Positions 1 through 64,000 of a DNA stretch of 64,000 nucleotides are shown here, one piece after another (position 1 is the stretch's first letter; every line of letters starts with the position of its first letter). Location: contig JADHWN010000008.1 in the NCBI GenBank assembly GCA_016783455.1, forward strand, positions 1 to 64,000, read 5' to 3'. A program made the position numbers and the translations under genes. This DNA is from Candidatus Bathyarchaeota archaeon. Lineage in GTDB: Archaea > Thermoproteota > Bathyarchaeia > TCS64. Below the pieces are notes generated by a model. The model worked only from the letters and a program-made list of their open reading frames with translations. It made no database searches and had not been told where the DNA came from.

Positions 1-2
1 CC

Positions 3-80
3 ATGGGTAGGAGCCTGGGCTGCATCGCCTTGGAGCTGGCCGGCAAGGTGGCCCTCTACAACATGCTGGTGAACATGTGA
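3..80 (+). CDS. C-terminal fragment of a CDS entering from the left edge (…MGRSLGCIALELAGKVALYNMLVNM*), product unknown
   Basis: Open frame to TGA at 78-80; true start probably outside the window. Confidence 0.4.
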   Translation: MGRSLGCIALELAGKVALYNMLVNM

Positions 81-180
81 GGAGATTGTGGGAACCGGTG
101 GATGGGGTTACAACCGATAAATGATGGTCCACAAAGCACAGTTTAATACTAGCTATAGTTACAGTTGGTGGACTGAAAGT

Positions 181-235
181 ACGTGCAAGATTTGCACGTG
201 ACCCCTGGTTTTACGGATTTACACGTGACCCCTGG
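181..235. repeat. 8-bp inverted repeat (acgtgcaa-gat-ttgcacgt, 181-199) overlapping a direct repeat cacgtgacccctgg (195-208 and 222-235)
   Basis: Read directly from the sequence; lies upstream of small membrane-protein ORFs. Confidence 0.6.
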
Positions 236-247
236 CTTCTAGCTAAG

Positions 248-427
248 ATGGCATTCGTTGGAACTTTCATAATGGTTCTTGTACAGGGTTCTACAACGGG
301 TTTTTTCTTCATCTCTCCGACCGATGGCTGGGTGGAGAAAATCGCTGAGGCCCTAGCTGTTAGTCTGATGGTAGCGGTTGTTGAGGTATTAGGGACAGCA
401 TATTTCAGGTCGAGGAAGGAAAAATAA
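248..427 (+). CDS. Small predicted membrane protein (59 aa, two hydrophobic segments)
   Basis: ATG at 248 to TAA at 425-427: MAFVGTFIMVLVQGSTTGFFFISPTDGWVEKIAEALAVSLMVAVVEVLGTAYFRSRKEK; shorter than the ORF-track cutoff. Confidence 0.45.
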   Translation: MAFVGTFIMVLVQGSTTGFFFISPTDGWVEKIAEALAVSLMVAVVEVLGTAYFRSRKEK

Positions 428-604
428 CACCATGCACACGTGCAGTTGAAAGAGAAGCTAATAGATATGCTAAGAGAATTTAGACATTCACTGAATCCAA
501 CTAAATGTCAATTACACTCATTTTACGTTAACGAAACCCTGTTATTGTACCTCTGAGACTCATCTAAACGTCAGATTGGATAAAACATTAGAGGGACGAC
601 TTAG

Positions 605-922
605 GTGTTCCGTAGGATTCAATATCTGGTTGTGTTCCTAACTATCTCCCTTCTGTTCGGGTATCCAACGTATCTGCATGTAGTTGAGGGAGACCTTGAG
701 GGGGCTGCCCTTATGTTTGTGACATTGGTGATTTCATCCTTTATCTCGTATGCAGCCTATGTTGGCTGGATTCCGATAGGTGCGAGCGTGGTTATACGAG
801 AGCGGTACTCTGGTCGGAGTGGTCAGTATCCTCTGAGTCATGATGAAGAGATTATGAATCAGTATGCATTTTTCCTGCAAGGGATAGAGAGCATCGTTAG
901 AGATGAAGACATTGAGCAGTAG
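605..922 (+). CDS. Hypothetical membrane protein
   Basis: 105 aa ORF with two hydrophobic helices in its first half. Confidence 0.5.
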   Translation: MFRRIQYLVVFLTISLLFGYPTYLHVVEGDLEGAALMFVTLVISSFISYAAYVGWIPIGASVVIRERYSGRSGQYPLSHDEEIMNQYAFFLQGIESIVRDEDIEQ

Positions 923-1403
923 TATGCCTCGACTAAATTTATCTTCACCATTATCACGATTAAAAGGAAAACTGAGACTCACGTTTATAGCTTCTATTTT
1001 TATTATCGCCTTCTTCCCAATACCCCATATTCGCGAAGTTGAAGAAGAACTCGTCAAGACGCTGGAAATCAATACATATCTGTCCGATGGAGAATCTCTC
1101 TCGGAGATATGGAATTTAAGGGGCGTAAATATCGTCAGAGTAAACATCTCGTGCACTACAGATATTTTGGTACATCTTATCGATAAGAAAGCGTTGAAGG
1201 GTCGGGAATACAAAGGACTCCTCGCGAGGGTAAGTAAAGTCCATGAATACGATTATCGGGTAAATACTACTGGCGTCATGGAGGTCAAGGTCGCTAATCC
1301 TGCATGGATCGGAGATGGTCCAGCACTTCACCGCTTACGTGGAAACATACAGGCATATAGCATCTCTAGAAGCGTATGGTTGCCATGGTGGTGGCCATCA
1401 TAA
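903..1403 (+). CDS. Hypothetical protein with N-terminal signal anchor
   Basis: 166 aa ORF with one TM segment (LTFIASIFIIAFFPI); overlaps the end of the preceding ORF by 20 nt. Confidence 0.45.
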   Translation: MKTLSSSMPRLNLSSPLSRLKGKLRLTFIASIFIIAFFPIPHIREVEEELVKTLEINTYLSDGESLSEIWNLRGVNIVRVNISCTTDILVHLIDKKALKGREYKGLLARVSKVHEYDYRVNTTGVMEVKVANPAWIGDGPALHRLRGNIQAYSISRSVWLPWWWPS

Positions 1404-1538
1404 CTGCGCGCGCTATGAGGGGAGGGGGGGTCATCCCGTCAAAGCGTGAAAAGCAACCCAAACACCACCCCGTTCACACCAAAATGAGTGCCTATGCACA
1501 CCCAGAAACCGCTATCCTAAGCCAGCCGCATGAGATGG

Positions 1539-1611
1539 AGCCCCGGGCGGGAGTCGAACCCGCGGCCAACAGCTTACAAGGCTGCCGCTCTGGCCACTGA
1601 GCTACCGAGGC
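1539..1611 (-). tRNA. tRNA-Thr (anticodon TGT)
   Basis: Reverse strand GCCTCGG…CCGGGGC acceptor stem (7 bp), anticodon loop CTTGTAA flanked by GCAGC/GCTGT, T-arm GCGGGTTCGACTCCCGC, U73 discriminator; CCA not encoded. Confidence 0.93.
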
Positions 1612-1663
1612 GCAACAACACAATACACCAACCCCACATATATTTCTGACCCGAGCACGCACA

Positions 1664-2527
1664 TCAACGCCTCTCACCGAGCACGCCAAGGACCCTATCA
1701 TCCCACCGCAGCCCCCGGAAACCGGCGCGCCTCAGCCGCTCCATCACGCCCCGCTTGAGGTCGACACCCCGAAAACGCGAACCCGGCTCGCCAGTGTAAT
1801 GGAACAAACGCCCACCAGGCCGCAGCACACGAGACAGCCGAGAGTAGAACTCCCCCCCGTACAGGTGGCCGGCATGGGAGAGCGTGGGGGGATCGTGGAT
1901 CACGCAGTCGAAGAATCCGTCTGGGAACGCCTCAATGGCGTGGAACACGTCCCCCAAGAGAAGACGCACATCACCGCCGATCAGTCCCCCCGACCAGGGA
2001 TTCAGCCCGGCGATCCGCAACACCTCCGGCCAAAGCTCCACGCTCACAACAAGCTCCGCCCCCCTCCCTACAGCCCCCAGCGCCGTGTATCCCAACCCGG
2101 CGCAGGTGTCCAGCACCCGGCATCCCCCCACCCCCAGTGCGTCCAGTTTTAAGTCGGCATCGGCGTCCGGCGTCGTCCCCCTGGTCCTGTGCATCCTCAC
2201 ACCGTCGATCTCCAACGTCGGTGCACCACCCGTAGGCAACAGTTTAAAGAAGTGGTCACCCGCCACGGCGACCTGGAGGATTATGTCGTCATGGGGGAAG
2301 AAGACGGCTCCCTCCTGAGCCACAACCCGCTCCAGATCCGCCATCCCCACAACGCCACCGTCCGGGAGCAGGACGCCACCCTCAACGTGCTCCACCCCCA
2401 CCACCGAGAGGCCAAGATCCAGGGACACACGCAGGGCTCCCCCTAGGAGCTCCCGGGCAACGCTGGCCGTCAGAAGAGGCGGAAAAACTCCCAACCCCAC
2501 ACCCAGAGAAGCAGACAGCCGCCCCAC
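1664..2527 (-). CDS. Predicted archaeal SAM-dependent methyltransferase (COG2521-like)
   Basis: Motif I VLDTCAGLGYTALGA, motif IV FDCVIHDPPTLSHAG, RVLRPGGRLFHYTG. Confidence 0.75.
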   Translation of the reverse strand: MGRLSASLGVGLGVFPPLLTASVARELLGGALRVSLDLGLSVVGVEHVEGGVLLPDGGVVGMADLERVVAQEGAVFFPHDDIILQVAVAGDHFFKLLPTGGAPTLEIDGVRMHRTRGTTPDADADLKLDALGVGGCRVLDTCAGLGYTALGAVGRGAELVVSVELWPEVLRIAGLNPWSGGLIGGDVRLLLGDVFHAIEAFPDGFFDCVIHDPPTLSHAGHLYGGEFYSRLSRVLRPGGRLFHYTGEPGSRFRGVDLKRGVMERLRRAGFRGLRWDDRVLGVLGERR

Positions 2528-2581
2528 ATATCACACTTACCCACGCGCAAAGCTCAAAAACAGACGCCCACACAACAAACA

Positions 2582-2647
2582 TGGGACCCACAGGACCACG
2601 AAGCAATTCGCTGGTTTCATGCGTTTCCCAACGATCTGTGGGTCCCA
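2582..2647. ncRNA. Putative structured RNA / leader element: three-way junction closed by a perfect 12-bp stem
   Basis: P1 2582-2593 (tgggacccacag) pairs with 2636-2647 (ctgtgggtccca). P2 2595-2602 pairs with 2607-2615 with a GCAA tetraloop and one bulge. P3 2622-2625 (cgtt) pairs with 2630-2633 (aacg). Lies about 55 nt upstream of the minus-strand methyltransferase. Confidence 0.45.
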
Positions 2648-2788
2648 CCCCAGAAGGCAGTAAATAAATCAGAAAACGTCAGATGATAGCCGATCGTCAC
2701 CGAGTAGCTATTCCAACGGTCACATACGCCCGGCAATGACTCATGGCAACAGATACCGACACTGCAGTGAAAAGAGAAAAGGAGGGCG

Positions 2789-3637
2789 TCAGTCCCTCAG
2801 CACGAACTTCTGAACCCGAGCCCCAGCCAACGTCTCAGCGACATAGAGATCGCCATTCGAGTCCACATAGACGCCATGGGGAGCGTAGAACTTCCCGGGC
2901 TCATGCCCCCTCTCACCGCCCAGGCGGGTGAGGAGCCCCCCGTCCCCGTCCAGGATGGTCACCCTCCCCTGGAGCTCCGGGACATAGAACCGGCCCCCAG
3001 CCATGAATACATTACAGGGCTGCAGGAGGTCCCCCCACTCCTCCAGGTACTCCCCGCCAAGGGTGAAGACCTGGATCCGGTTATTCTGGCGATCCGCCAC
3101 ATAGACGCGGTCACCCTCAACCCAGACACCGTGAGGGATCTCGAACTCGCCGGGACCGTCACCCGGACCACCCCAGGAGAACTCCAACTCGCAGTCAGCC
3201 GAGTACTTATGGACCCTGGAGTTCACGTAGCCATCAGCGACGTAGAACTCGCCAGACGGCAAGAGGAATGTGCCCGTAGGCCGGTTGAACGGAGCCCCCT
3301 CTTCGCCGGGGACGTCCTTCACCCCCAGCGTAAGCAGGAGCTCCCCCTCGGTCGTGAACTTCCGAACAGTGTGATCCCCGGAGTCGGTGCACCAGACATG
3401 ATCATGACGATCAATTTCGATGTAGTGGGGCGTCGTGAAGACCCCGTCCCCCCACGAATCCAGGACACCCCCGTCCCTGTCGAAGACCACGACAGGATGG
3501 GTGCCCCTGCAGAAAACGTAGACCCTGTCACGCGAGTCCATGGCCACAGCTAGCGCCATACCCAGCTCCCAGCCTTCGGGGAGCGGCCCCCAGCCCTCGA
3601 CCACGTCGTACACGAGCCCCTCTGAGCCGTCTCGCAT
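2789..3637 (-). CDS. NHL-repeat six-bladed beta-propeller protein
   Basis: Repeated F(S/N)xPxGVxVxxxGxVYVAD(R)xNxRVQKF-type repeats. Confidence 0.85.
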   Translation of the reverse strand: MRDGSEGLVYDVVEGWGPLPEGWELGMALAVAMDSRDRVYVFCRGTHPVVVFDRDGGVLDSWGDGVFTTPHYIEIDRHDHVWCTDSGDHTVRKFTTEGELLLTLGVKDVPGEEGAPFNRPTGTFLLPSGEFYVADGYVNSRVHKYSADCELEFSWGGPGDGPGEFEIPHGVWVEGDRVYVADRQNNRIQVFTLGGEYLEEWGDLLQPCNVFMAGGRFYVPELQGRVTILDGDGGLLTRLGGERGHEPGKFYAPHGVYVDSNGDLYVAETLAGARVQKFVLRD

Positions 3638-3741
3638 AAACTCACAACCTCAGAAAAGGGTCTAACCAACATCTACTTAGAACTATCGAACTGGCCCCCA
3701 AAGCACGCATTTTTAAAGGTGAACCATCCAAGAAAAGCGAT

Positions 3742-4695
3742 ATGACCTCCACCACAACGGTATGCATCTCCCACGGAGAGGACGCGGACGGGCTGATCTG
3801 CGCAACGTACATGCGCCTCCTCAAGGACGCGACCCTCATACTCGCGACATACGACGAGCTCAAAGACGCCCTGAAGAGCGTGCAGCCCCCGGTAGAGGAG
3901 GTCTACATCTGCGACATGAACCTGAGGAAGGACCTCATAGGGGAGATCGAGAGGATCCGGGGCTTCGCCACTATAACCCTCGTGGACCACCACCCCACAG
4001 AGGAGAGAATACTGGAGCAAATACAGGAGATGGGGGTGACTGTCATCCACGACACAAGCGACTGCGCCAGCGTCCTCCTGTACAACCAGTACAAGGGTGA
4101 ACTGGGCAGGGACGCCGGAAGGCTAGCAGCCTATGGGGCGTGGGCCGACCAGTTCGAGGATGGCCCCATCGCCACTGGACTCCTCAGGGAGTACGACAGG
4201 CAGTTCACCCAGCTGGAGGCCCTCATGCTGGCCTACGCCCTCACTCGGGACCACACCCCCGATTTCAGGAAGCCGATAGTTGATGGGCTCAGCAGACTCG
4301 ACTATCCTCACCGCATAGAGGGAGTGTATGAGACCGCACTGGCGCATCTGGAGGAGATGGCGGAGATAGTCGAAGTCCTCCCCAAGATCTGCAAGAGGCT
4401 CAACGTCATGGCCTACTGCGAGACCCCTGAAGGGAAGCCCATCGGGACGGTGGCCGGACTGATAGTCGATGCCATAGGAACCAAAGTAGGCCTCTGCTAC
4501 GTGGTCAAGGACGACGGGCGGGTCAACATCTCCCTCAGGAGCAAGAGAGGCCTCGACTACCACCTGGGGAAGACCACGAGGGAGATCGCAGAGAAGATAG
4601 GGGGATTCGGCGGAGGACACAAGAGAGCCAGCGGAGCCAGCATCCCCCTCCCGTCCCTCGATGAATTCATCCAGGAGTTCGACGCCAAGCTATAG
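3742..4695 (+). CDS. DHH/DHHA1-family phosphoesterase (RecJ/NrnA-like)
   Basis: ISHGEDADGLICA, VDHHPTEE, and C-terminal GGFGGGHKRASGASI. Confidence 0.88.
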   Translation: MTSTTTVCISHGEDADGLICATYMRLLKDATLILATYDELKDALKSVQPPVEEVYICDMNLRKDLIGEIERIRGFATITLVDHHPTEERILEQIQEMGVTVIHDTSDCASVLLYNQYKGELGRDAGRLAAYGAWADQFEDGPIATGLLREYDRQFTQLEALMLAYALTRDHTPDFRKPIVDGLSRLDYPHRIEGVYETALAHLEEMAEIVEVLPKICKRLNVMAYCETPEGKPIGTVAGLIVDAIGTKVGLCYVVKDDGRVNISLRSKRGLDYHLGKTTREIAEKIGGFGGGHKRASGASIPLPSLDEFIQEFDAKL

Positions 4696-4755
4696 GCCTA
4701 TACCACCCAAAAGGTTCAAAAACCGTCGATACGACCTTCAACCATCGGTGATAAA

Positions 4756-5112
4756 ATGCTCTACTGCCCAGACTGCGGAGCCCAGAACGAAGACGATGCA
4801 GACTACTGCATAAAGTGCGGTGCCCCCCTCAGGGAGGGAGTGAGACGCATATACCGCAGGGACGAGAAGGACGAAAAGGAAGAGAGGATCGAGAAAGAGG
4901 AGAAAGACGAGAAAAACGAGAAATCCGAGGGAGACGCAAGGAACTGGGGGCTCCTCATCGGCCTCCTTATCCTCGCCTCCGGACTAATCTCCCTCGCAGA
5001 GGACTGGTGGGGCTACACATGGGACAGCCTATGGCCGTACATGATCATCCTAGTAGGCCTATTCATCGTCTACAACGGCCTGAAGGCCCGACAACGATCT
5101 CCACGACCCTAG
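4756..5112 (+). CDS. Zinc-ribbon membrane protein
   Basis: N-terminal YCPDCGAQNEDDADYCIKCGAPL, Lys/Glu-rich linker, C-terminal hydrophobic segments. Confidence 0.75.
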   Translation: MLYCPDCGAQNEDDADYCIKCGAPLREGVRRIYRRDEKDEKEERIEKEEKDEKNEKSEGDARNWGLLIGLLILASGLISLAEDWWGYTWDSLWPYMIILVGLFIVYNGLKARQRSPRP

Positions 5113-5123
5113 AGCACTGACAC

Positions 5124-5570
5124 TCATCCGACGTCGAAGGAGATCTCAAGGACCCCTTTATTCGCCCTGTACCTGTACTTAGAGATCGTCAGGGAGCCTA
5201 TCTTGCCAGTGGAGGAGCAGTGCTCCCGGTTGCAGGCGTTCACATTCCACCCGGGTATATGGCAGATGCTCAGCTCGGTAACCGACTCCGGGATGGGGAA
5301 CAGGTCGTAGACTAGGTCGCCCCACCGCTCCTCCGCCTCGGCCCTACCCATCACCATCTCCTCCACCCCGACGTCCTCGGTGATCACCCTGTTCGCCGCA
5401 TCCTCGACTCTCCGCATCTCGTCCTCGGTGGGCTTCCTGTCCAGCTGCAGGGTGAGCCTCCCGTGGGAGTCGTTTACGCTCACCCCAGAGGTCCATTTCA
5501 CTCCGAGGACCTCGACGGCTGCGCCCTTAAGGACGTGAAGCGCCGTGTGCGCCCTCACCTCATCAGACAT
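5124..5570 (-). CDS. alaX: AlaX-S type trans-editing protein (alanyl-tRNA editing domain)
   Basis: HTALHVLKGA and WNVNACNREHCSSTGKIG motifs. Confidence 0.85.
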   Translation of the reverse strand: MSDEVRAHTALHVLKGAAVEVLGVKWTSGVSVNDSHGRLTLQLDRKPTEDEMRRVEDAANRVITEDVGVEEMVMGRAEAEERWGDLVYDLFPIPESVTELSICHIPGWNVNACNREHCSSTGKIGSLTISKYRYRANKGVLEISFDVG

Positions 5571-5609
5571 ATCCGACCATCTCCCTCATTCGACCATGAA
5601 AACATAACC

Positions 5610-6812
5610 CTAGGCGACCTGGGTCAACCTCACCCCGGAGGACGTCAACTCCAGCACACGACGATCCACCAGATGCGTCAGCGCCGCCTCGGTCTCGCTC
5701 CGTGTGAAGCCCCTGCGCGCCATCTCCTTCACGAGCCAGGGGGACGTGTACTCGAACCCCGGGATGCGCACGGTCCTGAGAAGCTGCTCGTAGCACACCT
5801 TCATCCGGAGCTCACCCCTGGTCACCGGCCCATGGATCGTCTCCTCACGGCTCGTCAGGGGCCCAGCGTCGATGCCAAGCCTCTTCCTCACGTACTCGGC
5901 GAAGCCTTTCGTCATCTTCCCCCCGTGGAACGTGAGCACCCGCTTCGGGCGGCACCTCCTGATGAAGCTGAGGAGCTCCCTGAAGTCCGCGTGGTCGCTC
6001 AACGGGAAAGCCCTCCCCCTGTTCCTCATCATCACCGCCCACCCCGAGGCGAGGGCTGTGTCCAGGTTCTCCCGCTTGAACTTGGAGCCCTTCGGGGCGA
6101 CAAGGACGCACTTCCCGTCGTCCAGGAGCTCCCGTCCCTCCGGTGAGTCCGCGTCCACGTAGTCGAGGTCGTGGCCGTACATCCTGTAGACATCGCTGAC
6201 CCTGGTGGCGCTCCTGGAGGTCACCACGGGGACGCTCGTGAGGAGGTTGAACGCGGAGATGACCTCCTGGGCGTTCCCGATGGAGTCGGTCCTGAACGTG
6301 GGGACCCTCCCAGCCGGGATGGCCTCCATCACCGCCCACCTCACCATCTCCAGGGCGACGTCCTGCCTCTTCGGGAACTTGAACATCGGGGCGCCGAAGG
6401 TCGTCTCGATCACCATGAGATCGCACCTCACCACCTCCGCCGCCTCCATTGTGTAGCTGTTCCCGAGGCTGAAGTCCCCCGTGTAGAGGATCGTCCCCTC
6501 AGGGGTGGACGCCTCGAACTGCACCGAGCCCAGGACGTGGCCGGCGTTATGGGCTTTGACCTCGATGTCCCCCACCCTGACGGTCTCACCTACGGAGATG
6601 GGCCTCCAGTTCCCCAGGTTCCTCCAGCCCAGGACCTCAAGGAGCTTGTACGTGGGCTCCGTGGCGTATTTAACGAGATCTAATTTCTTGAAAGAGGACG
6701 CGTGGTCTGCGTGGGCGTGGCTCACGAAGATAGGGTGCTCCGAGGAGTTGGAGGGATCGAACGCGACGCCCGAGTCCCCATACTCGACGATCACTCCTCT
6801 GCTGCGCCTCAC
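5610..6812 (-). CDS. MBL-fold/beta-CASP RNA-processing exonuclease-like protein (COG1236-like)
   Basis: VSHAHADHASSF, YTGDFSL, PLSDHADFREL, VLTFHG motifs; winged-helix-like C-terminus. Confidence 0.82.
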   Translation of the reverse strand: MRRSRGVIVEYGDSGVAFDPSNSSEHPIFVSHAHADHASSFKKLDLVKYATEPTYKLLEVLGWRNLGNWRPISVGETVRVGDIEVKAHNAGHVLGSVQFEASTPEGTILYTGDFSLGNSYTMEAAEVVRCDLMVIETTFGAPMFKFPKRQDVALEMVRWAVMEAIPAGRVPTFRTDSIGNAQEVISAFNLLTSVPVVTSRSATRVSDVYRMYGHDLDYVDADSPEGRELLDDGKCVLVAPKGSKFKRENLDTALASGWAVMMRNRGRAFPLSDHADFRELLSFIRRCRPKRVLTFHGGKMTKGFAEYVRKRLGIDAGPLTSREETIHGPVTRGELRMKVCYEQLLRTVRIPGFEYTSPWLVKEMARRGFTRSETEAALTHLVDRRVLELTSSGVRLTQVA

Positions 6813-6954
6813 CGTCAGCGCCAGTTATAGACCTCCATGTCCAGACGCGATCCTCGTTTCATCTCGCGGAAAACATCCCAGCGAATATCAAACCATAAGG
6901 AGTGCGAATGATTAAAAGGATTAGGAAAACGTGGAGTTTTCAAGAACGGGGCCT

Positions 6955-7299
6955 TCACCCCGTCGTGAGCTTCAGGATGGCTCTGGCGAGATCACCCTCA
7001 GCGTCCTCAAGGGCAGCCTTCGCCCGCTCCATGCTGACCCCGGTCTGCTGGGAGACGAGGAGCACATCCTCCTCAGGGATCTCGACCCCCTTCTCCAGCG
7101 CCTGCTCGGTGACGTTCCCACCGGCTATCTGGTACATCTTCTGTCCCTGCATGTCGATGGAGGTGACAGCGGCCCCCTCGATGACGATCTCCCTCTTCGG
7201 CCCCTGTAGGATGACGCGATCTATGTCGCCGAGCTCATCCATCTTGAGCCCCATCTGCTTCATCATCCGGCGCGCACGCCTTGAGTTCCCACGCGACAT
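6955..7299 (-). CDS. nac: Nascent polypeptide-associated complex protein (NAC alpha with UBA)
   Basis: NAC domain (MGLKMDELGDIDRVILQGPKREIVIEGAAV) followed by a UBA-like C-terminus. Confidence 0.93.
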   Translation of the reverse strand: MSRGNSRRARRMMKQMGLKMDELGDIDRVILQGPKREIVIEGAAVTSIDMQGQKMYQIAGGNVTEQALEKGVEIPEEDVLLVSQQTGVSMERAKAALEDAEGDLARAILKLTTG

Positions 7300-7333
7300 T
7301 GTCTGCTCGCAAAGAAAATAGGGGAACTACCTT

Positions 7334-8176
7334 TTAAACGCTTGACAGAGAGGCCGCCTTCACTGTGTTGCTCATCAGCATCGTCACGAGGAGAGGCCCT
7401 ACCCCGCCGGGCACAGGCGTGATGGCGCTCGCCTTCTCCGAGACTGCATCGAAGTCGACGTCGCCGAAGACCTTCTTGCCCTCGTAGTTGTTCCCGTTGT
7501 CGATGACGATGACCCCATCCTTCACCATATCCGCGGTAACGGCGTGCTTCTTGGACAGCTCCGTGCAGACCACGTCCGCTTCCCTCACCAGCTCCGACAT
7601 CCTCAGGTCGTCCTTTCCGCAGGCGGAGACCGTGACGTTCATGTTGGCGAGGGACGCGATGAGGGGCTTCCCCAGCCAGTTGGTGGACCCAGCCACGACC
7701 CAGTGCTTCCCCTCGGGGTCGAGGTCGTAGCGCCTGAAGAGCTCGAATATGGCATCGACACCGGCTGGGAGGAACGACTCCTCGCCCAGCAGAATCTTGC
7801 CCAGGGTCGAAGGGGATATGCCGTCAACGTCCTTCTCGGGGGTGACGGCTTCAACTATGGCCCCCTCGTCCAGACCCTCTGCCACTGGCAGCTGGACCAG
7901 GACTCCGTGGATCTCGGGGTCCTCACAGAGCCCCTCGACGATCTTGACGACCTCCTCGGTGGTGGTCTCCTCTAGGTGGTGGAAACGGGCCTCCATGCCC
8001 AGATTCTCGGCTCTCTTGACCTTCATCCGGACGTAGCGACTAGAGTATTTGTCTGTTCCCGTCAGCACGAGGGCGAGGGTCGGGGTCACTCCCTTCCCCT
8101 TCAGCTCCTCGACTTGAGCTGCGAGCTCCTCCATCACCTTTTCCGAGGTCTCTTTCCCGTCTAGGATTACGGCCAT
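7334..8176 (-). CDS. folD: Bifunctional methylene-THF dehydrogenase/methenyl-THF cyclohydrolase
   Basis: FolD hallmarks: HGVLVQLPVAEGLDE, PEKDVDGI, VAGSTNWLGKPL, TPVPGGVGPLLVTML. Confidence 0.93.
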   Translation of the reverse strand: MAVILDGKETSEKVMEELAAQVEELKGKGVTPTLALVLTGTDKYSSRYVRMKVKRAENLGMEARFHHLEETTTEEVVKIVEGLCEDPEIHGVLVQLPVAEGLDEGAIVEAVTPEKDVDGISPSTLGKILLGEESFLPAGVDAIFELFRRYDLDPEGKHWVVAGSTNWLGKPLIASLANMNVTVSACGKDDLRMSELVREADVVCTELSKKHAVTADMVKDGVIVIDNGNNYEGKKVFGDVDFDAVSEKASAITPVPGGVGPLLVTMLMSNTVKAASLSSV

Positions 8177-8177
8177 C

Positions 8178-9854
8178 TCAGCTCAGCCCCTTGATGACGC
8201 CGTCCTCGTCGATGTCCATGTCGTTGGCGGCTGGCTTGCTCGGGTGGGCGGGCATCGTGCTGATGTCCCCGCAGAAGGCCACGATGAACCCTACGCCGGT
8301 GCTCGGCTTGAGCCTGACGATGGGAAGCACGTAGCCCTCCGGGGGCATACCCAATATCCTGTCGTTGTCGGTTAGGCTCAGCGGAGTCTTGGCCATGCAG
8401 ATGGGCATCTTGTCGGCGCCCAGCTTGTTGATCTTCCTCAGATCGCTCCGTGCCTCGGCCGATAGCTCGATATCGGCCACCTTGTACATTTTCGTGGCGA
8501 TGGTCCTTATCTTCTCGTCGACCGGCATGTCCAGCGGGTAGAGGTGGTGGAAGTCGCTCCCCTTCTCAACCTCCTTCAGGACCAGTTCTGCGAGCTCTGT
8601 ACCTCCGGGGCCGCCTTTCAGGACGGTATCGGTGAAGGCCGCGGGGACACTCTCCTCCTTCGCCCAGTTCAGGACCACGTCGATCTCCTTCTGGTCGTCG
8701 GTGTAGAAGTGGTTCATGCAGACGACCACGCGCAGACCATACTTCCTGGCGTTGTCTACCTCGTTGGCGAGTATGGGCAGGCCTTCCTTCACCTTCTCTG
8801 GGTTGGACTCCTTGAGGTCACGGTACTTGACGCCCGCGTGCCTCTTCAGCGCCTTGATTGTGGCGACGACCACGACCAGATCCGGCTTCAATTCACCCGC
8901 CCTGGCGGCGATGTTGCAGAACTTCTCCATGCCAAGGTCGGCTCCGAAGCCAGGCTCCACTATGACATAGGGAGACAGCTTGAGGGCCGTCTTGATGGCT
9001 GCCAGGCTTGGGCAGCCGTGGGCGATGTTGGCGAAGGGACCGCCATGGATTATGGCGGGTGTGTTCTCAAGGGTCTGCACCAGGTTGGGCTTCACCGCCT
9101 CCTTCATGAGGATGGCCATGGCGCCTACACCGCCGATCTCCTTAGCCTTCACTGCATCACCCTTGCCGTTGTAGGCGACGGTGATCTCACCCATCCTCTG
9201 CTTGCAGTCCATCAGATCGCTGCTGATTGCGTGGATTGCCGCTATCTCGCTGGCCGTCGTGATCTCGAAGCCAGTCTCATAGGGGACCCCTCCGTTCTTG
9301 TCGCCGAGGCCGACGACGATCTTCCTGAGAGCCCGGGATTCGATGTCTAGAACCCGCTTCCACATGACCGACTTTAGGTCGATGTCCAATTTGTTGCCTC
9401 GGAAAACGTGGTTCTCCATGAGGCTCGTCAGAAGGTCGTGGGCGCAGGTTATGGCGTGGAGGTCTCCGGTGAAGTGAATGTTAATGTCCTCCATGGGCAG
9501 GACCTGGGCGTATCCGCCGCCTGCCGCGCCACCCTTGATACCGAACACGGGACCGAGGCTCGGCTGGCGTAGGACTACGATGTTCTTCGTGCCTATGTGG
9601 CCCATCGCCTGGGCGAGGCCCACGGCCATCGTTGTCTTGCCCTCGCCGGTCCTCGTCGGCGTTACTGCGGTGACTATGATTAACTTCCCATCGGGCTTGT
9701 CCTTCCTGTCCCTCAGCACACTGGGATTGATTTTCGCCTTATACTTCCCGTAGAGTTCGATGTCGTCCTCGGTTAGCCCGAGGCTCGCAGCGATCTCGGT
9801 GATTGGTTTAAGCTTGGCGCCTTGTGCAATCTCAATATCCGGTGGTATTGCCAT
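8178..9854 (-). CDS. fhs: Formate--tetrahydrofolate ligase
   Basis: TPTRTGEGKTTMAVGLAQAM, RQPSLGPVFGIKGGAAGGGYAQVLPMEDINIHFTGD. Confidence 0.96.
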   Translation of the reverse strand: MAIPPDIEIAQGAKLKPITEIAASLGLTEDDIELYGKYKAKINPSVLRDRKDKPDGKLIIVTAVTPTRTGEGKTTMAVGLAQAMGHIGTKNIVVLRQPSLGPVFGIKGGAAGGGYAQVLPMEDINIHFTGDLHAITCAHDLLTSLMENHVFRGNKLDIDLKSVMWKRVLDIESRALRKIVVGLGDKNGGVPYETGFEITTASEIAAIHAISSDLMDCKQRMGEITVAYNGKGDAVKAKEIGGVGAMAILMKEAVKPNLVQTLENTPAIIHGGPFANIAHGCPSLAAIKTALKLSPYVIVEPGFGADLGMEKFCNIAARAGELKPDLVVVVATIKALKRHAGVKYRDLKESNPEKVKEGLPILANEVDNARKYGLRVVVCMNHFYTDDQKEIDVVLNWAKEESVPAAFTDTVLKGGPGGTELAELVLKEVEKGSDFHHLYPLDMPVDEKIRTIATKMYKVADIELSAEARSDLRKINKLGADKMPICMAKTPLSLTDNDRILGMPPEGYVLPIVRLKPSTGVGFIVAFCGDISTMPAHPSKPAANDMDIDEDGVIKGLS

Positions 9855-9936
9855 CTTGTATCAACTCATCCTGATACACGAGTAGTATCTTAAGAGTTTT
9901 ATTCAAGGGGAAAACTACGTATTCTTGGGTGTTTAG

Positions 9937-10767
9937 ATGGTTAAAGTTACTATACTTAAGACAGGATATATTGGGGCCACCACGCTTATCGACGCTCTTC
10001 TCGATGAGCGAGCCTCCCGGAACGATATCTCTGTCAGAGTCGTCTCTTCAGGATGCAAAATGGACGATGATGAGGCAGTGGACGCAGCTAAGATAGCTGC
10101 CTCAGTTCCAACAGATCTCTACGTCATCATCTCCCCTAACGCGGGTCTCTCGGGACCCACCAAGGCTAGGGAGATCATCAAGGAGACGGGGAAGCCCATC
10201 ATAGTTGTATCAGACGAACCCTCGAGGAAAGCAGCTAGAGCCCTCCCAGAGGAGGGGATAGGATACATCGTGCTCTACGGCGACCCCATGATCGGGGCCA
10301 AGAGGGACTTCCTCGACCCGGTGGAGATGGCCCTCTTCAACGCCGACGCGATAAAGGTCCTCGCAGTGACAGGCGTCTTCCGTCTGCTCCACACGGAGAT
10401 AGACAGGGTCATCGAGGAGATAAAGAAAGGCGAGGAGCCCAAGCTGCCCGAGGTCGTGGTCAACAAGACCAATGCCCTGGAGTACAGCGGACTGAACAAC
10501 CCCTATGCGCGCGCGAAGGCGATGGCCGCCTTCGAGGCCGCTCGACGGGTCGCAGTTCTGGATACCGAGGGCTGCTTCAAGACGGAGGGAAGGGAGAACT
10601 ACATGCCGATCATCGCTGCGGCTCACGAGCTGATGAGGAGCGCTGCACAGCTAGCCGACGAGGCGAGGGAGATAGAGAAGGCGAACGACTCCGTCAGGCG
10701 AGTGGCTCACTTCCGCAGCGGGGAGCTGAGGGAGAAGGACGGCTTCCTGGAGAAGTACAGGAAGTAG
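9937..10767 (+). CDS. mtd: F420-dependent methylene-tetrahydromethanopterin dehydrogenase
   Basis: MVKVTILKTGYIGATTLIDALLDERASR…RVVSSGCKMDDDEA…YVIISPNAGLSGPTKARE is Mtd-like throughout. Confidence 0.92.
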   Translation: MVKVTILKTGYIGATTLIDALLDERASRNDISVRVVSSGCKMDDDEAVDAAKIAASVPTDLYVIISPNAGLSGPTKAREIIKETGKPIIVVSDEPSRKAARALPEEGIGYIVLYGDPMIGAKRDFLDPVEMALFNADAIKVLAVTGVFRLLHTEIDRVIEEIKKGEEPKLPEVVVNKTNALEYSGLNNPYARAKAMAAFEAARRVAVLDTEGCFKTEGRENYMPIIAAAHELMRSAAQLADEAREIEKANDSVRRVAHFRSGELREKDGFLEKYRK

Positions 10768-10770
10768 GAG

Positions 10771-11235
10771 TCAGCCATTCCTACCCCTCCTGATCCTGAC
10801 AGCCACACCGGTGCCGAAGGCTAGCATCTCCTCCGCGTTGAGGAGCGCTCGACCGACGGCCAGCACCTCCTTTTTCGAGTTCAGGATTAACACCTCATCC
10901 CCTGGGCGGATATCCTCACCTGCTGCGACGACATGCTTTGCGAAGACGTTCTTCCCATTGGAGGCGAACTCGGACACATCATCCATGATTGTAACGGTGT
11001 AGCCTAGTTCTGGCATCCCCGATAGAAGCCTCTCTGCCCCCTTGATGGTCAGGGTGAAGAGGCTGTCAGAAGCCCTGAGGGACGCCAGGAGAGCGCCATG
11101 CAAGCGTGCAAACCTCAGCTTCCCCGTGTTCTTGGATCGTTCAACCTCAACCTCATCTGAGAAGAGGGCGGTTCCGCTCCCACTCCCGAACTGGTAGTCT
11201 GCTATAGACCTGATTCGCCTCAGCTCGCCGACCAT
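10771..11235 (-). CDS. Stand-alone C-terminal (C2-PUA) portion of archaeosine tRNA-guanine transglycosylase
   Basis: FGSGSGTALFSDEVEVERSKNTGKLRF…SLFTLTIKGAERLL…FAKHVV…IRPGDEVLILNSKKEVLAVGRALLNAEEM resembles the TgtA C-terminus with PUA. Confidence 0.8.
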   Translation of the reverse strand: MVGELRRIRSIADYQFGSGSGTALFSDEVEVERSKNTGKLRFARLHGALLASLRASDSLFTLTIKGAERLLSGMPELGYTVTIMDDVSEFASNGKNVFAKHVVAAGEDIRPGDEVLILNSKKEVLAVGRALLNAEEMLAFGTGVAVRIRRGRNG

Positions 11236-11298
11236 ACAACAGTTGAGAGGCGCTGAGCATTTATAGCCGATTCGCCCCCCATCTTACTGGGATATAAG

Positions 11299-11799
11299 AT
11301 GCTCTGTGAAGTCTGCGGGGCCGAGATCAGAGGGGAGCCCTACTACAGGATTATCGAGAGAGGGAGGATGACCGTCTGCGGGAGATGCGCGAAGTTCGGC
11401 ACTACCGATTGGGATCCATCAAGACCCCAGGTCCGGAGGACAAACAGTAGACCCGCGCCGAGGCGCCCCAGAAACGAGATGGAGGCAGCCGAGGTCATGG
11501 AGCTCGTGAACGATTACGGAATTATGATAAAGAAGGCGAGGCAGAAGAAAGGGCTCAGCGTTGAGGACTTTGCACGTATGATTAGCGAGAAGGAGTCGGT
11601 GGTAAAGAACCTTGAGCGGGGGCAGTTCACTCCAGACTCCAAGCTGGTACGCAAGATAAAGAACACTCTCCAGGTTGATGTCCTCGAGGCCCCAGAGACT
11701 GGTACGCGGACACAAGTCACATCGAGGCCGACATCCGGGAGGACCCTCGGCGACCTCCTCAAGGAAACTGAAAAGTCCGAAGAAGACGATGAAGACTAG
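11299..11799 (+). CDS. Archaeal multiprotein bridging factor 1 (zinc ribbon + HTH)
   Basis: MLCEVCGAEIRG…CGRCAKFG, then Cro/C1-type HTH (KKARQKKGLSVEDFARMISEKESVVKNLERGQFTP). Confidence 0.9.
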   Translation: MLCEVCGAEIRGEPYYRIIERGRMTVCGRCAKFGTTDWDPSRPQVRRTNSRPAPRRPRNEMEAAEVMELVNDYGIMIKKARQKKGLSVEDFARMISEKESVVKNLERGQFTPDSKLVRKIKNTLQVDVLEAPETGTRTQVTSRPTSGRTLGDLLKETEKSEEDDED

Positions 11800-11856
11800 T
11801 CGAACGTTCCCGAACTCCATCCACCACCCACATGACAAACGGAAATCGGTGTAAGG

Positions 11857-12438
11857 ATGTCCAACACGAGGAAGGTAATCCTCCTTACCGGCGTACCAGG
11901 CGTAGGTAAAACGACAATAGCCTCCTTGCTCAGTGAACGTCTCAGAGGAGTCCACGTTAACCTCTCCGAGCTGGCCCTGGCTGAAGGATTAGTGACCGGA
12001 TACGACAGCATGAGGGAGACCTCAATAGTCGATTTGGAGAGGACGACGACAAGGCTTATGGAGATAGTCCAGGAGGGGCAGGACCCGTTGATTATAGAGG
12101 GGCATTTCTCTCAGGACATTGTCCCTCCCGAAGGAGTGTCCAACGTCTTCGTGCTCAGAAGGGCACCCTGGAGGCTCAAGGATGAACTGGAGTCCCGAGG
12201 ATATAGTCCCGAGAAGGTGAAGGAGAACGTCGAAGCGGAGCTCCTAGACGTCTGCCTCGTCGAGGCCGTCGAAGCTTACGGGAAGGAGAAGGTCTGTGAG
12301 TTGGACACAACGGGTATAGAACCAAACGAGATAATCGAGACAATCACATCCGTACTCAGAGGCGAGAGGTCGTGTGAGATAGGAGTAGACTGGTTAAGTC
12401 ATCCCGAGTCCCGAGAGCTTCTGGGAGGTGGGGGTTAA
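11857..12438 (+). CDS. AK6/Fap7-like adenylate kinase
   Basis: Walker A TGVPGVGKTTIASLL, NLSELA, VFVLRRAPWRLKDELESRGYSPEKVKENVEAELLDVC. Confidence 0.87.
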   Translation: MSNTRKVILLTGVPGVGKTTIASLLSERLRGVHVNLSELALAEGLVTGYDSMRETSIVDLERTTTRLMEIVQEGQDPLIIEGHFSQDIVPPEGVSNVFVLRRAPWRLKDELESRGYSPEKVKENVEAELLDVCLVEAVEAYGKEKVCELDTTGIEPNEIIETITSVLRGERSCEIGVDWLSHPESRELLGGGG

Positions 12439-12638
12439 TCTACGTCGTCGTAAGATGCACCCGTTGCGGGAACTTGGTCCTCGGAAACAAGAGGTATAGG
12501 ACGCGGTCATGCCCCAGTTGCGGTCATCGGAACGACCTTCGGGGCTTAAGAGCACTTGGAAAGGCTGACTCCCCGCAAGACGCGGTAGCCCTCATACAGT
12601 CCATGAAGAAGAAGGAAGCCGAAGGAGACCACATCTAA
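12438..12638 (+). CDS. DUF1922-like zinc-ribbon protein, apparently starting at ATC
   Basis: (I/M)YVVVRCTRCGNLVLGNKRYRTRSCPSCGHRNDLRGLRALGKADSPQDAVALIQSMKKKEAEGDHI*. Overlaps the upstream stop as TAATC; GGAGGTG 7 nt upstream. Absent from the ORF track because no ATG/GTG/TTG is available. Confidence 0.7.
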   Translation: MYVVVRCTRCGNLVLGNKRYRTRSCPSCGHRNDLRGLRALGKADSPQDAVALIQSMKKKEAEGDHI

Positions 12639-12727
12639 TAGACCTAATCCTCGGCTTACCCAAATATCTAAAAAAGTTTCCAATTTTTATAGGACGTTGT
12701 TATAATCACTTAGGGCAGGTGTAAAGA

Positions 12728-13150
12728 ATGGCCGCTGTAGCGAGTAGGAAGTTCTTCGAGGAGCTGGGACAGCTGGTCGGCAAGCCCGTAAGAGTGGAGG
12801 ACACGAGAGAGAAGGTGTATGACGGCGTCCTCCTCGGCTACGACAGCAACACCATGACCATCTGCCTCGGGGACGTGCCAGGCGAACAGGGAACGAAGAT
12901 ACACAGGGTGTTCATATACGGATCCACGGTCGCAAGAATATCAGCGTCCGAACGCCCCTTCAACCTAGGAGGCCTCGCGGAGAGGCTGGAGAGGGTCTTC
13001 CCAAACATGATCAGAACCTTCACGGACGCGAACATCATAGTCGTCATGGACAAGATACGGGTCAACGAGACCGGAGTGGTAGAGGGGAGCGGCCCGGCGG
13101 CTGACAGGGTCAGGGACATCTACCAGAGGTTCATCAGCGAAACCAGCTAG
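12728..13150 (+). CDS. Lsm/Sm-like archaeal protein with C-terminal extension (SmAP3-like)
   Basis: Sm1/Sm2-like VGKPVRVEDTREKVYDGVLLGYDSNTMTICLGDV…HRVFIYGSTVARI. Confidence 0.75.
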   Translation: MAAVASRKFFEELGQLVGKPVRVEDTREKVYDGVLLGYDSNTMTICLGDVPGEQGTKIHRVFIYGSTVARISASERPFNLGGLAERLERVFPNMIRTFTDANIIVVMDKIRVNETGVVEGSGPAADRVRDIYQRFISETS

Positions 13151-13248
13151 CACAGGGCACTAACCATTATTTCTTTCTTTGTTGAATTCTCTTAGAATTC
13201 AGGTTCTTGCCAGCCACCAAAATGAAATACCCCTCTTGGGCTTAATGT

Positions 13249-14883
13249 TTGGGTGTTATGTCCTTCGAGTTGCGGGATAGGGACCTCCTAGGCAGGATAG
13301 GCAGGTTAAACACCAAGGGGGGAGCCGTGGAGACACCGGCCTTCATGCCCGTCATCAACCCCGTCTCCCAGGTCCTGCCGCCAAAAAGGATGAGGGAGGA
13401 GTTCGGATGCGAGATCCTCATCACCAACTCCTACATCATAAAGAAGCACTTCGGGAACCTACCAGATCTCAAGGTACATCAGCTACTCGACTACGACGGC
13501 GTCATAACCACCGATTCAGGGGCCTACCAGATACTGGTATACGGAGGGGTCGAGACCTCACCGGACGAGATTATAAGATTCCAGCAGAGCATCGGCTCGG
13601 ACATAGCGGTCATACTTGATATTCCGACCGGGTGGAACGTCCCTCGCGAGAAGGTTGAGTGGACCGTCGAGGAGACGCTGAGACGGGCTGAGGCAGCCCT
13701 CCCCCTGATCGAGGGGGATGACACGCTGTGGGTCGGCCCCGTCCAGGGGGGAGCTCACCTCGACCTTGTGGAGAGGTCAGCACAAAGGGTAGGGAAGATG
13801 CCCTTCCCCATTCACGCCCTCGGGAGCCCGACCGAGGTCATGGAGAACTACAGGTTCAACGTGCTCGTGGACATGATAATGGCTGCAAAAAGGAACCTCC
13901 CCCCTGATCGGCCCTTCCACCTGTTCGGAGCAGGGCACCCCATGATGTTCAGCCTAGCTGTCGCCCTGGGATGCGACCTATTCGACTCAGCCGCATACGC
14001 CCTATACGCCAAGGCCGGACGCTATCTAACCACCTTGCGGACTATGAAACTCAAGGACCTCAGCTACCTCCCCTGTTCATGCCCGATTTGCCGCAAGTAC
14101 GGTGCGGATGAGCTGAAGGGGATGATCAAGGGGGAGCGGGTCAAGGCACTCACCGAGCACAACCTCCACGTCACCATGGCCGAGATGGAGACCGTGAAGC
14201 AGGCAATCGTGGAGGGAACCCTATGGGAGCTCATGGAGGCGCGGAGCAGAGGACATCCAGCGTTGGCCTCTGCGGTGAAGGGGCTGTTCAAGTATAGAGA
14301 CTTCCTGGAACGGGGCAGCCCATCCTACAAGGGACGAGGGGTCTTCATCTTCGACTCCATGGGACTGGCGAGACCAGAGGTGACGAGACACCTCAGACGA
14401 CTCGAAGAACAGTTCATACCATCGTTGAATCAGAAGAAGGTGGTCCTGATACCAGCTCCACCTAAGAGGCCCTACAACAAGACACAGGAGTATAGGTCCC
14501 TTGAGAGAAGGCTGAGGAATGAGCTTGACGACTCGGAGAACGTACAGATCTGCTTCTACTCAGCTCCTTTTGGGGTAACCCCTGCGGAGCTCTCCGAGAC
14601 TTATCCCCTCTCCCAGTTTGAGATAGCGGACCCACCGGACATTGAGACCCTCATCTTCACCGCGGAGAACATAGCTACGTTCGTCGCTGAGACAGACAGT
14701 AAGACTGTGATCTTAATCTCGGGGGGCGATGAGCTCGATAAATGGGTCACAGCAAGATGTGAGCAGGTCTGCGAGGAGAAGGGGAGGGAAATTGAAGTCA
14801 TATCCTGTCCTGATGCGTGGAGTGAGGAAACCCTCAACGAGCTACTCTCGATCCTCAAGCGTAGCGGAAAAGGTGTGGTCTAA
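13249..14883 (+). CDS. tgtA: Archaeosine tRNA-guanine transglycosylase, catalytic + C1 domain (no PUA)
   Basis: TTDSGAYQ nucleophile region, LFDSAAYALYAKAGRYLT, zinc site CSCPIC, DUF5591-like FGVTPAELSETYPLSQFE. Confidence 0.9.
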   Translation: MGVMSFELRDRDLLGRIGRLNTKGGAVETPAFMPVINPVSQVLPPKRMREEFGCEILITNSYIIKKHFGNLPDLKVHQLLDYDGVITTDSGAYQILVYGGVETSPDEIIRFQQSIGSDIAVILDIPTGWNVPREKVEWTVEETLRRAEAALPLIEGDDTLWVGPVQGGAHLDLVERSAQRVGKMPFPIHALGSPTEVMENYRFNVLVDMIMAAKRNLPPDRPFHLFGAGHPMMFSLAVALGCDLFDSAAYALYAKAGRYLTTLRTMKLKDLSYLPCSCPICRKYGADELKGMIKGERVKALTEHNLHVTMAEMETVKQAIVEGTLWELMEARSRGHPALASAVKGLFKYRDFLERGSPSYKGRGVFIFDSMGLARPEVTRHLRRLEEQFIPSLNQKKVVLIPAPPKRPYNKTQEYRSLERRLRNELDDSENVQICFYSAPFGVTPAELSETYPLSQFEIADPPDIETLIFTAENIATFVAETDSKTVILISGGDELDKWVTARCEQVCEEKGREIEVISCPDAWSEETLNELLSILKRSGKGVV

Positions 14884-14932
14884 ACAAGTCATCTGCCGTG
14901 TGTAAAAAGAGAAGAGACTATGAAAAGAGGGT

Positions 14933-16432
14933 TTAGGAGATATCCTTCATCTTTCTGTAGAAGACGTAGTCCACGTACTCCTTGTGAGGGCTCTCAATCT
15001 GATCCTGAACAGGCACGGACCGCTCCCTCTTCTCAGCGATCTTGTCGGTCACAGTGAAGACGTAAGAGTCGCTTCCGGCACCGGAGCCGTACGCAGTCAT
15101 CAATATCTTGTCCCCAGGCTCCGAGATGTCCAAGACAGCCCCCAGGGCAGCGGGACACGACCCTGAGTAAAGGTTGCCTATCTTAGCCACCGTAAGACCA
15201 GGGGCGATCTGCTCCCTTGTGAAGCCGGCCTGAAGAGCGGCCCTCTGGGGGAAACTAGCGTTGGGGCTGTGGAGGATTACATAGTTGATGTCCTCAGGTG
15301 CGAGGCCGCTCTTCTTGAGCATCGCCTTCATCGCTGTTAGGACGTGCTTGTAATAGGCGGGCGTTCCGGTGAAGCGCCCTCCGTGGCGGGGGTACTTCTC
15401 CCCCTCCCTGCGGTAGAAGTCCGGAGTGTCAGAGGTGTACGACAGGTAGTGGTCGAGGGTAGCGATCACGTCCCTGCGCCCGAAGATGAATGCGGCTGCA
15501 CCTGCCCCGACCGTGTAGTCGAGGGGATCACCGGGAGAGGCCTGGCTGTTGTCAGAGCCTATCACCATGACGTGCTCTCCCCCGAAAGCTGGATAGTTGA
15601 CCAAGGCCGCGGCGTCGACGTACAGGTCCGTGGCTGCCTTGCAGGCAAACTGGGAGTCTGTTCCCCCTGAGAAGTACCCGTCCTCGAACTTCTCCCCCAG
15701 CTCAAGGGCCTGGGTGACGGTGGCCATGATCGGCTTCACAGCATATGTGGGTGACTCGGTTCCCACGAAGCACTTCTTCACGTACGTGCTATCTAGAGCC
15801 GCGTGGATGAGAGCCCTTTTACCGGCCTCGACCGAGAAGGTTGTGGTGTCCTCGTCTGCGAAAGGTAGCGTTCTCTCTGTTACCCCTAGAACCCCCCCTC
15901 CCTCATTCTTTATTCTGTATTTGGGCAGGTAGACACCGTACCCCACGATTCCTGGTTTCTCGACCTCCTCCGAGGGCTCGATCTTGACGTACTCCTGATG
16001 CGGGTAGTACTCATCTCCGAAGCTGAAATTCAGGCTTGAATAGTGGACCAAGCCGTCTTCGCTCCCAGAGTAGTTCCTCCTGAACCTGGGGACAACCTCC
16101 CTCCCAACGAGGCTGGATAGGTCTACACTGCCCTCAGGCGGGATGTAGTCGGTTATCCTACCGGGTATCCTCAAGCTGTGCTCTGGGAACTCGAAGATGC
16201 CTGAGATGTGTGCCCCCACGTCCTTGAACTTGCTTGACGGGGTGTTGATGACGGTCCCCGAGTACAGCGCACCCTTCTTGTAGAAGAAGTCCAGGTCCTC
16301 CATGTGGCTGGCCCTTCCCTCGTTGTAGCAGAAGGATTTAGGGGGGAAGTACATTGTCCCACAGTCCTGACATTTTGTGGCGTTTATCCTGTAATCGACT
16401 ATTATCTTCCTTCTCGCGATCGGCTCACTCAT
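14933..16432 (-). CDS. Fusion of DUF35 (zinc ribbon/OB-fold) with HMG-CoA synthase
   Basis: N-terminal C-x2-C-GTMYFPPKSFC and OB-like region, then KPGIVGYGVYLPKYRI…QFACKAATD…GSGAGSDSYVF. Start taken at MSEPIARRK (TGATG overlap with the upstream thiolase) rather than at the longer ORF. Confidence 0.88.
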   Translation of the reverse strand: MSEPIARRKIIVDYRINATKCQDCGTMYFPPKSFCYNEGRASHMEDLDFFYKKGALYSGTVINTPSSKFKDVGAHISGIFEFPEHSLRIPGRITDYIPPEGSVDLSSLVGREVVPRFRRNYSGSEDGLVHYSSLNFSFGDEYYPHQEYVKIEPSEEVEKPGIVGYGVYLPKYRIKNEGGGVLGVTERTLPFADEDTTTFSVEAGKRALIHAALDSTYVKKCFVGTESPTYAVKPIMATVTQALELGEKFEDGYFSGGTDSQFACKAATDLYVDAAALVNYPAFGGEHVMVIGSDNSQASPGDPLDYTVGAGAAAFIFGRRDVIATLDHYLSYTSDTPDFYRREGEKYPRHGGRFTGTPAYYKHVLTAMKAMLKKSGLAPEDINYVILHSPNASFPQRAALQAGFTREQIAPGLTVAKIGNLYSGSCPAALGAVLDISEPGDKILMTAYGSGAGSDSYVFTVTDKIAEKRERSVPVQDQIESPHKEYVDYVFYRKMKDIS

Positions 16433-17667
16433 CAGGCCCCCCTCCCGAAAATATGCACCGTACAGATGCCACCAGTTCCCCCAATGTTGTGGCACAGGGC
16501 AGCGTCAAGGTCTCCGTCTGACTCCACCTGACAATCCCCCGCCTCGCCCCTCAGCTGCCTGTAAACCTCGAAGACCTGCCTTACGCCGGTGGCTCCGACG
16601 GGGTGACCATCAGCCTTGAGGCCACCTCCGGGGTTGACGATCACCTCTGCATCACCGCGGACATACGGGATGTGCCTCAAGCCCTCATAGTCTTTGTAGC
16701 TGTCGAATATTCCCTTCCATGCCTCACCTGTGTTGTAGAAGCCCGAGTCCTCCATGTACATGACCTCCTCTATGGTGAAGCAGTCATGGACCTCAGCAAG
16801 GGGGATCTCGGAGATCTTCATCCCCGCCTGCTCAAGAGCCGCTCCCATTGCGAGCCTCGTGGACTTGACGCCAGTCAGGTTATCTCTAGCGGAGAGTGCC
16901 ACGCTATCTGTCGCCTGCTGGCTTGCGTAGATGTAGATGGGGGTATCTGTCATTTCCTTCGCCTTCTCCGGACTGGTTATTATCAATGAAGCAGCGCCGT
17001 CAGATACCGGTGAGCAGTGCAGAAGCCTTACAGGATCCGCCACTAGCGCGGAGCGCTTCACAGCCTCCACGGTGAACTCCCTTCGGTACTGCGCATACGG
17101 GTTCCCCATTGCATGGTGATGGTTTTTACTTGCGACGATGGCCATGGCATCGAGGCATCGCTCATCTCCCTTCCCATAATCGTACAGATAACGGGACATC
17201 ATGACGGCGTAGAGACCGATGAACGTGAAGCCCGCATCGAACTCGTGAGGGTCAGCGGCGAACATCAGGTCGTCCATTATCTTATCTACCCTGTCACTCA
17301 TCTTCTCGAACCCCCCCGCCAGGACGATATCGAACTTCCCTGACTGGATGCCGAGGACGGCGTTATAGACCGCTGCTCCACCTGACGCGCAGGCTGCCTC
17401 AGTCATGCTTATGGGGATGTTGAGACCAAGCTCCTGGGCCATGTAGCCAGGTATGAGCCCCCGCTTGTTCGTGTGCTGGTACAGGAAGCTACCGAAGAAA
17501 CATGCCTGAATGTCCTTTCGGCCTATCCCCTTGTCCACTGACTCAACACACTCCAATCCCGCCTCCACGAGCAGCTTCTCAGGGTTATCGTACCATAATT
17601 CGCCAAATTTGGTCCTGCCGGCGCCTACAACGGCAGCGATCGGTTTAGGACCATCTTTCTGAACCAT
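16432..17667 (-). CDS. Thiolase-family acetyl-CoA C-acetyltransferase
   Basis: MTEAACASGGAAVYNAVLGIQSGKFDIVLAGG, NPGGGLKADGHPVGATGVRQ, CHNIGGTGG. Confidence 0.92.
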   Translation of the reverse strand: MVQKDGPKPIAAVVGAGRTKFGELWYDNPEKLLVEAGLECVESVDKGIGRKDIQACFFGSFLYQHTNKRGLIPGYMAQELGLNIPISMTEAACASGGAAVYNAVLGIQSGKFDIVLAGGFEKMSDRVDKIMDDLMFAADPHEFDAGFTFIGLYAVMMSRYLYDYGKGDERCLDAMAIVASKNHHHAMGNPYAQYRREFTVEAVKRSALVADPVRLLHCSPVSDGAASLIITSPEKAKEMTDTPIYIYASQQATDSVALSARDNLTGVKSTRLAMGAALEQAGMKISEIPLAEVHDCFTIEEVMYMEDSGFYNTGEAWKGIFDSYKDYEGLRHIPYVRGDAEVIVNPGGGLKADGHPVGATGVRQVFEVYRQLRGEAGDCQVESDGDLDAALCHNIGGTGGICTVHIFGRGA

Positions 17668-17856
17668 ACAATCAGCGAACTATATCTGCAAGTGGCTTAA
17701 ACCTTTTTGTTGAGCGCAGTACTTCGGGTACAAGAAATGTTGGTAATATATCGAATATTATCTGTGATCTGATATAAAATCGACTTTTTTTTGGCGGGTA
17801 CTGATTTTTATGCAGTATCTCCATTTGTAATAACGCATTTCATTTCTTCAAATCCA

Positions 17857-17870
17857 CTTATTTTAAAAAC
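17857..17870 (+). promoter_or_regulatory. Putative TATA-box region for the M24 peptidase gene
   Basis: AT-rich cttattttaaaaac about 30-40 nt upstream of the ATG at 17899. Confidence 0.35.
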
Positions 17871-17898
17871 AGATTAGACAACCATAGATCGTCAAGAG

Positions 17899-19080
17899 AT
17901 GCCACTGAACAGAGAACGAGCAGTCCAACTGATGCAGGACAAAGGAGTAGACGCCCTAGTCGCATCGTCAACCGAGAACGTATACTACGTCTCAGATTAC
18001 TGGAGCCTGGGTAAGAAACTTGGCTGCGGCGTAGAGGCATACGTCGTACTGCCCCTGAACAATGATCCGGCTATTATCGCGCCCATGAACGAGGCCGACC
18101 TGATCATCTACAGCGGAACCTGGATCGATGACCTACGATTCTATGGAGAGCCGAAAGTAGCCGTGGGCGAGGTTGAGGAACCCTCAGAACAGACAGAGAG
18201 CCTTCTCAAGATACACAAGGAGACAAAGGCTGAGACAGACGGAGCTTCAGCTCTGCTAAAGGCTCTGGAAGACCTGGGAGTAAACAAAGGGGTGATAGCC
18301 CTCGACACCTCGGATCTCTCACCTGCCATATTCGAGCACATCAAGGGAAAGATACCCTATTCTAAGATTATCGACGGATCCTCGTTGCTTAGAGAGATAA
18401 GACAGGTTAAGACGAAGCCGGAGGTGGAATGCATCCTCAGAGCAACTGAGATCACGGAGAAGTCCATGGAGGACGCCTTGGAGATCGCACGCTCTGAGAT
18501 CTCGGAGCTCGACCTCGCCGGGATGTTCACGTACTCCGTTACATACGATGGCGGTGAGGTAAGCCAGAACCTCATAGGCATAGGCGAGAGGAGCGCATAC
18601 CCAAACCCCGTGCCCTCGATTAAAGAGGCGAAGAGACGAGACCTGCTCAGGCTGACCCTTGGATGCACTTGGGGCCACTACCACTCCAACATCTCTCGTA
18701 CGGGCGTCATAGGACGCCCCCTTGGAAAGGCCCAACGGCTTTGGGAGGCCGTCCAGGGGGCACAGGACGCGGTGTTGGACATCATCAAACCAGGTGTCAA
18801 ACTCTCCGAGCTCTACGCTGAGGCCGAGAAGGAGCTTGGGAAGGCGGAGGTGAAGATGAGGACTCCTAGTATAGGCCATGGTCTCGGAGTCGAGTGCAAC
18901 GAGAGACCGTGGATAGAGAGGGAGGGAGAGGCGGAGTTGCTGCCAGGGATGGTCGTCAACGTCGATATACCGATACTCGAACTTGGTTGGGGCGGTCTTC
19001 AGATAGAGGACACGATTCTGGTGACTGGTGACGGCTGTGAGCTCCTAACGAAGACGGACAGAGGACTATACCTCCTTTAA
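17899..19080 (+). CDS. M24-family (Xaa-Pro) aminopeptidase
   Basis: Creatinase-type N-terminus plus LRLTLGCTWGHYHSNISRT, PSIGHGLGVECNERPWIE, QIEDTILVT. Confidence 0.9.
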   Translation: MPLNRERAVQLMQDKGVDALVASSTENVYYVSDYWSLGKKLGCGVEAYVVLPLNNDPAIIAPMNEADLIIYSGTWIDDLRFYGEPKVAVGEVEEPSEQTESLLKIHKETKAETDGASALLKALEDLGVNKGVIALDTSDLSPAIFEHIKGKIPYSKIIDGSSLLREIRQVKTKPEVECILRATEITEKSMEDALEIARSEISELDLAGMFTYSVTYDGGEVSQNLIGIGERSAYPNPVPSIKEAKRRDLLRLTLGCTWGHYHSNISRTGVIGRPLGKAQRLWEAVQGAQDAVLDIIKPGVKLSELYAEAEKELGKAEVKMRTPSIGHGLGVECNERPWIEREGEAELLPGMVVNVDIPILELGWGGLQIEDTILVTGDGCELLTKTDRGLYLL

Positions 19081-19130
19081 GCAGTTGTGAAGAGAGCCAT
19101 CTCCTCACCATTTTAGATAAAAAGGGGAAT

Positions 19131-22046
19131 TTACTCGACGTAGATAGCTGGTCTGAAGGGTTTAGCCTTGGAAGACCTGTTGGCGGGGTCATGTATCCAT
19201 GGGTCGCTCTCGTTACCGACGATGACTTCGGACTTGAACTCTGACTCGAAGAAGCCTGAGGCGTCCTCTAACAGAGTGGTTACGTTGACTACGCCCATCT
19301 TGAGCCTTCTACTCAATGTCTCGGCTGGTGTCCGTGTGACGTCCTCCACTACGACTCTGGCGAACGCGGGCACCTCCTTGTTGTGGGCCCTCAATTCGTC
19401 GTCCTTGAAGGACTCCCTGATCAACGTGCCGATGTCGAGGTTCCCCGCCTTGGCTAGCTCCATGGCCTTGAGGTAGACCTTCCACTTCCAGCCCGTGGCC
19501 GTGTAGAAATGGATCTTCGATGGAGTGATACCTGTCACCTGGGTTATCTTCTGGACGTCCTCGATGCTATCCCTTATGATTGCCTCGAGCTCCTCAGCGT
19601 CGTGCCTGACCATGTTCTCGTCGGGCTTGGGCCAAGGAGCGAAGGCGACGAAGACCTCGTTGCCCATGGCCTCCCAGATCTCCTCGCACATATGGGGCGT
19701 GAAGGGCGTGAGGAGCCTCACCTGGGTCTCGACGATGGTCCTGAGGACGTGCTGTATGGCCTTTCCGCGGGAACCTCTATCTCTCTGAGACTCTACCCGC
19801 TTCGTGTACCAGTCCAAGTCCTTGTTCAGGTCGTACAGGGCGGCATGGATTGTCTTCCTGACCTTCATCTCGACCATCGCCTCATTGGCTTCTCTGAGGT
19901 ATGATTGTAAGCGGCTCAGCATCCAGAGGTCGATCTCCAGTAGCTCGAAGTCATCTTCCGCTGGAGATGAGATTATCTCCATCGAACGTGTGTAGAACTT
20001 TTCCAAGTTATCGGCCATGGACCTGGCTAGATCGGGGCTGAAGTCGGCGTCTTTGAGGGGCTCGGCGGTTATCATGAGGGCTAACCTCAGGGGGTCTGTC
20101 CCGAATCGGTCGATGGCGTTGGCTAGAGGGATTATGTTGTTCATGGATTTGCTCATCTTCTGCCCCTCCATCAGTACGCTGCCGTTGACGATGATGCCCC
20201 TGGGCCACTTCTCTCGGGGAAATATTGCGTCGTGGTTGAAGATCATGAAGGTCAGGTGGTTGGGTATCAGGTCGCGACCAGAATGGCGTGCATCCAGAGG
20301 GTAGAAGTAATCGAACTGGGCATGGATCGTCTCCAGTTCCTCGACGGAGATGCCTGTGGCCTCGGAGACCTCGTCGACACTGCCCTCGCCGAGATAGATG
20401 TAGTCCCAGAATGCCTCGCTGAGGACCTCGGGGTCGGGTTTCAGCCTGTTGATGTCCTTGATGACGGTGTAGTAAGCCATGTAGATCACTGAGTCGGAGA
20501 GAGCCTCTATTATCCAATCAGGCGCCCATGGTAGCGGTGTACCCACTCCCACGTTCCTTGCACAGGCCTTCCGGTCCAGCCAGTCGATGACGTGGACGTA
20601 CTCCTGCCTCAGCTCCCTGGGGATGATCTCCATGGCGTCAAGGTTCTCGTGGGCCAGCTCTTTCCACGAGGCGTCTCCGTAGTTGATGAACCACTGGTTC
20701 TCGAATATCTTCACCAGGACGTCCGACCCGCATCGGCACATGACTTGCTCGATGAGCTCGTACATGGTCGTCGCCCTGTTATCTGCGACCATGTCCTCCT
20801 TGACGGCGTCCTTGGCCCTCTCAACGGGCAGTCCAGCGTACTGGCCCGTGTTTCCCCTCAGCCTCCCGTTGTGGAACTCCTGACTGTAGACCTCCTTGGT
20901 GGCCTTTTCCAGCTTGGGGTCCTCCTGATCCACTATCCCCATCTTCTCAACGATGTCAACAGCCGGGCTCTCGCCCCAACCGGGCAGCTCTATGAGGGAT
21001 ATGGGCTTGAGCTTCGCAATCTCACTCTGTTTGAGGCCGTATGAGTCGAAGAACTTCTTCTGCTCATTCTTCAGCTGCTCCAAGGCCACGTAGTCAAATG
21101 GTGCGTGGGCTGGAACTGACATGACTACTCCCGTTGCGTTCTTAGGGTCCACGAAGGTTGCGGGGAGTATAGGGACCTCGTTTCCGGTCATGGGGTTTGT
21201 AAGGGTTCCCCCTATCAGCTTCTTCCCCTGGAACTCCGAGATCACCTCAACCTCATGCCCAAGGAACTGGAGCTTGTTGGCTGCCTCCGCGCTGACAACC
21301 CAGGTCTCATCATCCACTTTCACCTCAACATACAGCGAATCGGGGTTCAGCCACATGTTCGTGACTCCGAAGACCGTCTCGGGCCTAAGGGTGGCCGCGG
21401 GATAGTAAGTGTCCCCCCTCCTGAACTTGATAACTGTGAAATCCTCTATCTCCGGCTCCTTATCCCCGATGGTATCGTGCTGACCTACAGGATTCCCGCA
21501 TTTGGGGCACCAGCCCACGGGGTGGCTACCCTGGATAATATAGCCACGTTCCCTCAGCTTGGCGAACTGCCACTCGATGAATTTGCTGTAGATGGGGTCG
21601 ATGGTGGTGAACTCACGGCGCCAGTCGATGCTGAACCCCATCCTCTGCATGCCCGTCTTGATCTCCTGGGCGAAGTAGTTGGCCATGCCGACGGGGGTCT
21701 CCAGCTCGTGGAGCCTGTCCCTTGGGATGTTGTAGAGGTTCAGGAAGGTGTCGAGGAGGTCTGGATCCCGTTCCTTCAGCCTGTCTACCATGGCTATAAC
21801 AGGAGTCCCCGTGAAGTGCCATGCCATCGGGAAGAGTACGTTGTAGCCCTGCATCCTCCGGTACCTGGCGTGGACATCCGTCAGGGTATAGGTGCGGCCG
21901 TGGCCTATGTGCTGCGGAGAGTTTGGATATGGGTATGCTACGGTCAGGTAGTACTTCTGCTTCTCTGGGTCGGGATCGGCCTCGAATACACCTGCTTCAG
22001 ACCATCGTTTCTGCCATTTCTCCTCAATCCGCTTCCAGTCCATCAT
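19131..22046 (-). CDS. leuS: Leucyl-tRNA synthetase
   Basis: YPYPNSPQHIGHGRTYTLTDVHARYRRMQGYNVLFPMAWHFTGTPV, MEGQKMSKSMNN. Start reassigned to MMDWKRIEEKW at 22046. Confidence 0.95.
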   Translation of the reverse strand: MMDWKRIEEKWQKRWSEAGVFEADPDPEKQKYYLTVAYPYPNSPQHIGHGRTYTLTDVHARYRRMQGYNVLFPMAWHFTGTPVIAMVDRLKERDPDLLDTFLNLYNIPRDRLHELETPVGMANYFAQEIKTGMQRMGFSIDWRREFTTIDPIYSKFIEWQFAKLRERGYIIQGSHPVGWCPKCGNPVGQHDTIGDKEPEIEDFTVIKFRRGDTYYPAATLRPETVFGVTNMWLNPDSLYVEVKVDDETWVVSAEAANKLQFLGHEVEVISEFQGKKLIGGTLTNPMTGNEVPILPATFVDPKNATGVVMSVPAHAPFDYVALEQLKNEQKKFFDSYGLKQSEIAKLKPISLIELPGWGESPAVDIVEKMGIVDQEDPKLEKATKEVYSQEFHNGRLRGNTGQYAGLPVERAKDAVKEDMVADNRATTMYELIEQVMCRCGSDVLVKIFENQWFINYGDASWKELAHENLDAMEIIPRELRQEYVHVIDWLDRKACARNVGVGTPLPWAPDWIIEALSDSVIYMAYYTVIKDINRLKPDPEVLSEAFWDYIYLGEGSVDEVSEATGISVEELETIHAQFDYFYPLDARHSGRDLIPNHLTFMIFNHDAIFPREKWPRGIIVNGSVLMEGQKMSKSMNNIIPLANAIDRFGTDPLRLALMITAEPLKDADFSPDLARSMADNLEKFYTRSMEIISSPAEDDFELLEIDLWMLSRLQSYLREANEAMVEMKVRKTIHAALYDLNKDLDWYTKRVESQRDRGSRGKAIQHVLRTIVETQVRLLTPFTPHMCEEIWEAMGNEVFVAFAPWPKPDENMVRHDAEELEAIIRDSIEDVQKITQVTGITPSKIHFYTATGWKWKVYLKAMELAKAGNLDIGTLIRESFKDDELRAHNKEVPAFARVVVEDVTRTPAETLSRRLKMGVVNVTTLLEDASGFFESEFKSEVIVGNESDPWIHDPANRSSKAKPFRPAIYVE

Positions 22047-22185
22047 GTCATCTACCCTGTCCTGTCTTTGTATTAACCCAATGGCGAATGGAATAAGTGT
22101 TATGAGTAAAAATTGTTGCGCAGCGAATCGGAAGTGTATCATATTACCTGAGCCAGAAATGTAGCGTAAGTGGGAGCGAGTTCTG

Positions 22186-23388
22186 TTGTCTGCGGGTTCA
22201 TACAATCCTTATGAGAAATACGGTGTCAGGCGGGCCATCAACGCCGCGGGTACTCTAACCCGTGTAGGGGGATCCATCTCTCACCCGGAGGTCTTCCGAG
22301 CTATGGAGGACGCCTCGAAGGCTTTCGTGCACATCTCCGAGCTCCAGCAGTGGGCGGGGAAGATCATTGCAGAGGCGACGGGTGCCGAGGCAGGTCTCCC
22401 GACAGCGGGGGGGAGCGCCTCCATAATGTTGGCCGCGGCCGCATGTATCATGAAGGGGACGGAATTAGAGGAGTACGAGCCCAAAGGGCGAGCTGTCTGG
22501 AGGCATATCATCCAGAGGATACCCGCCCATGCGGAAGGGCTGAAGACCAAGTTCATTGTTCAGAAGGCCAATCGGGACGAGTACGACCATGCCGTTGAGA
22601 TCGCCGGCGGGCGGTTCGTCGAGGTCGGGAACGAGGAGGGGGCCACGGAGAAGGATCTAGATGAGGCCTTCGACCCCGAGGAGACGGCTGCGTACTACTA
22701 CACTGTTCAGCCCTCATCCAAATGCCTCGCCATCGACACGGTTGTAGAGATAGCTCACAGGCATGGCGTGCCCGTCATCATCGATGCGTCGGCTGAGCTC
22801 CCCCCTAAATCGAACCTGAAGTACTACACCTCTAAGGGCGTTGACCTCGTGGTCTTCAGCGGTGGGAAGACCATAGCAGGGCCCAATAACTCGGGGCTGC
22901 TCGCTGGGCGCGGCGACCTTATCAAGCTGGCTCACCTCCAGTCCTATCCCTTCGAGGGAGTGGGAAGGGTGGCCAAGATGAGCAGGGAGACCATCGTGGG
23001 CCTCATCACAGCGCTCCGCATCTACCTGGAGCGGGATGAGGGTGCTCATTTCAAGGCTTGGGAGGAGAAGGCGAACTTCATGGCAGTGGAGCTGGGTAAC
23101 CTACCTGGTGTCGAGTCGGGTGTCGTGGTCGCGACCACGGGGAAGGAGGAGACACCGAAGTTCCCTCTGGTCACAGTGAGGTTGGATGAGGGGGTCTGCG
23201 GGATCGGCGGCGGGGAGCTACATCAGCGGCTAGTCGACGGGGACCCGAGCATCGAGGGCATCTACGAGCCGTACTATCTGCTGGAGGATTACAAGGGCAT
23301 CCTCATCTTCAACACGCAGTACATCCTGGAGGGAGAGGAGCAGCTGATCATCGATCGGATCAGGAACATCATATCTGACGCAGCTTAA
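22186..23388 (+). CDS. SelA/DgaE-like PLP-dependent enzyme
   Basis: AINAAGTLTRVGGS, PVIIDASAELPPKSNLKYYTSKGVDLVVFSGGKTIAGPNNSGLLAG (PLP lysine). Confidence 0.82.
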   Translation: MSAGSYNPYEKYGVRRAINAAGTLTRVGGSISHPEVFRAMEDASKAFVHISELQQWAGKIIAEATGAEAGLPTAGGSASIMLAAAACIMKGTELEEYEPKGRAVWRHIIQRIPAHAEGLKTKFIVQKANRDEYDHAVEIAGGRFVEVGNEEGATEKDLDEAFDPEETAAYYYTVQPSSKCLAIDTVVEIAHRHGVPVIIDASAELPPKSNLKYYTSKGVDLVVFSGGKTIAGPNNSGLLAGRGDLIKLAHLQSYPFEGVGRVAKMSRETIVGLITALRIYLERDEGAHFKAWEEKANFMAVELGNLPGVESGVVVATTGKEETPKFPLVTVRLDEGVCGIGGGELHQRLVDGDPSIEGIYEPYYLLEDYKGILIFNTQYILEGEEQLIIDRIRNIISDAA

Positions 23389-23635
23389 TCTCTCATACCC
23401 AGGAGCGTGTCTCCACGTGTCGCGTTGATGAGTGTTATCCTAGGCCTGTTTTTTTACTGCATCCTTTATGGCGTTGGTGCTTCGCCTGAATTTCTCCACG
23501 TCCCCCGAGGGCCGCGTAGACCCCTTTAACATGATGCAGGATTTTTAATCGCTCATTGTAGCTGATACCCACAACCAATGCGTTCTTTTTTCGCTCTTCT
23601 TCCTCTGTTAAGTGCGGTGGGATTGGGTTCGAATC

Positions 23636-25405
23636 CTATGAGTCTAAGACCGCTCTTATCCTCCGCACACCGGCAGAAATCCCCTCTTCCTTTATTATTC
23701 TAAATCGTCCAAGCTCACCTGTATTATTCACATGTGGCCCACTACAGATCTCCAGCGAGAAATCACCTATAGTATATACAGAAACCTGTTCCCCATATTT
23801 TTGGTCAAATACCGCTTGGCTTCCCATCTTTACTGCTTCGTCTAACGTGGTATCAATTCTCTTAACAGGAAGAGCTTTCCTAATCTGGCTATTAACAATC
23901 TCTTCTATGTCCTGCAACTCTTGCTCAGTTAGCTTTCTGTCGAAGTTGAAGTCAAACCTTAGACGCTCCTGTGTTATGTTTGACCCCTTCTGGATAATTT
24001 CTTTCCTTAGAACCCTTCTCAGCGCCTCATTGAGTAAATGTGTCGCGGTGTGTAGTTTCACCGTCTCAATAGAGTGGTCAGCTAGACCACTCCCAAACTT
24101 TTTTTCAGCGCTTATTCTGGACACTTTCTGATGCTTTTGAAACTCTTCATGAAATCCATCTACATCCACAAATATACCATTCTCAAGCCCTAGTTCCTTT
24201 GTTATTTCTATTGGGAAGCCAAAGCTCTGATAAAGGAGGAACGCGTCCTTGCTGTCAATTTTATTCTTTTTTCTGGCTATTCTATTGAATCTGTTTAAGC
24301 CCCTTGCCAATGTGTTGTTAAATTTCTTGTACTCATTTTTTAACTCGGTTACGATAAAGTCCTCATTCGACTTTAAGTGAGGATATTCGCCAGAGTATGT
24401 TTCTATAATGATCAGAGATAATACGCTTAGGAACTCCTCTTCTATACCTATCAGTTTTCCATGTCTGATAGCTCCTCTAATGATCCTCCTTAGAACGTAT
24501 CCTTGCTCAACATTCCTTGGTGCGATTCCTTCAGCAAGAAGGAAGGTAGCTGCACGAGAATGATCAACGATTACTCTAACGCTTTTAATTTGCTCTTTAG
24601 AGATTGTTTCAATATCAGCTAGGTTTTTAATTCTTTTTATTAAGGGGGTGAATATTTCGGTTTCATATACAGTATCCTTTCCCTGTAGAACAGCAACTGT
24701 TCGCTCAACGCCCATTCCTGTGTCAACGTTCTTCTGTTTGAGCAGTTCATACTCTCCGTCCTGAGTTCTATTGTACTCCATGAAGACATTGTTCCATATC
24801 TCATTGAATTTCCCGCAAGGACAGCCAGGGTGGCATTCACTTCCACATGGTTCTTTTCCTGTGTCGTAAAATATTTCAGTGTCAGGTCCACAGGGTCCAA
24901 TGCTGCCTATAGGACCCCAAAAATTATCTTCTTTCGGCAAATAGAATATTTTCTCTTTGGGAATCCCGAGTTCTTTCCATATTCTTGCGCTTTCTGTGTC
25001 CCTTGGTATTTTCTCGTCTCCTGCGAAGACTGTAATGTAAAGCCTTTTTTCATCTATATTGAGCCATTTTTTGCTTGTTAGGAACTCGTAGCTCCATTGT
25101 ATGGATTTTTCCTTGAAGTATTCTCCAAGAGACCAGTTTCCCAGCATCTCAAAAAAGCTCAGGTGGAAACTATCTCCTACTTCATCGATGTCGGTAGTTC
25201 TGAAGCATTTTTGTACATTTACTAGTTTTTTCCCACTTGTATGTGGCTGACCTAGGAGATATGGTACCAGTGGATGCATTCCAGCTGAGATGAATAGCGC
25301 GGTTGGGTCATTTTCTGGTATGAGAGATGCATTCGCAATTATTTTATGTCCCTTTCTTTGGAAAAACTCCAGGTACAGCTTTTTCAACTTGTCAGAACTA
25401 ATCAA
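23636..25405 (-). CDS. alaS: Bacterial-type alanyl-tRNA synthetase lacking C-Ala domain
   Basis: KLYLEFFQRKGHKIIANASLIPENDPTALFISAGMHPLVPYLLG, GPCGPDTEIFYD, editing HTATHLL and CSGPHVNNTGELG; ends at GVRRIRAVLDS; TTG start; clearly AT-richer than its neighbours. Confidence 0.9.
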   Translation of the reverse strand: MISSDKLKKLYLEFFQRKGHKIIANASLIPENDPTALFISAGMHPLVPYLLGQPHTSGKKLVNVQKCFRTTDIDEVGDSFHLSFFEMLGNWSLGEYFKEKSIQWSYEFLTSKKWLNIDEKRLYITVFAGDEKIPRDTESARIWKELGIPKEKIFYLPKEDNFWGPIGSIGPCGPDTEIFYDTGKEPCGSECHPGCPCGKFNEIWNNVFMEYNRTQDGEYELLKQKNVDTGMGVERTVAVLQGKDTVYETEIFTPLIKRIKNLADIETISKEQIKSVRVIVDHSRAATFLLAEGIAPRNVEQGYVLRRIIRGAIRHGKLIGIEEEFLSVLSLIIIETYSGEYPHLKSNEDFIVTELKNEYKKFNNTLARGLNRFNRIARKKNKIDSKDAFLLYQSFGFPIEITKELGLENGIFVDVDGFHEEFQKHQKVSRISAEKKFGSGLADHSIETVKLHTATHLLNEALRRVLRKEIIQKGSNITQERLRFDFNFDRKLTEQELQDIEEIVNSQIRKALPVKRIDTTLDEAVKMGSQAVFDQKYGEQVSVYTIGDFSLEICSGPHVNNTGELGRFRIIKEEGISAGVRRIRAVLDS

Positions 25406-25607
25406 TTAAACCACCTTTGGTCATGGTGCAGGGTTTGTATATGGGTGGTTTATTGAGGAATATGTAGTCGACGTATGATGCGTCTCCGTAGTTTTCGGCG
25501 TCGGGGTCCAAGGTCCAGTAGTGGGGGCCGCGGCTGGGGCAGTGCTTCCTGAGGTATCCCTTCTCCTTGAAGAAGGGTATCATGAATTCATCTGGTGGGA
25601 CTTGCAT
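25398..25607 (-). pseudogene. N-terminal fragment of an archaeal-type AlaRS (69 codons)
   Basis: MIPFFKEKGYLRKHCPSRGPHYWTLDPDAENYGDASYVDYIFLNKPP resembles the archaeal AlaRS N-terminus (FxxxxGFxRKxCxxCGxxFWTxDPxxxxCGDxPCxxYxFIGxP), with cysteines replaced by R and Y; overlaps the downstream alaS start by 8 nt. Confidence 0.7.
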
Positions 25608-25660
25608 AGTCTAGACTCCCTTCTTGGGATGGTAATGGGTAGGGGAAAAAACTTTGGTTT

Positions 25661-25960
25661 CTAGCCGAAGAGGGCGCTGAGGCCCTGGAGGTCCTCCTCC
25701 TTCTCCTCTTCTTCCTCTTCCTCTGGCTCCTCCGCCTCCTCATCAGCGGCGGCAGCGGCGGCGGGAGCGGCAGCGGCGGCTGTGAGCACCGGCGCCTTGA
25801 GGGCCTCCTCGATGTCGACCTCTGCGAGGGCGGCGACGAGGGCCTTGACCCTGACGTTGTCGGGGCTGATTCCCGCTGCGTTGAGGATGCTCTCCACTGT
25901 TCCCTCCGTGATCTCCTTACCTGAGCTATGCAGGAGCATGGCGGCATACATGTATTCCAT
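25661..25960 (-). CDS. rpl12: Ribosomal protein P1/L12
   Basis: [31 protein letters not shown]…, Ala-rich hinge, acidic tail, LQGLSALFG. Start taken at the internal ATG of the longer ORF. Confidence 0.94.
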
Positions 25961-26101
25961 ACCTTTCACCTCTAGTTGATAGTGCGGTCTCTCGGACCGT
26001 ATTCTAAGGAGCATGGAACCGGCTTTTATTTCTTTCCTATTTAGGATGCAGGTGCGAAGAGTTTTATCGGCCCTCTGTTCAGAGTCTGTCGAGGGACGTT
26101 T

Positions 26102-26980
26102 ATGGCCAGGAGGATCATGAAGAAGCCGTCGGAGAAGCTCGACCAACTTGTGGATTCGGTGCTGGGGCCCCACGCGCCACCCATCGCCAGCGTTGCCCCG
26201 GGCGAGGTCGTGGAGGTTGAGACTTGGAGCGCCCTTGAGAGGGTGACTAATCCGGTGACGGGGCCAATCGAGGTCGAGGGGGCTGAGGCGGGGGACACCC
26301 TCGTCGTTGAGATATTGGATATCGAGATGCCTGACGAGGGGACCACGGCCATCTTCCCCAGCTTCGGGGCCCTTGAGGGCTGGCTGAACCTGATGGAGCC
26401 GAGGCGTAAGATGTGCGAGATCAGGGAGGGTAGGGTTCTCTACGTCACCGACAGGGGGGAGACGGTCGAGCTGGAGGCCGATCCCTTCATAGGTACCATC
26501 GGTGTCTCCCCCGAGTTCGAGTCCATCACCACCCTCTCTCCCGGTCGTCACGGGGGTAATATGGACTGCCCGGATGTCAGGCCCGGTAATACTCTGATGC
26601 TCCCTGTGTTCAGGCCCGGTGCCCTGCTGGGGCTCGGTGACGTCCACGCCGTCCAAGGGGACGGGGAGATCTGCGGAGTCGCCGTGGAGATCCCCGCTGT
26701 CGTCACATTGAGGTTGGATCTTCAGAAGGGGAGGAGAATAGGCTGGCCCAGGGTCGTGTCCCCCGATGAGTTCATGACGGTGGGTAGCGCCAGGCCCCTC
26801 GAGGATGCGGCGCGTCAGGCGTTCAGGGAGATGGTGGACTGGATGGTCGCTGACTTCGGCTGGGTTCGTGATGACGCCTACATGTTCCTCAGCCTGGCGG
26901 CGAAGAGCCGTATAGCTCAGATTGTGGATCCCCTATATACTGCCGTGGTGAAGCTTAGCAGGAGCTACTTGGAGAGGTGA
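26102..26980 (+). CDS. Acetamidase/formamidase family protein
   Basis: [83 protein letters not shown]. Confidence 0.92.
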
Positions 26981-26987
26981 TGTCCGG

Positions 26988-27278
26988 ATGATCGAGGAGT
27001 CTGTCTGCCCGAAGTGCGGTGGCAGGATGGTCTTGGGTGAGGTCAAGTACTGGCTGAAGTCGGTGAGCCAGGGTCAGATGAGCCCCTTCGTTCAGCAGAT
27101 GCCCATTCAGGATCTGACGAGCATGGCGGAGACGGAGACGAGGGCCTTCTTCTGGGAGGAGAAGACGGGTGAGAAGAAAGGATGGCTGTTTAAGAGGGAT
27201 GAGGTACGGGAGATGGGGCTGAAGGGCTACAGGTGCGTTGCGTGTAGCTTCATCGAGTTCTACGCTGTGGAGAGGTAG
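26988..27278 (+). CDS. Zinc-ribbon protein of unknown function
   Basis: CPKCGGRM at the N-terminus and YRCVACSFIEFYAV at the C-terminus. Confidence 0.65.
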   Translation: MIEESVCPKCGGRMVLGEVKYWLKSVSQGQMSPFVQQMPIQDLTSMAETETRAFFWEEKTGEKKGWLFKRDEVREMGLKGYRCVACSFIEFYAVER

Positions 27279-27340
27279 CCCTCCCCTCCGCGTGTGGTTG
27301 GCCTCGTGCGCGTTGATGAGAGATTTTTGGGTGGTTACGG

Positions 27341-28468
27341 TTATCTGCCTTGTCCTGTCTGAAAGTTTGACGCTATTCGGGTCATGTAATAAGTCAGCCA
27401 GTCGTCCTCGATGAGATGGAATAGCCTGTACTTCATCACCACGGTGGAGGCACCGTCCTCCCTCACGCTCATTTTGGACACTGGCTTGCCCACGTATCTG
27501 AAGTGGGTTTCATCCGGTAGGTACATCCCTTCGAGCCAGTCGAGGATCGCCTTGACGGAGCGCTGCGTGGGCTCGACGCCCGCCTCCGAGAACATTAGGA
27601 GCTCCCTGACGGTGTCGTGGCCGTGCCAGAAGAACCTCCTTATCTCGTGTTCCGGCTTCTGGTCGAGATGCCATATGAGGAAGTCTAAGCCTGATCTGTA
27701 GGCCTCCTCGTCCGAGGGGTCCCCGGAATAGAACAGGGATGTCGTCGCGAAGTAGGTGGACCAGGGGCAGCTCCTGTCCCAGATCTTGTAGGGGGCTGAG
27801 GTCCCGTCCCTGTGGCCCTCATGGACCCATCCGCCGTCCTCCCGGGCCCACCTCTTGAGCAGCTCGAAGGACCTCCTCAGCCTCGGGTCCCTCCCCATGC
27901 CGACCTTGGCGAGGCCTGTGAGCTGGGCCGACATCCTGCACGGAACGTTCCTGGGGTCGGGGTCGCTCCCCATCTCCTCAGGGGGATCCCGGGTCTCAGC
28001 CAAGACCCCGTTGGGCCACTGGTAAGTGAGGTTGTACTCGCAGGCCCTCTTCACCCTCTCGTCTCTGACATCATATCCCATGTCGCCCAGGATGGAGAGT
28101 ATCCAGGACGTCGTCACGTACTTGGGGCTCACCGGGGTGTAACCTGACTTCGGGACGTAGGACGGCTTGCTTGCCCAGGGCCCACCTGAGAGCCAGGAGC
28201 CGTCATCCCTCTGCTTGAAGAATATTTCGTGGCTGCCGGGGTCCTCCTCCACGCGCTCCCAGAGCTCCCTCATCTCCCCCGACCCGGGCGCCGCTCCCAG
28301 CAGGTGGAGGTAGGTGAGGTACCTGACAGGCGCCGAGCCGTTCTCCCGAAGCCATTCTATGTTTTTCTCGATCTGATTCTGGGATAACACGGAGCCTCCT
28401 CCTAGTGATTCAGGATATAAAATAGGGAATGTGGTAAAAAAGGTGTTTTTTTGCGACCTAACTGTCAT
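27341..28468 (-). CDS. Prenyltransferase/squalene-cyclase-like alpha-alpha toroid protein
   Basis: Repeats such as RDDGSWLSGG, CEYNLTYQWPNGVLAET, REDGGWVHEG. Confidence 0.65.
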   Translation of the reverse strand: MTVRSQKNTFFTTFPILYPESLGGGSVLSQNQIEKNIEWLRENGSAPVRYLTYLHLLGAAPGSGEMRELWERVEEDPGSHEIFFKQRDDGSWLSGGPWASKPSYVPKSGYTPVSPKYVTTSWILSILGDMGYDVRDERVKRACEYNLTYQWPNGVLAETRDPPEEMGSDPDPRNVPCRMSAQLTGLAKVGMGRDPRLRRSFELLKRWAREDGGWVHEGHRDGTSAPYKIWDRSCPWSTYFATTSLFYSGDPSDEEAYRSGLDFLIWHLDQKPEHEIRRFFWHGHDTVRELLMFSEAGVEPTQRSVKAILDWLEGMYLPDETHFRYVGKPVSKMSVREDGASTVVMKYRLFHLIEDDWLTYYMTRIASNFQTGQGR

Positions 28469-29631
28469 GCATTTTCTACAACATCGGAGCCTTCATCCTC
28501 GCCCTCATTCCTGAAGAGCAGGTAGAACGAGGAGGCGTAGATCAGGTAGAGACCCCCGCCTAGTACTGGAGGAGCTTCAAGGGAGACATTCTCCATGAGA
28601 TAGCCACCTAGCCTCGGGGAGACGACGTTGCTCGCTGTGGCGGCCATGGTCGTCAGGCTGTTCGCCGTCGCCTTCTCGTCCTCGTGGAGAAGCCTGTAGA
28701 AGTAAGAGGGCATCAGGGGGTTGCTGATTGAGGCGATGCTGAGACGCAGGATGTAGATGACTGAGACCCAGAGGAAGCTGGGCGCGATGGGAAACATGAG
28801 CCAGAAGGGGACTGTGAGGCCTAAGGCGAGGGATATGGTCTTCAGGGACCCCAGCCTCTTCGCGACCCTCGGGGCAACCGCGTTGCCCCCAGCCTGGACG
28901 AACCTTGAGACAAAGAAGAGCCCCCCAAGGGCGTCCGACTTGACCCCGAACTTCGTGTTCACGTAGTACGGGAATAGGCCGAAGAATCCGAAGGCGATGT
29001 TCTGTATCATGTAGAGGAAGGAGAACTTCACGACCACATCCTTCGACTTGAGGTTGAACCTGAAGCCCTCCCCGTTTCCCTCTTGCTCGGGGGAGCTTCT
29101 TATGGCCAAGTAGTAGAAGGGGAGGTCGGCCAGGAAGAACGCCATGCTGAAGAGCATGACGAGCCAGTAGGAGTGCTGAAGCGTGAAGCCGTAGCTGCTC
29201 ATCAGCATTGGGGGTACGAACCCTACCAAGCTCCCCAAGGCGTTGCAGAGGATGTAGATCGCCCCCTGAAGGCCGAAGGCCCTGTCCATGTCCTCGTCAT
29301 CGAAGAGCGAGGAGTAGAGGGGATTCATAACGGAGCCGGTGGCGTTCCCCACTCCTAACAGGAGCCACGCGACGCTCAGGAGCCCGATGCTCTTACTCGT
29401 CATCACGAGGGCGAAGGCCACCATCGTGACCGTCATCCCAGCCATGAAGACTCTGCCCCTCCTATACCTGTCAGCGATGACTCCGGCTGGCACAGTCAGA
29501 ATGAGCATCGCCATAGGGTTCATCATGAAGATGGAGCCCAGGTCCACGCTTCCGAAGCCTAAGGTCATGAGGTAGAGCTGGATGACAACCCCGAACACCC
29601 CGTTGGCGAAGCCGTTGAGCACGTTAGCCAT
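28465..29631 (-). CDS. MFS transporter
   Basis: 12-TM-like hydrophobic pattern with GVIADRYRRGRVFMAGM. Confidence 0.85.
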   Translation of the reverse strand: MANVLNGFANGVFGVVIQLYLMTLGFGSVDLGSIFMMNPMAMLILTVPAGVIADRYRRGRVFMAGMTVTMVAFALVMTSKSIGLLSVAWLLLGVGNATGSVMNPLYSSLFDDEDMDRAFGLQGAIYILCNALGSLVGFVPPMLMSSYGFTLQHSYWLVMLFSMAFFLADLPFYYLAIRSSPEQEGNGEGFRFNLKSKDVVVKFSFLYMIQNIAFGFFGLFPYYVNTKFGVKSDALGGLFFVSRFVQAGGNAVAPRVAKRLGSLKTISLALGLTVPFWLMFPIAPSFLWVSVIYILRLSIASISNPLMPSYFYRLLHEDEKATANSLTTMAATASNVVSPRLGGYLMENVSLEAPPVLGGGLYLIYASSFYLLFRNEGEDEGSDVVENA

Positions 29632-29891
29632 CAGGAAGAACTTCGCCGGCGTGGAGACCCTATTCGGAACGAACGCGCTCAGGTCCAGCTACTCCACCTC
29701 CATGACGCCTAATCGAATCGGGTCTCCGCATAAAAGAGTGATACACATGGGGTAATCACAACATGTGAGCGCAGAATACTCCCGAGAGGCTTGATCGATA
29801 TCCATAATTCATAAAATGATTCAGGAATCTGGGTCGATGGACCTTATATTATTCAAAATATGAATACCGTAAGTCTCACGGAGGACTGAAT

Positions 29892-30041
29892 ATGCCCCTA
29901 CTGATATTCCGCAAGGCAACGGAGAAGATACCCGAAGACGAGTTAGGTCTCTGGCGTCCGTGCTGGAGATGTGGACACCAGTTCCCTAGAGATGAGGGAG
30001 CCTGCCCCATCTGCGGAACAAAACGAGGGAAGCACCGTTAG
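29892..30041 (+). CDS. Small zinc-ribbon protein (49 aa)
   Basis: MPLLIFRKATEKIPEDELGLWRPCWRCGHQFPRDEGACPICGTKRGKHR*; below the ORF-track length cutoff. Confidence 0.6.
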   Translation: MPLLIFRKATEKIPEDELGLWRPCWRCGHQFPRDEGACPICGTKRGKHR

Positions 30042-30206
30042 CCATCTGCAACAAAATAACGCTCGATGGCTTAGGGGAGAGTATACGGCTTCGTGTATTG
30101 AACTAAACCTTTTTATCCTGATTCCGGGGTAAGACTTGACGACCGGTGGGAAAGACTAGATATATATGTCGGTCCCCCAGTCATTTCAAGTGCAAAATCA
30201 GAGAGG

Positions 30207-30668
30207 ATGGATTTGACAACCGTCTACGACGTACCGGCGGACGCCCTCATCAAAAGGCTATCCGACTACATCAAGGGCAACGTGACCCAGGTTCAGCCAC
30301 CCGAGTGGGCAGCCTACGTTAAGACTGGCACCCACGTCGAGAGAGCCCCACTGGACCCCGACTGGTGGTACGTCCGCACAGCTTCCATGATGAGGAAGCT
30401 CTACCTCAAGGGGCCCGTCGGCGTCTCCAGGCTCAGGAAGGATTACGGGGGCCGCCAGAGACGGGGGGTCAGGCCAGCCCACTTCCGCAAGGCGGGGGGC
30501 AACATCCTCAGGAGCATATTCCAGCAGCTGGAGGCGGCGGAGCTCGTCACGAAGGACGGAACCAAGGGACGGGTGGTCAGCGCCAAGGGGAGGAGCCTCC
30601 TCGACGCCGTGTCCGGCCAGATAAAGCGTGAACTCGACAGGGAGAGGCCCGAGCTCAAGCCGTACTGA
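30207..30668 (+). CDS. rps19e: Ribosomal protein S19e
   Basis: PPEWAAYVKTGTHVERAPLDPDWWYVRTASMMRKLYLKGPVGVSRLRKDYGGRQRRGVRPAHF. Confidence 0.96.
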   Translation: MDLTTVYDVPADALIKRLSDYIKGNVTQVQPPEWAAYVKTGTHVERAPLDPDWWYVRTASMMRKLYLKGPVGVSRLRKDYGGRQRRGVRPAHFRKAGGNILRSIFQQLEAAELVTKDGTKGRVVSAKGRSLLDAVSGQIKRELDRERPELKPY

Positions 30669-30678
30669 GGGGTGGACG

Positions 30679-31017
30679 GTGTCTTCGGACGAGGAACTTG
30701 AGAGGCTCAGGCAGAAGCGGATCATGGAGATACAGGCTCAACAGCAGCAGCAGGACAATGTGCAGCAGGCACGGCAGGAATCTGAGGCTCAGAAGCAGTC
30801 CCTCCTACGCCAGATCCTCACCCCCGAGGCGCGCCAGCGGCTCGCAAACGTCAAGATAGTCCGTCCGGACTTCGCCGCCCAGCTCGAGTTACAGCTGATA
30901 CAGGCGGCGCAGAGCAGAAGGGTCCCCATACCCATCGGGGATGAGACCCTAAAGAAGCTCCTGGCCCAGCTCCAGGCCCAGCAGCAGAAGAGGGATATCA
31001 GGATAACGAGGAGATAG
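30679..31017 (+). CDS. PDCD5-family DNA-binding protein
   Basis: SDEELERLRQKRIMEIQAQQQQQ…LTPEARQRLANVKIVRPDFAAQLE; GTG start chosen after the rps19e stop. Confidence 0.9.
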   Translation: MSSDEELERLRQKRIMEIQAQQQQQDNVQQARQESEAQKQSLLRQILTPEARQRLANVKIVRPDFAAQLELQLIQAAQSRRVPIPIGDETLKKLLAQLQAQQQKRDIRITRR

Positions 31018-31019
31018 AG

Positions 31020-31178
31020 ATGGCACGGAACAAGCACCTGGCATACAAGATCCGCCTCAACAAGGCGGCGAGGCAGAAGAAGTCGGTCCCGGCATGGATA
31101 ATAGCCAAGACCAAGGGGACCGTCCGCATGAGCCCCAAGAGCAGGCGGAACTGGAGAAACAGGAAGCTCAGGATCTAG
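31020..31178 (+). CDS. rpl39e: Ribosomal protein L39e
   Basis: MARNKHLAYKIRLNKAARQKKSVPAWIIAKTKGTVRMSPKSRRNWRNRKLRI*. Confidence 0.95.
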   Translation: MARNKHLAYKIRLNKAARQKKSVPAWIIAKTKGTVRMSPKSRRNWRNRKLRI

Positions 31179-31190
31179 GAGGAGACATGA

Positions 31191-31478
31191 ATGTCGGACA
31201 CTGAGTACGTTGATGAGAGGATCTACACCGTGCCCTTCGGCCGCGCCTGGAGCACGCCCAAGTACAAGAGGGCCCAGAAGGTCGTCGCCCTCCTCAGGAA
31301 GTTCGTCCAGAGACACATGAAGCCGACGGAGATCAACATCGACCCCACGGTGAACGAGGAGATCTGGAAGAACGGCATCGGCAACCCCCCCAGGAAGATC
31401 AGGGTACGGCTCCAGAAGGACGACCAGGGCTTCGTGCTTGTCACCCTCGCCGAGGCGGATGTAGAGGTGGAGGCATGA
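31191..31478 (+). CDS. rpl31e: Ribosomal protein L31e
   Basis: YTVPFGRAWSTPKYKRAQKVVALLRKFVQRHMKPTEINIDPTVNEEIWKNGIGNPPRKIRVR. Confidence 0.95.
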   Translation: MSDTEYVDERIYTVPFGRAWSTPKYKRAQKVVALLRKFVQRHMKPTEINIDPTVNEEIWKNGIGNPPRKIRVRLQKDDQGFVLVTLAEADVEVEA

Positions 31479-31696
31479 GCGAGGTCAAGATCTACAGGAT
31501 CCACGGCCGCATAGACAAGCCCCGCCTGTTCGAGCCCATCACGTTCAAGAAGGACATCACGGCCGCCAAGGAGAACCACGCGGTCGAGAGGATCTACGCC
31601 GAGATGGGAAGCCGCCACCGGGCGAAGCGCCATGAGATCAAGATTCTTAAAGTCGAAGAGGTAGAGGAGAGCGAGAAGGAAGGCTCTCAGAGTTGA
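31475..31696 (+). CDS. rplX: Ribosomal protein LX (L18a/L20a)
   Basis: MSEVKIYRIHGRIDKPRLFEPITFKKDITAAKENHAVERIYAEMGSRHRAKRHEIKI. Confidence 0.9.
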   Translation: MSEVKIYRIHGRIDKPRLFEPITFKKDITAAKENHAVERIYAEMGSRHRAKRHEIKILKVEEVEESEKEGSQS

Positions 31697-32136
31697 CCGT
31701 CGCGAACCGTGAGGACCAGACACGGAGACTGATCTACGAGCTACAGCTTATGCAGGGGACTGCGGACACCCTCCAGCAGCGCCTCGCCATCCTCCAGAAC
31801 GCCCTGGCAGACCTCAGGGTAGCCGAGGAGTCACTGAAGGCCCTCAGCGAGACGGAGGAGGGCTCCCCCATCCTCATCCCCATGGGAGGGGGCACGCTGG
31901 TCAACGCCCAGCTAGGCGACACGAGCAAGGTCATAATCAACATCGGCGCCGAGGTCTCCATCGACATGCCCCTAGAGGACGCCCAGAAGAACGTCGCAGA
32001 CAGGCTGGAGAACGTGGAGAAGACCAACACCTCCGTTGAGCAGCAGCTCCAGCAGCTCCTCGCCCAGATGGAGGTCCACAGGGACGGCATCAACAGGCTG
32101 AGCGCCCAGATCCGAGGGGAAGCTCAGGGTGTTTGA
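31693..32136 (+). CDS. pfdA: Prefoldin alpha subunit
   Basis: Coiled-coil with ILIPMGGGTLVNAQLGDTSKVIINIGAEVSIDM; lies between LX and ftsY. Confidence 0.9.
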   Translation: MTVANREDQTRRLIYELQLMQGTADTLQQRLAILQNALADLRVAEESLKALSETEEGSPILIPMGGGTLVNAQLGDTSKVIINIGAEVSIDMPLEDAQKNVADRLENVEKTNTSVEQQLQQLLAQMEVHRDGINRLSAQIRGEAQGV

Positions 32137-33037
32137 GAAGCTCAAGCAGGGAATAAAGGGCGTAGTCGAGCGCATCTCCAAGAGCGAGCTTTCTGAGAAG
32201 GACCTGGACCCCATCCTATGGGACCTCCAGCTCCAGCTGATCTCCAACGACGTCGCCGTCGAGATCGCCCAGAGGGTCTGCCAGGAGCTCAAGGAGCGCC
32301 TCGCAGGCGTCCAACTCGCCAGGTTCGGGGACAAGACGGAGCCGGTGAAGGAGGCCCTAAGGGAGGCCATCGAGGCCGTCATGGCTACCAACGGCGAACT
32401 GGACATCCTGGACCTCGCCGACGGCAAGGAGGAGGGGGAGCCCCTCGTCGTCATGTTCGTGGGCATCAACGGCACCGGGAAGACCACCACCATCGCCAAG
32501 ATCTCCAAGCTCCTCATGGACAACGGCCACACCGTGGTCCTCGCCTCAGGGGACACCTACAGGGCAGGGGCCATCGAGCAGCTCGAGGAGCACGCCAGGA
32601 GGCTCGGCGTCAGGGTCATCAAGCACAAGTACGGCTCGGACGCCGCCGCCGTGAGCTTCGACGCCGTGCAGCACGCCAGGGCCCGGGGAATAGACGTCGT
32701 CCTCATCGACACGGCGGGGCGTATGCAGACCAACCGGAACCTCATGGACGAGCTCCAGAAGATCAAGAGGGTGGTGCAGCCAGACCTCACGGTGATGGTC
32801 CTGGACTCACTCATCGGGAACGACGCCGTCGACCAGGCCCAGACATTCAACGAGATCGTGGGTTTCGACGCCGCTATCCTCACCAAGGTGGACGCCGACG
32901 CCAAGGGGGGGAGCAGCCTAAGCGTCACCTACCTCACCGGGAAGCCCATAATCTACGTCGGGGTCGGCCAGGAATACAGGGACCTCCAGCCCTTCGACGC
33001 CGCCTGGTTCGCGGAGAAGATACTCGCTGATACGTAA
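32129..33037 (+). CDS. ftsY: SRP receptor FtsY
   Basis: GINGTGKTTTIAKI, DTAGRMQTNRNLMDEL, TKVDADAKGGSSLSV. Confidence 0.96.
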   Translation: MFEKLKQGIKGVVERISKSELSEKDLDPILWDLQLQLISNDVAVEIAQRVCQELKERLAGVQLARFGDKTEPVKEALREAIEAVMATNGELDILDLADGKEEGEPLVVMFVGINGTGKTTTIAKISKLLMDNGHTVVLASGDTYRAGAIEQLEEHARRLGVRVIKHKYGSDAAAVSFDAVQHARARGIDVVLIDTAGRMQTNRNLMDELQKIKRVVQPDLTVMVLDSLIGNDAVDQAQTFNEIVGFDAAILTKVDADAKGGSSLSVTYLTGKPIIYVGVGQEYRDLQPFDAAWFAEKILADT

Positions 33038-33074
33038 AGGATTTAAACCCGTCCTCCATGGATAGGAGCACAAG

Positions 33075-33248
33075 ATGGGACTAGGCAGCTTCTTCCAATC
33101 GGCTTCACGCCTCCTGCGCACATTAGCCAGGCCGGACTGGAAGACCTACTGGCTGAGCATCAAGATCGTCTTCGTGGGAGTCGCCATCATCGGGGCGATA
33201 GGATACTTCGTCAAGGCTATCGCGCTGATGTTCACACCGCTCTCTTAA
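33075..33248 (+). CDS. secE: SecE / Sec61-gamma subunit
   Basis: MGLGSFFQSASRLLRTLARPDWKTYWLSIKIVFVGVAIIGAIGYFVKAIALMFTPLS*; single C-terminal TM. Confidence 0.88.
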   Translation: MGLGSFFQSASRLLRTLARPDWKTYWLSIKIVFVGVAIIGAIGYFVKAIALMFTPLS

Positions 33249-33301
33249 CCTAAAACGCCTGTCTAGACCCCTGTGAAGCCTTGTTGAGAACGTGTTGGTC
33301 T

Positions 33302-33409
33302 CTAGTCTAGATCCTTGTTGTACGGGTACTTCACGTAGAACAGGTACATGAGGCCAACCAGGAAGATCGCCGCTAAGCCAAGAATCACCTCGAACTCGAG
33401 GAACGCCAC
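33302..33409 (-). CDS. Putative single-TM microprotein (35 aa)
   Basis: GTG start after GGAGGG: VAFLEFEVILGLAAIFLVGLMYLFYVKYPYNKDLD*; lies in an otherwise empty intergenic region. Confidence 0.4.
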   Translation of the reverse strand: MAFLEFEVILGLAAIFLVGLMYLFYVKYPYNKDLD

Positions 33410-33535
33410 TGAACCCTCCAACTCCGGACCTCCCGACAACCGCGTAAACCCCACGCGAGGCTATAAACAATTCCCCCGGAGGTAGCCGGGTCTTCTGGGG
33501 AAAGGTTTTCATCCCAACGGTGTGAGGATCTACCG

Positions 33536-34126
33536 ATGATTCTGGGTCTGTGCGGGAGCCCTAGGGCGCAAGCCACGGAGCATGTCTTGGAGGCGACCCT
33601 CAAGATGCTGGAGGAGAGGGGACTGGAGACCCGCCTCTGGACCGTCAGGGGGAAGCGGATAGGGTTCTGCGTCCATTGCGATGGCTGCCTCGGTGGGGGC
33701 GGCTGCGTCATCCAGGACGACGTCCAGGAGGTTTACCCCCTCCTCAGGGAGGCGGAGGGGCTCATAATCGCCTCCCCGGTCTACAACGGGGGAGTCAGCG
33801 CCCAGATGAAGGCGGTCATGGACAGGACACGTGCGCTGCTGGCCAGCGACCCCGACTCCCTCAGGGGGAAGCCGGGGATGGCCATAGCCGTAGGGGGCGA
33901 CAGGGCCGGGGGGCAGGAGCTGGCGCTGCAGCAGATCTCGACCTACTACACAATCAACGGGGTACTAACCCTGAGCGGGGGATTCTTTGGGGCCAACCTG
34001 GGGGCCTCCTTCTGGTCCAAAGACACCCTTGCAGGCGTCAAGGGGGACGAGGAGGGCTTCAGGGGGCTGAGGAAGACAGTCAAGCGCTTCAGCGAGCACA
34101 TCAAGAGGAGGGAGCCTGAGACATGA
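33536..34126 (+). CDS. NADPH-dependent FMN reductase / iron-sulfur flavoprotein family
   Basis: MILGLCGSPRAQATEHVLEATLKMLEERGLETRLW, IIASPVYNGGVSAQMKAVMDR. Confidence 0.88.
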   Translation: MILGLCGSPRAQATEHVLEATLKMLEERGLETRLWTVRGKRIGFCVHCDGCLGGGGCVIQDDVQEVYPLLREAEGLIIASPVYNGGVSAQMKAVMDRTRALLASDPDSLRGKPGMAIAVGGDRAGGQELALQQISTYYTINGVLTLSGGFFGANLGASFWSKDTLAGVKGDEEGFRGLRKTVKRFSEHIKRREPET

Positions 34127-34668
34127 AGATGGCGTGGGGGATAACGGGTGCAGGCGACAAGATGAAGGAGACCTTCGAGGCCATGAAGGCCCTCAAGGAG
34201 GCCCATGGAGACGACCTCGAGGTCGAGGTCTTCCTCTCCAAGGCTGGTGAGCAGGTCGTAAAGCAATACAGGATAAAGGAGGACCTGGGAGAGGACATCG
34301 GCAAGGTCTGGGCGGAGAAGAACGCCAACTCCCCATTCCTGGCCGGACGCCTCCAGCTCGGGGAGTTCGGACTCCTCCTCATTGCGCCCGCTACGTCGAA
34401 CACGGTGGCGAAGCTGGCACACGGCATAGCCGACACGATGCTGACCAACGCCGCCATCCAGGGGATGAAGACCCTGATCCCGACTTACATCATGCCCGTC
34501 GACTACCGGGAGGGTACCACGGTGACGAAGCTGCCGAGTGGGCGGGAGCTGGAGCTAAGGGTGAGGAGGGAGGACGCGGAGAACGTTGCGAGGCTGGAGG
34601 CCATGGAGGGGATCACCCCCTTCGAGAACGTTGAGGAGATCAGGGAGATAATCAAGAGACACCTCTAG
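34123..34668 (+). CDS. Archaeoflavoprotein AfpA-like flavoprotein
   Basis: MKMAWGITGAGDKMKETFEAM…LLLIAPATSNTVAKLAHGIADTMLTNAAIQGMK. Confidence 0.82.
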   Translation: MKMAWGITGAGDKMKETFEAMKALKEAHGDDLEVEVFLSKAGEQVVKQYRIKEDLGEDIGKVWAEKNANSPFLAGRLQLGEFGLLLIAPATSNTVAKLAHGIADTMLTNAAIQGMKTLIPTYIMPVDYREGTTVTKLPSGRELELRVRREDAENVARLEAMEGITPFENVEEIREIIKRHL

Positions 34669-34690
34669 GTTTTGATTTTTCTGTCCATTG

Positions 34691-34710
34691 AAATTTAGGA
34701 ATATATATAT
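34691..34710 (+). promoter_or_regulatory. Putative TATA box for spt5
   Basis: aaatttaggaatatatatat located 41-60 nt upstream of the preferred TTG start at 34751. Confidence 0.4.
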
Positions 34711-34750
34711 CCGTGTTCCAAGCATTTACGGTAGCACCGGACGTGAGTAT

Positions 34751-35212
34751 TTGTCCGAAACTAGGCCTCGTACTTCCCTATACGCCATCAAGGTCACTGT
34801 AGGGCAGGAGAGGAACGTCTCCATGATGCTAGCAGATAAGGCAAAGGTGGAGAACCTCTCCATAGCCGCCATACTAGCCCCTACCGAACTTAGGGGCTAC
34901 ATAATAATCGAGACGGCGGCACCCCACGCAGTGGACCAGCTCATCAGGGGCATGCGCCACACCCGGGAGCGGGTGGGGGGCATGGTGAACCCCGCGGAGG
35001 TGGACCACTACCTGGTGTCGAGGCCCGTCGTCGAGGGGCTTGAGCTGGGAACGCTCGTCGAGGTCGTGGCGGGACCCTTCAAGGGGATGCAGGCCAAGGT
35101 CGTGAGGGTGGACACCTCCAAGGAGGAGGTCACCATCGAGATCCTCGAGGCCGCCTTCACCCTGCCCATTACAGTCCACGCAGATTACGTCCGGGAGGTA
35201 AAGGGAGTCTAG
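34751..35212 (+). CDS. spt5: Transcription elongation factor Spt5 (NusG family)
   Basis: YAIKVTVGQERNVSMML…LRGYIIIET…LEVVAGPFKGMQAKVVRVDTSKEEVTIEI KOW motif. TTG start at MSETRPRTSLYAIK preferred because the longer ORF overlaps the TATA box. Confidence 0.9.
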   Translation: MSETRPRTSLYAIKVTVGQERNVSMMLADKAKVENLSIAAILAPTELRGYIIIETAAPHAVDQLIRGMRHTRERVGGMVNPAEVDHYLVSRPVVEGLELGTLVEVVAGPFKGMQAKVVRVDTSKEEVTIEILEAAFTLPITVHADYVREVKGV

Positions 35213-35216
35213 CGTC

Positions 35217-35705
35217 ATGGTACTGAAGACATATAACTTCATAGTAAACGGCGGGGAGGCCACGGGGGGACCGCCCATAGGTCCAGCCCTTGGCCCCCTC
35301 GGCATCAACATAATGTCCGTGGTCGCCACCATCAACCAGGAGACCGCGGAGTACAAGGGAGTACCCATACCCGTCGAGGTAACTATCGACACCGACACCA
35401 AGCAGCACACCGTCAAGGTGGGGATGCTCTCCACGTTCGCCCTGATCACCCAGACCATAGGCATCGGGAAGGGCTCCAGCACCCCTAGCACCGACTTCGT
35501 CGGCGACCTGACCTTCGACCAGGTGGTAAACATCGCCCGGAGGAAGAGGGAGGGTATACTGGCTTCTTCGCTAAAGTCAGCGGTCAAGGAGATCGTTGGG
35601 AGCTGCCAGAGCATGGGGGTCACCGTGGAAGAGAAGCCGGCTGGTGAGGTGCAGGTGCTGATAGGATCCGGGGAGTACGACGCAAAGCTCTCAGAGGCCG
35701 CATAA
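35217..35705 (+). CDS. rpl11: Ribosomal protein L11
   Basis: FIVNGGEATGGPPIGPALGPLGINIMSVVATINQET. Confidence 0.96.
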   Translation: MVLKTYNFIVNGGEATGGPPIGPALGPLGINIMSVVATINQETAEYKGVPIPVEVTIDTDTKQHTVKVGMLSTFALITQTIGIGKGSSTPSTDFVGDLTFDQVVNIARRKREGILASSLKSAVKEIVGSCQSMGVTVEEKPAGEVQVLIGSGEYDAKLSEAA

Positions 35706-35746
35706 AGGCTTAATTAGGTCTGAGGTGAAGGAAAGGAGGCTTTGAG

Positions 35747-36391
35747 ATGTCGGTTCCCAGGGAAAAGATACTTGACACCATATCCAAGGTGAGGGAGGGC
35801 GCCCCCCCGAGGGGCTTCGAGCAGTCAGTGGACATCACGGTCAACTTCAGGGACCTGGACATGAGGCAGCCCGACAACAGGGTGAACCTCAGGATCTCCC
35901 TGCCCAACAGCATCGGAGACCAGAAGGTCCTAGTCTTCGCATCCGGGGACCTCGCGCTCAGAGCCCGGAGGGCGGGAGCCGACAGCATCGTAGAGCCAAG
36001 GGAGCTCGACGAGCTGGCGTCTGACAAGAAGGCCGCGAAGAGGAGGCTCAAGGACTACGACATATTCGTCGCCGAGGCCCCCCTGATGCCCACCGTGGGC
36101 CGGGTCGCCGGTCCGATCCTGGGCCCCCGAGGGAAGATGCCCACCCCAGTCCCCCCCCAGGCCCCCATCGACACCATACTGGACCGGGAGAGGAGGGTGG
36201 TCATCCTGCGGAGCCGGGAGAGGGCTTTCGTGAAGTGCAAGGTGGGGAAGGAGTCGATGTCCGACGAGGAGATCGCCAGCAACGTCGAGACGATCCTATC
36301 AGACCTGCGTGGAGCCCTGAAGCGTGGCGCGAGCAACGTCGCCTCCATCTACCTCAAGCTGACCATGGGGCCAGCGGTGAGGATGTTCTGA
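35747..36391 (+). CDS. rpl1: Ribosomal protein L1
   Basis: AEAPLMPTVGRVAGPILGPRGKMPTPVPPQAPI. Confidence 0.96.
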   Translation: MSVPREKILDTISKVREGAPPRGFEQSVDITVNFRDLDMRQPDNRVNLRISLPNSIGDQKVLVFASGDLALRARRAGADSIVEPRELDELASDKKAAKRRLKDYDIFVAEAPLMPTVGRVAGPILGPRGKMPTPVPPQAPIDTILDRERRVVILRSRERAFVKCKVGKESMSDEEIASNVETILSDLRGALKRGASNVASIYLKLTMGPAVRMF

Positions 36392-36392
36392 G

Positions 36393-37259
36393 GTGAGCAC
36401 GGTGTCACGCGTATCAACCGAGAAGCAGGGGATCGTCGACGACACGGTGAAGCTCCTGAACGATCACAAGCTCATCGGGGCCGCCGACCTCAGCAAGGTG
36501 GGCAGCAGCATGCTCCAGGACATGAGGAAGCAGCTCAGGGGGCAGGTCGTCGTCAGGGGCATCAAGAACACCCTGATGCGCATCGCCATGGAGAAGGCCG
36601 GCCTGGAGGGCACCGAGGAGTTCCTCACACGGATCAAGGGACAGAACATCTACATTTTCTCCAACGGGAACCCATTCACACTCGCAAACAGCCTCCACAA
36701 GAACAAGGTGAAAGTCTTCGCCAAGACCGGGGACAGGGCCCTGGATGACATCACGATCAGCTCGGGGAACACCGGGCTCTCGCCGGGGCCCATAATCAGC
36801 AAGTTCGGCTCCCTCGCCATCAGGACCCGCATCGAGGCCGGGAACATCTGGGTCGTCAACGACACGGAGGTCGCCAAGTCAGGGGACGAGATCTCCGCCG
36901 ACCTCGCCGACCTGCTGACGCGGCTGGACATCCGGGCCGCCGAGATGGGGCTGGAGATCAAGGCCGTCTACGAGGACGGCGTCGTCATCCCCAAGGAGGA
37001 CCTCATCATCGACATGGAGGCCTACGCCAACCAGCTCGCAGCCGCCTACAGAGACGCCTTCCAGGTGGCACTCAAAGCCGCGTGGCCGACGCCGGTGACC
37101 ATCATGCCCCTCCTATCGATAGCGGCCCAGAACGCCAAGAGGGTGGCAGTGGAGGCGGCCTACCTCACGAAGGAGACCTCGGCGGAGGTCATCGCCAAGG
37201 CCAACGCCCAAGCCCTGAGCCTGGCGAAGGCTGTGGGCAGGGCCCAGGCGAACCAGTAA
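36393..37259 (+). CDS. rpl10: Ribosomal protein L10 (P0), lacking an acidic C-terminal tail
   Basis: LNDHKLIGAADLSKVGSSMLQDMRKQLRGQVVVRGIKNTLMRIAMEKAG; ends AKAVGRAQANQ. Confidence 0.95.
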   Translation: MSTVSRVSTEKQGIVDDTVKLLNDHKLIGAADLSKVGSSMLQDMRKQLRGQVVVRGIKNTLMRIAMEKAGLEGTEEFLTRIKGQNIYIFSNGNPFTLANSLHKNKVKVFAKTGDRALDDITISSGNTGLSPGPIISKFGSLAIRTRIEAGNIWVVNDTEVAKSGDEISADLADLLTRLDIRAAEMGLEIKAVYEDGVVIPKEDLIIDMEAYANQLAAAYRDAFQVALKAAWPTPVTIMPLLSIAAQNAKRVAVEAAYLTKETSAEVIAKANAQALSLAKAVGRAQANQ

Positions 37260-37351
37260 TAATCTTACCTCCTTTTCCTTCTGGATTTTCCTTGTTCTAG
37301 GGAGGGTTTGAATAGTCTCCCTCTCGACCCGTTAGGGGGGAGCCACACACC

Positions 37352-38173
37352 CTACTTCCAAGTAGTCAGAACCTTCTCCCTCTTGAACAGGAGCACCGAG
37401 AACCTGAAGATGAGCAGGTCGAAGAAGGCAAGGAGCGCCGTGAGCGCCAGGATCACGGGGGGCCCCAGTGTCAGGGCCCCGGTCCCCTGCCCGATGAACA
37501 ATCCTATGATGGGGATGACGAGGACGACGCTGATCTGCTGGGCCTCCTTGAAGCCCTTCACCCTCGACGAGATGAGCACGGTGAGCCCGATGGCTGCAAG
37601 GGAGAGCGCCGGGGTCATGAGGAAGATGAGGAGGAACCACTCAAGGGTGGGGAGCAGGAGGGCCCCGAATAGGCCGTAGGTGCCCACGTCGACGACGACG
37701 GTGTAGGCGATGAAGGACAGGATCGTGATGGCCATGGCGGGGACAAAGGAGACGAGCATCTTCCCGAAGAGGAGCTCCCCGTCGGTCAGGGGCGTGGCGA
37801 GGAGGGCCTCGATGGTCTTCCTCTCCTTCTCCCCGGCGAAGCTGTCCGACGCGATGACGCTGGAGGCCATGACCGGGATCAGCAGGAAGAACGGGGCGAA
37901 CATGTACACGAAGAGCACGTAGGTGAGCTGCTGGTCCTCGGTGAACCCAGCCAGCATCTCCATGACGCTGGCGGGCGCTCCCCTCATGATGGATTCTATC
38001 AGGACCTCAGGTGAGGTCCCCGTGTTGACCTGGCCCGGCACGCTGATGACGATGAGGGGCAGGACAACGCTGAAGAGAAGGGGAACCAGGGCGATGGGGG
38101 TGAGGACCTCCCAGTTGCGCCCCACCTCCCGCCAGTCCTTCCGGAAGACTAGAAGCGCCTTACTCAGCCTCAT
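37352..38173 (-). CDS. ABC-2 type transporter permease
   Basis: Six-TM-like permease with ASDSFAGEKERKTIEALLATPLTDGELLFGKML. Confidence 0.9.
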   Translation of the reverse strand: MRLSKALLVFRKDWREVGRNWEVLTPIALVPLLFSVVLPLIVISVPGQVNTGTSPEVLIESIMRGAPASVMEMLAGFTEDQQLTYVLFVYMFAPFFLLIPVMASSVIASDSFAGEKERKTIEALLATPLTDGELLFGKMLVSFVPAMAITILSFIAYTVVVDVGTYGLFGALLLPTLEWFLLIFLMTPALSLAAIGLTVLISSRVKGFKEAQQISVVLVIPIIGLFIGQGTGALTLGPPVILALTALLAFFDLLIFRFSVLLFKREKVLTTWK

Positions 38174-39128
38174 CCTCGTCCACCACCAGCTTCAGGTAGA
38201 TCTCCTCCAGGGAGGGTTCAAGCACCTCGACCGACTGGACCATGCCACCCGCCATGACAACGCTCCTCACGAGGTACGGCGTGACCCTGTCCACGTCATA
38301 GACGCTGACTGAGAGCGTCGTGCCGTCGACGGCCACCTCCTCCACCCCCTCCATGGACCTCACGGCGCCGACGACAGCCTCCGAGACCTCGCCGAGCCTG
38401 ACCCTGAGGATGGGGGTGCCCGCTATCTGGCTGCGGAGCTCGTCTGTGGTCCCCATTGTCACCATGCCTCCCTCGTTGATCAGCATCACCCTGCTGCAGA
38501 GCCTCTCGGCGTCCTCGAGGCGGTGGGTGCAGAGGAGGATGGTCTGCCCCTCCCGCCTGCTCAGCTCCTCCATCAGGTCCCGGATGTCCTTCGATGACCG
38601 GGGGTCGAGCCCCGACGTCGGCTCGTCGAGCAAGAGGATGTCGGGGTCGTGCACGAGGGCCCGGGCGATGGCCAGTTTCTGCTTCATCCCCTTCGAGTAC
38701 GTGCCCACCTTGTCGTCCCGGCGGGGCCAGAGGTCGAAGAACTCGAGGAGCTCCCTGATCTTCTTGGATCGGGCCTGCCTGTCGGAGACGCCGTAGGCCT
38801 CGGCGAAGAACTCCATGTTCTCCATGGCGGTGAGCCGGTCGTAGAGGCTCGGGTTCTCCGTCAGGATGCCCACCATCTCCCGTACCTTCAGGGAGTCGTC
38901 GACGACGTCGAAGCCCCCGACGAACGCGGTGCCCTCCGTCGGGGTCAGGAGGCAGGCGAGCATCCGGATGGTCGTCGTCTTGCCGGCCCCGTTGGGGCCG
39001 AGGATACCGAAGATCTCCCCCTCGCCCACCTCGAAGCTCAGGCGGTCAACCGCAGTGAAGGAGTTGAAGCGCTTGGTGAGCCCCTCGGTGATTATCTCGC
39101 TCAACTGTCTACTCATTGATCCCAGCAT
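38160..39128 (-). CDS. ABC transporter ATP-binding protein
   Basis: GPNGAGKTTTIRML, YSKGMKQKLAIARALVHDPDILLLDEPTSGLDP. Confidence 0.95.
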   Translation of the reverse strand: MLGSMSRQLSEIITEGLTKRFNSFTAVDRLSFEVGEGEIFGILGPNGAGKTTTIRMLACLLTPTEGTAFVGGFDVVDDSLKVREMVGILTENPSLYDRLTAMENMEFFAEAYGVSDRQARSKKIRELLEFFDLWPRRDDKVGTYSKGMKQKLAIARALVHDPDILLLDEPTSGLDPRSSKDIRDLMEELSRREGQTILLCTHRLEDAERLCSRVMLINEGGMVTMGTTDELRSQIAGTPILRVRLGEVSEAVVGAVRSMEGVEEVAVDGTTLSVSVYDVDRVTPYLVRSVVMAGGMVQSVEVLEPSLEEIYLKLVVDEDEAE

Positions 39129-39155
39129 CGTCTAGGATATCAATGCTTGGTCCCG

Positions 39156-39752
39156 TCAGGCGGCGGAGTAGACGAGGGCCGGCACGGCCTCCCTTATCTC
39201 CTGTAGAACCTCGTTTATTGCCTGCTCGGAGGTCCTCCTGAGGATGTGGGCGGTGGCGTTGTCCACTTGGAACCGGCTGGTCCTCCTGAACGAGGCCTTT
39301 TTGACGACCCTGAGCCCCCTGAACCTGAAGCCGTCCTCCTCCGTAAGCTCCACGTCGAACTTGTACCTGTTGAACTCAACGAGGCCGACGCCCCGGGGCA
39401 CCTCCCATGGCGAAACGAGCCTCATCGGTGTGAGGACGTAGTTGAAGTTGCAGGCGGTGCAGACGAAACCGTTACGAAAGTCCCCCCGGGAGACCTTCAC
39501 CTCGACGCCCCGGAGAATGTTTTGGGTGACCTCGTAGTCGCCGGGGCCCAGCTCCTCCCGCCCCTCCCTGAGCCTGAAGAAGCGCTCCCCGACGCCGCAG
39601 ACGTCGATGACATGGTGCTCGTCGAGGTCGTGGAGCATGGTCTGGCCGAAGCGGCTGAGGGGGACCTCGGTGTCCACGAGGAAGCAGCCCTGGTTGATGA
39701 GGAAGGCGGCGCCCACCCGCTTCAGGAAGCCGTGGAGGTCGGACTCCCCCAT
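39156..39752 (-). CDS. Putative PD-(D/E)XK nuclease-like protein (MmcB-like motif), PolB2-associated
   Basis: HHVIDVCGVGERF…RGVEVKVSRGDFRNGFVCTACNFNYVLTP fits D…ExK…S..DF; last gene of the PolB2 cluster. Confidence 0.55.
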   Translation of the reverse strand: MGESDLHGFLKRVGAAFLINQGCFLVDTEVPLSRFGQTMLHDLDEHHVIDVCGVGERFFRLREGREELGPGDYEVTQNILRGVEVKVSRGDFRNGFVCTACNFNYVLTPMRLVSPWEVPRGVGLVEFNRYKFDVELTEEDGFRFRGLRVVKKASFRRTSRFQVDNATAHILRRTSEQAINEVLQEIREAVPALVYSAA

Positions 39753-39755
39753 CCC

Positions 39756-41861
39756 TCAGCCCTCCACGCTCCCCGACACCCCGACGAGGAACTCCTCCAG
39801 CCGCCGGGGCCGAGGCACATCCGCCTCCCGGGGGTCGACGCCGAAGGGCATCAGTATGCTGCGCCCGGCCTCCTGGACCAGCTGGACATACTTCTCTGCG
39901 TCGTAGCCCGCGCCGCGCCCGGCGGGGCGGACCCTGCGGAAGGGGTTGCCGTGGCCGGCGTCGACGTAGACGTAGTCGATGAGGCTGCCCTTCACCACCC
40001 TGGTGCCGGTGAGGGCGAGGGCCTCTGCGGCCGCGACGTGGGGGAGACGGGCCTTGTACCGTTCGGGGTCCCTCCGGAGCACCGTGGAGGTCTTCAGCGC
40101 CTCGACGGGGACCTCCCTGTCCCGGAGGCGGCGGCAGGCCCCCTCGAGGACGGCGAGGGCGCGGCTCAGCCCCTCCGTTCGGACCTCCTCGGGGGTCTCG
40201 CAGCCCAGCAGGGCCTCGATGGCCTCCTCCTGGATCCGTGCGACGAAGGGGGAGGTGTCCCTGCGCCGTAGCTCGATGCCCCGGTGCTTGTGGCCGCCGT
40301 CGGCTAGGCGGCCGTAGTACCTGTTGACGGCGCCGATGCCCGTCTCGCCCTTCTGGGGGAGGAGGACGAGGAACCTGAAGCGGGCCTCGACGGCCATGGG
40401 GAGGCCGACGTGGTCTGAGATGGCGGCGGCGAGGTCTTGGAAGCCCTCTCGGGTGGCGCCGGGGCGCTTCAGGAAGAGGCTGTCGTTGTTCCCGTAGAGG
40501 GTGTGGAACCCCCGGCTCCGGGCGAGGTTCATGCTCTCCACGAGGGCGTCCCGGGCCTGCCTGTTGACCTCCGTGAAGGTGTCGAAGTTGCCGAACCTGT
40601 TGGCCCAGCAGCCGCTGTAGCCGTATGTGCAGAACAGGATCTCCTTGAGGGCGAGCTGGCGCCCCTCGCACCACCGCCACTCCTGGGAGTCCTTGGGGAG
40701 GCGGTAGCGGAGGTGCTTGAAGTATAGGCGGCGGTCCAGGGTCTCCCGGGTGAAGTCGACGATGAACCCCTCCCTGTCCCGGAGGTCCCGCACGTTCTCG
40801 TAGCTGATGTTCCTGCGGACGATGAGGTTGGGGAACATGCTCTCGAAGTCGAGGGAGGCGACGTTCTCGTGGAGCCCCACGTCGGGGGTGAAGATGAGCC
40901 CCCCGCTGTCCCTGTAGAGTAGCTCCCTCATGGTCATCACGGGCTGGAAGCCCCCCCGGTGGAGGAGGAGCACCCCTCGGCGCCGGGCCTCGTAGCACTG
41001 CCGGCTCTCGATGGCCCTCCCCGCCGCCCACTCGGCGGAGAGCCTGGCTGGGAGCCGGGTGTATTGGACCCGCTCCACGAGCCCCGCGAGGCTGAGGCGG
41101 CCGTAGGTGGAGAGGGAGACGTGGGCCCTCCCCCCGTAGAGGACGGGGCCGTCCCGGGTGACCCTGCCGAAGCGGCGGTGGCCCAAGAGGCGGCTCAGGG
41201 TGAGGAGGTCGGAGAGGTCCTTGGGGCGGGAGGCGACGATGTCGGGGTCCAGGTCGGCGAAGTGGTCCAGGAAGTCCCTGAGGACCTGCCGGGTGGGGCC
41301 CGCGAAGGCGTACTCCTGCTCGAGGTTCTCGTCGAATGTGAGTATCTCCCCCCGGCTGCTCCCGAGCTTCAGGGCGAAGGCGAGGAGGCGGATGGGCGGG
41401 GGCTCCACCTCCAGGGTCCGGGGGATGGGGGCGATGGACCTCAGGGCCCGTCCGTCGGCCTCCACCTCGACGTGGCCCAGGGGTATGAGGGATCTGTCGC
41501 AGAGGTACTTGAGCTCGTGCTCCAGGTCGCCGTCGTATGTGGCGGCGACGCAGGGCATCCTGTCGACCTCGTCCAGAAGGGCACGGTAGTTCCCCACTTC
41601 GTCGACGCGGATGTTGACCACCTCAGTCTCCGCCATCTCCCGTATAGAGGAGCGCCTGCGGGCTGTGGAGACGCCCGCGACGAGGTCGTGCTCCTCCAGG
41701 AGGTCCCTGAGCTGGGCGGCGGTCATCCCCAGGGGCTCGGCGTAGAAGTCGGGGGTGTACCGGTCACGGAGCTTCACCTTCTCCCCTTCGGCGGTCCTGA
41801 GCCAGAGGACGGCCTCGTCCCCGTCGAATCGGACGTCCAGGAGCCAGCCGTCAAACCCCAC
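39756..41861 (-). CDS. PolB2-like family B DNA polymerase with substituted catalytic motifs
   Basis: Motif A LDFESMFPNLI, motif B RQLALKEILFCTYGYSG, motif C LYGNNDSLF (canonical YGDTDS), no recognisable ExoI DxE. Confidence 0.82.
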   Translation of the reverse strand: MGFDGWLLDVRFDGDEAVLWLRTAEGEKVKLRDRYTPDFYAEPLGMTAAQLRDLLEEHDLVAGVSTARRRSSIREMAETEVVNIRVDEVGNYRALLDEVDRMPCVAATYDGDLEHELKYLCDRSLIPLGHVEVEADGRALRSIAPIPRTLEVEPPPIRLLAFALKLGSSRGEILTFDENLEQEYAFAGPTRQVLRDFLDHFADLDPDIVASRPKDLSDLLTLSRLLGHRRFGRVTRDGPVLYGGRAHVSLSTYGRLSLAGLVERVQYTRLPARLSAEWAAGRAIESRQCYEARRRGVLLLHRGGFQPVMTMRELLYRDSGGLIFTPDVGLHENVASLDFESMFPNLIVRRNISYENVRDLRDREGFIVDFTRETLDRRLYFKHLRYRLPKDSQEWRWCEGRQLALKEILFCTYGYSGCWANRFGNFDTFTEVNRQARDALVESMNLARSRGFHTLYGNNDSLFLKRPGATREGFQDLAAAISDHVGLPMAVEARFRFLVLLPQKGETGIGAVNRYYGRLADGGHKHRGIELRRRDTSPFVARIQEEAIEALLGCETPEEVRTEGLSRALAVLEGACRRLRDREVPVEALKTSTVLRRDPERYKARLPHVAAAEALALTGTRVVKGSLIDYVYVDAGHGNPFRRVRPAGRGAGYDAEKYVQLVQEAGRSILMPFGVDPREADVPRPRRLEEFLVGVSGSVEG

Positions 41862-42096
41862 GTCTCAGCCCCTCCAGCTCGCCCCTGAGCGCCTCGATCT
41901 CCCGCCTGTTGTCCACCGCCGCCGTCAGCAGCAAGAGGTCCAGGGCGGAGAGGACCTCGGCGAAGATCATCGCCCCCTGCTCGCTGGACCAGGAGGGCCA
42001 GAGCTCGTCGAAGGCCCTCTGCATCTCGTCGTCCTTGAGGGCGGCCCTGTACTTCTTCCTCAGGTGGACCATGGCGTCCTGGAGGCGCCCCCTCAT
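41851..42096 (-). CDS. Small helical protein (81 aa) in the PolB2 cluster
   Basis: MRGRLQDAMVHLRKKYRAALKDDEMQRAFDELWPSWSSEQGAMIFAEVLSALDLLLLTAAVDNRREIEALRGELEGLRRGV; its end overlaps the polB2 start by 11 nt. Start trimmed from the 162-aa ORF; a GTG at 42120 is an alternative. Confidence 0.6.
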   Translation of the reverse strand: MRGRLQDAMVHLRKKYRAALKDDEMQRAFDELWPSWSSEQGAMIFAEVLSALDLLLLTAAVDNRREIEALRGELEGLRRGV

Positions 42097-42107
42097 GGAG
42101 TCCCGGG

Positions 42108-42887
42108 TTATGCGCCCCACAGGGCCCCCTCCTCCCCGAAGTGGACGGCCAGCCCCGTCCGGGCCCTGTCCGGGTGCTTCACGGCGTAGGCCGAGGCCGG
42201 CCCCCCCTTGGACTCCCGGAGGTAGATGATGGCGTTGGCCGAGTGCCTCAGGAAGCTGCCCCCCTCCGGCAGCGGGATGGGCCTGCCCCGGTCCGACGAC
42301 CGGCAGGTGGCCGCCAGCACCGCCCCCCTCTCGGCGCACGTGGCCCTCAGCCGGGAGACGATGCCCGTGAAGGCGTTGAGGGTCTCGAACCTGAGGGCGT
42401 CCTCGCCGTAGAAGAGCTTCGCCAGCTGCTGGACCGCCACCAGGGAGAAGCCCCCGTGCTCCTCGAGGAGGGCCTCCACCAGGGCGGGGGCCTTCAGGAG
42501 GTGTCTCTCCGAGAAGGCGGAGACGACGTGGATCCTGGAGAGGCTGTCGTCGATGTCGAGGCCGGAGGCGTCGATGAGGGAGATGAGGAGCTCTGGGTCC
42601 ATCACCGTCCGGGAGCGGCGGTAGTTGCCGCAGAGGAGGTAGACCGCACGTGAGCCCTCCTCCCTGACGGCCTCCACCAGCAGCCGGAGGAGCAGGGTGT
42701 CCGGGAGCTCGCAGCCCTCGTCCCCGTAGAAGAGGTAGAAGAGGCCGGGGTCCATGCCGCCGGTGAGACTGTCGAGCTCAGGGCTGCCCGTGGCGAGAGC
42801 GCGGTGCCCCTCCCGCCTCTGGAGTATGGTCAGGGCCGACTCGAAGGGGGGTCCGGTCTGGGCTCCGCGGGTCTGTGGAGAATCCAT
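42108..42887 (-). CDS. RecA/RadA-superfamily paralog with degenerate Walker A and B
   Basis: RALATGSPELDSLTGGMDPGLFYLFYGDEGCELPDTLLLRLLVEAV…FSLVAVQQLAKLFYGED resembles the KaiC/RadA fold start, but GxxxxGK(S/T) and the Walker B Asp are absent. Confidence 0.7.
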   Translation of the reverse strand: MDSPQTRGAQTGPPFESALTILQRREGHRALATGSPELDSLTGGMDPGLFYLFYGDEGCELPDTLLLRLLVEAVREEGSRAVYLLCGNYRRSRTVMDPELLISLIDASGLDIDDSLSRIHVVSAFSERHLLKAPALVEALLEEHGGFSLVAVQQLAKLFYGEDALRFETLNAFTGIVSRLRATCAERGAVLAATCRSSDRGRPIPLPEGGSFLRHSANAIIYLRESKGGPASAYAVKHPDRARTGLAVHFGEEGALWGA

Positions 42888-42969
42888 GGCTGTGCGGAGT
42901 GACGCGCGTCCGGAGACCTCTTAAGAGGTACGCACCCCGGCGAGGGTGGGAGAGGAGTGAAAATGGCGT

Positions 42970-43674
42970 CTACTCTTCGACGAGGCCCAGGAAGTTGTCC
43001 ATGAGCATGTAGGCGAGCTTCCTCATCTCGGGCTCCCTCTCCCTGCACTCGTCCAGCACCTTCTCCCGGGTCTTCCCCACCGCCTCCAGCTCGGCGGGAT
43101 AGGCCTTGGCCCACCTCCCCGCCTCCCGGCGGTCGATCTCAAGGTGGAAGATGACGCCCCTCACGTTCCCCCAGCCGAAGGCCTGGATGGGGCAGGGCTC
43201 CCCCACCGCCAGCAGGCTTCCCCCCGGGGGGACCTCGAACATGTCGCTGTGCCAGTGGAAGACGGGGAACTCCTCGGGGAAGCCGGAGAAGAGCGGGTCC
43301 TCCAGGCCCTCCTCCGTGAGGCGGACCTCGTAGCCGCCGACCTCCTTCTCGGGGCTCCTCGTAACCTTGGCTCCCAGCCTCCTCGCAAGCATCTGCCCTC
43401 CGCAGCAGATCCCCAGCACGGGCTTCCCGCTCTCGATGAGCGCGCCGAGGAACTCCCACTCCCTCCTCAGGAAGTCGTGGTCGTCGACGTCGTTTGCGGA
43501 GATGGGCGTGGGGCCGACGATGAAGGCGTCGTAGAACTCCGCGGGAGGGAAGTCGTCGTCTGGCTCCAGGTCGTAGGCGTGGAAGACCGTTTGGGAGACC
43601 ATGCTCTCCTTGAAGTACCTCTCGTAGAGGCCGAGGCTCTCCGTCTCGTCGTTCTGCACGATGAGGACCCTCAT
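42970..43674 (-). CDS. Class I glutamine amidotransferase (GMP synthase-like)
   Basis: GKPVLGICCGGQMLARRLG, FPVFHWHSDMFEVP, GVIFHLEID. Confidence 0.9.
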   Translation of the reverse strand: MRVLIVQNDETESLGLYERYFKESMVSQTVFHAYDLEPDDDFPPAEFYDAFIVGPTPISANDVDDHDFLRREWEFLGALIESGKPVLGICCGGQMLARRLGAKVTRSPEKEVGGYEVRLTEEGLEDPLFSGFPEEFPVFHWHSDMFEVPPGGSLLAVGEPCPIQAFGWGNVRGVIFHLEIDRREAGRWAKAYPAELEAVGKTREKVLDECREREPEMRKLAYMLMDNFLGLVEE

Positions 43675-43675
43675 C

Positions 43676-44572
43676 TCACTCAGCCTCCTTCACGGCGTGC
43701 CCGCCGAACTCCCTTCGGACGGCCGCGACGACCCTCCCGGCGAAGGTGTCATCCTGCCGGGACCTGAACCTCATGAGGAGGGAGAGGGCTATCGAGGGGG
43801 TGGGGACCCCGAGCTCCATGGCGGTCTCCACCATCCAGCGCCCGGTCTCACCTCCGCCGACCTCACCTGTGAGCGTGTCGAGCCCCGGATCCCCCTCCAG
43901 TGCGTCGCCGAGGAGCTCCAGCATCCAGGACCTGATGACGCAGCCGTTGTTCCAGTCCCTGGCGATGGCCATCATGTCGAGGTCGTAGGGTGCCGACCGG
44001 AGCATCTCGAATCCCTCGCCGAGGGCCTGGAGCATGGCGTACTCGATGCCGTTGTGGACCATCTTGACGTAGTGGCCGGAGCCGCTGGGACCGCAGTACA
44101 GGTACCCGTCAGGTCGAGCCACGCTCTCCAGGAGGGGGATCACCGCCCGGTACGCCTCCTCGGGGCCTCCGACGGTGAGGTTCGCCCCACTCTCGGCTCC
44201 TTCCAGCCCCCCGGAGGTGCCCACATCGAGGTAGGATATCCCCTTGTCCTTCAGCCTCTCCGCCCTCCTGATAGAGTCCTTGTAGTGGCTGTTCCCCCCG
44301 TCTATGAGGGTGTCTCCGTCTTCCAGTGTGGGTTCAAGGCCGTCGATGACGCTCTCCACGGGTGCACCCGCTGGGACCATGATCCACACGACCCTCGGGG
44401 TTGGGAGCGCCCCTATCAGTTTCTCAAGGGAGTTGACCTGCTCTGCGCCGAGCTCCCCTGCCTCGGCGACCGCCTGGGGGTTGATGTCATAAGCGACGAC
44501 CTCATGCGTCTTCAGGATCCTTGCTACCATCCTGAGGCCCATTCTGCCCAAGCCCACGAATCCGATCTTCAA
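43676..44572 (-). CDS. gnd: 6-phosphogluconate dehydrogenase, decarboxylating (short form)
   Basis: MKIGFVGLGRMGLRMVARI, DVGTSGGLEGAESGANLTVGG, GSGHYVKMVHNGIEYAMLQALGEG. Confidence 0.92.
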   Translation of the reverse strand: MKIGFVGLGRMGLRMVARILKTHEVVAYDINPQAVAEAGELGAEQVNSLEKLIGALPTPRVVWIMVPAGAPVESVIDGLEPTLEDGDTLIDGGNSHYKDSIRRAERLKDKGISYLDVGTSGGLEGAESGANLTVGGPEEAYRAVIPLLESVARPDGYLYCGPSGSGHYVKMVHNGIEYAMLQALGEGFEMLRSAPYDLDMMAIARDWNNGCVIRSWMLELLGDALEGDPGLDTLTGEVGGGETGRWMVETAMELGVPTPSIALSLLMRFRSRQDDTFAGRVVAAVRREFGGHAVKEAE

Positions 44573-44690
44573 CTCAACCGTCCTAAGGTTCTCAGGATGA
44601 TCTTAAGGAGTTTTCCGAACTCGTCCAGACTCAATGCACGGGTTAAGAGAGCAACCTATCCTTAATGGGACAAAGAAAAATGTGGTTAGG

Positions 44691-45746
44691 TTAGTCGGCT
44701 GGCTCGGGGTCCCTCACGATGGAGCCTGCGCAGCAGTGGATTGAGCCGCTGTTCCTGGGGCGCACCAGGCTGGAGCACTCCACCTCCACGACCTCGACGC
44801 CGATGCTCTCAAGCCACTTCGTCGACTTGGGCCTCCCCGTGGGCACCAGGACCTTCATGGGCTCCAGGACGACTCCAGTGCCTGGGCCCACCTTCTCCCC
44901 CTGGGCGGAGTAGGAGGACACCTCGTCGGGGGCGACGATAAAGGTCCAATCCATCTCCGCCCTCATCCACGCGACGAGGTTTGGGTCCATCTTCTCCGGG
45001 TCCTGGACGGATGTGTGCCTGTCAATCATCTTGTAGTGGCTCACGTCGAGGCGTGAACCGTACCCGGGGCAGAGCCTGATGTCCACCTCGGGGTCCTGGG
45101 CCTTCACGATGCGGGCGTACTGCTCGTGCCCCCACTCGTTGGCCCTCATCACCCCCGGGTCGTACGTGTTAGCCCTGGGATAGTGGACGGCGATGACGAG
45201 GTGCTTCTCGTCGAGCCAGCCTACGGGGCCGCCCTCCACCATGCCGTTCCCCGTGATCATGCCGACGACTGGGCATCCGGCCTCGGCCAGGGTCTGGTAG
45301 GTGGGCACCTCCTCCCCCTTCCTGATGTAGTCGTACATGCGGAGTATGATGCTGCCGTAGACAGCGGCGTGGCAGACATCGTCGGTGTAGATGGCCTTCA
45401 CCTGGTAGGGTGGGTCGAAGGGGTCGGGCTTCCTGATGAGCACCTCGACTCCCTCGTCCCTGTAGGCCTTAGCCATGTTCTCGTGATGCTCTATCAGCTC
45501 GCCCAGGTCCGGCTTGAAGGTCATCCTCCAGGCGGCGAGGGAGTCGCCGTGGGGCGGCCAGGGCGTCTTGTTCCCGACGGAGAGGAACTCGGGGCCGGGG
45601 CGGTGGAGGAGCACGGTCCTGAGCTTCCCGATGGTGGTGTTCGCCTTCCACTTCCGCCCCCAGTACTTGGGCATCTCGTCCTCGAAGTCGGAGAGGACTT
45701 GGAGATGCCACTTCTGATACATCTCCTTGAGGTACTGCTCCGGGGT
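44691..45746 (-). CDS. Arginine deiminase/amidinotransferase-superfamily protein
   Basis: Pentein-like GKLRTVLLHRPG…, catalytic GSIHCCAGSIVRD. Start probably at one of several Met codons near MTPEQYLKEMYQ; the 5' end is uncertain. Confidence 0.8.
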   Translation of the reverse strand, partial: TPEQYLKEMYQKWHLQVLSDFEDEMPKYWGRKWKANTTIGKLRTVLLHRPGPEFLSVGNKTPWPPHGDSLAAWRMTFKPDLGELIEHHENMAKAYRDEGVEVLIRKPDPFDPPYQVKAIYTDDVCHAAVYGSIILRMYDYIRKGEEVPTYQTLAEAGCPVVGMITGNGMVEGGPVGWLDEKHLVIAVHYPRANTYDPGVMRANEWGHEQYARIVKAQDPEVDIRLCPGYGSRLDVSHYKMIDRHTSVQDPEKMDPNLVAWMRAEMDWTFIVAPDEVSSYSAQGEKVGPGTGVVLEPMKVLVPTGRPKSTKWLESIGVEVVEVECSSLVRPRNSGSIHCCAGSIVRDPEPAD

Positions 45747-46114
45747 CATGTCTGAATCGGAACTCATGACAATCGAATTTGATCTCTCGGACATCGTATA
45801 AAAGAAGATGGGAGCCGGTGTCGCCGACAGAGAGGGTGTTGAGGGACCTGCGCCTCGCCTCGACATCATTGAGGTTGTGCTCCCTCGCACCCCGGATCCG
45901 CATCCTCATCGGTCGACCACCAGCGACCATCAAACGGGGGACACCTGAATTCAGGGCTCCTTACACCTGTATCTCATGTACGACATATTGTTCCGCTTTT
46001 GGACCCCCTTCCTCCTCACGTGTAGAAAGACGCTACACACAAACGGCTTTGATGGGCTGAGGAGAAGCAAAGAGACTAGGCGAGACACGCACATCCACGT
46101 GGATAGCAGGGACC

Positions 46115-47131
46115 ATGTCGGGAGGGGTAGATGAGATGTCCTCGGAGACGGTCGAGATCGACGAGACCCAGGCCCAGCAGGGCGCGTTAGTCGACTACAT
46201 GACCTCTGCGGCGGAGGCCGTCTCGCACATAAAGGGGGCCAAGGAGGAAGTCAAGCTCATCGTCTCCCTCCTAGCGGATGAGGGCACGGTGGTCGAGGGG
46301 CTGGTCAAGTCTCTCACGACGTCTGGCCTCCCCGTCAACAGGATCCCGTTGGAGCCGTCAGCGATGCCGGATGAGCTGGGGGAGGTCGAGGAGGCCCATC
46401 TCACCTCGGAGGGCAGCCTCATCGTGAGCCTCCTAGACGGGCAGGTGGACTCGTTCGACCTGTCCCAAGAGGAGAACAGGGGCCTCCTAGTCAGCGCGAT
46501 GGTGGACATCGTGCCAAAGCTCCACAGCGTTCTGGACGGCTCGCTTGTGCTCCCGGAGCTGATCATCGAGGAGGAGGCCGTCGAGCCTGAAACCTTTGAG
46601 GTACCGGAAGAGGTAGCTGAAGAAGTAACTCCGCCTGTCCCCGAGGTCGAGGAGGAGCCTGTTGAGGTAGAGGAGCCAACTCCTGAGGAAGTAGAGGAGT
46701 CGACCTTGGAGGAGCTAACCGAAGAAGAGGTCGAAGAGCCTGAGATTATGGAGCCAACTGTGGAGGAGGACATGGTTTCGGTTTCTGGTATCGAGGAGCC
46801 CGCTGTGGAAGAGTTCTCCCTGCCCGAGTTCGATCCAGAAGCCCAGTTGAGTGAAGCCCCTGAGCCGACGAGAGCGAGGCCCGAGCTCCTTGAGAGACCG
46901 GTGAAGCCTCCGGTTGCCAGGGACGTCCAGGTCAGGAGACTGAGGAGGGCAGTCAAGAGGCAGAGGAGCTCAGCCCAGATAGAGATGGAGAAGGTTCGGA
47001 GGCAGAGGGAGGCCCAGATAAGGAGGCTCAGGACGACCAACGGTATGAGCATACCCTACGGGGAGCAGCAGGGGGAGGGGCTGCTCGACAAGTTGAAGGG
47101 GCTGTTCTCTAAGCTAAGAAGTCGAAAGTAG
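46115..47131 (+). CDS. Tripartite acidic protein of unknown function (globular N-term, Glu/Val/Pro-rich linker, basic amphipathic C-term)
   Basis: Linker EEVTPPVPEVEEEPVEVEEPTPEEVEE…; C-term RRLRRAVKRQRSSAQIEMEKVRRQREAQIRRLR…GLLDKLKGLFSKLRSRK. Confidence 0.7.
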   Translation: MSGGVDEMSSETVEIDETQAQQGALVDYMTSAAEAVSHIKGAKEEVKLIVSLLADEGTVVEGLVKSLTTSGLPVNRIPLEPSAMPDELGEVEEAHLTSEGSLIVSLLDGQVDSFDLSQEENRGLLVSAMVDIVPKLHSVLDGSLVLPELIIEEEAVEPETFEVPEEVAEEVTPPVPEVEEEPVEVEEPTPEEVEESTLEELTEEEVEEPEIMEPTVEEDMVSVSGIEEPAVEEFSLPEFDPEAQLSEAPEPTRARPELLERPVKPPVARDVQVRRLRRAVKRQRSSAQIEMEKVRRQREAQIRRLRTTNGMSIPYGEQQGEGLLDKLKGLFSKLRSRK

Positions 47132-47246
47132 AAACCCCCCATCTTCTAGGGCAGTAAATTGTTTGAAGTACCTGCATAAACCGTGGCTTTCGCTAGCTGG
47201 GGAAGACAGATAAAAGACTTGACCCTTTACCTTACCGGTGTTATAA

Positions 47247-47882
47247 TTGAAGCTGAAGTGGCTGGGACACGCCAGCTGGAAGCTCAAGGCAGGCGGGAAG
47301 ACGATCTACATCGACCCCTACGAGGGGGACTACGACGAGAAGGCCGACGTCATCCTCGCGAGCCACTCTCATACTGACCACTGTGAGCCCTCCAAGGTCA
47401 AGGAGGCAACCGGGGACGGCACGGTCGTCATCGCGCCGGCTGACTGCGCGGAGAAGATCGGGGCCCCGGTCAGGAGCCTGAAGCCAGGGGAGACGGCCGA
47501 GTTCGGCGAGGTCACCGTGAAGGCGGTGGAGGCCTACAACGTGAAGCGGTTCAGGTCCCCTGGGGTGCCCTTCCACCCCAAGGGGCTGGGTGTGGGGTAC
47601 ATAGTCAAGGCTGAGGGTAAGAAGATCTACCACGTGGGGGACTCGGATTACATCCCCGAGATGAATGAGCTGAAGGACATCGACGTCCTGCTCATCCCAA
47701 GCGGGGGCACCTACACCATGGACGCCGAGGACGCAGCGGAGGCTACCGTCGCCATCAACCCGAAGATCGCCGTACCTGTGCACATCTGGGACACGGACCC
47801 CGGGGAGTACAAGAAGAAGGTTGAGGCCGCATCGGGCGTCAAGGTAATGATCTTGAAGCCGGGCGACACATTCGACCTCTAA
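47247..47882 (+). CDS. MBL-fold metal-dependent hydrolase (UPF0173/COG2220-like)
   Basis: MKLKWLGHASWKL, ILASHSHTDHCEPSK, YHVGDSDYIPEM, PVHIWDT. Confidence 0.88.
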   Translation: MKLKWLGHASWKLKAGGKTIYIDPYEGDYDEKADVILASHSHTDHCEPSKVKEATGDGTVVIAPADCAEKIGAPVRSLKPGETAEFGEVTVKAVEAYNVKRFRSPGVPFHPKGLGVGYIVKAEGKKIYHVGDSDYIPEMNELKDIDVLLIPSGGTYTMDAEDAAEATVAINPKIAVPVHIWDTDPGEYKKKVEAASGVKVMILKPGDTFDL

Positions 47883-47916
47883 ACCCCTTTTTTTCTTACA
47901 TTATTGATTCTAGAGG

Positions 47917-49353
47917 CTAAGGTTTCTCTGTCCACTGATCCAGGGGTGGTTTCGCCTCCGGTGGGACGGGGGTCTTGTATGCTCTTCCCCCGAGCCTCTC
48001 CTTGAGTTCTCCCCTAGCTGCGTTCAGGACCTCAGGCTGCGTCAGGAGGTCAAATGCTGACATGGCGATGACCTTGGCCGCGAAGATGAGGGACTTGTGT
48101 CCTATGCTCATGCCTGAGAAGGCGACGTTCTGCCAAGAGTGTCCTGGTGTTCCTATGGCGAAGGCTGATGTCGAGAACTCCATGGTGGGGGCGTGCCAGC
48201 TGATGTCGGAGACGTCGGAGGAGCCGGCGCCCACCTCCCCGTCGTTCCAGGCGTCCGGGATGGTCCGGTCGAGGTCCACGTCCACCAACTCCCGCCAGTC
48301 TGGGCGTTTCGACTTCCTCAGGGAATTGAGCTTCGCATCATCTGAGTAGGAGCTCGCGATCTCCTTGGCGAACTCCAACTCCTCCTCGGTATACTCGGAG
48401 GTGCCGATCTCCCTCATGTTCGCTGTGACGAGCTCGCTGAGGACCCTGTTGGGGACCTTGTTGTAGATCCCCTTTACGAACTCCACCTCCAGGCGGGTCT
48501 CGGTCATCATCTCCGCCCCCTTCGCGATCTTGATTATTCGGTCGTAGATGCGATCCAACTGGTCCCTCTCGGGGGCTCGTATCAGATACCAGCTCCGGGC
48601 GTATCCTGGCACCACGTTGGGCTGCCCCCCGCCCTCCTCAGTGACGTAGTGGAACCGGGCGTCCTGGATGACATGCTCCCTGAGGTAGTTGACACCCACG
48701 TTCATCAGCTCCACGGCGTCCAGCGCGCTCCTCCCCTGCTCGGGGCTGCCCGCTGCGTGGGAGGTCTTCCCGTAGAAGTGGAACTTTGCGGCGTTGTTGG
48801 CGTTGCTGCTCGAAAGGCTGGCGTAGTTGAACTGGCTCGGGTGGTGGCTCAGTACGGCGTCGACGCCCTCGAAGACTCCCTCCCTCACCATCCAGACCTT
48901 GCCGCTGAGCATCTCCTCTGCCGGGCAGCCGTAGAACCTGATGGTCCCCGGTATCCCGGCCTCCTCCATGGCCGCCTTCGCAGCTATGGCTCCCCCCATC
49001 CCCGACGTGCCGTGGATGTTGTGACCGCAACCGTGGCCTGGGGCCCCCTCAACGATGGCCTCCTTGTGGGGAACCGCCTTCTGGGAGATGCCCGGGAGGG
49101 CGTCGTACTCCCCCATGACGCCTATGACGGGCTTGCCTTTTCCCCAGGTCGCGACGAAGGCCGTTGGGATCTCGGCGACCCCACGCTCCACATCGAAGCC
49201 GTGGGCCTCCAGCTCGTCCGCGAGGAGCTTCGAGGACTTGAACTCCACGAAGCCGAGCTCCGCATAGCCCCAGATGACGTCGCTGACCTCAATAAGGCGC
49301 TCCCTGTGACTTTCTACCCACTCTACTGCTGAACGCTTAGCTTCCCGATACAT
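47917..49353 (-). CDS. M20-family amidohydrolase (aminobenzoyl-glutamate hydrolase AbgB-like)
   Basis: GYAELGFVEFKSSKLLADELEAHGFDV, VIGVMGEYDALPGISQ, GHGCGHNIHGT, GCPAEEMLSGK. Confidence 0.88.
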   Translation of the reverse strand: MYREAKRSAVEWVESHRERLIEVSDVIWGYAELGFVEFKSSKLLADELEAHGFDVERGVAEIPTAFVATWGKGKPVIGVMGEYDALPGISQKAVPHKEAIVEGAPGHGCGHNIHGTSGMGGAIAAKAAMEEAGIPGTIRFYGCPAEEMLSGKVWMVREGVFEGVDAVLSHHPSQFNYASLSSSNANNAAKFHFYGKTSHAAGSPEQGRSALDAVELMNVGVNYLREHVIQDARFHYVTEEGGGQPNVVPGYARSWYLIRAPERDQLDRIYDRIIKIAKGAEMMTETRLEVEFVKGIYNKVPNRVLSELVTANMREIGTSEYTEEELEFAKEIASSYSDDAKLNSLRKSKRPDWRELVDVDLDRTIPDAWNDGEVGAGSSDVSDISWHAPTMEFSTSAFAIGTPGHSWQNVAFSGMSIGHKSLIFAAKVIAMSAFDLLTQPEVLNAARGELKERLGGRAYKTPVPPEAKPPLDQWTEKP

Positions 49354-49474
49354 CTCCAGCTCACTTAGACTTGTGGCTTCTCCTACTTAATTTTCTCCCA
49401 TTGAGGCGAAGGGCTCACGTCGGCCACGCTGATAAGTTCTTTATAGATATGTGGAGACTCTTCGCTGAGGTGTT

Positions 49475-50569
49475 GTGTTGAGCGATTACCGTTCACAGGT
49501 TGATATCCGTCTCTCAGGGGGAGACCCCGACTTCGAGGCCCCGCCCCACGTCAAGGAGGCCGCTATAGCCGCCATCCGGGAGGGTGGGCCTTGGACCCAC
49601 TACAGTTTCTCCGGGGTGCCCGAGTTCAAGGAGGCTGTCGTCGATTACTACTCGAAGTACGGAGTCAAGTATGAACCCTCCAACGTATACCCCACCGCCG
49701 GGAGCTCCCCGGCGCTCATGGCGGTCATAGCCAACCTCCTGGGACCCGGGGATGAGTGCGTCGTCTTCGACCCCACATTCGGCACCCACTTCAGGACCCC
49801 TCCCCTGTTCGGAGCAACGGTCTCCCACGTCCCCCTGGACGTCGAGGGCTTCCACATGGACCCCGACACGCTGAGGAAGAAGGTCTCGGACAGGTCCAAG
49901 CTGATGATCCTGTGCAACCCCAACAACCCGGCTGGGACGGTCTACACACGGAAGGAGCTCCAGGCCATAGCCGACGTCGCGGCGGAGCACGACATCGTGG
50001 TCTTGGCCGACGAGATCTACAACGAGTTCGTCTACGACGACAGGGAGCACATTGCGTTCCCGTCTCTCTCAGAGATGAAGGAGAGGACGGTGGTGGTGAT
50101 GAGCTTCTCCAAGAACTTCGCCATGACGGGCTGGCGGCTAGGCTACTACATCGCCCCAGACGCCCTGGCCGAGAAGCTCAGAAGGCTACCAGTCGCGGCC
50201 GCACCGACGACCTTCGTCCAGAAGGCCGGAGCAGCGGCCCTCACGGGACCCTACGAGCCCGTCAAGATGATGAGGGAGGAGTACGACAAGCGCAGGAGAT
50301 ACTTCGTCAAGAGGCTGAACGAGATGGACGGCATCTCGTGCCACATGTTCGAGGGCGCCTTCTACGCCTACCCTGACATCAAGGAGCTGGGGATAACCTC
50401 GGCGAAGTTCGTCGAGGAGTTCGCGGAGAAGGAGAAGGTGCTCCTCAGCGACGGGAGCAGGTTCGGGCCAGAGATCGCCCCGGGCCACCTCAGGATACCC
50501 CTGGTCCTGCCCGTGGAAGTCCTCGAGACCGTGGCGACGAGGATGGAGCGTTACCTGAAGACGCTGTAG
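49475..50569 (+). CDS. Class I/II pyridoxal-phosphate aminotransferase
   Basis: LCNPNNPAGTVYTRKELQAIADVAAEHDIVVLADEIYNEFVYD, VVMSFSKNFAMTGWRLGYYIAP. Confidence 0.92.
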   Translation: MLSDYRSQVDIRLSGGDPDFEAPPHVKEAAIAAIREGGPWTHYSFSGVPEFKEAVVDYYSKYGVKYEPSNVYPTAGSSPALMAVIANLLGPGDECVVFDPTFGTHFRTPPLFGATVSHVPLDVEGFHMDPDTLRKKVSDRSKLMILCNPNNPAGTVYTRKELQAIADVAAEHDIVVLADEIYNEFVYDDREHIAFPSLSEMKERTVVVMSFSKNFAMTGWRLGYYIAPDALAEKLRRLPVAAAPTTFVQKAGAAALTGPYEPVKMMREEYDKRRRYFVKRLNEMDGISCHMFEGAFYAYPDIKELGITSAKFVEEFAEKEKVLLSDGSRFGPEIAPGHLRIPLVLPVEVLETVATRMERYLKTL

Positions 50570-50619
50570 CGACCCCTTCCCTCCACATTTTTCATATCAA
50601 TGCGAAGCTGCAAGCCGTA

Positions 50620-51144
50620 TCAAGCAAGCCCCAGGGTCCCACCCCTTATGACCCTGTAAGCCGGCGAATACGCCTCCCTGTACTCAGCCGAATGATGATG
50701 AGGGGAGACCCCCTCCACCCCAAGCTCATCCACGAGGGCCGCGAGCTCACTGAGGTCGACCTCTATCAGGCCTTCCTCGACGAGACCCACGAAGACATCC
50801 CAGGCATCCATGAACTCACCCGTCGACCCCTCGACTAGGGCGGTCGTCTTCATCGCCTCGAAGAGAACCTCAAGGGAGCGTCCCTCCCTCACGTAGGGTC
50901 TGAGGTTCACCCTCACCATGGCTCCGTCTGCCGAGATAGCCTCCATCAGGGGCTCATCTGGTTGATCGTCCAGGTCGATGCCGTACGCCTCCTTCGTGAG
51001 CCAGTCCCATGCGCCGTCCCCCATTATATGCCCCACCCCGAAGACCCCCTGGTAGAGGAGCTTGTAGTAGTCGGTCCCCCTCATCAGGGGCCTCCTCTCA
51101 TGGTGCTCCAGCAGAAGAGCCTTGACCTTCTCCCTGTCCGACAT
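50620..51144 (-). CDS. Conserved hypothetical protein
   Basis: 174 aa ORF with codon usage consistent with neighbours. Confidence 0.6.
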   Translation of the reverse strand: MSDREKVKALLLEHHERRPLMRGTDYYKLLYQGVFGVGHIMGDGAWDWLTKEAYGIDLDDQPDEPLMEAISADGAMVRVNLRPYVREGRSLEVLFEAMKTTALVEGSTGEFMDAWDVFVGLVEEGLIEVDLSELAALVDELGVEGVSPHHHSAEYREAYSPAYRVIRGGTLGLA

Positions 51145-51209
51145 CCCCGAGGATAATCAGATGCGGCGAGTAAAAGGGCGTCGGGTCCTTGGAAAACCTT
51201 TAGGGCTCC

Positions 51210-52226
51210 ATGAGGGGAGATGTTCTCGTGGTGAATTCAATGGAGCTCTTCGGCAGGACCCTGGGGCGAGGCGAAAAGACCGGCTTCAGGTATGGCGTGG
51301 CTTCGTTCCCTGACAGCTCCCCCATCTCCATAGACGTCAAGGCCGTCGTCGGGGTGAAAGAGGGGCCAACCGTGACGCTGCTTGGTGTCCAGCACGGGGA
51401 CGAGTACAACGGTATGGAGGTGGTCAACAGGCTGATGGAGGGCCTCGAGCCGAGCGACCTCACGGGTACCGTCATCGGGATACCTGTCTCCAACCCCCTC
51501 GCTTTCAACACGGGGATGAGGGTCACCCCTCCATCGGTGGGCTACGAAAACCTCAACCTGAACCGCGTCTGGCCCGGGAACCCCCAGGGGCTCCTCATGG
51601 AGCGCATCGCCGCCGCCATCTGGGAGAACGCCATCGTCGGATCCGACTACATAGTCGACCTCCACGAGGGAGGGAGGGCATTCATGGCCCGCTACATCCA
51701 CGCCAGGGGGACCCAAGAGACCGACAGGCTCGTGGGCGACGAGATACGGAGGCTCTGCAGTCTCTTCGGGCAGGGGGTCCCCGTCCTCGGCGGGGTCCGG
51801 ACCCGGAGCCACATGATGGGCAGCCTCTCCGTCCAGGCGGGGCTCAGGGGCATCCCGTGCATCGGACCGGAGCTGGGAGGGGGCAGCCGCATCTGGCCGG
51901 AGTTCGTGGAGACCGGGGTCCAGGGGGTCAGGAACATCATGACCGGGCTGGACATGATCCAGGGGGAGCCCGTGGGCTCGGAGCTGGAGCAGATCACCGC
52001 CCCGGAGAGCAGCTGGCCCAAGACCGAGAACGGTGGGGTCATGTACAACAGGTGTGAGCTCGGGGACATAGTCGAGGAGGGGGAGCTGCTGGGCGTGCTG
52101 AAGGACACGACAGGAAATCTGCTGGAGGAGGTAAGAGCCCCCTACAGATCTGTCATCTTGGACACCAGATACATCCCGACGGTGTATCCAGGGGACTGGA
52201 CATTCCACTGCGGGAAGATCGTGTAG
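51210..52226 (+). CDS. Succinylglutamate desuccinylase/aspartoacylase family deacylase
   Basis: VTLLGVQHGDEYNGMEVVNRLMEGL, IVDLHEGG, C-terminal lipoyl-like GDIVEEGELLGVL. Confidence 0.88.
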   Translation: MRGDVLVVNSMELFGRTLGRGEKTGFRYGVASFPDSSPISIDVKAVVGVKEGPTVTLLGVQHGDEYNGMEVVNRLMEGLEPSDLTGTVIGIPVSNPLAFNTGMRVTPPSVGYENLNLNRVWPGNPQGLLMERIAAAIWENAIVGSDYIVDLHEGGRAFMARYIHARGTQETDRLVGDEIRRLCSLFGQGVPVLGGVRTRSHMMGSLSVQAGLRGIPCIGPELGGGSRIWPEFVETGVQGVRNIMTGLDMIQGEPVGSELEQITAPESSWPKTENGGVMYNRCELGDIVEEGELLGVLKDTTGNLLEEVRAPYRSVILDTRYIPTVYPGDWTFHCGKIV

Positions 52227-52229
52227 ACC

Positions 52230-52904
52230 TCAGGACTTATCCACGAGGCTCACGGCCTCGGTGGGGCAGGTGGAGACGCAGAGGCCGCAGCCGAAGCACT
52301 GCTCCTTGTCGTAGGAAAGGTTTCCATCCACCATCTCCCTGGCTCCGAAGACACAACGGTCGACACAAACACCGCAGTCGGAGCACTTCCCCTCGTCGTC
52401 GACGGCTATAAGGTCAGATTTCAGGACGTGCTTCGCTATCCCGAACCGGAGGTATCCAGCAAGGCTGTGGCAGCAGCAGGGGCAGCAGCTGCAGATAATC
52501 TTCGGGTACTCGTCGCCCTTCATGGTGTAGGCCATGTGGACGAGGCCGGCCTCGTGGGAGCGCCTCAGGACGTCAAGGGCCTCATCGACGGTGATCTCCC
52601 TTGCGTTACCTCTGCCTCCATCCAGCTCGAGGTCCGCACACTCGTCGAGGTCGATGTGGACGTCCATGGGAGCGTCGCAGTTCCCGTACTCGACTCGGCA
52701 GCCGCAGTCCTGGAGCGCGATCCTCCTTGCACTCCTTATGATCTCCTCCATCCTGCTGAGGTCGAGGACCCGGTGCTCAGCCTCGAGGTCCACGTTCACC
52801 GGAACGGAGACGGCCGCGGTGATGTCGTCGTAGATCTTCTCAAGGGTCTCCTCGTCGTAGTCTTTCTCGTAGCGCTTCCCTAGAAGTCGATCGTCCATGT
52901 ACAT
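52230..52904 (-). CDS. 4Fe-4S ferredoxin-type protein
   Basis: CSDCGVCVDRCVFGA and CFGCGLCVSTCPTEAV, plus upstream ICSCCPCCC. Confidence 0.9.
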   Translation of the reverse strand: MYMDDRLLGKRYEKDYDEETLEKIYDDITAAVSVPVNVDLEAEHRVLDLSRMEEIIRSARRIALQDCGCRVEYGNCDAPMDVHIDLDECADLELDGGRGNAREITVDEALDVLRRSHEAGLVHMAYTMKGDEYPKIICSCCPCCCHSLAGYLRFGIAKHVLKSDLIAVDDEGKCSDCGVCVDRCVFGAREMVDGNLSYDKEQCFGCGLCVSTCPTEAVSLVDKS

Positions 52905-53018
52905 CCCAAAATGGCCGTTCCATATATCCCTTTATCATGGCACTCAGGTCCGGGGTTCGCGGAGACGGGATGGGTGAAAAGGGATAAAACGGTCCCGATC
53001 ATTGTTATGCTGATTGAC

Positions 53019-53471
53019 ATGAAGGTCGAGGAACGGATGAAGGAGCTCGGGATCGAGCTTCCTGAGGCCCCGGGCCCCAAGGGGAACTATATCGGGGCGA
53101 AGTGGGCAGGGAACATCGCATTCTCGTGCGGGCAGGGGCCCTTCGAGACCACGAAGCGGGGGGTCGTAGGGGCTGACCTGACCCTGGAGGAGGGCTACCA
53201 GGCGGCGAGGGAGACCGCCCTCAACTGCCTGGCGCAGCTGAAGAAGCATCTGGGCACCCTCAACGGGATCAAGCAGGTGCTCCAGGTCGTGGGTTTCATC
53301 AACAGCACCCACGAGTTCATGGACCAGCCCGCGGTCCTCAACGGCTTCACGGACCTCCTCATCGAGATCTGGGGCGACCCCGAAGGCAAGCCTGCAAGGG
53401 CAGCCCTGCCGGTCTACAAGCCGGGCTGGATCCCCATCGAGGCCTGGATGGTCGTCGAGCTCGAAGAATAA
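53019..53471 (+). CDS. RidA/YjgF family protein
   Basis: LPEAPGPKGNYIGAKWAGNIAFSCGQGP…QVVGFINSTHEFMDQPAVLNGFTDLL. Start trimmed to MKVEERMKELG. Confidence 0.88.
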   Translation: MKVEERMKELGIELPEAPGPKGNYIGAKWAGNIAFSCGQGPFETTKRGVVGADLTLEEGYQAARETALNCLAQLKKHLGTLNGIKQVLQVVGFINSTHEFMDQPAVLNGFTDLLIEIWGDPEGKPARAALPVYKPGWIPIEAWMVVELEE

Positions 53472-53548
53472 ACCCCATTTCTTCTGTTTTTTTCGTCCTG
53501 CACGTGTTAAAAACACCCTGAGACATTAGGAAATAGGAGGGGAGTTCC

Positions 53549-54388
53549 ATACCGGGAAAGCTTGAGGGCAGGGTCGCCCTGATCACGGGGGGCGCGAGCG
53601 GCATCGGAGAGGCCACGGCGAGGCTGTTCGTCGAGGAGGGAGCCAAGGTGCTGGTCACCGACGTGCAGGACGAGAGGGGTCAGGCCCTCACGGATGCGCT
53701 TGGTCCCAACGCCGTTTACCTCCACGTTGACGTGAGCCTAGAGGACGACGTCGAGCAGGCCGTTAGGCACGCGAATGAGACCTTCGGTCGACTGGACTGC
53801 ATGTTCAACAACGCAGGCATCGCTGGAGCAGTGGGACCCATCGAAGAGGTCTCGGTGGAGGCCTTCGATGAGACCATCGGTGTCCTGCTCAGGGGGGTCT
53901 TCCTCGGGATAAAGCATGCGGCCACCGTCATGAAGGCCAGGGGAACGGGGAGCATCATCAACACCGCCAGCGTCGCCGGCATCAGGACGGGGTACGGGAA
54001 CCACATCTACAGCGCTGCCAAGGCGGGGGTCATCCAGCTCACCCGGTCGACGGCCATGGAGCTGGGGGAGAGCGGTGTCCGCGTCAACTGCATCTGCCCG
54101 GGCTTCATAGCGACTCCCATGATCGGGAGGGCCAGGGGGCTCTCCGTCGAGGAGGCGGATGAGAAGCTGGACATCGTAAAGGAATCCTTCAAGGGAGCCC
54201 AGCCCATCCGGCGCACGGGGCTACCCGAGGACATAGCGAAGGCCGTCCTGTGGCTTGCGAGCGACGACTCCGGCTTCGTCAACGGCCAGGCTCTGGTCGT
54301 TGATGGGGGCGTGACGGGGGGTCGGATGTGGTCTGACTACCAGGACGCCATCGATGGGCTGAAGAGAGTGTTGGGGCAAGCGGGATAG
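53549..54388 (+). CDS. SDR-family NAD(P)-dependent oxidoreductase, apparently starting at ATA
   Basis: (I/M)PGKLEGRVALITGGASGIGEATARLFVEEGAKVLVTDVQDE…CMFNNAGIAG…YSAAKAGV. ORF-track start at 53648 removes the TGxxxGIG motif; GGAGG lies about 8 nt upstream of ATA and an in-frame TAG 15 nt upstream. Confidence 0.85.
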   Translation: MPGKLEGRVALITGGASGIGEATARLFVEEGAKVLVTDVQDERGQALTDALGPNAVYLHVDVSLEDDVEQAVRHANETFGRLDCMFNNAGIAGAVGPIEEVSVEAFDETIGVLLRGVFLGIKHAATVMKARGTGSIINTASVAGIRTGYGNHIYSAAKAGVIQLTRSTAMELGESGVRVNCICPGFIATPMIGRARGLSVEEADEKLDIVKESFKGAQPIRRTGLPEDIAKAVLWLASDDSGFVNGQALVVDGGVTGGRMWSDYQDAIDGLKRVLGQAG

Positions 54389-54402
54389 GTTCGGACAATA
54401 GC

Positions 54403-54789
54403 TCAGCCTCGATCTTGATGGATGAGCGGTTCCAGATTTCTCCTCAGGTCTTCAAGTTCCAGACCTGCGTCTTCCTTAAGACGCTCCAGCTGTTCGATCC
54501 TCTGATTCATCCTCCGCTCGACGAGGTCACCGAGTTCCATGACATTCACCCCTATCGCGTCGTCGAATAGTACACCAATGGCACCGAGAGCTCTCTTCCC
54601 ATCCCCTGATATTCCCTCCTTGATAGTCACAAGGCACACATCGCATCCGAGGACGTGTCGCAGAAGACCCAGCTCAACCTCCATGTCCAAGAGGAACGAG
54701 AGGTACTCCCCCTCGAGCCCCAGCAGCCTCATGGCCTCACAGTCGCCGCCCCATACAGGCACCGGCCTCCTTCCCATGTCTGGCTTCAA
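54403..54789 (-). CDS. Hypothetical protein
   Basis: 128 aa ORF with coiled-coil-like C-terminus. Confidence 0.5.
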   Translation of the reverse strand: MKPDMGRRPVPVWGGDCEAMRLLGLEGEYLSFLLDMEVELGLLRHVLGCDVCLVTIKEGISGDGKRALGAIGVLFDDAIGVNVMELGDLVERRMNQRIEQLERLKEDAGLELEDLRRNLEPLIHQDRG

Positions 54790-54864
54790 GCTACGTCGTG
54801 AATGAGAAGGACTGGCTGTCCTGAAAAGGTTCGCGAAAGCGAAAAAAGGTAAAAAAGGGATTTG

Positions 54865-56289
54865 TCACCAGGCGGACTTTCGGTTGAGGTAGTCCACGGT
54901 GTCGGGGTGGTGCTCGTCCCAGCCGCTGACGTACTCCTTCACCTTCTCGTTGAGGGCTACGGTCTCGTCGTACCCCATCTTCTTGATGAAGGCCTCGATG
55001 TCCTCCGGGCTCTTCCTCCTAGGCGCCCAGTCATCCGCGTTGGCGACCCTGAAGAGGAACCGGGAGTAGTTGGCGGCAGCCAGCCTCAGGTACGTCCTGT
55101 CGACCTTGTCCACGGTGTCGTACTTAGTATGACCGTACCCGCGCCCCGTACTGGTGGCCCTCGCCTCGGAGTCTCCTCCACCTCCGGAGGGCACCCCCTT
55201 CAGGAAGAAGGGCCAGTGGTCGCTGTAGGGTCCCGCCCTCTGCCCCATGGGCATCTCGGCGCTCATCTCCTCCCTCCACTTCTCCAGGTATGGCTCCAGC
55301 TCGGGGTAGTCGTGGAAGGTCACCCCCTTCCTGCCGGTTCCCCCAGCGGCATCCAGGTTGAGCATGAACCTGCAGTCCCCCAGCTCGTCCTCGTGCATCG
55401 CAGTGTAGGCGTATGAGCCGAAGAGGCCGATCTCCTCCGCTCCGAAGCACATGAACCTGATGCGCCTCTTCAGCTTGTCCTTCACCATGTTGACGACCCG
55501 GGCCATCTCCATGACGACCACGGCGCCCGAGGCCGGGTCCACCGCCCCCTGGCTGATGTCGTGGCCATCGTAGTGGCTCCCGGTGACGACGTGCTCCTTG
55601 TCGCCGGATGTCCCGTCGACGTCGCCGATGATGTTGTGGGTGGTGACCTCCATGTTCTTGTCTGTGGTGGTTATCTTGATGGTGACCTCGCCCTCCCTCT
55701 TGAGGAGCCTCTGGATGAACGTCCCGTCCTCGTAAGCCAGGCCTACTGAGGGGATGATGGGGCTGACCCCGCCGGTTGGAGGACCGTAGGCCGGGTAGTG
55801 GTTCATGAAGATCCAGCCCTTGGCGCCCGCCAGGACGCTCCTGTTGAACTTCTCGGACCTGTGGAGGCTCCGGGTCATCCCCTGGGGCCGGGCGCTGGAG
55901 CACATGACGACGTTCCCGTCGATCTCGTCCTTCCGCTTCTCGTAGATGTCGAGGGGGCCCGGACCCAGGTCCACGAGCTTCGCCTCGATCTCCCCGCCGA
56001 TGCTGAAGGGCAGGGAGATGACGTCGAACTCCATCTGGATGGGTGCCGTCACCTCAAGCTTCGCCGGCCCCCGCTCCCAGCCGGGGATCTTGAACGGCTC
56101 GTAGTAGGCGTCCTCGAGGCCGTACTCCTTGAGCTTGTCCACCATGTACTTCACGGAGCCGATGTCCTCAGGGGTCCCGGGCCACCTGGCTCCGTATTTA
56201 TCACAGAGGACCTCAAGGTTCTCCATGGGCTCATTGCTGCTGTAGATCTCACCCAGAATCTTCTTGTCAACCTCTGAGTATGGATTCAA
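54865..56289 (-). CDS. M28-family zinc metallopeptidase (paralog 1)
   Basis: VVTGSHYDGHDISQGAVDPASGAVVVMEMARV, FMCFGAEEIGLFGS, MLNLDAAGG. Confidence 0.92.
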   Translation of the reverse strand: MNPYSEVDKKILGEIYSSNEPMENLEVLCDKYGARWPGTPEDIGSVKYMVDKLKEYGLEDAYYEPFKIPGWERGPAKLEVTAPIQMEFDVISLPFSIGGEIEAKLVDLGPGPLDIYEKRKDEIDGNVVMCSSARPQGMTRSLHRSEKFNRSVLAGAKGWIFMNHYPAYGPPTGGVSPIIPSVGLAYEDGTFIQRLLKREGEVTIKITTTDKNMEVTTHNIIGDVDGTSGDKEHVVTGSHYDGHDISQGAVDPASGAVVVMEMARVVNMVKDKLKRRIRFMCFGAEEIGLFGSYAYTAMHEDELGDCRFMLNLDAAGGTGRKGVTFHDYPELEPYLEKWREEMSAEMPMGQRAGPYSDHWPFFLKGVPSGGGGDSEARATSTGRGYGHTKYDTVDKVDRTYLRLAAANYSRFLFRVANADDWAPRRKSPEDIEAFIKKMGYDETVALNEKVKEYVSGWDEHHPDTVDYLNRKSAW

Positions 56290-56344
56290 TCTGATCGGAA
56301 AATACTCCCCGGATTAGGATATAAGCGTAATCAGAAAAGGGGGT

Positions 56345-57763
56345 TTAGGACTGGCGGTCGAGCCACTCCTTCGTGTCGGGATGGAGATCGTCCCAGCCGG
56401 CGACGTAGTCCCTCAGCATCTTGGCGGTGTCCTCCCCGCCTCCCGGGCGCATACCCCTGATGAGTTCATCGATCTCCTCCGGGGTCTTCCTCTCCACGGG
56501 CCAGACATCGGAGTTGGCCATCCTCAGCAGGAGCCTGGAGTAGTTGGCGGATGCCAGCCTCAGGTACTGGAGCTCGATCTTGTCGATGGTGTCGTACTTC
56601 GTGTGGCCGAAGCCCCTCCCCGTGGATGTCCTCCCTGGGTCGCCGCCGTTCCCCGTGACCACGCCCTTCTGGAAGAAGGGCCAGTGGTCGCTGGCGCCGC
56701 TCACCCGTGAGAAGTAGGGTATCTCAGCCTTCATCTCATTAGCCCACTGCTCCACAAGGGGGTAGAGCTCGGTGTAGCCGGTGAAGATGACCCCCTTCTT
56801 GCCCGCGCCGCCCGCCGAGTCGAGGTTGAGCATGAACCTGCAGTCCCCCAGCTCGTCCTCGTGTTCCTTGACGTAGTACCGCGAGCCGTGGAGGCCCGTC
56901 TCCTCGGCGCCGAACAGGAGGAACCTGACCCGGCGCTTCAGGTCGCCCTTGACCATGCTCAGCACCCGGGCCATCTCCATTACGACGACGGCTCCAGACG
57001 CCGGGTCGAGGGCTCCCTGGCTGATGTCGTGGCCGTCGTAGTGGCTCCCCGTCACCAGGTACTCGCTCTCCCCGGAAGTCCCCAGTATATCCCCAACGAT
57101 GTTGTAAGTCTCGACTGGGAGGTTCTTGTCGGTGGTCTTGATCTTCACCGTGACCTCCCCCTCCCGATCAACGAGGCGCTGAAGGAACGTCCCGTCCTCA
57201 TAGGCTATGCCCACGCAGGGAATGAGGGGGCTTATACCCCCAGTTGGAGGCCCGTAGGCCGGGTAGTGGTTCATGAATATCCAACCCTTGGCGCCCGCTA
57301 GGACGCTTCTCCTGAACTTCTCGGACCTATGGAGGCTCCGGGTCATCCCCTGGGGCCTGGCGCTGGAGCACATGACGATGTTCCCGTCCACCTCATCCCT
57401 CCGCTTCTCGTAGATGTCAGGGTGGCCCGCCCCGAGGTCGACCAGCTTCGCCTCGACCTCCCCGGAGATGCTGTGGGGGAGGGAGATGACGTCAAACTCC
57501 TTCTCGATGGGGCTGGTTACCTCAAGGGTGGCCTTCCCCCTCTTCCAGCCAGGGATCTGTAACGTCTCGTAGTGGACGTTCTCCAGGCCGTAGCTCTCAA
57601 GTTTCTCGACCATGTACTTGACGGAGCCGATGTCCTCAGGTGTCCCAGGCCACCTGGCGCCGTAGACGTCACAGAGCACCTTGAGGTTGTCCATGGGCTC
57701 CGAGGACGTGTAGATCTCCGCCATAATCTTCTTGTCGACATCCAGATACGGATTGTCTACCAA
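56345..57763 (-). CDS. M28-family zinc metallopeptidase (paralog 2)
   Basis: LVTGSHYDGHDISQGALDPASGAVVVMEMARV, LLFGAEETGLHGS, MLNLDSAGG. Confidence 0.92.
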   Translation of the reverse strand: MVDNPYLDVDKKIMAEIYTSSEPMDNLKVLCDVYGARWPGTPEDIGSVKYMVEKLESYGLENVHYETLQIPGWKRGKATLEVTSPIEKEFDVISLPHSISGEVEAKLVDLGAGHPDIYEKRRDEVDGNIVMCSSARPQGMTRSLHRSEKFRRSVLAGAKGWIFMNHYPAYGPPTGGISPLIPCVGIAYEDGTFLQRLVDREGEVTVKIKTTDKNLPVETYNIVGDILGTSGESEYLVTGSHYDGHDISQGALDPASGAVVVMEMARVLSMVKGDLKRRVRFLLFGAEETGLHGSRYYVKEHEDELGDCRFMLNLDSAGGAGKKGVIFTGYTELYPLVEQWANEMKAEIPYFSRVSGASDHWPFFQKGVVTGNGGDPGRTSTGRGFGHTKYDTIDKIELQYLRLASANYSRLLLRMANSDVWPVERKTPEEIDELIRGMRPGGGEDTAKMLRDYVAGWDDLHPDTKEWLDRQS

Positions 57764-57817
57764 AAATCACACCGGAGGAGATTCGCCCTATACGGATTTA
57801 AGATTAAGGATGAGAAA

Positions 57818-59260
57818 TTAGATGGACTCCTCCCAGGAGGCAGTGAGCCTGTCGAGGTACGCCTTGGCCTCCGGCCTCAGCTGGCCCCTCCTCTCCGTGA
57901 GGTAGTCCTTCAGCCAGGCCCCAAGAGCGAGGGTCTCATCGTAGCCCCGCCCCTTGACCAGCTCCTCTATCTCCTCCTGGGTTCTGTGGCTCACAGGCCA
58001 GTCGTCGGTGTTCAGGATCCTCACCGCCGCCAGCGACGAGTTGGCGACACACTCCCTCTGCGCCCGGAGATCCGCCTTGTCCACCGTGTCGTGCATTGTG
58101 TGGCCGTAGCCCCTCCCACCCCGTCTCCTCGCCTCTTCGGGGTCACCCATGCCTGAGGTCGGGATCCCTTTCAGCAGGAACGGCCAGTGGTCGCTGTAGG
58201 GGCTCACCCCCTGGCTGATGGGGATATCGACGCCGATCGCGGAGGCCACGTCTCCGAAGAACCTCTCCAGTTTGGGCCACCCGTGGAGGCCGAATCCCTG
58301 CCTGCCTGAGCGGCCTGCTCCGTCGAAGTTGAGCATGAATCGGACGTCCTCCATCTCCTCCTCGTGCTCCGCGACGTAGGCCCTGCTTCCGTAGAGGCCG
58401 ATCTCTTCGGCGGCGAAGGCGATGAACCTGATGGACCTCTGCAGGTGCTCCCTCTCCCTCGCGAGGACCCGGGCCGCCTCCATGACGCAGACGGCCCCCG
58501 TGGCGTCGTCCAGGGCTCCAACGGCGATGTCGTGCCCGTCGTAGTGGCCTCCATAGATCACCATCTCGTCATCGATGGCTCCGGGCAGGTCGGCGACGAC
58601 GTTCCAGGACTCCACGTCGAGGTTCTCGCATTCCGTCTCCATCCTGAGCTTAACCCTCCCCTTCCTCTCCAGGAGACGTTCGAGGTAGCAGCCCTCCTCG
58701 TACGAGATGCCTATCGAGGGAACGATGGGGCTTATCCCGCCCGTCGGGGGGCCGTAGGTGGGGTAGTGATTCATGAAGATGAACCCCGCCGCCCCGGCTA
58801 GGACGCTCCTCTGGAACTTCTCGTTCCTGTGGAGGGGTCGGCCCATACCCGGGGGAGTGCGGCTGGTGACCATGACTATGTTCCCCTCGATCTCGTCCTC
58901 CCGCTTCTCGTAGATGTCCACGGGGCCGTCGCCGAGGAAGACGAGGTCTCCCTCCACCTCACCCGAGGCACTATGAGGGAGGGCGATGCAGGGGATCTCC
59001 TTCTCCTTGGGGCTAATCACCGCGAGCCTGGAGAAACCACGGTTCCAGCCTGGGAGGGTCAGGGACTCCATGTGGACATCCTCAAGGCCGTACCCCTCAA
59101 GCTTCCCCGCCATGTACTCGCAGGCCTTCCTGTCGTCTCCGGAGCCCGGCCAACGGCTGTTGTAGTCGTCGCAGAGGACGACGAGGTTGTCCATGGTCTC
59201 GGTGCTCCCGTAGACCTCCCCTAATATCCTTTTATCCAGGTCCGAGTAGGGGTTGACCAA
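57818..59260 (-). CDS. M28-family zinc metallopeptidase (paralog 3)
   Basis: YGGHYDGHDIAVGALDDATGAVCVMEAARV, IAFAAEEIGLYGS, MLNFDGAG. Confidence 0.92.
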   Translation of the reverse strand: MVNPYSDLDKRILGEVYGSTETMDNLVVLCDDYNSRWPGSGDDRKACEYMAGKLEGYGLEDVHMESLTLPGWNRGFSRLAVISPKEKEIPCIALPHSASGEVEGDLVFLGDGPVDIYEKREDEIEGNIVMVTSRTPPGMGRPLHRNEKFQRSVLAGAAGFIFMNHYPTYGPPTGGISPIVPSIGISYEEGCYLERLLERKGRVKLRMETECENLDVESWNVVADLPGAIDDEMVIYGGHYDGHDIAVGALDDATGAVCVMEAARVLAREREHLQRSIRFIAFAAEEIGLYGSRAYVAEHEEEMEDVRFMLNFDGAGRSGRQGFGLHGWPKLERFFGDVASAIGVDIPISQGVSPYSDHWPFLLKGIPTSGMGDPEEARRRGGRGYGHTMHDTVDKADLRAQRECVANSSLAAVRILNTDDWPVSHRTQEEIEELVKGRGYDETLALGAWLKDYLTERRGQLRPEAKAYLDRLTASWEESI

Positions 59261-59364
59261 AACATTTCACCGCCTCATACGTTTTCGAGGATGTATTTAA
59301 CGCCGCTCAGGCGTCTCCAAACGGTTTTAAGGGGCTCGTCATCCCTCAGTCTTGGGCGCAGGTT

Positions 59365-60240
59365 TTGGGAGTCATAATCTTTACCGACAACCCCACCGTC
59401 CACGAGACCCAGCTGGTGCTGGGGGAGCTGAGGGCGCGGGGGATACCCACCAAGTTCAGGGCACCCTGGGACATCTCCCTTCCGGAGATACCGGAGTACG
59501 ACGCGGACCTAGTATACGCCCCCAGCAACATGCTGAACCGGGGCTCCACGTTCGAGCTGATCCACCGCCACCTCATCCTCAAGGAGCTGGAGGAGAGGAT
59601 CGGCACAGTCATCAACCCCGTGGACAGCCTCCTCAACTACTCCAAGGGCCACCTCACACTCCAGATGAAGAAGCTGGGAATCCCCCATCCGGAGACCCTC
59701 ATCACCGAGAACATAGACAAAGCCTACAACTTCGCTTCAGGGCTACTCGACTCGGGTAAGAACGTCGTTCTCAAGCCCATCTGCAAGGGGCGGGGGGTCG
59801 GGGTCATCAGATTGGACCGCATACGGAGCAGGGAGGACCTCCTCCAGTTCCTCGCGTGGTATGGGAGGGCCCACGGTCAGGGGGTCTACTACCTCCAGGA
59901 GTTCATCCACAACCAGGGCCACGACATCCGGTGCATGGTGGTCGGGGACGAGGTCGTCGGAAGGGAGAAGCGCTCCAACCCCAATGACTTCAGGTACAAC
60001 CTGAGCGCGGGGGGCACAGCTGAGAACTTCCTGGACCCCGTCTACGACGAGCTGTCGCTGAAGGTGGCGGATGCCGTGGGCTTCAAGATAACGGGCATCG
60101 ACGTCCTACCCGCGGCAGACGGGACGCCCTATATTCTGGAAGCGAACTGCTTCCCGGGGTACACTGGTCTTATCGAGGCCACTGGGATCCCCATCCACGA
60201 GAGGATAGTTGACTACTTCGAGGGATTCATCAGAAAATAG
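59365..60240 (+). CDS. RimK-like ATP-grasp ligase
   Basis: NVVLKPICKGRGVGVIRL, YYLQEFIHNQGHDIRCMVVGDEVV, ITGIDVLPAADGTPYILEANCFPGY. Confidence 0.88.
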   Translation: MGVIIFTDNPTVHETQLVLGELRARGIPTKFRAPWDISLPEIPEYDADLVYAPSNMLNRGSTFELIHRHLILKELEERIGTVINPVDSLLNYSKGHLTLQMKKLGIPHPETLITENIDKAYNFASGLLDSGKNVVLKPICKGRGVGVIRLDRIRSREDLLQFLAWYGRAHGQGVYYLQEFIHNQGHDIRCMVVGDEVVGREKRSNPNDFRYNLSAGGTAENFLDPVYDELSLKVADAVGFKITGIDVLPAADGTPYILEANCFPGYTGLIEATGIPIHERIVDYFEGFIRK

Positions 60241-60253
60241 GGTACGAGAGGCT

Positions 60254-60643
60254 TCACTTCCTCTCCAGCTTGTCGGCGTCCACGAGTACCATAATGACCG
60301 CGTTCACCATCACGATCCCGTGGGACTTGGCCTCCTCGGATGTCGATGCGTCTGGCCACCTCATCCCGCCCTTGATGATGTTTATACGCCTGTTCCCCTC
60401 TGGCAGGATGCTGAGCACCGCGTCGCCGTCGATCTTCTCGGGGTTAGGAGTGGCAACCGTGACATCGACCATGAGGGCCTCCGACATCTCCTTGAAGCTC
60501 CCTATCTTGAAGAGCTGCCCCAGACCCACCATGCTGCTGTGGCTGATGGCGTCCTTCACCGCCCTCTGCGCGGCCTTGGTCTCGTCCTCCCCGTGGAGGT
60601 CGACGCCGGTCCCCAGCTCCAGGATATACTTCCTGTAGTCCAA
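60254..60643 (-). CDS. Lin0512-family protein
   Basis: ELGTGVDLHGEDETKAAQRAVKDAISHSSMVGL…VTVATPNPEKIDGDAVLSILPEG…GGMRWPD. Confidence 0.75.
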   Translation of the reverse strand: MDYRKYILELGTGVDLHGEDETKAAQRAVKDAISHSSMVGLGQLFKIGSFKEMSEALMVDVTVATPNPEKIDGDAVLSILPEGNRRINIIKGGMRWPDASTSEEAKSHGIVMVNAVIMVLVDADKLERK

Positions 60644-60773
60644 ACTTTACACCGACCGAACCTAGCCCAAGCACGTTAAAAGCCTTTATCAATTCACAGG
60701 ATTTCAGGAGGTGGATGCCTACCCTTATCGCCTCTCCATATGCAGCCGTTCCCCCCAGGCTACTAGGGCTCAC

Positions 60774-61985
60774 TCAATCGGCTCTCTCAACGGTCTCCTT
60801 CGCCAGCAGCTGGATCACCACCATGGCGACCAGCAGTATGAGGGACGTCGCGTAGAAGGCGTTGACGAGGCCCAGGTTGTCCGCTATAGTTCCTAGAAGG
60901 AGGGGGCCAACGAAGTATCCGAGGTCCCTGAAGAAGCGGTAGCTCCCGATGAGGGTGCCCTCCAGCTCCGATGGGGCGATGTCGCTCACCATGGCGACGA
61001 GGGGAGTGTAGAAGAGGGCCGCCTCGACGCCGAGAAAGAGGGAGCAGACGATGAGGAGGATGAAGCTGCCCGTCATGGTGAAGGTGACTATGCTGATCAC
61101 CGAGCCGGCGAGGCCGACGACGATGATCCTCTTCCTGCCGATCCTGTCGGAGGTGTGGCCGGTGACGGGCTGGAGGAGGGCCCACGAGAAGGTGAACGCA
61201 GACATGACGGTGACGACCCTATCGATGCCCATCCCCAACCCCGTCAGGTAGAGGGGGAGGAAGGAGACGACTAGGCTGTCCATGATCTTGCTGCTGAAGC
61301 CGGCGAAGTACATGGGCGCCAGTTGCCTGGCGTAGGAGGTGATCTTCACCCTCATCTTGGGTCTGGTTCTCTCCTCGTGGACGAGGGCGTTGGTCTTGGG
61401 GATGAAAAAGAAGCTCGCGACGGCGCCGACGGCGGAGATGGCCATGAGGACCGTGAAGGGCTGCCTGAGGCCGTAGGAGACGGCGAGGTACCCGGCGAGG
61501 GAGGTACCCAGCGTCGACCCCCCGTATGCGGCGAGCTGGAAGAGGCCCATCGCGAGGCCGATCCGGGAGGGGATCACCTCCGTCATCGCCACCATAATGC
61601 CGACGAAGGTGCTGCCGCCGCCGAGGCCGATGAGGGCTGTCCCCAGGAGCATCCCCGTGAACTGGTCCGCCGAGGCGATCACCATGCCGCCGAGGGCCGA
61701 GACGATGGCTCCTACGACGATGACGGGCTTCCTCCCGACGCGGTCCGAGAGGGCGCCCATGAAGAGGTTTGTGACGGCCTTGGTGAGGCCGAAGACCGAT
61801 GTCACCATGCCGATCTGGGTGAAGGAGGCGATCATCAGGACCTCCTTCGCGAAGAGGGAGGACAGCCCCCTCTGGATGCCCCAGACGACGCCTGCCAGCA
61901 GCTCGATGAATAGAAGACCGACCGCTATGAGATACACTCTGTCCTTTTCCGTGGACCGCCCCACCCCTCCGGCCAACGCTCCCAT
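60774..61985 (-). CDS. MFS transporter
   Basis: GALSDRVGRKPVIVVGAI, TGHTSDRIGRKRIIVVGLA. Start reassigned to MGALAGGVGRSTEKDRVYL. Confidence 0.9.
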   Translation of the reverse strand: MGALAGGVGRSTEKDRVYLIAVGLLFIELLAGVVWGIQRGLSSLFAKEVLMIASFTQIGMVTSVFGLTKAVTNLFMGALSDRVGRKPVIVVGAIVSALGGMVIASADQFTGMLLGTALIGLGGGSTFVGIMVAMTEVIPSRIGLAMGLFQLAAYGGSTLGTSLAGYLAVSYGLRQPFTVLMAISAVGAVASFFFIPKTNALVHEERTRPKMRVKITSYARQLAPMYFAGFSSKIMDSLVVSFLPLYLTGLGMGIDRVVTVMSAFTFSWALLQPVTGHTSDRIGRKRIIVVGLAGSVISIVTFTMTGSFILLIVCSLFLGVEAALFYTPLVAMVSDIAPSELEGTLIGSYRFFRDLGYFVGPLLLGTIADNLGLVNAFYATSLILLVAMVVIQLLAKETVERAD

Positions 61986-62156
61986 GGACTTATACGCCGA
62001 AATTATAGGTCTTACTCTTTCTGAGAAGATGGAGTCCAAACTTTTCACCGTCCGAACTAGCAGGCACGAAAAAAGGGTTACCAGCCCTCGGCTCTCAGAA
62101 GAAATAAAAGCACCTATATGGTGTTGATTGTAAAACTCTTGACGGAGCGTTGAGGC

Positions 62157-63020
62157 ATGGGTGCAGGATTCTCGGTGGAGGAGAGGCTCAGGGAGTTCCT
62201 CAAGGACGACATAGGATGGGGGGACATCACATCTGAAGCCCTCATCGACGACGGCCAGATTGCGAAGGGCCGCCTCTACTTCAGGGAGGACGGAGTGGCA
62301 GCCGGGCTGGATGAGGTGACGACCATATTCCACATCCTGGGCTGCGAGGTCAACGCCATCGAGAGGGACGGGAGCAGCGTCTCAAGGAACCAGACACTCA
62401 TGGAGATCAGCGGACCAGCGAAAGCCCTCCTCGCCGGGGAGAGGACCGCACTGAACATCCTGGGACGGATGGCGGGGATAGCCACCGCCGTCTCAAAGAT
62501 CGCATCGCAGGTCTCCAAGGTGAGTCAGAACACGAAGGTCGCAGCTACACGGAAGACGATGCCCGGACTTGGTGAGCTCGACAAGAAGGCTGTTGCCCTG
62601 GGCGGGGGAGACACTCACCGGTTCAGGCTTGACGACTGCGTCCTGATCAAGGATAACCACCTCGCCCTGCTGCCCTCTATCACGGAGGCCGTGAAGGCGG
62701 CTAGGAGCGCCGTGAGCTTCACCAAGAAAATTGAGATAGAGATCGAGTCCCTGGAGGGGGCAGTGGAGGCGGCGAAGGCCGGGGCTGACATCATCATGTT
62801 CGACAACATGCCCCCAGAGGAGATCGAGAGATGCCTGGCACGCCTCTCGGAGCTGGGCCTCAGGGAGGGAAGGGTTTATGAGGCGAGTGGGGGCATCACA
62901 CCGGAGAACGTCGGGGACTACGCGGCCTCGGGTGTGGACATCATCTCCATGGGGAGCCTCACCCACTCCGTGAGGGCCCTCGACGTCAAGCTCGAGATTG
63001 AGATGGTCAAGAAGGAATAG
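62157..63020 (+). CDS. nadC: Nicotinate-nucleotide pyrophosphorylase (carboxylating)
   Basis: EFLKDDIGWGDITSEAL, GERTALNILGRMAGIAT, ATRKTMPGLGELDKKAVALGGGDTHRFRLDDCVLIKDNH. Confidence 0.96.
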   Translation: MGAGFSVEERLREFLKDDIGWGDITSEALIDDGQIAKGRLYFREDGVAAGLDEVTTIFHILGCEVNAIERDGSSVSRNQTLMEISGPAKALLAGERTALNILGRMAGIATAVSKIASQVSKVSQNTKVAATRKTMPGLGELDKKAVALGGGDTHRFRLDDCVLIKDNHLALLPSITEAVKAARSAVSFTKKIEIEIESLEGAVEAAKAGADIIMFDNMPPEEIERCLARLSELGLREGRVYEASGGITPENVGDYAASGVDIISMGSLTHSVRALDVKLEIEMVKKE

Positions 63021-63022
63021 CG

Positions 63023-63946
63023 TTGGATACATCGGAACTCCAGAGGAAGATCGTGGAGCTGAAGGAGGAGAAGAACGCCCTCCTCATCGTCCACAACTAC
63101 CAGATCCCCGAGATACAGGAGATAGGGGACTTCGTCGGGGACTCTCTGCAGCTCAGCAGGAGGGCCCAGGAGGCCGGCGACGTCGACCTCATCGTCTTCT
63201 GCGGCGTCGACTTCATGGCCGAGACCGCGTCCATCCTCAACCAGGACAAGAAGATCATCATCCCCTCAGCGAGGGCTCGATGCCCCATGGCGGCCATGCT
63301 CCCCGTCAGCGTCCTCAGGGCCGCCAAGGAGAGCCACCCGGACGCCTCGGTCGTCCTGTACGTGAACACCTATGCTGAGGCCAAGGCCGAGGCAGATGTC
63401 ACCTGTACCTCCAGTAACGCTGCGGAGATCATTGGGAAGCTTGATGCTGAAACCATCCTCTTCGGGCCGGACAAGAACCTCGTGTGGTACGCCGGGCAGA
63501 AGAACCCGGGTAAGACCCTCATCTCTGTGCCCGCTGACGGGTTCTGCTACGTCCACCGCTTCTTCGGTGACGGCGCTGCAGCTATGCAGCTGAAGGATGA
63601 ATACCCGGAGGCGGAGCTCCTCGTGCACCCCGAGTGCGAGCCCGAGTTCCAGATGAGGGCCGACTACGTCCTGTCGACTGGGGGCATGTACAGGAGATGC
63701 CAGGAGTCTGATGCCAAGGTTTTCATCCTTGGGACCGAGGTGGGGCTGGTCGACCGCCTGAGGAGGGAGATCCCGGGCAAGACGTTCCTCCCCGCCTTGG
63801 AGCATAACGAGTGCTCCGCGATGAAGCAGATTACCCTTGAGAATACCTACCAGGCCTTGCTCGACGAGGAGCCTGTCGTGAAGGTCCCTTCCGAGATCGC
63901 TGAGAGGGCAAGGGTTCCCATCAGACGCATGCTTGAGATGAGCTGA
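63023..63946 (+). CDS. nadA: Quinolinate synthase NadA
   Basis: ALLIVHNYQIPEIQEIGDFVGDSLQLSR, CGVDFMAETASILN, VHPECEPEFQMRADYVLSTGGM, LEHNECSAMKQIT. Confidence 0.96.
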   Translation: MDTSELQRKIVELKEEKNALLIVHNYQIPEIQEIGDFVGDSLQLSRRAQEAGDVDLIVFCGVDFMAETASILNQDKKIIIPSARARCPMAAMLPVSVLRAAKESHPDASVVLYVNTYAEAKAEADVTCTSSNAAEIIGKLDAETILFGPDKNLVWYAGQKNPGKTLISVPADGFCYVHRFFGDGAAAMQLKDEYPEAELLVHPECEPEFQMRADYVLSTGGMYRRCQESDAKVFILGTEVGLVDRLRREIPGKTFLPALEHNECSAMKQITLENTYQALLDEEPVVKVPSEIAERARVPIRRMLEMS

Positions 63947-64000
63947 TCTTTAAATTTACTTCTACAGCACCGCGACTGAGGATAAGAATCCTAACTCAGT

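Follow-up and report, generated by a model that had tools for sequence, protein, structure and literature searches.

A probable damage-regulated PolB2 mutasome operon with an accessory MmcB-like nuclease gene in a Bathyarchaeota genome

In the 64,000-nucleotide stretch of Candidatus Bathyarchaeota archaeon DNA analyzed here (the window), four consecutive genes encode a RadA-like protein, a small helical protein, a PolB2-type DNA polymerase, and a PD-(D/E)XK nuclease-like protein. A preliminary description had read them as one damage-response unit resembling an archaeal mutasome. The mutasome idea was right for the first three genes but not new, since the iRadA-PPB2-PolB2 operon was described in 2014 by Makarova et al. 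(PMC4104785) and a heteropentameric PolB2 mutasome was modeled in 2025 by Timinskas et al. (PMC11791011); it is the nuclease gene that is newly recognized in the PolB2 operon context. We consider that the locus is a damage-regulated PolB2 mutasome operon with an accessory MmcB-like nuclease, with a probability of roughly 0.7.

Table 1. Genes and promoter elements of the PolB2 locus (window positions)
Feature	Coordinates	Strand	Length	Remarks and basis
iRadA	42108..42887	-	259 aa	RadA-like, lacking the N-terminal domain and the Walker A motif; NCBIfam RadA match, P-loop region, orthologues upstream of PolB2
PPB2 (arCOG07300-like), small helical protein	41851..42120	-	89 aa	GTG start; MGRIT arm; flanked by the iRadA and PolB2 genes, like PPB2 (PMC11791011)
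PolB2 polymerase	39756..41861	-	701 aa	Pfam, motifs, tree, model and Foldseek
PD-(D/E)XK nuclease-like protein	39156..39752	-	198 aa	Remote MmcB relative
Promoter box ATTTTCACTCCTCTCCCACC	42945..42964	-		Includes ANTTTC; lies at -77 relative to the start of iRadA
TGCG word	42931..42934	-		Upstream of the TATA-like element; spacing kept in relatives; putative role
CTTAAG	42920..42925	-		Putative TATA-like element

The layout given in the preliminary description was confirmed: the four genes follow one another on the minus strand, with an 11-nt overlap between the PPB2 and PolB2 genes (41851-41861) and a 3-nt gap between the PolB2 and nuclease genes (39753-39755). The PPB2 gene starts at GTG 42120, not at an internal ATG, and overlaps the end of the iRadA gene by 13 nt. 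All four are real genes and not chance open reading frames in GC-rich DNA, because Pfam and RadA matches, the polymerase model, and the same gene order (GAT-iRadA-PPB2-PolB2-nuclease) in the sister genome G482 exclude the latter. Downstream ABC transporter genes were rejected as cassette members, as G482 has different genes there, and an Rfam search found no RNA in 33-50 kb of the window.

The polymerase is of the PolB2 type and not replicative, as the preliminary description had supposed. It matches Pfam DNA_pol_B at 2.6e-26, and the nearest solved structures to its model (pLDDT 88) are archaeal B-family PolB enzymes (Foldseek E value of about 1e-44). In an unrooted tree of 66 sequences made by a quick method, it falls in a 47-row PolB2 clade (SH-aLRT 100) together with iRadA/PPB2-linked polymerases, and the PolB2 set stands apart from replicative PolB1/PolB3 with SH-aLRT values of 97-100. 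Motif A (DFESMFPN) keeps its Asp, and motif C (YGNNDS) keeps the second catalytic Asp with the first one replaced; the exonuclease domain is degenerate, the usual residues not being visible by inspection. The D(K/R) site before motif A reads D-S here and D-H or D-(R/K) in relatives, with the Asp invariant. Besides, the C terminus (RRLEEFLV; LESFF or LDAFF in relatives), which lies in a region disordered in the model, carries a tail of the LxxF(F/L) type, LEEFL, that looks like a PCNA-binding (PIP-like) box and may serve as one.

The RadA-like neighbor is the known PolB2 partner iRadA: it matches NCBIfam RadA at 1.5e-9, and reads LFYGDEGCELPD where RadA has its P-loop, so that the Walker A pattern is lost. 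The ATPase site of this RadA homologue is inactivated, and the N-terminal domain is missing. The small helical protein, put forward earlier as an uncharacterized partner, turned out to be already known as PPB2/arCOG07300. Read from the GTG start, its N terminus is MGRITRDSMRGR... (longer read, MGRITRDSMRGRLQ...), which fits the "MGRT" arm conserved in PPB2 proteins (PMC11791011); this start also aligns with (M/V/L)GR(I/T/V/S/A) starts in relatives, including LGRISRDSMR after a TTG start in G482. Weak matches to Cas2e were set aside, since position and N-terminal arm (MGRIT) fit PPB2. The order iRadA-PPB2-PolB2 is held throughout relatives, and the three genes are linked across the phylum.

The locus therefore resembles the PolB2 (Dpo2) mutasome in its three genes and their order, the inactive RadA, the MGRT-like arm, the lost first motif C Asp, and the degenerate exonuclease, and it differs in the D-S reading of the D(K/R) site and in the fourth gene. 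An analogy with RecA-containing bacterial mutasomes, also proposed in the preliminary description, holds, and the parallel with Pol V has already been published (PMC11791011): like ImuA-ImuB-DnaE2 and Pol V, the archaeal set joins an error-prone polymerase to a partner of the RecA family and to an accessory protein, although the bacterial polymerases belong to families C and Y and not B, so that the systems are analogous and not homologous.

Scans of the nuclease against Pfam, NCBIfam, and PADLOC gave nothing useful, and neither the nuclease alone nor a direct PF06319 search of its family gave a match above the cut-off. The protein is a remote but related relative of MmcB, as indicated by three results taken together. 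In PHROGs it matched a family annotated as "DNA repair protein" (1.3e-4) and an unknown family (6e-6). The model (pLDDT 72) has a PD-(D/E)XK fold, and its best solved match by Foldseek is SPO1766 (3dnx; E value, 2.5e-3; probability, 0.94; low TM-score, 0.30-0.38), which is also matched by a phage protein that hits the MmcB-like PF06319 at 3.9e-9. Furthermore, profile-profile comparison (hhalign) with a set of MmcB-like proteins that includes members matching PF06319 gave 98.3% with an E value of 1.8e-14 (for one comparison) and paired EVKVSRxDF of the nuclease with EVKVSRxDF of that set. An intermediate relative is encoded on a Pontibacillus plasmid. E29, D50, E84-V-K86, S88, and D91 are invariant in the 13 family members, so that the D...ExK residues of PD-(D/E)XK enzymes (D50, E84, and K86) are all present.

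MmcB of Caulobacter is an SOS-regulated PD-(D/E)XK nuclease that protects against mitomycin C, and a joint action with translesion polymerases has been suggested for it (PMC9578287). The window nuclease shares with MmcB (PF06319; SPO1766) the core D...ExKxSxxDF followed by GLI..LPxGxGL; unlike MmcB, it has a long C-terminal helix and a CxxCNxNY insertion, the Cys residues of which are not invariant, and it is archaeal; any regulation would act through an archaeal promoter box instead of LexA. The lack of a Pfam match means that the Pfam-based neighborhood survey of 2025 (PMC11791011) could have missed it.

The nuclease does not share the distribution of the other three genes. A profile search of a 398-genome phylum sample found it in the window's own genome only, and within the class it is carried by 12 genomes besides that of the window, all of one Bathyarchaeia family (sampled with 27 genomes), with a broken copy in G504. 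A contig scan placed it on contigs named Candidatus Bathyarchaeota throughout, and it was not found in viral sequences. It adjoins PolB2 in the window's genus (G000, the window genome itself, and G482), and in G497 of the genus g133 it lies directly behind a PolB2 that belongs to the other paralogue lineage (DTD). In the remaining g133 genomes PolB2 is located elsewhere, and the nuclease gene neighbors those for TFB, eIF5A, and deoxyhypusine synthase. In the genus g130, G488 has a C-terminal remnant of PolB2 beside an intact nuclease gene, and G485 retains GAT and the nuclease with the operon gone from between them. G487 (96% complete) has the nuclease and neither PolB2 nor iRadA. The g130 nuclease genes have no ATG at the aligned start, and their dN/dS values of 0.10-0.14 show purifying selection after local PolB2 loss. 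Many PolB2 genomes have no nuclease, the two genes do not co-occur significantly within the family (Fisher P = 0.16), and neither adjacency to PolB2 outside this family in the genomes searched nor a nuclease-PolB2 fusion among relatives' loci was found.

A reading of all four genes as one conserved unit is accordingly rejected: the neighborhood holds together across the phylum for the first three genes, whereas the nuclease is separable, confined to one family, and mostly away from PolB2. As a candidate partner the nuclease keeps in its favor its placement behind PolB2 in two settings, but it outlives PolB2 in g130 species, and this persistence after the loss of PolB2 means that it is no obligate or fixed subunit.

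Upstream of iRadA we identified a promoter box with the consensus ATTTTCAC-N4-CYCCC, which contains ANTTTC and stands at a fixed distance before iRadA across genera. In the window, the box at -77 is followed by TGCG and then by CTTAAG, the place of which is taken in relatives by CTTAAG, CTTAAA, or TTTATA. The box recurs at -73 to -77 in G482, G483, G486, G493, and G496, and in G488 and G494 a variant with ACTTTC lies before the DTD-type operons. ANTTTC was present at -87..-60 in 7 of 15 iRadA operons, compared with 3.1% of 413 background genes (P = 1.6e-7), in a position window derived from the iRadA data; counted per lineage, by our own count, the figure is 6 of about 11 (P = 4e-7).

In Saccharolobus, ANTTTC is the published damage element to which Orc1-2 binds (PMC9738581), and dpo2 rises more than 20-fold with NQO, an agent that strongly induces Sulfolobales dpo2 genes (PMC10470591). 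The box resembles this element in its motif and in its fixed place before the PolB2 operon (PMC9738581, PMC6934391), as in the Orc1-2 regulon, and differs in that ANTTTC lies inside a longer box with a C-rich half. We infer that the box-bearing promoter is probably induced by DNA damage, in agreement with the damage-response part of the preliminary description. A dedicated Orc1-2-like regulator is not apparent in the window's genus, and the regulator may differ there, because G000 and G482 have one Orc1/Cdc6 match each (a count compatible with a distant paralogue or an assembly gap).

In G000 and G482 the nuclease gene lacks a separate promoter box; together with the 3-nt spacing and the common strand, this makes translation of the nuclease and PolB2 from one mRNA probable. 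The lone nuclease genes of G494, G495, and G498, which form one subclade, carry AGTTTCAC-N4-CYYYC, also TTTCAC-N4-CYYYC, at -70, and looser versions precede those of G493 and G500. The composite pattern, which was refined after the data had been seen, occurs in 0.15% of a 689-gene background, or about one gene, and the window's own iRadA fits it. In the preset window, ANTTTC was present in two of five lone-nuclease lineages (P = 0.009). A strict matrix trained on iRadA promoters placed five lone nuclease promoters in the top 4-12% and the others lower. Since these ranks are modest and the pattern was refined post hoc, a box common to the iRadA operon and the lone nuclease genes is suggestive only.

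Taken with homology and the published models, these findings are consistent with the following scheme. iRadA, a PPB2 trimer, and PolB2 would form a translesion polymerase complex, possibly docked on PCNA via the LxxF(F/L) tail of PolB2, and its genes would be transcribed, probably upon damage, from the ANTTTC-box promoter. The gene for the MmcB-like PD-(D/E)XK nuclease has been appended to the operon in this lineage. At stalled forks or lesions, such as next to a crosslink or a bulky adduct, the nuclease would most likely cleave or trim the DNA, and PolB2 would then extend across, or fill, the gap so produced, as in the hypothesis for MmcB and translesion polymerases in Caulobacter. The nuclease would act in the same response as PolB2 and not as a fixed subunit.

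Several alternatives must be weighed against this scheme. A view dating from 2014 is that PolB2 is catalytically dead (PMC4104785), in which case the operon would serve replication control or fork removal and not translesion synthesis. The YGNNDS motif and the degenerate exonuclease accord with that view, but the polymerase retains the motif A Asp and the second motif C Asp, and Sulfolobales Dpo2, in which the same Asp is absent, nevertheless shows activity and is needed for targeted mutagenesis (PMC11791011 and references therein); we regard a dead polymerase as improbable. Somewhat less improbable, and still unlikely, is that the nuclease is a true mutasome subunit in the window's genus, where it would replace the lost exonuclease or add lesion cutting. 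The 3-nt spacing, the same strand, and, in G000 and G482, the lack of a separate promoter box point that way, whereas the lack of any fusion seen, the absence of the nuclease from most PolB2 operons, and its retention without PolB2 in G487 argue against it.

A stronger competitor, to which we give about one chance in three, is that the nuclease is an incidental neighbor, an independent MmcB-like repair enzyme that came to lie behind PolB2 with no joint role. This would explain why it is mostly found away from PolB2, in the conserved TFB/eIF5A/deoxyhypusine synthase neighborhood, why it stays under purifying selection after local PolB2 loss, and why it was not found beside PolB2 outside the family; less easily explained are its same-direction placement behind different PolB2 paralogues in G000/G482 and G497 and the promoter box shared by lone copies. 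On balance, an accessory gene, probably a member of the same regulon, is a better reading of the nuclease than an obligate fourth subunit, and, belonging to a family tied to bacterial translesion synthesis, it is a concrete candidate for a PolB2 partner.

More tentatively, a Bathyarchaeia damage regulon with ATTTTCAC-N4-CYCCC promoters might couple the PolB2 mutasome to an MmcB-like lesion-processing nuclease, a reading that we would rather bet against than for. If true, it would imply an archaeal incise-and-bypass pathway resembling that proposed for Caulobacter MmcB and translesion polymerases. The box itself extends the Sulfolobales-type damage element to another archaeal class. A regulon search with TTTTCACN{3,5}CYCCC gave few matches outside the operon, near the control level. 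A small gene just upstream of the nuclease in G495 and G498 carries ATTTTCACTCCGATACCC at -72 and -63, respectively, ranking about 14th-15th among 993 genes.

Two PolB2 lineages were found in genomes of family f1, the Bathyarchaeia family to which the window belongs (e.g., G485, G494, and G495). The first lineage carries N(N/S)D in motif C, and the second has, in most cases, an intact DTD, together with an iRadA-PPB2 fusion; some genomes contain both lineages or two copies of one. Besides, the PolB2 of G486 (L129) is seemingly cut off after approximately 405 residues, and a topoisomerase IB-like gene adjoins it.

The promoter box known from iRadA was also observed at other genes. Its top-scoring occurrence, apart from those of iRadA itself, was ACTTTCACCCAGCTCCCACC, accompanied by TGCG and a TATA-like element; this box belongs to a gene of 105 aa in the vicinity of a PolB2 operon of the DTD type. 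A ATTTTCAC box was present at a small conserved gene immediately 5' of the MmcB-like nuclease gene in two genomes. Furthermore, the same layout as in the iRadA promoter, i.e., ATTTTCAC-N4-CTCCC and then CTTAAA, precedes a gene of approximately 75 aa (MRTVSDYQIGAFEALEWAWHML...) in the genome of the window and in G483 (L161). This gene, oriented divergently relative to that for seryl-tRNA synthetase, is possibly a second member of the regulon.

Coordinates of box-associated genes and of an operon neighbor
Feature	Genome	Locus	Position
Small gene 5' of nuclease	G495	L060	6637-6897
Small gene 5' of nuclease	G498	L062	6926-7195
105-aa gene	G485	L132	2692-3009
Promoter of ~75-aa gene	G000 (window genome)	L171	C17:26331-26346
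Arginine-deiminase/amidinotransferase-like gene	G000	window	44691-45890

Several genera (the window, L138, L126, L127, and L128) have, by reading, a gene of the arginine-deiminase/amidinotransferase-like kind close to their N-type PolB2 operons; the window gene had no Pfam match. An Orc1/Cdc6 gene was located near the PolB2 operon on two contigs (G491:C7 and G492:C28), as has likewise been reported in other archaea. At L024 and L021, PolB2 is adjoined by a protein of approximately 133 aa that reads as SWIM zinc-finger-like.
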